From the NCBI GenBank assembly GCA_024276745.1, contig JAJRWN010000009.1, forward strand, positions 1 to 39,249: a DNA stretch of 39,249 nucleotides, in the 5' to 3' direction. The notes under the pieces are model-generated. The model saw only the letters and a list, made by a program, of their open reading frames with translations. It ran no database searches and had not been told where the DNA came from. Source of the stretch: Bacteroidota bacterium (lineage in GTDB: Bacteria; Bacteroidota; Bacteroidia; Chitinophagales; S012-47). The position numbers and the translations under genes are program-made. Shown one piece after another: positions 1 to 39,249 of the stretch. The number at the start of each line of letters is the position of its first letter. The stretch's first letter is position 1.

Positions 1-458
1 GTGAATCTATCATCCTCAGCAAGCTGTACGGTTCCGTATCGTGAAGTATTTTTTTTCGGAAGCAATCCAATCGTAATATCGGCTTGTTTTCTGCAATGTT
101 GAAGATACATTTTTTCTAAATCAGCCATAAAGATTGAATCGCCATTAAGGACCAAAAAATCAGAAGTAGAAAGTAGCGAAAGCGCTGCTGCGATAGCCCC
201 CCCTGTGCCCAATGGAGTTGCTTCTACAGAGTAGGATAGTTCGATACCCTGGTATTGCGGGCCAAAATGATGCCTTATCAGCTGATATTTATAACCGAGT
301 GAAAGGACTACATGTTTTACACCAAATCGTTTTAATTGCAAGAGCAGATATTCAAGCATGGGACGATTAGCAATCGGAGCCAAAGGTTTTGGAACTTCGT
401 TAACTACAGATTTTAATCGTGTACCAAAACCACCGGCTAATATGAGTGCTTCATCCAT
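1..458 (-). CDS. hddC: HddC-like heptose-1-phosphate guanylyltransferase, 3' end off the left edge
   Basis: This is a nucleotidyltransferase that would add GMP to D-glycero-alpha-D-manno-heptose 1-phosphate, the last step of GDP-heptose synthesis in the cytoplasm. The first 152 residues are visible. They begin MDEALILAGGFGTRL, the glycine-rich nucleotide-binding loop, followed by VPKPLAPI with the conserved Lys, a GTGGAI segment near residue 80 and LNGDS near residue 100, which holds the metal-binding Asp. The fold is shared with RmlA- and GalU-type enzymes, so the sugar is inferred from context. The ATG at 458 lies 3 bases beyond the gmhA stop, and hddA comes just before that. The ORF is open at base 1, so the C-terminal third is missing here. 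I am fairly sure of the family and moderately sure of the substrate. Confidence 0.85.
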   Translation of the reverse strand, partial: MDEALILAGGFGTRLKSVVNEVPKPLAPIANRPMLEYLLLQLKRFGVKHVVLSLGYKYQLIRHHFGPQYQGIELSYSVEATPLGTGGAIAAALSLLSTSDFLVLNGDSIFMADLEKMYLQHCRKQADITIGLLPKKNTSRYGTVQLAEDDRF

Positions 459-461
459 TTT

Positions 462-1034
462 TCAGCCGAAAAGTTTTTGCTCGGTAATTTCACAGATGAT
501 ATGGCCTATCAGAATATGTGCTTCCTGAATCCGAGGGGTATCGGAAGATGGCATATTTAATAATATATCTACTTGATCTTTAAGCAATCCACCACTTTCA
601 CCGGTCATACCGATTACAAACATACCCTGATGATGAGCTTTTTGGGCCGCTTTCAGAATATTTTCTGAATTGCCCGATGTAGAAATACAAAACAGGACAT
701 CATTTTTACGTCCTTTGGCTTTCACAAGGCGTGCATAAATCTCATGATAGCTGTAATCGTTGGCAACCGCGGTCAAGTAGGAAGTATTGACATGTAAAGC
801 TTCAGCAAAAAGCGGATCACGGTCTTTATAAAAGCGTCCGCTTAATTCAGCGGCTATATGCTGGGCATCGGCAGCCGAACCACCATTACCACAAAAAAGA
901 ATTTTACCATCTTCTTGTAAGCAGGCCACTACTTTCTCGGCACTGGTATTAATCCGTTCAAGCAAAGCCTGATTGTTCAAAATCATTTGTTTTACCTGTA
1001 TGGATGCTTCTATTCTATTTTTTATCATGTTCAT
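462..1034 (-). CDS. gmhA: phosphoheptose isomerase GmhA
   Basis: Converts sedoheptulose 7-phosphate into D-glycero-D-manno-heptose 7-phosphate, the entry step of the bacterial heptose pathway, in the cytoplasm. The 190 residues form one SIS domain of normal length for the family. CGNGGSAADA lies at 48-57 and STSGNS, the phosphate-binding loop, at 118-123. His59, Glu63, Gln170 and His178 align, with an offset of two, to the E. coli GmhA residues His61, Glu65, Gln172 and His180, which bind zinc and do catalysis. The ATG at 1034 overlaps the hddA stop in an ATGA, which suggests translational coupling; a second ATG two codons later is also possible. Both neighbours act in the same pathway, so the assignment over other SIS proteins is secure. 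Confidence 0.95.
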   Translation of the reverse strand: MNMIKNRIEASIQVKQMILNNQALLERINTSAEKVVACLQEDGKILFCGNGGSAADAQHIAAELSGRFYKDRDPLFAEALHVNTSYLTAVANDYSYHEIYARLVKAKGRKNDVLFCISTSGNSENILKAAQKAHHQGMFVIGMTGESGGLLKDQVDILLNMPSSDTPRIQEAHILIGHIICEITEQKLFG

Positions 1035-2056
1035 TGGCTGGTCCAGGTGCTTAATCCTGATTTAGTAAAATTAAATTTTTTCGGCTTTCCACCGAAAGGT
1101 TCCAAGGTTTTAATCACTTCAAAACGGGTATTTCCGGGGCAATAAAACATCATAAATCCTCCTCCTCCGGCACCCGATACTTTTCCACCGATTGCTCCTG
1201 CTTTCATGGCAGCGGCATACATCTGTTCTATCATTGGATTGCTGATACCAGAGGCCATTTCTTTTTTATAATGCCATCCAAAATTCAATATCTCTCCTAT
1301 CTCTCCTATCTTACCCTGCAAGAGTACTTCTTTCATCCTGACGGCTTGTTCTTTAAGCTTATGCATAGCTTCAACAGCTGTATTTTTCTTCCGTTCTACA
1401 TTTTTTCTTTGCTCATCAATGATTGTTGAAGACAGCCTGCTGGTTTTGGTATTGTATAATAGCAGGCAGGATTCCATTTCGCGTAAATACTCAGAACGGA
1501 TACGTAGCGGATTTACAATTACTTTTTCATTGGAAAAAAATTCCATAAAATTTACCCCTCCAAAAGTAGCTGCATATTGATCTTGTTTGCCTCCGGACAT
1601 ATTCAAATCAATTCTTTCAATTTGATAAGCTAAACGGGCAATATCATATTCCCCAAGGGCTAAATTGAGCCATTCGACAAAAGCACCCAGCATAGCTACA
1701 ACCAAAGTGCTAGAGGAACCAAGTCCCGAACCCGGAGGAGCATCTACATAAGTACTCAATCGAAAGGATACGGGCTTTGTCAGATACTCCCGGGCAATAT
1801 ATTGATATACACCCATGTGCAAAGGTAATTTCCGGTCAGAATCAGGGATAGATAAAGCAGGATATATTTTACTGATTTGTTTATCGAGCGCTGCAAATTC
1901 GATATTACCGTTGTCTAAAGGTTCAATAGATGCATAGGCATAAGCATCGATCGTGGCATTAAGAATAGCACCGCCATATTGATCTGAGTACGGACTCACA
2001 TCGGTACCTCCACCTGCCAATCCTAATCGTAATGGTGCCCTGCTTCGGCAAATCAT
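1031..2056 (-). CDS. hddA: D-glycero-alpha-D-manno-heptose 7-phosphate kinase HddA (GHMP kinase)
   Basis: Phosphorylates C1 of D-glycero-D-manno-heptose 7-phosphate, giving the alpha-1,7-bisphosphate used on the GDP-heptose branch. This is a 341-residue GHMP-family kinase. RSRAPLRLGLAGGGTD at the N-terminus is the first family motif, PPGSGLGSSS at 107-116 is the ATP-binding loop, and KVSGAGGGGFMMF at about 292-304 is the C-terminal glycine-rich motif. LAGGGTD and QDQYAA are characteristic of HddA rather than of galactokinase or mevalonate kinase. It starts with ATG at 2056, 42 bases after the upstream glycosyltransferase, and overlaps gmhA by four bases. The hddA-gmhA-hddC run points to the GDP branch rather than the ADP-heptose branch, which uses HldE. 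Confidence 0.93.
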   Translation of the reverse strand: MICRSRAPLRLGLAGGGTDVSPYSDQYGGAILNATIDAYAYASIEPLDNGNIEFAALDKQISKIYPALSIPDSDRKLPLHMGVYQYIAREYLTKPVSFRLSTYVDAPPGSGLGSSSTLVVAMLGAFVEWLNLALGEYDIARLAYQIERIDLNMSGGKQDQYAATFGGVNFMEFFSNEKVIVNPLRIRSEYLREMESCLLLYNTKTSRLSSTIIDEQRKNVERKKNTAVEAMHKLKEQAVRMKEVLLQGKIGEIGEILNFGWHYKKEMASGISNPMIEQMYAAAMKAGAIGGKVSGAGGGGFMMFYCPGNTRFEVIKTLEPFGGKPKKFNFTKSGLSTWTSQ

Positions 2057-2098
2057 ATTATTTTGCTTTAATAAAAATCCAAATTTAGGATTTATGCA

Positions 2099-3244
2099 TC
2101 ACTTTTGCTTATTGCTTGCAGCTATTTCAAGAATATGCTTGACCATAGTATTCCAGCTAAAGCGTTTTTTTTCTTCTTCCATATTAGCACGATATACCGG
2201 TTCGAGCTTTTCTTTAAAATATTTTTCAAGCTTTTCAGCAATCATTTGCGAATCCGGCTCAGAGACCAATCCAACGACATTATCCTTTACAATTTCGGGT
2301 AAACCGCCTACATTGGTCACTATCATGGGTAGGTTAAAATGATATGCAATTTGAGCTACTCCGCTTTGAGTAGCCGAGCGATAGGTTTGAGCCAAAACAT
2401 TGGCTGCTGAAAAATACAGAAACACTTTGCTATCGGGAATAAATTCATTGAATTCATGAATCTTTGATTTCAAACCGGGCTCATCGAGCCATTCGGCATA
2501 AGCATTTCGCGATTCATAATATTCACCGGCAATGATAAGATGCACTTGATCGTTTTGAAACCGGCAATTTTTAAACGCTTTGAGTAACAAATCCAAACCT
2601 TTATAGTGTCTGATAAAGCCAAAGAAAAGTAAATATTGGACGGTAGGATCGAGGCCTAATTGCCGGCAAGCTTCTGTTTTGGATATTGCATTTCCAAAAT
2701 GATCGAACATCGGATGCGGACTTAGCACACGGGGTTTATGCTTATCAAAGCGATCGATATCGTGTAGCACCGAGGCCGATTGGGCTACCAATCCGTCCAT
2801 TGCTTTGATAAAATATTTTGAAAATAATTGATCACCAGGCCGGTGTTCGTGAGGAATAAGATTGTCAAGGATGCTAACAATACGGGTAAATCGATTTTTG
2901 TGTACAATACGGGCGATGCTACCAAAACAAGGACCCATGAAGGGAAGCCAGTATTTAAAAATCAGTAAATCAGGCTGATTTTTTTTAATTTCCCTGCCCA
3001 CTTTAAACCAGTTTAATGGATTCACCGAGTTCACTTTCCGGTAAATAGATAATCCTTCAGGGGCAGGTTCTGATGAATATTGTGTTTTTCCCGGGAATAA
3101 AAAAGAAGGATACTGCAGCGTAAACGTATAGATTGTCACTTTATATCCTTGGTCGATAAACGCTTTGGCTAGCCTTTCGTTGTAGTTGGCAAGGCCTCCT
3201 CTAAAAGGCCATGACGGCCCCAATAAAACAAGCTGTTTTTTCAA
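2099..3244 (-). CDS. glycosyltransferase family 4 (GT-B fold)
   Basis: A cytoplasmic nucleotide-sugar glycosyltransferase of 381 residues; donor and acceptor are unknown. The N-terminal half begins LVLLGPSWPFRGGLANYNERL, a GT-B acceptor domain. The C-terminal half has FFGFIRHYKGLDLLLKAF, then NVGGLPEIV and VGLVSEPD near residues 315-335, the usual GT4 donor-binding pattern. The start codon is TTG at 3244, overlapping the stop of the upstream GT2 gene as TTGA; the fold begins at once, so this start is more likely than any internal Met. It lies between a GT2 gene and hddA, so a role in building a heptose-containing surface glycan is reasonable but inferred. Confidence 0.88.
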   Translation of the reverse strand: MKKQLVLLGPSWPFRGGLANYNERLAKAFIDQGYKVTIYTFTLQYPSFLFPGKTQYSSEPAPEGLSIYRKVNSVNPLNWFKVGREIKKNQPDLLIFKYWLPFMGPCFGSIARIVHKNRFTRIVSILDNLIPHEHRPGDQLFSKYFIKAMDGLVAQSASVLHDIDRFDKHKPRVLSPHPMFDHFGNAISKTEACRQLGLDPTVQYLLFFGFIRHYKGLDLLLKAFKNCRFQNDQVHLIIAGEYYESRNAYAEWLDEPGLKSKIHEFNEFIPDSKVFLYFSAANVLAQTYRSATQSGVAQIAYHFNLPMIVTNVGGLPEIVKDNVVGLVSEPDSQMIAEKLEKYFKEKLEPVYRANMEEEKKRFSWNTMVKHILEIAASNKQK

Positions 3245-4182
3245 TTTTCTGGAATCGATTTATCAATTAAATATTGGTTTCTGTCCGGAGCATTACGCGA
3301 AACCAATTCGGCTATAAAACCGGTAAGAAACAGTTGAGTACCGAGTATAATGGTTAATAAGCCAAAATAGAATAAAGGACGTTCGGTCATGTGGTAGATT
3401 CCATATACATATTTGGTAACTGTTAAATAAACCAGAATGACAAAACCGACCAAAAACATGAGTGAACCTAAAAGCCCGAATAAATGCATTGGTTTTCTGG
3501 CAAAGCGGGTAACAAACATGATAGAAAGCAAATCCAAAAATCCACGCATATACCGTTCTATTCCATATTTCGATTTTCCGTATTGCCGTTTGCGGTGGTT
3601 TACAATTTTTTCACCAATTCGATAATAACCGGCTCTTTTCACAATCACCGGTATAAAACGGTGCATTTCGCCATATACTTCTATATTTTTAATGACTTCG
3701 TTTTTATAGGCTTTCAGGCCGCAATTCATGTCGTGCAGCTTAATACCGGACATCACTCTAAGAACTTTGTTGTAAAGTTTTGAAGGAAGCCGTTTGCTTA
3801 TCGGATCATGGCGTTTCTTTTTCCAACCGCTCACCAAATCATACTCTTCTTCCACAATCATTTTATACAAAGCCGGTATTTCGGCAGGGTCATCCTGCAA
3901 GTCGGCATCAAAAGTTATCACTACATTTCCTTTTGCCAATCTAAACCCTTCGTTAAGGGCAGCCGCTTTACCATAATTTCTTTGAAATTTTATGGCTTTC
4001 AGGTGTTGATCATTTTCATAAAGTTTTGAAATTACTTCCCAGGTATTGTCACGACTGCCATCATCCACCATGATAATTTCATAGCTTAATGAAGAATCAT
4101 TAAGCACATCTGTAATTTGCTTATGCAGCAAAGCTAAAGATTCGGCTTCTTCGAAAGCAGGTATGATCAATGATAGATTCAT
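3241..4182 (-). CDS. GT2 glycosyltransferase, DPM1/GtrB-like, membrane anchored
   Basis: Probably moves a sugar from a nucleotide donor onto undecaprenyl phosphate at the inner face of the inner membrane. In 313 residues it shows the GT-A start MNLSLIIPAFEE, VDDGS at 39-43, FDADLQDDP at 91-99 with the metal-binding DxD, and two C-terminal membrane helices at about 233-256 and 270-292. This layout is that of dolichyl-phosphate-mannose synthase, GtrB and ArnC. I place the start at the ATG at 4182, ten bases after the DUF4199 stop. The frame stays open to 4245, but the extra 21 residues would overlap DUF4199 and precede the fold. The exact sugar cannot be read from sequence. Confidence 0.9.
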   Translation of the reverse strand: MNLSLIIPAFEEAESLALLHKQITDVLNDSSLSYEIIMVDDGSRDNTWEVISKLYENDQHLKAIKFQRNYGKAAALNEGFRLAKGNVVITFDADLQDDPAEIPALYKMIVEEEYDLVSGWKKKRHDPISKRLPSKLYNKVLRVMSGIKLHDMNCGLKAYKNEVIKNIEVYGEMHRFIPVIVKRAGYYRIGEKIVNHRKRQYGKSKYGIERYMRGFLDLLSIMFVTRFARKPMHLFGLLGSLMFLVGFVILVYLTVTKYVYGIYHMTERPLFYFGLLTIILGTQLFLTGFIAELVSRNAPDRNQYLIDKSIPEN

Positions 4183-4192
4183 GAGAAAAGAA

Positions 4193-4705
4193 TTACTCGG
4201 CTTGTTTGTTTTGAAATACCAATCCGGCAATGATAGATAACACAAAACCTACAACCACATTCCACAGCAGGCTAAAGAACAAGATAAAACCGGGAGTCAT
4301 AAATTTTTCTACCATTTTCATTTGTTGCTCCAAAGTATCGCCTTCTACCCCCCGTTCTATAGCATTTTCACGAGCAACACGTAGTGCTTCATCCATGTAT
4401 CCGGGATCAAGGACATTGGCATATATCAGGAAGTATATCGCAGCAACAATTCCGGATATTAAGGCAATAACAGTTCCCAATCCCAGGGCATTACTTACCC
4501 GTAAATAACCGTTTAGTTCGTGATCCCGATAACTTTTTATGGCAATAAATAAGCTGATAGCCAATATCAAATAAGCAACCCAATTCAATGTATTATTGTA
4601 GGATTCACCAATTAGATAAAGAATAAGATTGAAAATAACAACTGCAAAACCGGTGATTAAGCCCCATTTCAAGGCTAATGGCCACATAGATGTTTTTGTT
4701 TCCAT
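4193..4705 (-). CDS. DUF4199 four-helix membrane protein
   Basis: A 170-residue integral membrane protein resembling DUF4199, a family common in Bacteroidota with no established function. Hydrophobic segments lie at about 9-31, 39-57, 72-95 and 138-161. A polar, charged loop sits between the third and fourth helices, at about residues 97-135. It starts with ATG at 4705, four bases after the stop of the dihydroorotase-like gene, and ends ten bases before the GT2 start, so all three are probably one transcript. DUF4199 genes often sit beside a GT2 gene of this type in Bacteroidota genomes, as recalled rather than searched. Its job may be linked to the glycosyltransferase, but nothing in the sequence shows this. 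Confidence 0.85.
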   Translation of the reverse strand: METKTSMWPLALKWGLITGFAVVIFNLILYLIGESYNNTLNWVAYLILAISLFIAIKSYRDHELNGYLRVSNALGLGTVIALISGIVAAIYFLIYANVLDPGYMDEALRVARENAIERGVEGDTLEQQMKMVEKFMTPGFILFFSLLWNVVVGFVLSIIAGLVFQNKQAE

Positions 4706-4709
4706 ACGA

Positions 4710-5984
4710 TTAGGTTTTATTTAAATAAAGTTGATTGTTATTAATAATGCCAAGGGGTTTTCCGGTCAATTTCAAACCAATAAAAGGTGAATTAGCCGAT
4801 TTACTTTTGATATTATTTTTGGTAAATGTCCAACTTTGTTTAGGATCAAATATAGTTAAATTTGCTTTTTGCCCTATAGCAATTTGGGGGATTGGTAAAC
4901 CCAATATTTTTCGTGGGTTTATGGCTATTGCTTCGATAAGCTTGCTTAGTGGCAATTTATTTTGTAAGGCGGTATTGGCAACGGCAAAAGCAGTTTGCAG
5001 ATTAATCATACCATATTCCGAATAAGCAAATTCTTTCTTTTTAGCATCCATATCTTGGGGATTGTGATCGCTGCAAATCACATCAATGATACCCTCTTTC
5101 AATCCTTTTATAAGTGCCCGTTTGTCTTTCAAAGTTCTCAATACAGGACTAAGTTTATAATTGGAATTATACGATTCAAGCAGATGCTCATCGAGCAAAA
5201 GATGATAGGCGGTAACCGATGCAGTGACCGGGATATGTTTGTTTTTTGCCCGTTTCACCAACTGCACCGAACCGGCCGCAGAAAGTTTTAATAAATGACA
5301 AGGAGTATTAGTGTATTCAGATAAGTAGATATCGCGATTGACCATTAATTCTTCTGATATAGCAGGTTCACCCGGCATTCCTAATCTTACACTGGTTTCG
5401 CCTTCATTCATCTGAGCATCAGGGCTTAAGGAGCTGGTTTTAGGGAAATGTAATATTGGTTTTCCTACTCCTTTGGCATATAGCAAACATCTCATCATCA
5501 ATCCGGCATCAGCAACAGATTGATCGGCATCGGTAAAGGCAGCGGCACCTGCACGAGCCATATCAATCATCTCTGTTATGTCGGCTCCGTTTAGATTTTG
5601 GCTGATTGCACCGTAGGGAAAGATGTCAACAATATTGTTTTTAGTTTTATTAATTACGTACTCAATACTTCCTTTGCTATCGAGCACCGGATGGGTATCT
5701 GGCCTGAGGCCGATTCCGGTAAATCCTCCGGAAGCAGCTGCCAGGGATCCACTTTGTAAATCTTCTTTGTATTCATATCCGGGATCACAAAATCCGGCAT
5801 ATAAATCGAACCAACCAGGAGATACATAGCTGTTTTTAATAGTGATTTCTTTCGTACCGGAGGTGTTTTTCAGGTTTTTACCGATGGAAACAATTTGCCC
5901 GTTACGAATTAAAATATCAAGAATACGAATGCGTGAATATTGAGAAGGATCGATAATTCTGGCTGAACGCAACAGCAGGTCCAT
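4710..5984 (-). CDS. dihydroorotase-like protein lacking metal ligands (probable pseudo-enzyme)
   Basis: Belongs to the class I dihydroorotase/amidohydrolase family by overall sequence: GYEYKEDLQSG at 70-79, AASGGFTGIGLRPDTHP at 83-99 and a C-terminal NPRKILGLP segment, over 424 residues, the usual length. Active members carry an HxHxR metal and substrate motif before the conserved PG. Here the equivalent is Tyr62-Ala-Gly64-Phe-Cys66, so both zinc histidines and the arginine are gone. The later HxxH region reads HLLK, with Lys233 in place of a ligand His. His179 and Asp306 remain. It is therefore unlikely to hydrolyse dihydroorotate. Known inactive relatives (PyrC') form a scaffold for aspartate transcarbamoylase, which is one possible role. 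ATG at 5984, 38 bases after the BatA-like gene. Confidence 0.88.
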   Translation of the reverse strand: MDLLLRSARIIDPSQYSRIRILDILIRNGQIVSIGKNLKNTSGTKEITIKNSYVSPGWFDLYAGFCDPGYEYKEDLQSGSLAAASGGFTGIGLRPDTHPVLDSKGSIEYVINKTKNNIVDIFPYGAISQNLNGADITEMIDMARAGAAAFTDADQSVADAGLMMRCLLYAKGVGKPILHFPKTSSLSPDAQMNEGETSVRLGMPGEPAISEELMVNRDIYLSEYTNTPCHLLKLSAAGSVQLVKRAKNKHIPVTASVTAYHLLLDEHLLESYNSNYKLSPVLRTLKDKRALIKGLKEGIIDVICSDHNPQDMDAKKKEFAYSEYGMINLQTAFAVANTALQNKLPLSKLIEAIAINPRKILGLPIPQIAIGQKANLTIFDPKQSWTFTKNNIKSKSANSPFIGLKLTGKPLGIINNNQLYLNKT

Positions 5985-6022
5985 ACCTGTTTGTTTTTTT
6001 TTGTAAAGCTATAAATAGGTTT

Positions 6023-8038
6023 TTAACCTTTCAAAAATCGTAAGAGTAATATCTCAATGGCTAAAAATCCAAGCGCTAAGATAAGGCAAAGTTTCCATAA
6101 TGCTCTTTTCGATTCAAAACCATTAAGTGTATTAAATGAAAGCGTGGAATGATTAGCCATAATATTTACATTAGGCTGAGGATATTTTTCTTTTAATGAT
6201 TTTGCATCGAAAACAGACAAATCAGATTCCTGCCTGTTGTAATTAAAAGCAAGAATATCAATGGGTGAAGCATCTTTCAATCCCAATTTATAAAATCCTG
6301 ATTCGTTGATAATTGTTCCTAAATGCAAAAGAATATCCTGACCGGTTTTTTGTTGCTTGGCAATCAGATCGATATGATCATTGCTTAAATGAAGCATTTG
6401 ATTATTTTCTACATCAACCTGACGTGCTCGTATTATTTGTTCTTTACCAATGGTTACCGAAGTTCGCAAAGAAGATGCTTCGCTAGCGGCCATTTGAAAA
6501 ATGGCTACTGCAAACAATTCACTTTTAGGCCAATTGCTATACTCGCTCAGTGCCGGAACAGAGGATAGGAATATATGCCCTTTACCCAAAGCGGTTGAAG
6601 CCATAAATAGATCACCATTTTCGAGTGTCATCAGTTTTTGTATATAGGCTTTGTTTAAGTATTGCAAGGGATAATACTTCTTACACTTCGGAAGTCTGAG
6701 TTTTTTCTGTATCTTTTCAAAAACATCATAAAACAGACCATATTTTTGTTCGAGATAGTTTACCCCGTTCGGCTGGTTTTTCAATGATGCGTAATGAATG
6801 CCACTCATATCGTTTATCCAATTATTCAAGGTTGAAGATGCAATTGTTTTTGAGGGTAAAATAAGCAGGCTTCCACCCTGTTTCACATATTTTTCCAATT
6901 GTTGAGCAAATCCGCTGCTTATATTTGCAATACGATTCAAAACCAATAAGCTATACTTGTTTAGCCCGTTCAGATTCACTTGTTTTATATGCATCGATTC
7001 TATCTGCATAAGTCCGGGAATCTGCATTGCTTTTAAATATTCAGAGGCATTTCCATCGTTCAGCTCTAAAACCTGAAATGAAGATTTCACATAGTATCGC
7101 TGAAAATAGCTGTCATCAAATTGTACCGGATAATCCTGAATACTCAATTTCAAAAGGTTCCAGCCCATGGCAGAAAAGCGGAATGGAATCGTATCGACCA
7201 GGCTAGTGTTTGCTTCTATGTCAATTTCATCTATTCCTTTTCGTTCGTCATTAATAAACACACTCAAAGGAATGGAATGAACGGCTTCCTTACTGTAATT
7301 ATGGATACGTACCATTAATTTATTTTCTCTTTCGAGTAAAAATACCGGTGCATCAAGCCAGCACGAATCAATGGAAAGATTTGCCGGTACACTTGCTTTG
7401 GCCGGCAACAGGTTATACTGAATACTTGAATCGGGTATCAAATCAGTCTTGTTTTGTTGAAAATCTGAAAGCAAATACACAATACCATGTGTTTTGTTTC
7501 GGAATATTTCTTTGACGTTTTGATTAATTTGCTCCAGCCCGGGCCCTAGCGGGCAAACCCGGATGCGGTCAACAGCTTGTAAAGCTTCTTCGCGCGAAAT
7601 TTCACCCTGATAAGTGGCATTTTTGTTATTAGTGATTAAATAAAATCGTGCCGATACCGGAAAACTTAACAATAGCTGATGGGCTGTTTCTTTGCTTTGA
7701 TCAAGCAGATTAATTTGTTTCCCGGCAGCTTCCATACTAAACGAATTATCGATATATATGACGTATGCTTGTTGTTCTGTTTTCGAATAGCCGGTTTCAT
7801 CAGAAATATAGGGCTGTGCGAAAGCAAGAATTAAAGCACTTAAAGCAAGCAAGCGGCTGATTAACACCAGTAAATGTTTGATATTTGATTTTGAAGCTGT
7901 TTCTTCTTTGATTTCCTTTAAAAAACGAACGTTTGAGAAATAAATCTTTTTAAATCGTCTGAAACTAAACAGATGTATAATGACAGGAATTGCCAACAAC
8001 AAAAATGCCCAAAGAAAAGCAGGATAAACGAATTGCAT
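6023..8038 (-). CDS. BatA-domain vWA membrane protein
   Basis: A 671-residue inner-membrane protein starting MQFVYPAFLWAFLLLAIPVI, the BatA / aerotolerance N-terminal domain with two membrane helices (about 5-24 and 55-74). A von Willebrand A-like domain follows, with DNSFS at 97-101 matching the DxSxS metal-binding pattern. The long middle region is probably periplasmic and beta-rich, and a final helix lies at about 648-667. Such proteins are widespread in Bacteroidota beside a dihydroorotase-like gene, and their function is not settled; the link of Bat proteins to oxygen tolerance is disputed. It opens the minus-strand run that ends with the heptose genes. A TAATTTTG sequence at 8046-8053 fits the phylum's -7 element but would give an almost leaderless mRNA. 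Confidence 0.88.
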   Translation of the reverse strand: MQFVYPAFLWAFLLLAIPVIIHLFSFRRFKKIYFSNVRFLKEIKEETASKSNIKHLLVLISRLLALSALILAFAQPYISDETGYSKTEQQAYVIYIDNSFSMEAAGKQINLLDQSKETAHQLLLSFPVSARFYLITNNKNATYQGEISREEALQAVDRIRVCPLGPGLEQINQNVKEIFRNKTHGIVYLLSDFQQNKTDLIPDSSIQYNLLPAKASVPANLSIDSCWLDAPVFLLERENKLMVRIHNYSKEAVHSIPLSVFINDERKGIDEIDIEANTSLVDTIPFRFSAMGWNLLKLSIQDYPVQFDDSYFQRYYVKSSFQVLELNDGNASEYLKAMQIPGLMQIESMHIKQVNLNGLNKYSLLVLNRIANISSGFAQQLEKYVKQGGSLLILPSKTIASSTLNNWINDMSGIHYASLKNQPNGVNYLEQKYGLFYDVFEKIQKKLRLPKCKKYYPLQYLNKAYIQKLMTLENGDLFMASTALGKGHIFLSSVPALSEYSNWPKSELFAVAIFQMAASEASSLRTSVTIGKEQIIRARQVDVENNQMLHLSNDHIDLIAKQQKTGQDILLHLGTIINESGFYKLGLKDASPIDILAFNYNRQESDLSVFDAKSLKEKYPQPNVNIMANHSTLSFNTLNGFESKRALWKLCLILALGFLAIEILLLRFLKG

Positions 8039-8302
8039 ATAGTGTCAAAATTAAGAAATGTAGCTTGTGATGAGCTATAATCCGGATAATAACGTAAGGG
8101 GAAAGAAAAAGTGCATATATGATTTTAAGATTGTCAATTTTTTGGTAAAAAAAGACTTTGGTAAAATAACAAAATTTATAAGTCAGTAATTTTAGATATT
8201 GATTACTGGCGGTCATTTTTTTTATAGCAAGATAATCACATAAAGCGATAAAGATTAAGTGGCAATACGATGAAAAAGCTATAAATTTGCATACTTAATG
8301 TT
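8039..8302. other. intergenic region between the BatA-like gene and tRNA-Pro
   Basis: This 264-base AT-rich gap is the largest without a gene. It separates two divergent units: the minus-strand BatA-to-hddC run and the plus-strand tRNA-Pro. I see a probable -7 element for each direction and nothing else. An open frame on the minus strand across 7965-8216 overlaps the BatA-like start and has no recognisable family. Confidence 0.6.
8282..8289 (+). promoter_or_regulatory. probable -7 promoter element for tRNA-Pro
   Basis: TAAATTTG matches the Bacteroidota -7 consensus TAnnTTTG exactly and lies 13 bases before the tRNA 5' end, which is the expected distance for a short 5' leader. I see no clear TTTG at -33. 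The same octamer precedes rpsU and the tRNA-Thr array. Confidence 0.5.
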
Positions 8303-8376
8303 CGGGGTGTAGCTCAGCTCGGTAGAGTACACGTCTGGGGGGCGTGGGGTCGCAAGTTCAAATCTTGTCACCCCGA
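8303..8376 (+). tRNA. tRNA-Pro(GGG)
   Basis: A full cloverleaf folds: acceptor CGGGGTG with CACCCCG, D stem GCTC with GAGT, anticodon stem CACGT with GCGTG around loop CTGGGGG, giving anticodon GGG, and T stem GCAAG with CTTGT around TTCAAAT. The discriminator is A and CCA is not encoded. It is the only plus-strand gene between two long minus-strand units. Confidence 0.95.
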
Positions 8377-8437
8377 CAAAACAGATAAAAACTTTTACTG
8401 ACTTCCGGTAATGGTTTTTTGAATGTATTAGAATAGC

Positions 8438-8467
8438 AAGAGGCTATCTCAATTGAGATAGCCTCTT
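8438..8467. terminator. perfect 30-base palindrome, likely bidirectional terminator
   Basis: Arms at 8438-8450 and 8455-8467 pair over 13 bp around an AATT loop. It lies between the 3' ends of tRNA-Pro (plus) and the DUF3467 gene (minus), where both convergent transcripts would need to stop. The flanks are AT-rich but carry no long T run on either strand, so efficiency is uncertain. Confidence 0.65.
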
Positions 8468-8490
8468 AAATTTTAGGTTGCTTATGTCAA

Positions 8491-8808
8491 TTAAGCTTGA
8501 GCGGTAGGGCCTCCGAAATTAAAGGGTATGGGAGGCACCTGGCCTTTGTCGTCAATCTCGCCATGAATTGATTCATATTTTGAAATATTATCGGCCATGG
8601 CCTTCATAAGCCTTTTGGCATGTTGAGGGGTAAGCAAAATACGTGATTTAACTTTTGCTTTCGGAATTCCCGGCATGACTTTAATAAAATCCAATACAAA
8701 TTCAGAATTTGAATGGGTGATTACGGCCAAATTAGAATAAATACCTTCGGCAATATCTTCCGGAAGTTCTATATTAATCTGTTGTTCATTTTTTGGATTA
8801 TCTGCCAT
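8491..8808 (-). CDS. DUF3467 family protein
   Basis: A 105-residue soluble protein of the DUF3467 family. The visible marks are INIELPEDIAEGIYSNLAVI near the N-terminus, HSNSEFVLDFI at about 52-62, and KVKSRILLTPQHAKRLMKAM in the middle, followed by a proline-rich C-terminal tail. No function is established; the fold is small and mixed alpha/beta by composition. The gene follows rpoC by 26 bases and comes before the palindromic terminator, so it is probably the last cistron of the rpo operon. From memory this position next to rpoC is conserved in Bacteroidota, which suggests a role near transcription, but the sequence alone gives no direct evidence. Confidence 0.88.
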   Translation of the reverse strand: MADNPKNEQQINIELPEDIAEGIYSNLAVITHSNSEFVLDFIKVMPGIPKAKVKSRILLTPQHAKRLMKAMADNISKYESIHGEIDDKGQVPPIPFNFGGPTAQA

Positions 8809-8834
8809 AATTGATTATTTTTTAAAAGGTCAAA

Positions 8835-11800
8835 TTATTCAGTAACATCAGGATTTCCCAAAAGCTCTTCTTTTGAATCGGTCACTACTGCTTGGTCATC
8901 AGAGATGCCTTGTAATTTTTGGTATTCCCGAAGGCTACCGACAATCACATTGTTAAATTCAGGCATTCCTGTACCTGCCGGAATAGTATGTCCTACAATT
9001 ACATTTTCTTTCAAACCGGTCAGTTCATCAATTCTGCCGGCAATTGCACTGGTGCTAAGCACTTTGGTCGTTTCCTGGAACGATGCTGCTGATATCCAGC
9101 TTTTGGTTCCAAGCGAAGAACGGGTAATACCTTGCAACATAGGCCTTGAGGTAGCTGGTATAACATTTCTATACTCTACCGGTTTTTTATCAGACCGTTT
9201 TAAGGATGAATTTTCTTCCCTGATTTGTCTTAACGATACGATTTGACCTTCTTTCAAGGTGCTAGAATCTCCTGCATCAGTAATTACTTTCTGATCAAAA
9301 ATACCATCGTTTACTTCAATAAACTCAAATTTATCAACTGCTTCGCCTTCGAGGAAACGGGTATCGCCCGGATCAGTAATCATAACTTTCCTCATCATTT
9401 GCCTTACGAGTACTTCAATATGTTTATCGTTGATTTTCACACCCTGCAAACGATATACTTCCTGAATTTCATTTACAAGATATTCCTGAACGGCAAAGGG
9501 ACCTTTAATACTCAAAATATCGGCCGGTGTAATGGCACCGTCTGTCAATGGCATACCTGCCCGCGCAAAATCATTGTCTTGCACAAGAATATGTTTGGTT
9601 AAAGGGGCCAGATACTTTTTAATTTCACCATCTTTCGATTCAATCAGTATTTCGCGGTTTCCGCGTTTAATACCACCAAATTTCACAACACCGTCAATAG
9701 CAGAAACGACAGCCGGATTAGATGGATTTCTGGCTTCAAACAATTCGGTTACCCTCGGCAAACCACCAGTAATATCTTTGATAGCTCCACTAGATCGTGG
9801 AATTTTTACTAAAATAGTACCGGGCAGTACTTTTGCTTTTTCATCAATATTAATATGAGCACCTACGGGTATATTGTAGGTTTTTGCGATTTCACCGTTG
9901 CTATCGACAATGCTTATTGAAGGCACTTTTTTCTTATCTCTTGATTCGATAATCACTTTTTCACGGTGTCCGGTTTGTTCATCAGATTCTTCTCTGAAAG
10001 TAATTCCTTCAATAATATTTTCAAATATTGTTTTACCGGGTACTTCAGAAATAATGACGGCATTATACGGATCCCAGTTACATATCAAATCTCCTTTTTT
10101 AAGTTTTTTACCTTTAGTGATATGTAAAATAGATCCGTAAGGGATATGATTTGAGTAAAGAACTTTACCGGTTTTAATATCTTTAAAACGGATTTCACCG
10201 GTTCGGCTCAATACTACTTTTTGTTTTTTACCCTCATCATCGGTAAACGGAATCGTTCTGATTTCATCAAATTCTGCAATGGAATCTAATTTAGCTACAT
10301 GCTGAGATTCAGATACAGAGTGCGATGCAATACCACCTACGTGGAAGGTCCGAAGGGTAAGCTGTGTACCCGGTTCACCAATAGATTGAGCGGCAATGAT
10401 TCCAACTGCATCACCTCTTTGAGCAAGTTGATTGTTCGTAAGGTTTACTCCGTAACATTTCACACAAACTCCATGTCTTGATTCGCAGGTAAGCACCGAT
10501 CGTATTTCAATACTTTCGATGGCAGAATCTTCAATTTCATGTGCTATCGGAAGGGTGATTTCTTCACCTGCCCGCACGATTAATGTATCATCTATAGGAC
10601 TAAACACATCATGCAAACTGGCTCTTCCGAGTATTCTTTCGTAAAGTGGTACTACAACATCTTCATTATCTTTCAATGCACTAATTTCAATACCTCTCAG
10701 TGTTTGGCAATCTTCTTCGGTAATCACTACATCATGAGCTACATCTACCAAACGTCTGGTTAAGTAACCGGCATCGGCAGTTTTTAAAGCCGTATCAGCC
10801 AATCCTTTTCTGGCACCGTGTGTAGAGATAAAATATTCAAGTACCGATAGGCCTTCTTTCAAGTTTGATAATATCGGGTTTTCTATAATCTCACCTCCCG
10901 AACTACCGGATTTTCGTGGTTTGGCCATTAGTCCTCTGATACCACCCAATTGCCTGATTTGTTCTTTTGAACCCCGTGCACCGGAATCGAGCATCATATA
11001 CACTGAGTTGAAACCGTCTTTATCTTCGGCAAGTTTTCTGATCAGGTTTTCGGTAATCCGTGTGTTGACACGTGTCCAGATATCGATAATAGCATTGTAT
11101 CGTTCGTTTTGGGTAATCAAACCCATATTGTAGTTATTCCATACTTCATCAACTTCTTCTTGAGCATTATCCAACAAGATAAATTTTTCTTCCGGTATGA
11201 TAAGATCAGAAATATTGAACGAAAGGCCTCCTTTAAATGCCCAGAGAAATCCCATATCTTTAATTTGATCGAGAAAGCTTACTGTGCTTGGAATATCGGT
11301 TTTGTTGATAATGTCTGAAATAACTTCACGCAATGCTTTTTTAGTAAGCAATACATTGATAAAGCCGGCTTTTTCAGGAACAACTTCATTAAACAAAACT
11401 CTACCGGTAGATGTTTCGATAATTTTATCTACCAATTGATCATTTTCATACACCTTTGTTTTAAGGTGTATCATAGCATGTAATGCAAGTTTATTTTCGT
11501 TATAGGCAATAATCACTTCTTCGGGTGAATAGAAATATCCACCTTCACCCATGACTTTATTTTTACCTCTGCTTTTTCGCATTTTAGTAATATAGTAAAG
11601 GCCTAAAACCATATCCTGAGAGGGTAAAGTCATGGGTGTACCATTCTGAGGATTAAGTATGTTGTGAGCCGAAAGCATTAAAGTTTGAGCTTCCAGAATA
11701 GCTGCCTGACTAATGGGAACATGAACAGCCATTTGGTCACCGTCAAAGTCGGCATTGAAACCTGCACAGACCAAAGGGTGAAGCTGAATGGCTTTACCTT

Positions 11801-13169
11801 CTATCAGTTTGGGTTGAAAAGCCTGAATACTTAATCGGTGCAAAGTAGGAGCACGGTTTAGCATAATAGGATGCCCTTTCAATATATTTTCAAGGATATC
11901 CCAAATAACGGCTTCTTTTTTATCTACTAATTTCTTGGCAGATTTTACCGTACGGACAATACCTCTTTCAATCAGTTTCCGGATGATAAAAGGTTTGAAT
12001 AATTCGGCTGCCATATCTTTTGGCAAGCCACATTCATAGAGTTTTAATTTTGGTCCTACGATAATAACCGACCGACCGGAGTAATCAACCCGTTTTCCTA
12101 ATAAGTTTTGACGAAAACGACCTTGTTTACCTTTTAAATTATCACTCAATGATTTTAAGGATCGACCACCTTCGGCTTTAACAGCATTTGATTTTCTGGA
12201 ATTATCAAATAAAGAATCAACCGCTTCCTGAAGCATTCTTTTTTCGTTTCTTAAAATAACTTCAGGGGCTCTGATTTCGAGCAAACGTTTCAAACGGTTG
12301 TTTCTGATAATGACTCTTCGATATAAATCATTTAAATCGGAACTGGCAAAACGGCCTCCGTCCAGAGGAACAAGCGGACGCAGTTCGGGAGGGATAACCG
12401 GAAGATATTTCACAATCATCCACTCGGGTTTGTTTTCAATATGTTTATTGGCTTCTCTAAATGATTCAACTACACGCAAACGCTTTAAAGCTTCAGCTTT
12501 TCTTTGTTGCGAAGTTTCGGTAGCTGCTTTATTTCTTAATTGATATGATAAGGTATCTAAATCAATACGACCCAATAAATCACGAATACCTTCAGCACCC
12601 ATTTTTGCAATAAATTTCTGTGGATCATCATCGTCAAGCATTCGATTGTCTTTGGGCAGGCTTTCCTGAATTTCAAGATATTCTTCTTCAGCCAATAAAT
12701 CCATTTTATTGACACCATCGGCTTCTTTTACTCCCGGTTGAACAACTACATAGCGTTCATAGTAAATAATGGTTTCCAGTTTTTTGGATGACAATCCAAG
12801 CAGATAACCAATTTTGTTTGGTAAAGATTTGAAATACCAAATATGCACAACAGGTACCACCAACTCGATATGCCCCATTCGTTCACGTCTGACTTTTTTT
12901 TCGGTTACTTCAACACCACAACGGTCGCATACGATACCTTTATAACGAATACGTTTATATTTCCCGCAATAACATTCAAAATCTTTGGTCGGTCCAAAAA
13001 TACGTTCACAAAATAAACCGTCCATTTCGGGTTTATAAGTTCTGTAATTAATGGTTTCAGGTTTTTTTACTTCACCATGCGACATTTCCAGAATTGAATC
13101 CGGAGATGCCAGCCGGCTGATAACCCTTTTAAAATCCGAGTTACTTTGTTTGTTTTTTATGAAAGCCAT
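8835..13169 (-). CDS. rpoC: DNA-directed RNA polymerase beta' subunit
   Basis: The largest subunit of RNA polymerase, forming the clamp and half of the active site. At 1444 residues it has normal Bacteroidota length. The N-terminal zinc ribbon uses Cys66, Cys68, Cys81 and Cys84. The catalytic loop [12 protein letters not shown] starts at Asn472, so Asp474, Asp476 and Asp478 hold the active-site magnesium. A second zinc site is visible in EEDCQTL and [11 protein letters not shown], followed by [13 protein letters not shown], the trigger-loop region. It starts with ATG at 13169, 29 bases after rpoB. No split, intein or unusual insertion is apparent. Confidence 0.99.
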
Positions 13170-13198
13170 AAAATTTAAGTTCCTGTTTACTATGTGAA

Positions 13199-16100
13199 CT
13201 AATCGAATTTAATATCTATTGCCAAGCCTTTTAGTTCATTCAACAATACGTTAAATGACTCGGGTATTGAAGGTTCGGGCAAAGGATCTCCCTTTACAAT
13301 TGCTTCATAAGCCTTGGCTCTTCCGTAAATGTCATCAGATTTTATCGTCAACATTTCGCGAAGATTATGTGCCGCTCCGTAGGCTTCCAATGCCCATACT
13401 TCCATTTCACCCAGTCGTTGACCACCAAATTGAGCTTTACCACCAAGTGGTTGTTGGGTAATCAGTGAATAAGGTCCTATTGAACGCGCGTGCATTTTAT
13501 CATCTACCATGTGTGCCAATTTAATAATGTAAATGATACCAACAGTAGCGGGTTGATGGAATTTTTCACCGGTTTCACCATCATACAGATAGGTTCTGCC
13601 AAATTCGGGTAAACCGGCTTTTTTTATTTCCGCACCTATTTCTTCGAGCGATGCACCGTCAAATATTGGAGTAGCATATTTTACACCTAGTTTCTGACCT
13701 GCCCAGCCTAAAACGGTTTCGTAGATTTGCCCGAGATTCATTCTCGAAGGCACGCCTAAGGGATTCAAAACAATATCAACCGGTGTTCCGTCTTCCAAAA
13801 AAGGCATATCTTCATCGCGTACCACTCTGGATATGATACCCTTGTTTCCGTGACGCCCGGCAATTTTATCGCCTACTTTCAGTTTTCGTTTCTGAGCAAT
13901 ATATACTTTGGCAAGTTTCAATACACCAGCAGGTAGTTCATCACCTATGCTAATATTGAATTTCTCTCTTTTATATCGTCCGATTTCTTCATTTCCTTTG
14001 AGCTTATAATTGTGCAATAATTTTTTTATTAACTGATTATTCCCAGGAGAAGAAGTCCAATCATCAGATTTTAAATTTTGATAATCGAGTCTGGCATCAG
14101 AGAGTACTTTTAGTGTAAGTTTTGTGCCCTTGGGAACAATTTCCTCGTTGTAAATGGTAAAAATTCCTTTGGTTACTTTATTTCTTACAATAGCTGCAAT
14201 CTTTTGGACTAATATGCCTCTAAGATTTTCAAGTGCTTGCAGATGATTTTTCTCTAGTTTTTCAAGTGCCAGTTTTTCACGTTGTTTGCTCAATTTGTCT
14301 TTCCTTGCACGAGCAAACAATTGTTTGTTTATTACAACGCCTTTTGTCGAAGGAGATACTCTCAATGAGGCGTCTTTTACATCACCGGCTTTATCTCCAA
14401 AAATAGCACGCAATAATTTTTCTTCTGGGGTTGGATCCGATTCTCCTTTTGGTGTAATTTTTCCAATCAGAATATCGCCTTCTTTTATATTGGCACCTAT
14501 TCTAATGATTCCATTTTCATCCAAATCTTTTGTTGCTTCTTCGCTAACATTAGGAATATCGGAGGTTAGTTCTTCTTCACCAAGTTTGGTATCTCTGACC
14601 TGTAAATCATATTCTGAAATATAAATAGAGGTAAAGACATCTTCACGAGCAATTCTTTCAGAAATCACAACAGCGTCTTCATAGTTATATCCTTTCCAGG
14701 GCATGAAGGCAACTTTCAGGTTTCGACCGAGCGCCAATTCACCATTTTGTGTGGCAAATCCTTCACACAGTACTTGTCCCGGTTCAACCTTATCGCCTTT
14801 CTTTACAATCGGTTTCAGATTGATACAAGTACTTTGATTCGTTCTTCTAAACTTGGTCAGTTTATATACTTTCCGGTCTTCTTCAAAAGATACAAGCCGG
14901 TCTTCTTCGCTCCGGTTGTAACGAATAATAATTTCGTTTGCATCGACATATTCAACTACACCATGTCCTTCTGAATTAATCAATGTTCTCGAATCGCGAG
15001 CTACTCTTGCTTCGAGCCCGGTACCTACAATAGGTGCTTCAGGTCGCATCAGCGGTACGCTTTGACGTTGCATATTAGATCCCATAAGGGCTCTGTTAGC
15101 ATCGTCATGCTCGAGGAAAGTGATTAAAGAGGCCGAAACACCAACAATTTGATTGGGTGCCACATCCATATATTCGATAGAATCAGGTGTTAAAATGGGT
15201 AAGTCACCATGATTCCGGCATTTTACCCTTTTATTCAGAAAAACACCATGATTATCAATCGGTGCATTGGATTGTGCAATGGTTTTATCATCTTCATCAG
15301 CTGCCGACAGATAATCAACGGCAGCGTTCATATCCACATTGCCGTTTACTACTTTCCGGTATGGGGTAACGATAAAGCCCATTCTGTTAATCTGAGCATG
15401 TACACACAGGGTTGAAATCAACCCGATGTTTGGTCCTTCAGGCGTTTCAATAGTACATAATCGTCCGTAGTGTGAATAGTGTACGTCTCGAACTTCAAAA
15501 CCTGCTCTTTCGCGGGATAATCCACCAGGACCCAAAGCTGAAATTCTTCTTTTATGTGCAATTTCGGCCAATGGATTGGTTTGATCCAGGAATTGAGACA
15601 ACTGGCTTGTACCGAAGAATGAATTGATAACAGATGATAAAGTACGTGCATTAATCAGGTCGATTGGAGTAAATACTTCGTTATCGCGAACATTCATTCT
15701 TTCCCTGATGGTTCTGGCCATGCGGGCAAGACCTACACCAAATTGAGAATAGAGTTGTTCGCCAACTGTTCTTACTCTACGATTACTTAAATGATCGATA
15801 TCATCAATTTCTGCTTTTTGATTGGTTAATTCAACCAAATATTTTACGATAGCAATAATGTCATTTTTGGTAAGTATTCTGACATCAATTTGAGTATCGT
15901 GTTCAAGTTTTCTGTTGATTTTGTATCGGCCTACTTCTCCAAGGTCGTAGCGTTTATCAGAGAAGAATAATTTTTCAATAATGCCACGTGCCGTTTCCTC
16001 ATCGGGTGGATCGGTGCCACGCAATTGGCGATAGATATATTTTACAGCTTCAATTTCAGAATTGGAACTGTCTTTTTGAAGGGTATTATAGATAATACCA

Positions 16101-17017
16101 TAATCAACGCCCAGTCCTTCTTTTTGCAGTATAATTTCTTTTACATCGGTGTCAAGGATGGCTTGAATATTATCGGCATCAAGCTCGATATTACGATCAA
16201 GAATAACTTCATTTCGTTCGATGGATACAACTTCACCGGTATCTTCATCTACAAAATCTTCAATCCAGGTTTTTAATACCCGGGCAGCCATTTTACGACC
16301 GATGCATTTTTTAAGTTGGGTTTTGTTTACTTTAACCTTATCAGCCAAATTAAAAATACTGAGGATATCTTTATCGGCTGTGTAGCCAATGGCTCTGAGT
16401 AGTGTGGTAACCGGAAATTTTTTCTTCCGGTCGATATACACATACATTACATTGTTGATATCGGTAGCAAATTCCATCCATGCACCTTTAAAAGGAATGA
16501 TTCGTGCAGAATAGATTTTGGTACCGTTCGGATGAAAGCTTTGACCGAAGAAGACACCCGGAGAACGATGTAATTGAGACACAATAACTCTTTCAGCTCC
16601 ATTGATTACAAAAGAGCCTTTAGGGGTCATATACGGTATATTGCCCAGGAAAACGTCTTGAACGATTGTTTCGAAATCAACATGTTCCGGATCATTACAA
16701 GAAAGTTTCAGTTTAGCTTTTAAAGGTACAGCATAAGTAAGGCCTCTTCCAATACATTCTTCGAGTGTATAACGGGGTGGGTCTATAAAATAATCCAAAA
16801 ATTCGAGCACGAAGATATTACGTGTATCGGAGATTGGAAAATTTTCGGTAAATACCTTATAAAGTCCTTCATTTTGCCGGTTTTCAGGTGTAGTTTCTAA
16901 TTGAAAAAAGTCCTGAAACGACTTTAATTGAATTTCAAGTAAATCGGGATAGTCAATGGTTCGTTTGATCTTACCAAAGTTGATCCTGGCATGTTCGCCA
17001 GATGTATTATTTACCAT
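13199..17017 (-). CDS. rpoB: DNA-directed RNA polymerase beta subunit
   Basis: The second-largest RNA polymerase subunit, 1272 residues, full length. The rifampicin region reads [20 protein letters not shown] and onward. Asp478, His488 and Ser493 correspond to E. coli Asp516, His526 and Ser531, all the sensitive residues, so no target-site resistance is visible. [23 protein letters not shown]-type residues around [14 protein letters not shown], and [19 protein letters not shown] near the C-terminus confirm completeness. It starts with ATG at 17017, 94 bases after rplL; that gap begins with an attenuator-like hairpin that may lower expression relative to the ribosomal genes. Confidence 0.99.
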
Positions 17018-17082
17018 AAACGAATGAACTTTTATAAATAAAAAAAATTATCAGGCATCAGCAGGGTATACTGTGGCCTAAT

Positions 17083-17127
17083 AAAAAACCATCAAAGTAG
17101 AATTGCAACAATTAGTGCAATTCTACT
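17083..17127 (-). terminator. rplL-rpoB attenuator-like hairpin
   Basis: Perfect 12-bp arms lie at 17116-17127 and 17096-17107 with an 8-base loop that contains the rplL stop codon. Downstream on the minus strand are TTT and then, eight bases on, TTTTTT at 17083-17088. In E. coli a partial terminator occupies the same rplL-rpoB junction and reduces rpo transcription. By position and form this is probably the same kind of element. Confidence 0.6.
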
Positions 17128-17486
17128 TCGGCACCGGCTTCTTCAAGCTTGGTTTTAAGTGCTTCTGCTTCGTCTTTCGATACTGCTTCCTTAATTGCTT
17201 TTGGTGCTGCATCTACTAAGCCTTTAGCTTCTTTCAAGCCCAATCCGGTTAGTTCTTTAACCAGTTTTACAACTGAAAGTTTTTGACCGCCTGCTGCTTT
17301 AAGAATTACATCAAATTCTGTTTGTTCTTCAGCAGCACTACCTGCATCAGCACCACCGGCAACCATAACCGGAGCAGCTGCTGCTGGTTCAATACCATAT
17401 TCATCTTTCAGAATTTGGGCTAATTCGCTCACCTCTTTTACACTTAAGTTTACCAATTGATCTGCAAATGTTTTTAAATCCGCCAT
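17112..17486 (-). CDS. rplL: ribosomal protein bL12 (L7/L12)
   Basis: The multi-copy stalk protein of the 50S subunit that recruits translational GTPases. The 124 residues show an N-terminal dimerisation helix region ([21 protein letters not shown]), an alanine- and glycine-rich hinge at about 33-55, and the globular C-terminal domain with [18 protein letters not shown] and [12 protein letters not shown], the factor-binding surface. It starts with ATG at 17486, 27 bases after rplJ, its binding partner. Its last codons form part of a hairpin before rpoB. Confidence 0.98.
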
Positions 17487-17513
17487 TTTATCCTAGTTTT
17501 TAATAATTAGCAA

Positions 17514-18035
17514 TTAATCTTGTTTTTCGCTTAATGTTTTCAGTATTCCACTCAGGTTTCTACCCGGTGTTTGTAATGCATTTATCAAGTTATTAATAGG
17601 TGATTGTAACATACTGATGATTTCACCTATTAATTCTTCTTTCGATTTTAAGTTTGCCAGTAAATCCAAATTTTCGTCACCGACATATACATCTGAATCT
17701 ATGTAAGCCGCTTTTAAAATTGGTTTTTCATTTTTCTTTCTAAAATCTTTAATGATTTTTGCCGGTGCATTGGATACTTCTGTAAAGAATATTGCACTTT
17801 GACCTTTTAGTGATTCGTAAATTGCTGAATAATCACCTTTAGCTTCGTCAAGGGCACGTTTTATTAAAGTGTTTTTAGCTACTTTATAAACAATCCCTTC
17901 TTTATGCATTTTTCTTCTCAGGCTGTTGACTTGGGCAACTGTGAGTTCAGAAGAATCGGCCAAATAAAAATGTGTGGTTTGTTCAAACCTGTCTTTTAAA
18001 TCGGCTACTATAATTTTCTTTTCTTCCAGGTTCAT
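17514..18035 (-). CDS. rplJ: ribosomal protein uL10
   Basis: The stalk base protein that binds 23S rRNA and carries the bL12 dimers. At 173 residues it is of normal length. The N-terminal rRNA-binding domain contains LRRKMHKEGIVYKVAKNTL, typical of the family, and the C-terminal helix that binds bL12 is present as the ISMLQSPINNLINAL and GRNLSGILKTL segment. It starts with ATG at 18035. Only 18 bases separate it from rplA, so there is no room for the long autoregulated L10 leader known from enterobacteria; regulation must differ. Confidence 0.98.
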   Translation of the reverse strand: MNLEEKKIIVADLKDRFEQTTHFYLADSSELTVAQVNSLRRKMHKEGIVYKVAKNTLIKRALDEAKGDYSAIYESLKGQSAIFFTEVSNAPAKIIKDFRKKNEKPILKAAYIDSDVYVGDENLDLLANLKSKEELIGEIISMLQSPINNLINALQTPGRNLSGILKTLSEKQD

Positions 18036-18053
18036 TTCCCGTTAATTTGCTGG

Positions 18054-18740
18054 TTAATATAATTTTGAATCAATAGCAATACCGGGGCTCATGGTTGATG
18101 CCATGTGTACCGATTTGAAATAAATACCTTTAGCAGTGCTGGGTTTCATTTTCACCAATATTTGCAAGAGTGCTTCTGCATTTTCTTCAATTTGCTCTGC
18201 TGTAAAAGAAACACGGCCTATTGAAGAATGAATAATTCCGTATTTATCTACTCTGAAAGATACTTTTCCTTTTTTTACTTCCATTACTGCATTGGCAACA
18301 TCTGCTGTTACCGTACCTACTTTTGGATTAGGCATTAAGTTTCGAGGGCCTAATATTCGACCAAGTTTAGCTACCTGCCCCATTACATCAGGCGTTGCAA
18401 TAACCACGTCAACATCGGTCCAACCGCCTTGAACTTTATCAATCATATCTTGTAATCCGACAAAATCAGCACCTGCTTCTTTTGCTTCTTTTTCTTTGTC
18501 GTTATTACAAAAAACCAAAACGGTTTTTGATTTTCCGGAGCCGTTAGGTAAACTTACAGAACCTCTTAAAGCCTGATCGGCTTTACGTGGGTCTATGCCT
18601 AATCTAACATGTAAATCAACAGATGCATCGAAATTGGCGGTATTGACTTGTTTAACCAAATGAGCGGCTTCGGCAAGCAAATACAATTTGCCTTTTTCAA
18701 TTTTTTCTGATACTTTTTTTCTTTTTTTAGAAATCTGCAC
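18054..18740 (-). CDS. rplA: ribosomal protein uL1
   Basis: The L1 stalk protein, which binds 23S rRNA near the E site and often represses its own operon. The 228 residues start QISKKRKKVSEKIEKG, with an FDASVDLHVRLGIDPRKADQ segment and the conserved LGPRNLMPNPKVGTVT loop in domain II. The start codon is GTG at 18740. A TGA lies in frame two codons upstream and no suitable ATG follows nearby, so this start is forced. It follows rplK by 28 bases. Confidence 0.98.
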   Translation of the reverse strand: MQISKKRKKVSEKIEKGKLYLLAEAAHLVKQVNTANFDASVDLHVRLGIDPRKADQALRGSVSLPNGSGKSKTVLVFCNNDKEKEAKEAGADFVGLQDMIDKVQGGWTDVDVVIATPDVMGQVAKLGRILGPRNLMPNPKVGTVTADVANAVMEVKKGKVSFRVDKYGIIHSSIGRVSFTAEQIEENAEALLQILVKMKPSTAKGIYFKSVHMASTMSPGIAIDSKLY

Positions 18741-18768
18741 GGTTCAATTCATTTTCAATTCTATGAAA

Positions 18769-19212
18769 TTATTCTTCCCAGGGGGCTTTACCTTTTACCA
18801 ATAAACCCATACTTCGGGCAGTACCTGCAACCATTTTCATGGCTGATTCTATTGTAAAGGCATTAAGATCCACCATTTTTTCTTCTGCTATTTCTTTTAC
18901 CGCATCCCAGCTAACTTTTCCTACTTTATCGCGGTTTGATTCGGCCGATCCTTTTTTAATATGTGCTTTTTCCATCAGCAATACTGCTGCAGGTGGTGTT
19001 TTAATAATAAAATCAAATGATTTGTCTTTATATACGGTAATCACCACGGGTAATACTTTACCCATTCTGTCTTGTGTACGGGCATTAAATTGCTTGGTAA
19101 AATCCATAATATTTACTCCTTTTGCTCCTAAAGCAGGACCAATAGGAGGTGCCGGATTTGCTTGTCCACCACGTATTTGCAATTTAATGTATCCTTCTAT
19201 AACCTTTGCCAT
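18769..19212 (-). CDS. rplK: ribosomal protein uL11
   Basis: Part of the GTPase-associated centre of the 50S subunit. The 147 residues begin [20 protein letters not shown] with the proline-containing [19 protein letters not shown] motif. That is the N-terminal domain that contacts thiopeptides and factors. The C-terminal rRNA-binding domain ends [20 protein letters not shown] at 19212 follows the nusG stop by four bases, so the two are very likely coupled. Confidence 0.98.
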
Positions 19213-19216
19213 GTTG

Positions 19217-19795
19217 TTATGCTTGTTTTTCCACTTGCATGAAATTTAATTCAACGGGTGTCTTCCGTCCGAAAATCTTTACAATTACTTTTAGTTTTTT
19301 CTTTTCTTCATAAACCTGTTCGATATTTCCAAAGAAATCATTGAAAGGTCCGTCAATAATTTTTATTGTTTCGCCTACAATGAAAGGTTCATTCATTCTT
19401 TCACCCATTTCACTCATCTCGTCAACCTTACCTAATATCCTGTTTACTTCAGATTTTCTAAGTGGTACAGGATTATTATTGCCTAAAAAATTGATTACAC
19501 CATTTGTACTTCTAATCATTTGAAGCATTTCACCGGTAAATTTTTCTGGTTTAACTTCCAATAAAATATATCCGGGAAAGAAATTACGTTCTTGTATTAC
19601 TTTTTTCCCTTTTCTGATTTTATATACTTTTTCAGTAGGAATCAATACCTGGATGACAGCATTCTTCCAACCGGCACGTTCAATCTCCAGTTCAATTTGA
19701 TCTTTGAGTTTTCTTTCTTTGCCGCTGATCACCCTGATAACATACCATTTGGTGTCCTGTTGCTGCTCAATATCTAATGCATCCTTATCGGCCAT
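19217..19795 (-). CDS. nusG: transcription termination/antitermination factor NusG
   Basis: Binds the RNA polymerase clamp and links it to Rho or the ribosome. With the start at ATG 19795 it has 192 residues: an acidic tail [13 protein letters not shown], the NGN domain from [15 protein letters not shown] to about residue 115, and a C-terminal KOW domain with [18 protein letters not shown]. The frame stays open 17 codons further upstream, but that would overlap secE and precede the family start, and the chosen ATG lies four bases after the secE stop. Order secE-nusG-rplK is the general bacterial one. Confidence 0.97.
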
Positions 19796-19799
19796 AATA

Positions 19800-19991
19800 T
19801 TATATTGCGTTGTAGTAAATTTCCATAACGTTACGTGAAGCAACATCCATTAGCAAAATCATAATGGCAATAAGTACTGAAGCCACCAAAACAACAATAG
19901 CACTATTTTGCAACTCGGCCCATGTAGGCCAGGTTACTTTATACCTGAGTTCTTGATAAGCTTCTTTTAAGTAAGCGATAATCCGGTTCAT
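19800..19991 (-). CDS. secE: preprotein translocase subunit SecE
   Basis: The small essential subunit that clamps SecY in the inner membrane. The 63 residues are the short one-helix form: an amphipathic N-terminal helix with YLKEAYQELRYKVTWPTWAE, in which KVTWPTW is the family signature, and one membrane helix at about 30-50. ATG at 19991 lies only 17 bases after the 3' end of tRNA-Trp, so trimming of that tRNA would leave a very short leader on this mRNA. Confidence 0.96.
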   Translation of the reverse strand: MNRIIAYLKEAYQELRYKVTWPTWAELQNSAIVVLVASVLIAIMILLMDVASRNVMEIYYNAI

Positions 19992-20008
19992 AATAAAAAT
20001 ACTAAAAG

Positions 20009-20081
20009 CACGGGTGGAGAGAGTCGAACTCCCAACCTACGGTTTTGGAGACCGTTGCTCTGCCAATTGAGCTACACCCGT
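20009..20081 (-). tRNA. tRNA-Trp(CCA)
   Basis: The cloverleaf folds with acceptor ACGGGTG and CACCCGT, anticodon stem ACGGT and ACCGT around loop CTCCAAA, giving anticodon CCA, and discriminator G as expected for Trp. No 3' CCA is encoded. It sits between tuf and secE on the same strand with gaps of 24 and 17 bases. Confidence 0.97.
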
Positions 20082-20105
20082 TCTTCCTGTTATAAATCAG
20101 CCAGT

Positions 20106-21293
20106 TTAGGCAATAATTTCAGTTACCTGGCCTGCTCCTACAGTACGTCCACCTTCGCGGATAGCAAAACGTAATCCTTTTTCCATTGCTACCGGGTAGA
20201 TTAATTTTACCGTTAAGGTAACATTGTCGCCTGGCATTACCATTTCTACTCCGTCCGGTAAAGTAACTTCACCGGTAACATCTGTTGTACGAAAATAGAA
20301 TTGTGGTCTGTATTTATTGAAAAACGGTGTATGACGTCCCCCCTCTTCTTTGCTTAGTACATAAACTTCGCATTTGATTTCGGTGTGAGGTTTAACAGAA
20401 CCGGGTGCACAAACTACCATTCCACGTTTGATTTCTTCCTTATCAATTCCGCGAAGTAATAAACCAACATTATCGCCAGCTTCACCTTCGTCAAGAATTT
20501 TGCGAAACATTTCAACACCGGTAACGGTAGATTTTAATTTAGTTTCTTGTAATCCGATAATTTCAACCGGATCACCCGTATGAATCATTCCTCTTTCAAT
20601 ACGTCCGGTAGCTACAGTACCTCTTCCGGTAATGGAGAAAATGTCTTCAACCGGCATAAGAAATGGTTTATCTACTGCACGAACCGGTAATGGAATATAT
20701 TCATCTACGGCTTTCATCAAATCTTTGATAGATTGAATGGCATCAGCATCTCCTTCAAGAGCTTTTAATGCCGAACCTTGAATAATAGGAATATTGTCTC
20801 CATCAAATTCATAGAAACTGAGTAATTCCCTGATTTCCATTTCTACCAATTCAATCAACTCAGGATCATCAACCAGATCGGTTTTATTCATGTAAACCAC
20901 AATTGCCGGTACACCAACCTGGCGCGCCAATAAAATGTGTTCACGTGTTTGTGGCATGGGCCCGTCAGGGGCAGCCACAACAACAATAGCTCCGTCCATT
21001 TGCGCAGCACCTGTTACCATGTTTTTTACATAATCAGCATGGCCTGGGCAATCTACGTGTGCATAATGCCTGTTGGCTGTCTGATATTCAACATGTGCAG
21101 TGTTGATGGTAATACCCCTTTCCTTTTCTTCCGGGGCGTTGTCGATTGAGTCGTAATCGGTTTTTTCTGCCAAACCTGCCTCTGCCAGTACGTAGGTAAT
21201 AGCCGCTGTTAATGTGGTTTTTCCATGATCAACGTGACCGATTGTACCGATATTAACGTGAGGTTTCGTACGCTCAAATTTTTCTTTAGCCAT
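20106..21293 (-). CDS. tuf: translation elongation factor Tu
   Basis: The GTPase that delivers aminoacyl-tRNA to the ribosome. The 395 residues are full length. GHVDHGKT at 19-26 is the P-loop, DCPGHADYV the switch II motif with the catalytic His, and NKTD the base-recognition motif. Domains II and III continue to [10 protein letters not shown] at the end. It is preceded by four tRNA genes and followed by tRNA-Trp, so substrate tRNAs and carrier share the locus. ATG at 21293 follows an A run with no Shine-Dalgarno sequence, in keeping with Bacteroidota. Confidence 0.99.
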
Positions 21294-21489
21294 TTTTTTC
21301 TAATTTAAATAGGTGAAAAACTTTGATTCGATTTTATAATTAAACAATTAATTCAGTTTTATAATTAATCCGATTTAACGGAGAATTATTTTATTTATTC
21401 CTTTTTTATCAAAAGGTTTTTTATTTCAAATTTGCTTTCTATGCGAAAGCTTTTTTACTAATCAAATTATCATTAAATAATCTGACCAG
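21294..21489. other. AT-rich tuf leader with two hairpins
   Basis: The 196 bases between tRNA-Thr(GGT) and tuf hold no gene. Two hairpins read as terminator-like on the plus strand: CCTTTT with AAAAGG at 21400-21416 followed by TTTTTT, and GCTTTC with GAAAGC at 21434-21450 followed by TTTTTT. On the minus, tuf-coding strand they lack a following T run. I found no exact TAnnTTTG element for tuf here, so tuf may depend on the tRNA promoter upstream. Confidence 0.5.
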
Positions 21490-21562
<73 letters not shown>

Positions 21563-21573
21563 TTTATTCGTAG

Positions 21574-21646
21574 AGCGGGAGACGAGGCTCGAACCCGCGA
21601 CCTACAGCTTGGAAGGCTGTCGCTCTACCAACTGAGCTACTCCCGC
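21574..21646 (-). tRNA. tRNA-Gly(TCC)
   Basis: The acceptor strand begins GCGGGAG and pairs with CTCCCGC. The anticodon stem ACAGC with GCTGT encloses CTTCCAA, anticodon TCC. The discriminator is T and no CCA is encoded. Eleven bases separate it from the next tRNA-Thr. Confidence 0.96.
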
Positions 21647-21676
21647 ATTTCATCAATGAACAATATTCCAATTTTG

Positions 21677-21758
21677 TGGGGAGAGGAGGATTCGAACCTC
21701 CGAAGGCGTAGCCAACAGATTTACAGTCTGCCCCGTTTGACCGCTTCGGTATCTCCCC
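21677..21758 (-). tRNA. tRNA-Tyr(GTA)
   Basis: An 82-base class II tRNA with a long variable arm (GGCTACGCCTTC region). Acceptor GGGGAGA pairs with TCTCCCC; the anticodon stem GCAGA with TCTGT encloses CTGTAAA, anticodon GTA. Discriminator A, no encoded CCA. Confidence 0.96.
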
Positions 21759-21789
21759 TGATTATTGCAATTAATTTGCAATTACAACG

Positions 21790-21863
21790 AGCCAGTGGAG
21801 GGATTCGAACCCCCGACCCGCTGATTACAAATCAGCTGCTCTGACCAACTGAGCTACACTGGC
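21790..21863 (-). tRNA. tRNA-Thr(TGT)
   Basis: Acceptor GCCAGTG pairs with CACTGGC. The anticodon stem GCTGA with TCAGC encloses TTTGTAA, anticodon TGT. Discriminator T, no encoded CCA. It is the first gene of the tRNA-tuf locus in transcription order. Confidence 0.96.
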
Positions 21864-21914
21864 CTAAACCTCTTAATATATCAAAGACACTATATGCTGC
21901 CCAAAATCGGGTTG

Positions 21915-21922
21915 CAAATTTA
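21915..21922 (-). promoter_or_regulatory. probable -7 element of the tRNA-tuf locus
   Basis: On the minus strand this reads TAAATTTG, an exact TAnnTTTG match, 52 bases before the first tRNA. A TTG lies 26 bases further upstream, a longer spacing than usual. Its position after the hpf stop and before the tRNA array fits a strong stable-RNA promoter. Confidence 0.5.
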
Positions 21923-21956
21923 GAAATAATTTTTCGTCTTTTCTAATACAATTTGG

Positions 21957-22256
21957 CTAATTTCTAATTTTTTCTTTATAACGGCCAATTTGCTTTTTTA
22001 AACTAGCCAGAGCTTGGTCCAGGGCTTCTTCAAATTTTTTGCTTGTTTCCTTAACTATCAAGGATTTACCGGGTATATTTAATTTAATCTGAACACTTTT
22101 ATCTTTGATATGGGTATTCTGATTTTCAAAAGATAAAAATACTTCAGCATCAATGATTCGATCGTAATAGTGATTGAGTTTACCTACTTTCTTATTGATT
22201 AAGTCGGTAAGCTTCGAATCTGTTTTGAATTGAATGGACTGGATGTTGATATTCAT
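21957..22256 (-). CDS. hpf: ribosome hibernation-promoting factor (short HPF/RaiA family)
   Basis: Binds the 30S decoding region to inactivate ribosomes when growth slows. The 99 residues contain only the N-terminal beta-alpha-beta-beta-beta-alpha domain: MNINIQSIQFKTDSKLTDLI, KVGKLNHYYDRI, and VQIKLNIPGKSLIVKE, with a basic C-terminal helix ending RYKEKIRN. It lacks the long linker and C-terminal dimerisation domain of the long form, so it belongs to the short HPF/YfiA type. ATG at 22256 lies 28 bases after the recombinase gene, probably in the same transcript. Confidence 0.92.
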   Translation of the reverse strand: MNINIQSIQFKTDSKLTDLINKKVGKLNHYYDRIIDAEVFLSFENQNTHIKDKSVQIKLNIPGKSLIVKETSKKFEEALDQALASLKKQIGRYKEKIRN

Positions 22257-22284
22257 ATATTCTGATTTTTTCTTGATTATAAAA

Positions 22285-23217
22285 TTATGCCCTCGGATGG
22301 GCTTGTTTATATATTTCTTTTAATTTTTTAATACTGGCATGCGTGTAAATCTGTGTGGATTGCAGATTGCTATGTCCCAGCAATTCTTTTATGGCGTTAA
22401 GCTCGGCTCCATTATTCAGCAAAAGAGTTGCAAAGGTATGCCGCAACAAGTGAGGGCTTTTGTGTTTCATCGTGCTTACCTTGCCTACATATTGATTTAC
22501 TATTCGATAGACCAATACCGGATATAATGCTTTCCCTTTGATGCTTTGCAAAAACCGGTCGCTGGTGTTGCTTCCTATATATTTTTTTCTTGCGGCTATA
22601 TATATGTATAGTGTATCTGCCAATCCTGGAGCTATTGGTATGATCCTTTCCTTATTGCCTTTGCCTATTACCCTGATGTATAGTTCTTTCAAATTGACTT
22701 GCTTATCGGTCAATCCAATTAATTCAGCGCGCCTGATTCCTGTTGCATATAATAGTTGAATGACTGTTTGTGCCAGTATACCGGCATACCCATCTACTTG
22801 TTCAATTTCCTGAAATATACTTTGCATTTGTTGCTTTGAAAGAAATTGAGGTAGTTTTTTTTCACTCTTTGGTGCAGCTATTTTCTGCATTGGGTTTTTA
22901 TCAATTATTCCTCGTTTAACTAAAAATTTGAAATATGTTTTCAAACTGGATAGTTTACGGTTGACGCTTCGTGTTGTTAGCTTTTATGCTGTATTTTTTG
23001 TTGCTTTTTTTGATTTTTGATTTACTTCTCCCTGTAATAATGCAACAATCCAGTTTCTGATTTGAAAATGGGTTATGGAAGCCGGTGATTTGATTATTAG
23101 ATTTTGTTTTTTCAGGTAATCAAAAAACTGATCTAAATCAGACCGGTATGCAGCAATAGTATGTGGTGAATACCGTTTTTCAAATTGCAGGTACTTAATA
23201 AATGAGTCCCTGTTCAT
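22285..23217 (-). pseudogene. Xer-type tyrosine recombinase (XerC/XerD) split by an in-frame TAA
   Basis: Xer recombinases resolve chromosome dimers at dif. The N-terminal core-binding domain begins at ATG 23217 with KYLQFEKRYSPHTIAAYRSDL and stops at TAA 22986-22984 after 77 codons. The same frame then resumes with LTTRSVNRKLSSLKTYFKFL and continues to 22285. The catalytic domain keeps every key residue: Arg in ATGIRRAEL, Lys in GKGNKERI, HLLRH, LLGHSN and the nucleophile Tyr in QIYTHAS. No frameshift is needed to join the halves. The stop falls in a lysine-rich stretch of roughly 15 codons that I do not expect in Xer proteins. The gene may be broken, read through, made as two pieces (a TTG at 22944 could start the second), or a sequence error. 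It lies between rpsU and hpf. XerC and XerD cannot be told apart here. Confidence 0.85.
22982..23027 (-). other. A-rich, lysine-coding insertion carrying the stop codon
   Basis: Read on the coding strand this 46-base segment is about 70% A by my count, with runs of 5, 7 and 6 A. It encodes a Lys/Asn/Thr-rich peptide ending NTA and then TAA. Xer relatives normally pass from the WIVALL helix to the RSVNRK helix with only a few residues between, so this looks like an insertion or repeat expansion. Confidence 0.5.
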
Positions 23218-23296
23218 GATATACTCCCCTTGCGTGTTATGAAGTGATGATAGCCTAAATATAATAAATTAACGGGGAGAAAAGGAGATTAATTCT

Positions 23297-23479
23297 CTAA
23301 ATTCTGCATTTTTGACGATAGCGGGCTTTCAGGATTTTATTCCTGTTCAGCATAGAAGGTTTGGTAAATACTTGGCGACTTCTTAATTCACGTAAAACAC
23401 CGGCTTTTTCAAATTTCTTTTTATATTTTTTCAGTGCTCTTTCGAGTGAATCGCTTTCTTTTACATCAATTATCAGCAT
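23297..23479 (-). CDS. rpsU: ribosomal protein bS21
   Basis: A small basic protein of the 30S platform beside the 3' end of 16S rRNA. Its 60 residues start MLIIDVKESDSLERALKKYKK and continue with VLRELRSRQVFTKPS and a basic tail, all typical of bS21. I chose the ATG at 23479 since the family begins there; the frame is open upstream but runs into the acyl-CoA dehydrogenase gene. The leader of about 20 bases has no Shine-Dalgarno sequence, although this protein helps hide the anti-Shine-Dalgarno in Bacteroidota ribosomes and some relatives use one for feedback. A good promoter lies directly upstream. Confidence 0.95.
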   Translation of the reverse strand: MLIIDVKESDSLERALKKYKKKFEKAGVLRELRSRQVFTKPSMLNRNKILKARYRQKCRI

Positions 23480-23503
23480 GCGGTTTAATTTTTTTTGGAA
23501 GTG

Positions 23504-23533
23504 CAAATTTAATGCTTTTCCCGGATTTTCAAA
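23504..23533 (-). promoter_or_regulatory. promoter of rpsU (TTTG-N18-TAAATTTG)
   Basis: On the minus strand TTTG at 23533-23530 is followed after 18 bases by TAAATTTG at 23511-23504, matching both Bacteroidota promoter boxes at a usual spacing. It lies wholly in the 56-base gap between the acyl-CoA dehydrogenase stop and the rpsU start, and predicts a leader of about 20 bases. Confidence 0.7.
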
Positions 23534-23535
23534 AA

Positions 23536-24675
23536 TCATTGAAGAATTTCTCTTGCAATTACAATCTTTTGTATTTCTGAGGTTCCTTCTCCTATTGTGC
23601 ATAGTTTTGAATCCCTGTAATATTTTTCGGCCGGATAATCTTTGGTATATCCGTAACCTCCAAATATTTGAACGGCATCAGTTGATATTTCAACGGCTGC
23701 TTCAGAAGTAAAATATTTGGCTTCTGCCGATTGCCTTGTACAGTTCAAACCCTTTTGTTTTAAATCGGCCGCCAAATAAGTGAGCAATTCACCGGCCTGG
23801 ATTTTTGTAGCCATGTCGGCCAGTTTAAAAGCAATACCTTGAAATTTTGATATCGGTTTGCCGAATTGTTCGCGTTCTTTGGCATATTTAAGTGCTGCCT
23901 GGTAGGCACCTTTGGCAATTCCTAATCCTAATGAAGCGATAGAAATTCTTCCACCATCAAGTATTTTCATAGCCTGAATAAATCCTTCACCAACTTCACC
24001 CAATATATTTTCATCGGAAACCTTGCAATCTTCAAAAATTACTTCTGTAGTTTCGGAGGCTCGCATACCCAATTTATTTTCCTTTTTCCCGGCTTTCAAT
24101 CCGGGGTTTCCCCGTTCTACGATAAAGGCCGTTATGCCTTTGGAATCGAGCAAATCACCAGTACGCACAAGAACAACCATGATATTGGCAGATTTCCCAT
24201 GGGTTATCCATTGTTTATTGCCATTCAATATCCAGTTATTCCCTTCTTTGATGGCGGTGGTTTTCATGCGCATGGCATCTGAACCGGTATTGGGTTCAGT
24301 CAATGCCCAAGCTCCAATCTGTTTGCCCGAAGCTAATCCGGGTAAATATTTTTGTTTCTGATGCTCGTTGCCAAAAGTAAGTATATGGTTTGTACATAGT
24401 GAATTATGAGCAGCCATAGATAAACCTATTGATCCGTCAATACTTGAAATTTCGGTAAGTGCCGTTACATATTCGGGATAGCTAAGACCTGCACCGCCAT
24501 ATTCTTGCGGTACCAATATACCCATCAATCCTAATTCACCCATTTTTTCGAAAAGTCCTATAGGAAATATCTGGTTTTCATCCCATTCCATCATGTGGGG
24601 CTGAATGTGTTTCCTTCCAAAGTCTTTTACCATTTGGGCAATCATTTGTTGATTTTCACTATACGCAAAATTCAT
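23536..24675 (-). CDS. acyl-CoA dehydrogenase
   Basis: An FAD enzyme that introduces the trans-2 double bond in acyl-CoA, probably short-chain, in the cytoplasm. The 379 residues follow the family layout: a helical N-terminal domain, [12 protein letters not shown] (about 123-134) and [10 protein letters not shown] (beta domain, FAD and substrate contacts), [13 protein letters not shown], and the C-terminal helical domain with [20 protein letters not shown]. The catalytic base is Glu363 in GEGTSEIQ, the place used by butyryl-CoA dehydrogenases. It starts with ATG at 24675. No electron-transfer flavoprotein genes are adjacent. Chain length cannot be fixed from sequence; a branched-chain substrate is possible. 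Confidence 0.93.
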
Positions 24676-24874
24676 AATGCTCTTATTTCTGTATCTTTTT
24701 GCTTTAATTTATTATTATCAATGGGTATAACTCGCTATAAAACATATCTGTTCGCTATAAGCAGACTACTTTTTAAAAAAACGTGTGTAAAAGTTAAGGT
24801 AATCTAAATACATTGTCTTTTATCAGGATACAAATATGGACTTGCCAAACACCTTCTTCTCTGGTTTTCAAATG
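24676..24874. other. non-coding gap
   Basis: These 199 bases upstream of the acyl-CoA dehydrogenase start hold no credible ORF, RNA or exact promoter consensus. Two copies of TCGCTATAA about 25 bases apart (near 24731 and 24753) are the only repeat I noticed. Confidence 0.5.
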
Positions 24875-25978
24875 TTATAATGATAAATAGGGTGTAAGTT
24901 TACGATATAATTCATCATCAACCAAGAAGCTGGTTTTAATCTCTTCAATTGATTTAAAAGCTACCCGGTTTCTCCGGTTTACAATGTATTCGGCCAGTGC
25001 TCTGCCGATATACGGATGCTGTTCCAGGATCTCAAAACGGCTTTGATTGAGGCTTACTTTTTTTATTTCATGGGTATCGATATAAATTTTAGCTCTGATT
25101 GATTCCAATTGTTTCATTTTAAAAAATGAAATTTCAAGCAATTGTTCCACTTTGACGTATCCTCCCAAATGATTCCTGTATTCAATGATTTTAGTGGAAA
25201 AATAAGATCCTATTCCCGGCAAAGACTTTAACAGAGTAGTATCGGCATGATTCAAATCAATTTTGATATTTCCGGTGATTGATTCTGCCTTTGGATTTTG
25301 CTCTTGCATAAACGAATCGAGCAAAATACTGTCGATTGCTAAATATGGCTTTATTCTTTGGAATAATGTAGTGTCGATACCATATACTTTTTTCAAATCA
25401 TTTTTTGATTTAAAAAATCCAGATGCTTGCCGGTAACGGACTATCCGGCCGGCATAAACGGCTCCAATGCCGGGAAGATTTTGCCAATCTTCAACTCTTG
25501 CCGAATTGATTTCGACCGGTTTGATACGATTTTCTGTTTTGTTGTACGCTTTCCATGATGATGCTTTATCAAGTTGTATGTAAGGATACAAGGCCAGGTA
25601 TTCTTCTTTACTGATAAGATAGAGTTTAAGAAAATCTACTTTATGATAAAAGTAACCTCCTTTATTCCTATAATTTATAAGCGCTTCAACTTCTTTATTA
25701 TCCAAACCAAGTTTTAACAAGTCTGCAGCTGTAACCGTATTGGGATTAAAGGGAAAATAGTTTGACGCCCCTTTTAAACTATCATGCATTCGGGCTTGGA
25801 GTTTATGCTCGATGGAATCGACTCCGGGAGGTATCAGAAATTGATATTGACCTGTCGCTTGTCCGGCAGGATAAATAATGGGTAAGACAGATAATACAAC
25901 AATAAGCAGGCATAAGATAATCAAACCTCTTTTCTCAGAAGCCGAAAAGGTAAAATAGTGTTTCAGATATTGTTTCAT
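24875..25978 (-). CDS. membrane-anchored helix-hairpin-helix protein (ComEA-like repeats)
   Basis: A 367-residue protein with one N-terminal membrane helix (about 17-38), after a basic cytoplasmic tail, and a periplasmic part made of four helix-hairpin-helix units. They start near FNPNTVTAADLLKLGL, EINSARVEDWQNLPGIG, DLNHADTTLLKSLPGIG and SLNQSRFEILEQHPYIG; units two and three hold the classic LPGIG hairpin. Such motifs bind DNA backbones non-specifically, as in the competence receptor ComEA, so DNA uptake or envelope DNA binding is possible but unproven. I prefer the ATG at 25978 over a TTG five codons earlier, since AGGG lies just before it. It follows the AGCS gene by about 50 bases. Confidence 0.85.
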   Translation of the reverse strand: MKQYLKHYFTFSASEKRGLIILCLLIVVLSVLPIIYPAGQATGQYQFLIPPGVDSIEHKLQARMHDSLKGASNYFPFNPNTVTAADLLKLGLDNKEVEALINYRNKGGYFYHKVDFLKLYLISKEEYLALYPYIQLDKASSWKAYNKTENRIKPVEINSARVEDWQNLPGIGAVYAGRIVRYRQASGFFKSKNDLKKVYGIDTTLFQRIKPYLAIDSILLDSFMQEQNPKAESITGNIKIDLNHADTTLLKSLPGIGSYFSTKIIEYRNHLGGYVKVEQLLEISFFKMKQLESIRAKIYIDTHEIKKVSLNQSRFEILEQHPYIGRALAEYIVNRRNRVAFKSIEEIKTSFLVDDELYRKLTPYLSL

Positions 25979-26025
25979 CCCTGATTTTTTCAATCAACGG
26001 GAGCAAACAATCGTAATCTTTCGGT

Positions 26026-27546
26026 TTAGTGTCGTGCAATTTCGCCAGACTTGATCAATCCCACGTAGCGATTGAGCTCCTTTTTTACTTCCGGCATCAG
26101 GAAATACAGACCAAAAATATTAGGGAAACACATAGCAAAAATCATAGCATCGGAAAAATCGGTTACTTTTCCGAGTGTCATAGCAGCCCCAATAACCACG
26201 AAAACACAGAATAGAATTTTATAGGTATAACCGGAGAGTTTTGTTTTACCGAATAAATAATACCATGCTTGCTGGCCATAATAAGACCAGGAAATCATAG
26301 TAGAAAATGCAAACAACATCACGGCTAAAGCCAAAACATAGGGAAACCAGCTTATCACGGTTTCGAATGCAGCTGAAGTAACCAATACACCACCTTCCGT
26401 ACCACTGACAGCGGCAGCAGCTTCATGCTGTCCGGTGATAATAATAACCAAAGCGGTCATAGTACAAACCACAACGGTATCGATAAAAGGTTCGAGCAAT
26501 GAAACCAAGCCTTCGCTGGCAGGATAATCGGTTTTTACAGCCGAGTGCGCGATGGATGCCGAACCGATGCCGGCCTCATTAGAAAAAGCCGCCCGTTTAA
26601 AACCTTGTATAAGGGTTCCAACGATTCCCCCGTACATCGCTTTGGAGGTGAAAGCACCGTCAAATATAGATCGGAATGCATGAGGGATGGCATGATAGTT
26701 TACCCCCATTACGACCAGAGCAGCAATAACATAAACTACAACCATAAAAGGTACAATTTTTTCGGTAACGCGGGCGATACTTTTTATACCGCCAATGATT
26801 ACCATTGCTACCAGCACAGCCATAATAATTCCAAACACCCAACCTTGAGTACCTTCTCCTACCACAGGAATGTGTGCAAATTGTTTATAGGCCTGATTTA
26901 CCTGAAACATATTGCCACCACCAAAAGAACCGCCTATGGCCATGATAGAGAAAAACACGGCAAGTACTTTACCGAAATTACCAAATCCCCGGTCTTTCAA
27001 TCCCCTGCTCAAATAATACATCGGACCACCCATCACCACACCGTCAGCATCAACTCTGCGATATTTTACGCCTAAAGTACATTCGGTAAATTTTGATGAC
27101 ATGCCCAATAATCCGGCAAGAATCATCCATAGGGTTGCACCGGGACCTCCAATACCGATTGCAATGGCCACTCCGGCAATATTACCAAGACCCACTGTGG
27201 CACTTAATGCTGCCGTTAAGGCTTGAAAATGCGATACTTCTCCTTCGGCTGTAGGATCAGAATATTTTCCACGAACAATGTCAATGGATAATTTAAATTT
27301 TCGAAGATTGACAAAATTGAAATAGAAAGTAAAAAATACAGCACCCAGTATTAACCAAATCAATACAAAAGGAACACTTACTTCCGATGTAATTGGTATT
27401 TGAAAAAAAATAATTTTTGAAATCAAATCCGTTGCCGGACTTATAAAATTATTAATACGTTCGTCAACGGTGAGTGTCTCTTGTGCAAACGCACTACTTT
27501 GAAAAAGTCCAAATAAACTCACGGCAAATAATAGGATTCGCTTCAT
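26026..27546 (-). CDS. sodium:alanine/glycine symporter, AGCS family
   Basis: An inner-membrane carrier that brings small neutral amino acids, probably alanine or glycine, into the cell with sodium. Its 506 residues begin with a signal-like hydrophobic stretch ending SAFAQ, then about ten membrane helices. Family signatures are [20 protein letters not shown] near 115-135, [24 protein letters not shown] and [18 protein letters not shown]. The N-terminal extension before the first core helix is longer than in AlsT but usual in Bacteroidota. ATG at 27546. Substrate preference cannot be read from sequence. Confidence 0.92.
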
Positions 27547-27626
27547 AAAACTTTATTCAATCGTTCATAGCTAACAAAGCAACGAATATATTAAATTATT
27601 GCCTGACTGATTGAACACTTCGAGAT

Positions 27627-30566
27627 TTATTGAATAACAAATGCTTTATTCAGTATATTTTTACCGGCTACAAAGCGCAACCAATAATGCCCGGAAGCAA
27701 AATCATGTAAAGAGATTCCGGTAAACCCATTGCTAATATCATTTGTTTCATATACATTGCGTCCCAAATCATCAAGAATACTTAAAGTCGTATGGCCTGA
27801 TTCTAATCCGTTCAAATTGATCATCAAGTAATCTTTTGCAGGATTCGGATAAATCTGTAGTCTAATTTCAGCTTGATCAATACCAATATTTATATCAGCT
27901 GCTTCATCATACAAATAAAGATCATCAACACCTGCTTCTACAATACTACCACCATCAAAAGGCAGACCGGTGATTAAACTGTCGGAAGCTACAAAACGCA
28001 GGCTTACCGTAGTCGTTGGTGTCACGTAATCGGCAACCCTGAAAGCATGTTTACGCCAGCGTAAATCAGAGCGGTCGGTACGTTCTACTTTTACCCAGCT
28101 TGAGCCATCATTAGAGATAAACACTTTCCAGGTATCGTTGCCCGGATTAGCTCCACCGGCCGGATCATTGATATACCATCGCCAATATGAGAAAGCGGGG
28201 ATTGTATAATTAGTTAAATCAAATACAGGCGATTGTAAAGTAGTGTGCCCGTCATCTACGTCATTGACGCCCATGGAAGCCCCTAAAGCCGTGTTGCCGG
28301 TAACGGCACAAATATTCAAATTCGCTCCTTCTGTAGTATGATCGGTGCCGGTTTGAACAATATTCTGCATAAATAGATCTGAATAGCTTGGTGTGGGTGA
28401 ATTGATATCCCACTGACCTGTTGAAGCATCGTCTGTTCCATCTGGATCAACAATCCAGTTTCCGAAAGTATTATCATAATCTTCCTTTTCTTTAAGGTCA
28501 AACCCAACCAATACCTGAAAGGGAATGTTCGGGTCAGCGTCATTGGCTAAAAAAGGTTCGACAACTGCAGCATTTCCAAATATATCGCTTACCGTAAAAT
28601 AATAATCAACAATGGTTCCTTTGGCTTGTGCCGGTATAGTGGCCGAATATTGGGTGCCGGAATTGTGCACCAATGGAGTAGTCACCCATTGACTATCCCG
28701 GTGTACGCGATAGTGCAAATCGGCATTTCCGAGATAAACCGGAAGATCTACAATCAGGGTAACATCTATTGAAATTGGAGTATTCTCAGGCTCCACAAGT
28801 AATTCCTGATGAATCAGGGTAGAATTGGTAATCAGAGTAATGCCATGACGTGCAAAAGCCTGAATAATAGCTGTATCATTTGGTGTTCCGTTGGTTAAAT
28901 CTGCATCATTATCATCAGCCAGCAAGCAACTAATAAGCACATCCCGGTAAAGTAAACCTTCCATGCCACCGGGTTGCATATCGGTAGCCAACAGGGTTCC
29001 GGCAAAAAGTGACGACATAACAGGCATATCATGACCAAGATTTACATACAGATCCCACCATGCACCGGCAATGATTTCGCCATCGGCATGAACTTCACCG
29101 ACCAAATCCTGAGGATAGACAGCCGGAGCCTGATCATAGCGTCTTACATAAGTAGATGAGTTGCCCGAAAAACCTTGTCCGAGTATAGGGTTTTTGGTAA
29201 TCATAAAACCCCAAATATCAGAATAGCCTTCGCCTAATGCACCATTAGCAAAATTTCCTCCTAAATAATCGTAGTATAAATCGCTTATGCCATGACCGTA
29301 TTCGTGATATACAATATCATCAAACAAGGCCGTAGAAGGACAGCCACTCCCGGCCGCAAAGAAATTTACATCGCCATTATAAAACGCATTGCATGATCCT
29401 GATGTAATACCTACAATCGTATTGATGGGTGTATCCATAGCCGTAAAACCGGATTGCAATAAAGTTTTCATGTAATCATGAACAGTACTTACATGAAAAT
29501 AGGCCGAGATAGCCGAAGTGTCGGCATAGGAATCAAAAATTTCTAAATTACTTCCTGCCTGCAAACTATCGGTAAAGCTTGCTGAATAAGTAGCCGGATC
29601 AAGCATAGCTTTGCTCCATCTTCCTTCCAGCGAAAAGGTAGCAGCTACCGGTACATTGAAATTTTGTGCTACATGACCGGAAGCATCTGCATAATAATTT
29701 CCACCGTTTACGGTCATTTTTATATAGGGTAAACGCGTTAAACTTCCACTTTGTAAAGGATTATTCACTACAGTTCCTTCAATTTCGGCCGATACAGGCA
29801 CCGGAGGGCTGAAAGTATGAATGGTGTTTTGACGGTATAATACCTGTCCGGTATGAGCATCTACCAGGGTATAGTATTTGCCGGGCACACCATCGGGATT
29901 GGCGGATTGAAGCCAAACCGGATAAACAAGATGATAGATATATCCTTTATCCAAAACCGGAACCGGTAAAATGGCCAGTTCAGAGGCTGTCTTTATCGAA
30001 ACAACAGGATAAGGTAGATTGGAAGCAGCCATCAAACCGGCTGTATGTGCATCGATATCTGCTTGCATATTCAGTTCCACATTCCGGTATACATTTAACC
30101 GGAAAGAAATGGCTTCGAATCGATTATCAAGTACTACTTGCGCATTGCTGAAAAGTATCTTCAAGCCTTGATGTACCTGACTAAAATTAACATACTTCAA
30201 GGTGTTTGAAGTGTTCATTTTCTCATTTTGCAATTCATCAAGCGGCAGTTGAAAAGCTCCCATATTGATACTCAAAAACTCAAGAGCTGCATCTCTGGCA
30301 TTATTGCTGTTGAGTGCAACCGGTGCGCCAAAAGCTCGATGCGGCAATTTGCTGAATTCATCGAAAGTAGCCGACCAATTGCCATATTGATTGATAAACT
30401 GAAGCCAGTTGTTTTGATTTCTTAAGCTATATTGAGCAAATGGATGTAAACGCGCTGTTTGGGCATTCACATATGTGACATTTCCTTCGTCACCGCTAAA
30501 TAAATCTGCTGCATAAGCTTGAATAAAAAGCAAGGCCATGAAGCAGGAAATAAGTACTTTTTTCAT
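27627..30566 (-). CDS. secreted M36 (fungalysin-type) metalloprotease with T9SS sorting domain
   Basis: A 979-residue exported zinc protease. Residues 1-19 form a signal peptide ending AYAA. A propeptide with the fungalysin/thermolysin layout covers roughly 20-240 (SLRNQNNWLQFINQYGNW, LEFLSINMGAF). The catalytic domain holds HEYGH at 421-425 with Glu422 as base, and GEGYSD at 445-450 supplies the third zinc ligand, Glu446. A beta-sandwich region follows at about 690-900, and the last 75 residues, starting QIYPNPAKDYLMI, are a type A Por/T9SS C-terminal sorting domain. It is probably secreted or surface-attached and digests proteins for nutrition. ATG at 30566. No T9SS machinery gene is recognised in this window. 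Confidence 0.93.
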   Translation of the reverse strand: MKKVLISCFMALLFIQAYAADLFSGDEGNVTYVNAQTARLHPFAQYSLRNQNNWLQFINQYGNWSATFDEFSKLPHRAFGAPVALNSNNARDAALEFLSINMGAFQLPLDELQNEKMNTSNTLKYVNFSQVHQGLKILFSNAQVVLDNRFEAISFRLNVYRNVELNMQADIDAHTAGLMAASNLPYPVVSIKTASELAILPVPVLDKGYIYHLVYPVWLQSANPDGVPGKYYTLVDAHTGQVLYRQNTIHTFSPPVPVSAEIEGTVVNNPLQSGSLTRLPYIKMTVNGGNYYADASGHVAQNFNVPVAATFSLEGRWSKAMLDPATYSASFTDSLQAGSNLEIFDSYADTSAISAYFHVSTVHDYMKTLLQSGFTAMDTPINTIVGITSGSCNAFYNGDVNFFAAGSGCPSTALFDDIVYHEYGHGISDLYYDYLGGNFANGALGEGYSDIWGFMITKNPILGQGFSGNSSTYVRRYDQAPAVYPQDLVGEVHADGEIIAGAWWDLYVNLGHDMPVMSSLFAGTLLATDMQPGGMEGLLYRDVLISCLLADDNDADLTNGTPNDTAIIQAFARHGITLITNSTLIHQELLVEPENTPISIDVTLIVDLPVYLGNADLHYRVHRDSQWVTTPLVHNSGTQYSATIPAQAKGTIVDYYFTVSDIFGNAAVVEPFLANDADPNIPFQVLVGFDLKEKEDYDNTFGNWIVDPDGTDDASTGQWDINSPTPSYSDLFMQNIVQTGTDHTTEGANLNICAVTGNTALGASMGVNDVDDGHTTLQSPVFDLTNYTIPAFSYWRWYINDPAGGANPGNDTWKVFISNDGSSWVKVERTDRSDLRWRKHAFRVADYVTPTTTVSLRFVASDSLITGLPFDGGSIVEAGVDDLYLYDEAADINIGIDQAEIRLQIYPNPAKDYLMINLNGLESGHTTLSILDDLGRNVYETNDISNGFTGISLHDFASGHYWLRFVAGKNILNKAFVIQ

Positions 30567-30624
30567 TAGTGTAAGACTTTTATTGACCGATAAAGATAAT
30601 CAATCTACATCTGTTCCTATGCTT

Positions 30625-31389
30625 TTAGATTGTCACAATTAAGCCATCAAATGCAAGATGTACCCCTGAAGGCAGTTCTTTTTCGACTTCTTTATGCACT
30701 TCCAATTGATGACTTAAGTGAGTGAGATAGGCCAGGTCAGGATTTAATTCTTCAATCATTTCGAGTGCTTCTTCCAATGTAAAATGCGAAAGATGAGGCT
30801 TTCTTCGCAGTGCATTTAAAACCAAAACACGGCTATTTTTTATTTTTTCCTTTTCCTCCGCTGAGATATAATTGGCATCGGTGATATACGTAAAATCGCC
30901 TATTCTGAAACCTAAAACAGGAAGTTTATGATGCATCAGTTGTATGGGTTGAAAAGGAATATCTCCAATGGTAAAAGACTCATTGTTTTTAATGGTATAA
31001 AATTGAATTTTTGGTAATCCCGGATAAGTGGTTTTCGAAAAAATGTATGGGAAAGATGTTTTTATGGCTGTTTGTACTTGTACAGTTGCATAAAGGGGTA
31101 TTGGTGTTTTCTGTATCCAATTCAAAGAACGGATATCATCAAGGCCGGCAATATGGTCGCGATGTTCGTGAGTATAAACAATAGCATCGACATGATCTAC
31201 CTTTTCGCGTAGCATTTGATATCTGAAATCAGGACCCGAATCGATTATCACACATGTTGTATCGGAACGAATCATCAAGGAAGTTCTTAATCGTTTATCG
31301 TGGCGGTCTGTTGAACAACAAACCTCGCAATGACAACCGACTACCGGAATACCGCCCGAAGTACCTGTACCGAGAAAAGTAAAAATCAT
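30625..31389 (-). CDS. metallo-beta-lactamase-fold hydrolase, PhnP-like
   Basis: A 254-residue cytoplasmic metallo-hydrolase. GTGTSGGIPVVGCHCEVC at 7-24 has Cys19, Cys21 and Cys24, a structural zinc site seen in PhnP, a phosphodiesterase of cyclic phosphoribose. THEHRDH at 73-79 gives the active-site histidines 74, 76 and 79 and Asp78. Further ligands are likely at MHHK, ITDAN and LTHLSHQ. No phn genes are near, so phosphonate use cannot be assumed; relatives in Bacteroidota are usually left as general MBL hydrolases. ATG at 31389 lies two bases after the stop of the small upstream gene, which suggests coupling. Confidence 0.9.
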   Translation of the reverse strand: MIFTFLGTGTSGGIPVVGCHCEVCCSTDRHDKRLRTSLMIRSDTTCVIIDSGPDFRYQMLREKVDHVDAIVYTHEHRDHIAGLDDIRSLNWIQKTPIPLYATVQVQTAIKTSFPYIFSKTTYPGLPKIQFYTIKNNESFTIGDIPFQPIQLMHHKLPVLGFRIGDFTYITDANYISAEEKEKIKNSRVLVLNALRRKPHLSHFTLEEALEMIEELNPDLAYLTHLSHQLEVHKEVEKELPSGVHLAFDGLIVTI

Positions 31390-31391
31390 GT

Positions 31392-31661
31392 TTAAGATTT
31401 TTTTGCTATAATTTGCTTGAGCAAGACCATCTCCTGATCGTCCGGTTCAAAATGATCCCGATCCAAATCAGGTATTAAATCAAGCAAACTATTGATCCGC
31501 GATTCAAGGCTGTAAAATTTGTTTACCACAACTACTTTCTTTTCCTGCAAAATACAATAGCCCGGTTTGAAGCTACCCCGTTCATAGCGTAGATAATAGC
31601 CCATGTGTTTTACAAGCTGTTCCAGCTTATTTAATGTCTTTTTTGTGTATTTGAACAACAT
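31392..31661 (-). CDS. small conserved protein, function unknown
   Basis: An 89-residue soluble protein I cannot assign to a named family. It opens with a basic helix MLFKYTKKTLNKLEQLVKHM. A short beta-rich middle follows (YYLRYERGSFKPGYCILQEKKVVVVNKFY), then an acidic segment LIPDLDRDHFEPDDQE. It has no signal peptide or membrane helix. The stop is two bases before the start of the PhnP-like hydrolase, so the two proteins probably act or are regulated together. It starts with ATG at 31661, divergent from the barrel protein gene. Confidence 0.75.
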   Translation of the reverse strand: MLFKYTKKTLNKLEQLVKHMGYYLRYERGSFKPGYCILQEKKVVVVNKFYSLESRINSLLDLIPDLDRDHFEPDDQEMVLLKQIIAKKS

Positions 31662-31722
31662 GAAGCGATAAATTTACAAGGATGTCCTGAGCATTCGCCA
31701 TAAAATTATCAACTTTGAGGCG

Positions 31723-32313
31723 ATGAAGTATATTTTAATCATAATCTTGTTTTTCACCCAATCTGCTTTAAGGGCTCAACGTTTCAGTGCTTCTGTATTG
31801 GCCGGTATCAATATGTCGCAAATTGACGGTGATAATCTGGTCGGATATAATAAATTGGGGATAAATGCAGGATTAGGTGTGGATGCAAGGATAAATGATA
31901 GATTTGGTTTGGGTATGGAATTGCTTTTTTCACAGAAAGGAAGCCGGAGCAAGATTTCACAAATGCCTCCCGGTCAATCGGTAAAACTAACTGTTAACTA
32001 TGCCGAAATTCCGTTATTGTTTCGTTATCACGATAAGAACGGAGCTATTTTCGGGCTGGGATTTTCTTATTCTTCATTAGTAGGACTTTCACAATGGAAA
32101 AATGGAAGTCCGGTGACAGCCCTTGATAGTTTGCTGGGAAGAAATGATGTTCAGGGTCTGGCTGAATTTACTTTCAGAATAAAAAAACATTGGGGTGCCA
32201 ATGCACGGATTGGCTATTCACTTTTGCCCATTGCGCATTGGTCATTGAGCAGGTTTAGGAAAAATGCAGTCTATAATAATAATATTAGTATTCGATTGGT
32301 GTATTATTTTTAA
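31723..32313 (+). CDS. PorT-like outer-membrane beta-barrel protein
   Basis: A 196-residue outer-membrane protein. Residues 1-18 are a signal peptide ending ALRAQ. The mature part alternates polar and hydrophobic residues in beta strands (SASVLAGINMSQIDG, KLGINAGLGVDARI, FGLGMELLFSQKG, LTVNYAEIPLLFRY, IGYSLLPIAHWSL) and ends in Phe after RLVYYF, the usual signal for barrel assembly. About eight strands fit the PorT / outer-membrane beta-barrel domain. PorT itself belongs to the T9SS, but many unrelated paralogs share the fold, so no specific role is claimed. ATG at 31723. Confidence 0.85.
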   Translation: MKYILIIILFFTQSALRAQRFSASVLAGINMSQIDGDNLVGYNKLGINAGLGVDARINDRFGLGMELLFSQKGSRSKISQMPPGQSVKLTVNYAEIPLLFRYHDKNGAIFGLGFSYSSLVGLSQWKNGSPVTALDSLLGRNDVQGLAEFTFRIKKHWGANARIGYSLLPIAHWSLSRFRKNAVYNNNISIRLVYYF

Positions 32314-32360
32314 TCGACCATCATGATGCATAGCGAAAACTTCAATCACCCGGCTCAATA

Positions 32361-33761
32361 ATGGATACTTATTTCAAATATGCGAATAAACACAACAAAC
32401 TCAGCAAGGGCACTTTTAAGCTGGAAAACAAGCATTTGCATTTTCATGGTATTGATCTGAAGCATTTAATTGACTGGTATGGCAGCCCCTTACGCTTGAT
32501 TTATTTACCCAAAATAGGATCGCAAATTGAAAAAGCCAGAAGTTTTTTTCAAAGTGCAATCGACCTACAACATTATCCGGGAATTTATCATTATTGTTAT
32601 TGTACAAAATGCAATCATTATGCTCCGGTAGTGCAAGAAACCCTGAAACATGGAGCACATCTTGAAACATCATCTGCCGCAGATATTGATTTAATACTGA
32701 ATTTACACAACAGAAAACAGATCGATACATATCGCTTTATTCTTCATAACGGTTATAAAACGAATGCCTATTTAAGCAAAATGCAAAGTCTGAGAAAAGC
32801 CGGATTCCAAAATACGGTTAGCATATTGGATCATAAAAATGAACTTAAGCAATTAAGTGCCTGCAGCAAAGAGCCTATTAAAATCGGTATCAGGATGGCT
32901 ACCAACTTAAGTTCCGGATCAAACAGTTTGATATCGCGGATGGGCATTGCTCCCGATGAAATCTTCAGTTTTTATCAGAATGCTATTGAAGAAAACGCAC
33001 AATTTGAATTAAAGATGTTTCATTTTTTCGTTGATTCCGGTATGGAAAATAGTGCACATTATTGGAAGGAATTTGAAAAAGCATTGGATTTATTTACAAA
33101 AATCAAAACCCGGTGTGCCGGACTCACAGCCTTTAATCTTGGAGGAGGTTTGGCAGAAACAAACCAAAGGGATGATGAAATAGAGGCATTGATTAATGAA
33201 ATAGTGATTAAAATAAAAATAAAATGCGAACGTGAAAATGTGCCCGCACCGGATATTTTTACCGAATTCGGGCAATTTACCGTTGCCGAAAGTGGTGCAG
33301 TACTTTATAAAGTGATTGAACAAAAAAATCAAGGAAAAGAGCATCTTTGGTATATTCTCGACAATAGTCTGATGACCGGCATACCCGATGCTTATTGGCT
33401 GGATAAAACTTTCACTGTGCTGCCCCTTAACCGATGGAATCAGGCCGGCCGGGCTGTTCATATTGGCGGTTTGAGCTGCGATGCAAGCGATGTGTATAAA
33501 ACCGGAGGTAAAAACCGGAAAGTGATACTTCCTGCCATAAACGATTTTGAAGAAGACGCCTTATACCTCGGCTTTTTTTATACCGGTGCCTACCAGGATG
33601 CGGTAAGTGGCTATGGCGGCATTAAACATTGTTTAATACCATCACCTGCTTTGCTCATAATTGATCGTGATAAAGAAGACCATCTCCTAATCAGCAGAAT
33701 AAAACAAAACCACACTAAGGAATACCTCTTCAGTACATTAGGCTATAATCCGGAAGAATAA
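32361..33761 (+). CDS. arginine decarboxylase-like PLP enzyme (fold type III)
   Basis: A 466-residue PLP decarboxylase of the alanine racemase-like fold. The length and pattern match the Bacteroidota arginine decarboxylase group rather than shorter carboxynorspermidine decarboxylase. YHYCYCTK at 76-83 gives Lys83 as the PLP lysine, FNLGGGLAE is the phosphate-binding glycine loop, TEFGQFTVAESG corresponds to the EPGR-type motif, and Cys373 in GGLSCDASD is the second active-site residue across the dimer. GAYQDAVSGYGG follows near the end. Product would be agmatine for polyamine synthesis, but lysine or ornithine remain possible. No agmatinase or agmatine deiminase lies in the window. Start ATG 32361, 47 bases after the barrel gene. 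Confidence 0.82.
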   Translation: MDTYFKYANKHNKLSKGTFKLENKHLHFHGIDLKHLIDWYGSPLRLIYLPKIGSQIEKARSFFQSAIDLQHYPGIYHYCYCTKCNHYAPVVQETLKHGAHLETSSAADIDLILNLHNRKQIDTYRFILHNGYKTNAYLSKMQSLRKAGFQNTVSILDHKNELKQLSACSKEPIKIGIRMATNLSSGSNSLISRMGIAPDEIFSFYQNAIEENAQFELKMFHFFVDSGMENSAHYWKEFEKALDLFTKIKTRCAGLTAFNLGGGLAETNQRDDEIEALINEIVIKIKIKCERENVPAPDIFTEFGQFTVAESGAVLYKVIEQKNQGKEHLWYILDNSLMTGIPDAYWLDKTFTVLPLNRWNQAGRAVHIGGLSCDASDVYKTGGKNRKVILPAINDFEEDALYLGFFYTGAYQDAVSGYGGIKHCLIPSPALLIIDRDKEDHLLISRIKQNHTKEYLFSTLGYNPEE

Positions 33762-33923
33762 AACAACGATGATAGCTTGATGCACCCGGATATTGTTTAG
33801 CATATTATTTTATAGCTATCGCAAATGAGTTGTAAGCCCATGGATTAAAGGCTCAACCAAGAATCCATTAACTTATCAATTAGTACTTAAATACCGGTTT
33901 TGATGTGGAAACGGAAGCATGCT

Positions 33924-34952
33924 TCAAAACAGTAATTGATCTTTTCCGGGTATGGATTTTCCAAGATGTTCAAAGGCTTTGGGGGTAGCTTCGCGGCCAC
34001 GGGGTGTACGCTTCAGATAGCCTTCCATAATAAGAAAAGGTTCGTAAACTTCTTCAATCGTACCAGGTTCTTCACCTGCTGCCGTGGCAATGGTGCTAAG
34101 ACCTACCGGACCTCCATTAAATTTATCGATAATCACAGATAGAATCCGGTTATCCATTTCATCAAGTCCATGGGCATCGACATGCAAAGCCTCAAGTCCG
34201 TAACGGGCAATTTCACGGTCAATCACACCATCTCCTTTCACCTGAGCAAAATCGCGGGTTCTGCGTAATAAAGCATTGGCAATTCTTGGTGTTCCCCTGC
34301 TTCTACGCGCAATTTCACCGGCTCCGGTAGTGGTAATTTTGGTATTCAAAATACCGGCAGAACGCTTGATGATACCACTCAGGGTTTCCACATCGTAATA
34401 ATCGAAACGGAACGTGATGCCAAAGCGGGAGCGCAAAGGCGATGATAATAAACCCGAACGGGTTGTAGCCCCAACCATCGTGAAAGGATTCAGTTGAATT
34501 TGGATAGAACGGGCACTTGGACCGGTATCTAGCATAATATCAATCCTGAAATCTTCCATTGCGGCATACAAATATTCTTCAACCACCGTGCTCAAACGAT
34601 GTATTTCATCAATAAACAACACATCTTTTTCTTCCAGATTGGTCAGCAAACCGGCAAGATCGGCCGGTTTTTCAAGCACCGGCCCCGAAGTCATGCGAAT
34701 ATTAACCTCCAACTCGTTGGCAATCACATGAGCTAAAGTAGTTTTTCCCAATCCGGGCGGACCATGCAGCAATACATGATCCATGGCTTCGCCTCGCTGT
34801 TTGGCAGCCTGAATAAAAACTTTCAGATTTTCAATCATTTTGGGCTGCCCACGGAATTCCGCAAAGGCTTTAGGTCGCAAAACCTGTTCAAATTTGCGTT
34901 CCTGCGGACTCAGATTTTGCCCCTCGGCATCAAGATGTGGATTCATGTCCAT
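33924..34952 (-). CDS. ruvB: Holliday junction branch migration ATPase RuvB
   Basis: The hexameric motor that drives Holliday junctions with RuvA in recombinational repair. The 342 residues contain Walker A GPPGLGKT at 64-71, Walker B DEIH at 115-118, sensor region [20 protein letters not shown] with the arginine finger, and the winged-helix C-terminal domain with [10 protein letters not shown] and [17 protein letters not shown] at 34952, with another Met two codons later. It stands alone here; ruvA and ruvC are not in the window. The 162 bases after its stop, shared with the convergent decarboxylase gene, hold no obvious terminator. Confidence 0.98.
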
Positions 34953-35043
34953 TCATGGCGAAGTTAATATAATGGCACCTTTGCTGAAAATATTTGTTTA
35001 AACAATATCAATATGAATTAATAATAAGCAAAAACCATGATTT

Positions 35044-35077
35044 TTTGTAAAATACCAATTGAATTAGATTAACTTTG
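35044..35077 (+). promoter_or_regulatory. promoter of icd (TTTG-N22-TAACTTTG)
   Basis: TTTG at 35044-35047 and TAACTTTG at 35070-35077 match the two Bacteroidota promoter boxes, 22 bases apart, at the long end of the usual range. It predicts transcription from about 35084 and a leader of about 25 bases before icd, A-rich and with no Shine-Dalgarno sequence. Confidence 0.65.
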
Positions 35078-35109
35078 CGCCACCATTTAAAACAGTAAAA
35101 AAAATATAT

Positions 35110-36378
35110 ATGGAAGGTCAGAAAATCACGATTCAAAATGGAAAACTTAATGTACCGGATTATCCTATTATTCCTTTTATAGAAGGCGATGGTATTGGTC
35201 CGGATATTTGGGCAGCAGCAGTACGTGTTTTTGACGCTGCAATCGAAAAATCATATAAAGGCAGTAAAAAAATATTTTGGAAAGAAGTGTACTCGGGTGA
35301 TAAAGCTTTTCAGAAAACCGGTGAATGGCTACCGGCAGCTACACTAGATAACATCAATGATTATTTAGTTTCTATTAAAGGACCATTAACCACACCCATT
35401 GGTGGAGGTATCCGTTCATTAAATGTAGCCCTTCGCCAAAAACTTGACTTATACGCATGCGTTAGGCCTGTTCGGTATTTCAATGGCGTACCTTCACCGG
35501 TGAAACATCCTGAATTGGTTGACATGATTATATTCCGCGAAAATACCGAGGATATATATGCCGGTATCGAATGGTTGCAAGGTACGGATGAAAATGAAAA
35601 AGTCAAAAAATTTTTAATTCATGACATGGGTGTCAATAAAATCCGTTTTCCCGAATCATCTTCCATAGGTGTGAAACCGGTATCAAAAGAAGGCACTGAA
35701 AGGTTGATGCGTTCAGCGGTTAATTATGCTTTAAAGAATGGGAAAAAATCTGTGACGATTGTTCACAAAGGCAATATCATGAAATTTACCGAAGGACAAT
35801 TTAAGCTTTGGGGATATGCTTTGGCAGAACGTGAATTTGGTGATCGTGTTTTTACCTGGATGCAATACGACCGGATTAAAGAAAACGATGGTGCGGAGGC
35901 AGCCGATAAAGCTCAGAAAGCAGCTTTAAACAGTGGTAAATTATTGATTAAAGATGTCATTGCCGATGCCTTTCTGCAGCAAATTTTACTTCGTCCGGCC
36001 GAATACGATGTAATTGCTACTTTAAACCTGAATGGCGATTATATCTCCGATGCACTGGCTGCATCTGTAGGAGGTATTGGAATAGCTCCGGGTGCCAATA
36101 TCAATTACGAAACAGGAGTATCTATTTTTGAAGCTACCCATGGAACGGCTCCGAAATACAAAGGAATGGATAAGGTGAATCCGAGTTCATTGATTCTTTC
36201 CGGAGTGATGATGCTGGAATATATGGGTTGGCAAGAAGCCGCTGATATGATTGTTAATGCTATTGAAGCAACCATCAGCGATAAAGAAGTGACTTACGAT
36301 TTTCATCGACTGATGGATGGTGCCAAACTTCTGAAATGTTCGGAATACGGCACTGCCCTGATCAAACACATGAAATAA
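35110..36378 (+). CDS. icd: NADP-dependent isocitrate dehydrogenase
   Basis: Oxidises isocitrate to 2-oxoglutarate in the TCA cycle, making NADPH and CO2. The 422 residues are the bacterial homodimeric type. [10 protein letters not shown] at 101-110 includes Ser103, equal to E. coli Ser113, the substrate contact and target of AceK. Lys349 and Tyr350 in HGTAPKYKG correspond to the E. coli residues that select NADP, and [17 protein letters not shown]-type metal-binding aspartates are present near residue 310. ATG at 35110. No aceK is in the window, so control by phosphorylation is open. Confidence 0.96.
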
Positions 36379-36413
36379 GCTGTTCCGGAAAGGAAAGTAA
36401 AACTATTATTTAC

Positions 36414-36770
36414 TTAACGGTCTTCCGTAATTTTAAGCGACAGGCTGCTGCGTTGTACTTTTCCATTGTAATTCCATACAATATTATCAAACCAGAAAAG
36501 ATCTTCAGTTCCGGCATTCATAATCATTTGCAGTAAATCGGGCTCAAAGGAGCTACCTGTATTATGCCTTAATAACAAATTGTTGGAGTTTACCTTTTTG
36601 CTGGTTATCTCAAACTCAACAATATTGTAATATTGCATGAAACCGGGCAGCAACTGATGAATATCGGTAATGGCCTGCACTTGATCTACACTTAAAGTGA
36701 CTTTTGTTTGTTGGGCCTTTAAAAGCAAACTGGGAAGCAGCAGCAATAAAATAATCATTAATTTTTTCAT
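36414..36770 (-). CDS. small exported protein, function unknown
   Basis: A 118-residue protein of no family I recognise. Residues 1-19 are a clear signal peptide, MKKLMIILLLLLPSLLLKAQ. The rest is a small mixed domain with SVDQVQAITDIHQLLPGFMQYYNIVEFEI and a serine- and leucine-rich end. There is no lipobox cysteine and no sorting domain, so it is probably periplasmic. It is convergent with icd (35 bases apart) and divergent from the next gene, with a perfect inverted repeat in the shared upstream region. The gene is probably real: the signal peptide is intact and the frame is not shared by a neighbour. Confidence 0.7.
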   Translation of the reverse strand: MKKLMIILLLLLPSLLLKAQQTKVTLSVDQVQAITDIHQLLPGFMQYYNIVEFEITSKKVNSNNLLLRHNTGSSFEPDLLQMIMNAGTEDLFWFDNIVWNYNGKVQRSSLSLKITEDR

Positions 36771-36857
36771 AATATTATATTTACAGTGTTAAAAACCACA
36801 ATGGATTCTAAAGATAAAGATAATATATTTTTTTTATTCAAAAGAATAGAACGATAA

Positions 36858-36887
36858 ACGTAAAATGAAAGTATAAATTTTACGTTA
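36858..36887. repeat. perfect 10-bp inverted repeat between divergent genes
   Basis: Left arm AACGTAAAAT at 36858-36867 and right arm ATTTTACGTT at 36878-36887 are exact reverse complements around a 10-base spacer. Arm centres are 20 bp apart, about two DNA turns, as in many dimer operators. It ends six bases before the start codon at 36894, so it could also form an RNA hairpin that limits translation. Confidence 0.6.
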
Positions 36888-36893
36888 TTTGCA

Positions 36894-38153
36894 ATGATGA
36901 GAAAAACTGTATTTTTTATTCTGTTGTTATCGACAATCTTACCTTTAAAAGCTGCCTGGATATTGTTGCCGATGGATGATGCACAAAACAATCATTTAAA
37001 AGCCTACGGTATCACCTATTGGGTACTTGAACAGGGTGTAAAAGCCGAATGGTTGCTAAATTACCGGGGTGGAAGTTTTGTCATTCCTTATGCCGATTTG
37101 ATAGAAAAAGAATGTTTAATCAGAGGGGTAAGCTACGAGATACTGGCTAACGCACAGCACAACAAAATACTTAGCGATATTGCCAATCCGGAAGCCAATG
37201 AAGATATGGTAAAACTGGAAAAAGTACCCAAAATTGCTGTGTATTCACCCAAAACCAAACAACCTTGGGACGATGCGGTAACCCTGGTACTGACCTATGC
37301 CGAAATTCCTTACGATGTAGTTTATGATGATGAAGTCATGGAAGGCAAATTGCCCGAGTACGACTGGCTGCATTTGCATCACGAAGATTTTACCGGGCAA
37401 TTCGGTAAATTTTATTATTCGTTTCATAATACTCGTTGGTATCAAGACCAGGTGAAGGAAGCCGAAAATATTGCAAGCAAGTACGGTTTCAGCAAAGTAT
37501 CGCAGTTAAAACTGGCCGTAGCCAAACACATCAGAGATTTTGTGGCCGGTGGAGGATATTTGTTTGCCATGTGCTCGGCTACCGATACTTATGATATTGC
37601 CCTTGCTGCCGATGGGGTGGATATTTGTGCAGCCGTTTACGATGGCGACCCCATGGACCCGGATGCACAGGAGAAATTAAATTTTGATAATTGCTTTGCT
37701 TTTCAAAATTTTCAAATCAGTAAAAATCCTTACGAATACGAATATTCAAGCATTGATGCTACCAATACCCGGCATGCCAATCCATCGACAGATTTTTTCA
37801 CTTTATTTGAATTTTCGGCCAAATGGGATCCGGTTCCCACCATGCTGACACAAGATCATGAACGGATTATCAAAGGATTTTTTGGACAAACCACCGCTTT
37901 CCGCAATCAGTATATCAAACCCAATGTATTGGTAATGGGTGAATCAAAATCACTGGGTGAAGCACGATATATTCATGGAGAATTCGGACAGGGAATGTGG
38001 ACCTTTTACGGAGGCCACGACCCGGAAGATTATCGACACATGGTAGGCGATCCACCAACAGAATTAGATTTGCATCCCAACTCACCCGGCTACCGGCTTA
38101 TACTTAATAATGTTTTGTTTCCGGCAGCCAAAAAGAAAAAGAGAAAAACCTAA
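36894..38153 (+). CDS. exported glutamine-amidotransferase-like protein (family often labelled asparagine synthetase B)
   Basis: A 419-residue protein of a Bacteroidota family that databases often call asparagine synthetase B. It does not look like that enzyme: there is no Cys2 nucleophile, no ATP-pyrophosphatase loop, and it is too short. Residues 1-21 are a signal peptide ending LKAA, so it is exported. GGGYLFAMCSATD places Cys227 in a turn like the nucleophile elbow of class I glutamine amidotransferase folds, and FYGGHDPEDY near 375-385 is a second conserved-looking motif. The C-terminus is basic (KKKKRKT). ATGATG at 36894 gives two possible starts. Function is unknown. Confidence 0.78.
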   Translation: MMRKTVFFILLLSTILPLKAAWILLPMDDAQNNHLKAYGITYWVLEQGVKAEWLLNYRGGSFVIPYADLIEKECLIRGVSYEILANAQHNKILSDIANPEANEDMVKLEKVPKIAVYSPKTKQPWDDAVTLVLTYAEIPYDVVYDDEVMEGKLPEYDWLHLHHEDFTGQFGKFYYSFHNTRWYQDQVKEAENIASKYGFSKVSQLKLAVAKHIRDFVAGGGYLFAMCSATDTYDIALAADGVDICAAVYDGDPMDPDAQEKLNFDNCFAFQNFQISKNPYEYEYSSIDATNTRHANPSTDFFTLFEFSAKWDPVPTMLTQDHERIIKGFFGQTTAFRNQYIKPNVLVMGESKSLGEARYIHGEFGQGMWTFYGGHDPEDYRHMVGDPPTELDLHPNSPGYRLILNNVLFPAAKKKKRKT

Positions 38154-38161
38154 ATTCAAAC

Positions 38162-39082
38162 CTATTTGCCGGGATATTCTTTATCAAAATCTACCGGCTT
38201 GGGAACAGGAGGATTGTCGTTCTCATTGATGGCCTGATGAAATACTTTTTCGATCCAATACCACGAACCTTTGTAGTAGCGGAAACCCTCGTAAGTACCA
38301 TCCGGAATATATTCACTTTTTACATTTTCCGACATTGGATTTTGAGGAATTAAATGATCAAAAATAATTTTACCATATTCATCATAATAATTTAATCCTG
38401 CTGCTGCTTTTTTGGAATATTCGATAATATAGCGATTTGATCGTTGGTTATTGACACTGTCGGTAACAAAAACCGGAGCACCAAAGAGAACTTTTTCTTT
38501 ATTTCCATTTGAAAAAGTAAGCACATCAATAACTTTTTTATTCGAGAACGGATCATTGGCATCAAATCCAAATAAATAGTAGTGGTTAATGCCTTTATAT
38601 TTTTTCCGGATTACATTATAATATACGGCACCATACCATAAATCAGGGCTGAGAGTCGTATCCATAGGGTTTTTGATATAGCGGGAACCGTCAATCAAAG
38701 GAATCAGTTTTAATTCGTTTTTATCCGGCAATTGAATAGTTCCGATTTGCCGGTATATACCTGCATCCATTTCGATATGCCAGGTAAAAATTCTAAATGA
38801 ATGGTCATCGGGTTCAACAAGACTAATATGCTTGAGCGAATCGAAAGGATATTTAAAAGATCCTTCCGTTTTCAAGGCTCTGACAAGCCGTTTTATCATA
38901 CCATAGCCACAGGCAATTCTTATATTAACATCAGCACTTTGGATGAGTGAATCGCCAAGTGCATTGATGGTATCGACATAGGCAGACATATGTTTAGCAC
39001 CGGCCACATCAGGCTGAGCATTAACCGTTTTCAAGAAGCATAAAACAAATACAGATACCAGAAATTTCAACATATATTTCAT
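38162..39082 (-). CDS. exported protein, function unknown
   Basis: A 306-residue protein I cannot place in a named family. The signal peptide MKYMLKFLVSVFVLCFLKTVNAQ ends in a good cleavage site. The mature part has an N-terminal helical segment (MSAYVDTINALGDSLIQSADVN), then a long beta-rich region with FRIFTWHIEMDAGIYRQIG, YGAVYYNVIRKKYKGINHYYLFGFDAND and YKGSWYWIEKVFHQ. No lipobox or sorting domain is visible. I prefer the ATG at 39082 to a TTG six codons upstream. It converges on the amidotransferase-like gene with eight bases between the stops, so the two transcripts may interfere. Confidence 0.72.
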   Translation of the reverse strand: MKYMLKFLVSVFVLCFLKTVNAQPDVAGAKHMSAYVDTINALGDSLIQSADVNIRIACGYGMIKRLVRALKTEGSFKYPFDSLKHISLVEPDDHSFRIFTWHIEMDAGIYRQIGTIQLPDKNELKLIPLIDGSRYIKNPMDTTLSPDLWYGAVYYNVIRKKYKGINHYYLFGFDANDPFSNKKVIDVLTFSNGNKEKVLFGAPVFVTDSVNNQRSNRYIIEYSKKAAAGLNYYDEYGKIIFDHLIPQNPMSENVKSEYIPDGTYEGFRYYKGSWYWIEKVFHQAINENDNPPVPKPVDFDKEYPGK

Positions 39083-39118
39083 AGAACAGCTAACGAACAA
39101 TCATTCACAATATTTTTA

Positions 39119-39249
<131 letters not shown>

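Follow-up and report, generated by a model that had tools for sequence, protein, structure and literature searches.

A dihydroorotase homologue without metal centre in Bacteroidia, probably a structural subunit of aspartate transcarbamoylase

Described systems and the gene in the window

In Pseudomonas the pyrC' gene, which codes for an inactive dihydroorotase (DHO) partner of aspartate transcarbamoylase (ATCase), presumably adjoins pyrB, and we take this adjacency not to be a strict requirement of class A2 ATCase. The quaternary types of ATCase were reportedly treated by Labedan and colleagues in 2004, in work that may touch on PyrC' in Bacteroidetes. Our literature search, in which subscription journals were thinly covered, found no report of PyrC' in Bacteroidetes. 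According to the available part of PMC7053772, PyrB of P. aeruginosa stays an inactive monomer as long as the pseudo-DHO has not joined it. For the active DHO of A. aeolicus, the available part of PMC3880350 gives D153 as a metal ligand and reports that alanine at the beta-site residues H180/H232 was without effect on catalysis.

The window analyzed here is a stretch of 39,249 nucleotides from a Bacteroidota draft genome of 2.3 Mb that is 90% complete. On its minus strand, positions 4710..5984 hold an intact open reading frame of 424 amino acids, which profile, alignment and model identify as a type-I DHO fold without metal centre (pyrC' in what follows). The product reaches 330 bits against TIGR00857 (dihydroorotase, curated cut-off 279), so it is a family member by descent, and stays under the cut-off of the 24 other profile models shown; automated annotation would be misleading here, as the original prediction had warned. 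Its nearest solved relative is the DHO of A. aeolicus (phmmer E 3e-72).

In the MAFFT alignment with that enzyme, codons 62-66 (5787..5801, minus strand, as for all codons given here) read Y-A-G-F-C where an active DHO has H-x-H-x-R, which means H61 replaced by Y62, H63 by G64 and R65 by C66. N95 has become D96 (5697..5699), D153 has become A153 (5526..5528), and the beta-site residues H180 and H232 have become F180 (5445..5447) and K233 (5286..5288). With N278 changed to S279 and H309 to Q310, D306 (5067..5069), the equivalent of D305, is the only one of ten compared site residues that is retained. At the five positions by which we recognize the enzyme (H61, H63, D153, R65 and N95) the protein has Y, G, A, C and D, respectively; R65 and N95 are, as we take them, substrate residues. 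Since A. aeolicus DHO works without the H180/H232 pair (PMC3880350, available part), K233 alone would mean little, and the argument for a lost metal centre is carried by H61, H63 and D153.

Translation confirmed the letters Y-A-G-F-C and K233 from which the original prediction had started, and its claim of a lost metal centre holds, all three alpha-site residues being replaced. The damage was understated, for the positions of D153, R65 and N95 have changed too; K233, offered as a lost ligand, is indeed a replacement, but at a beta-site position that the A. aeolicus enzyme can spare (PMC3880350, in its available part). Fold and length are kept as was claimed: the AlphaFold model (pLDDT 93.8) shows the type-I DHO fold across the full length and superimposes on A. 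aeolicus DHO 3d6n with TM 0.94 and Z 58. Thermus and Bacillus DHOs match the model equally well, so that the ATCase-bound DHO is not set apart by structure. No signal sequence is evident at the N-terminus.

Spread, conservation and the link to aspartate transcarbamoylase

A homologue beyond the paralogue background was found in 129 of the 149 class genomes searched, namely PyrC' in 128 and a homologue with complete site in one (G058). Presence was sorted by hand on E-value, and the genes of G017, G028 and G105, weak matches that adjoin BatA, were counted as PyrC' by hand. We read 125 of the 129 loci; G023, G057, G077 and G094, each with a PyrC' match, lie outside the fetched set. All ten site residues are present in one of these 125 (G058), and none of the 124 copies that we call dead keeps the site. 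The three alpha-site ligands occur together in 1/125 and HxH in 5/125. They are together in 0/80 of the named loci (Flavobacteriales, Chitinophagales, Saprospiraceae and other Bacteroidota; L194-L273), which are the best 80 among the matches listed and overlap in part with the 125.

The residue at H61 varies through the class (among others Q, R, H, G, N, F, K and Y). Site replacements differ from genome to genome, as they would in drift, with the rest of the protein conserved. How unequal is the loss? The reference set was 22 type-I DHOs with intact site, those of A. aeolicus, G058 and G388 plus 19 from beyond the class; 84 positions are at least 90% conserved in it. Across 204 class homologues scored, mean retention was 26% at the 9 catalytic positions against 78% at the 75 others; as the alignment reads, the loss falls mainly on catalytic positions. 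A few others, for example 154, 255, 307 and 313, are lost as well.

In the window's own genome PyrB is over the cut-off on another contig than pyrC' (G000:C21), and the profile search of this genome, 90% complete, gave no PyrI match. PyrI was over the cut-off in five of the 149 class genomes, all five without PyrC', and in 0/128 PyrC' genomes (Fisher 4e-5 on hand-sorted sets, inflated by kinship). One PyrC' genome (G134) has a sub-cut-off PyrI-like stretch with five internal stops, which was not counted. The order of G032, which is one of these five PyrI genomes, is probably Bacteroidales and presents the reverse picture in 198 genomes: PyrI is over the cut-off in 170 and found at E 1e-3 in 183, and the PyrC' profile detected PyrC' above paralogue-level scores (up to 196 bits) in 0/198. 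Genomes below G388 were judged there by score, known paralogues reaching 191, so that a strongly diverged PyrC' could hide among them. G388 itself gave the sole PyrC-profile match above paralogue level in this order; the gene has the full active set, with pyrB 3.6 kb away.

The type of PyrB follows the same division. In a tree of 64 rows, which sampled 35 of the 128 PyrC' genomes and left out four other transcarbamylases (L280-L283), these 35 PyrBs group with the PyrBs of outgroup pyrBC loci. Across a long branch (SH-aLRT 99) stand the PyrBs of the five PyrI genomes, of G388, of G414 (order of G032, no PyrI match) and of G096. PyrC' is missing where PyrB is of this other type (the PyrI genomes and G096) or was not found (G039, G079 and G113). 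The draft G096 is telling, as far as its sequence goes: it has the other-side PyrB and no PyrC', and its congeners G015, G059 and G128 keep both PyrC' and PyrB. The association of PyrC' with native PyrB gave a Fisher value of 3e-10, or 3e-9 without counting G021 as replaced, again inflated by kinship. These sets were made by hand: G110 was taken as BatA-less (N-terminal match only) and G025 as PyrB-less (sub-cut-off match), G021 was counted as replaced though the tree cannot place its PyrB, and PyrBs of genomes outside the tree sample were taken as native by score.

Several genomes depart from the rule. Seven genomes of families f45 and f53 (G043, G082, G116, G147; G061, G098, G130) have a long-branch PyrB but lack PyrC' as well as PyrI, so PyrB can dispense with PyrC'; a return to a lone trimer is possible in them. 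PyrC' is also absent from G106 and G136 (81% and 69% complete) and from G021, whose PyrB is too diverged for placement in the tree. G017 has a strongly diverged PyrC' and no PyrB match. As a separate observation, G039, G079 and G113, all of one family, lack PyrB, PyrC' and any good DHO match, and are possible pyrimidine auxotrophs.

Physical linkage to pyrB is found elsewhere in the phylum. In 4/4 genomes of family f65, which belongs to another class, a four-base overlap (ATGA) joins pyrB to a dead pyrC'; a second DHO-like gene lies elsewhere in them, with HxH, HCED and DHAPH motifs intact in L308, the sole one read. Outside the class, each of 19 further loci that were read has H61, H63, R65, N95, D153, H180, H232, D305 and H309 (19/19), with pyrB beside the intact pyrC in 6/19. 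Inside the class, no pyrB occurs in the flank read of 124/125 loci, the exception being the active G058; the nearest dead case is G108, with pyrB 2.9 kb away on the opposite strand. In a quick tree of 70 rows, from which the ten site columns were removed, the 40 sampled Bacteroidia PyrC' are separate from f65, with several long branches. An AU test on 43 rows did not reject a single clade (p 0.41), so the site may have been lost once or twice.

If PyrC' has lost its site, then we can ask: Which protein makes dihydroorotate? The window's genome has a second DHO, L002 (L002:1399-2739; NF006688, 665 bits), which has a largely intact site and likely is its working enzyme. The second pyrC with HxH that had been suggested for a search thus exists as a DHO, but its first metal position is Q-x-H, and all NF006688-type paralogues aligned (10/10) start with D-D-Q-V-H-F-R-E-P-G, the same Q-x-H. 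This type is over the cut-off in 131/149 class genomes and type-II DHO in one, G090, which is without the NF006688 type and whose own PyrC' (L117) is dead by site residues. G058, likewise without the NF006688 type, has its type-I enzyme with whole site directly behind pyrB. Both genomes would fit a PyrC' incapable of the DHO reaction.

Six PyrC' genomes have no NF006688 match over the cut-off (G017, G023, G024, G086, G089, G090), though G017 and G086 show a long match beneath it. The drafts G023, G024 and G089 (91, 97 and 85% complete) yielded no DHO other than PyrC'; L306 of G024 is an allantoinase by family score, and L304 of G023 looks like one from its neighbours.

Neighbouring genes and rival readings

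In the window, pyrC' lies in a gene run on the minus strand. A gene for a BatA-like membrane protein of 671 aa (6023..8038, by profile and model) is placed 38 nt upstream of it, a DUF4199 gene (4193..4705) 4 nt downstream, and a GT2 glycosyltransferase gene (3241..4245, by profile) belongs to the same run, all on the minus strand. At the end of the run, 462-2056 hold phosphoheptose isomerase-like and heptose 7-phosphate kinase-like genes, under curated cut-offs. Upstream of the BatA-like gene, a tRNA-Pro (8303-8377, plus strand) separates it from the rpoBC/DUF3467 run, so that BatA and PyrC' are probably transcribed from a promoter of their own. Elsewhere in the window are a helix-hairpin-helix (T2SSK-like) protein of 372 aa (24875-25993) and a metallopeptidase (M4/M36-like) with a secretion sorting tail (27627-30566).

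In the model of the BatA-like protein, helices occupy 7-25, 39-74 and 648-668, and the stretch between the two ends folds into beta and Rossmann-like domains. Against the PDB it gave partial matches to GH42 and IFT52 domains, domain hints only, with TM 0.2 for the whole model. On the basis of TIGR02226 for the N-terminus, and by our own reading, we take both ends as membrane anchors, and the bulk of the protein is probably periplasmic, by the positive-inside rule applied by eye to a charged loop near 26-54. A vWA-like part is presumed from the sequence.

Has PyrC' left pyrimidine synthesis to work with the BatA-like protein or the glycan genes? The original prediction, noting no pyr genes nearby, had suggested such a different job. 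Its observation on BatA was real and proved widespread. The gene lies directly upstream of pyrC' on the same strand in 102/125 loci (median gap 8.5 nt) and in 67/80 named loci, the latter being the best 80 among the matches listed and overlapping in part with the former. It co-occurs with PyrC' in 122/128 genomes, compared with 10/21 of the others (2e-7), about as clear as the PyrB/PyrI link, and G017 retains the BatA-PyrC' pair without a PyrB match. However, G141, G096, G039, G079 and G113 keep BatA without PyrC', and G035, G040, G052, G095 and G127 have PyrC' without a BatA match; because each persists without the other, they are not obligate partners. The probably periplasmic bulk of BatA also speaks against contact with a PyrC' whose start has no evident signal sequence. 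The glycan part of the setting is rarely detected: DUF4199 downstream in 10/125 loci and GT2 anywhere nearby in 19/125, counts that are minima, for the profiles were built on proteins of this window and 40/125 loci have less than 2.5 kb on one side. A glycan-linked role as a general explanation was dropped, such neighbours being detected only in a minority of loci. The argument from absent pyr neighbours is weakened in turn by a PyrC' that tracks the native PyrB type, excludes PyrI and overlaps pyrB in f65. We therefore regard a departure from pyrimidine synthesis as unlikely, and the BatA-pyrC' pair as an operon habit and not a complex, direct partnership being unlikely.

The other readings concern the pocket itself. 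A hydrolase working through another metal site or a metal-free mechanism would agree with the retention of D306 and H307, with the lack of another DHO in the searched drafts G023, G024 and G089, and with a Zur-regulated Pseudomonas PyrC paralogue without zinc residues that is reported active (PMC2770081, in its available part). It is hard to reconcile with the many residues found at each site position, which form no conserved replacement set across the class homologues, and with G090, where another DHO exists alongside the dead PyrC', and we hold it to be very unlikely. We give slightly less credit still, and thus little indeed, to a scaffold in which the vacated pocket now serves ATCase as a site for a regulatory ligand: H307, K315 and E194 are invariant, R283 nearly so, and these polar residues would line the old pocket, but all four are conserved in active DHOs too and are perhaps structural. 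That PyrC' is a decaying remnant without function we find scarcely believable. The catalytic residues are gone and a single copy, in G057 outside the fetched set, is split over two frames, but the reading frame is at least 389 aa in 125/125 fetched loci, identity of class homologues to the window protein is mostly 32-51%, and conservation away from the site is strong.

Proposed subunit and comparison with known systems

In our opinion PyrC' is most probably a catalytically dead DHO that is kept as a non-catalytic, structural subunit of a class-A2-like ATCase, the enzyme that acts just before DHO in pyrimidine synthesis, a reading to which we assign a probability of roughly 0.78. We build it on site loss within a conserved fold, on wide retention, on the presence of PyrB and a second DHO, on the exclusion of PyrI and on the overlap of pyrB with pyrC' elsewhere in the phylum, all of these read from sequence. 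Site loss with conserved fold had already been recognized in the original prediction as the pattern of inactive DHO partners of ATCase, and this agrees with our results.

By this proposal, PyrB, encoded elsewhere in the genome, and PyrC' would assemble into a class-A2-like holoenzyme in which PyrC' dimers link two PyrB trimers, the arrangement reported for A. aeolicus and Pseudomonas. PyrC' would stabilise the PyrB catalytic trimer, and dihydroorotate would be supplied by the separate NF006688-type enzyme. The inactivity of PyrC', its complex with PyrB, the stoichiometry, which would be 6:6 in class A2, and the need of PyrB for PyrC' are putative. Class A2 membership is presumed likewise, from sequence features that agree with the class and a position in the genome, away from pyrB, that does not.

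The gene annotated in this class as a core pyrimidine enzyme is very probably not that enzyme, which is a warning for metabolic models and for inhibitor work relying on such "pyrC". If the reading is true, much of the class joins the class-A2 ATCase group known from Pseudomonas, and one type of holoenzyme has given way to another inside a single class, with PyrI taking the place of PyrC'. A bolder version would have most Bacteroidia outside the PyrI order running ATCase on a dead DHO whose gene is remote from pyrB and tied to the BatA-like gene, co-expressed with it and perhaps tuned by envelope status, and the PyrI order swapping the whole holoenzyme for PyrB-PyrI; we consider this version rather doubtful. 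The reading is directly testable, with the f65, G058, G388 and G090 genomes as natural experiments.

Among described systems, PyrC' shares with the A. aeolicus class A1 ATCase, in which PyrB works with an active DHO (3d6n), its fold, its length and its best sequence match, but the metal and substrate residues of that DHO are lost here. The inactive DHO-like domain of the fungal CAD-like protein is also a dead DHO for which a structural role has been proposed (PMC9863657, available part); it is a fused domain there and a separate protein here. The NF006688-type DHO has the amidohydrolase fold in the same phylum, with 2gwn of P. gingivalis as a solved DHO of the phylum, and unlike PyrC' its site is intact except for the Q-x-H start.

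The closest resemblance is to the class A2 PyrC' of Pseudomonas (PMC7053772): full length, no zinc ligands, a separate DHO, PyrB present and no PyrI found. In contrast to Pseudomonas, the gene lies here mostly behind a BatA-like gene and not beside pyrB, and the complex of this PyrC' with PyrB is a predicted one. New are the spread through the class, the position unlinked from pyrB and the mutual exclusion with PyrI; a further difference from the Pseudomonas system is that 128 of the 149 class genomes sampled carry this PyrC'.
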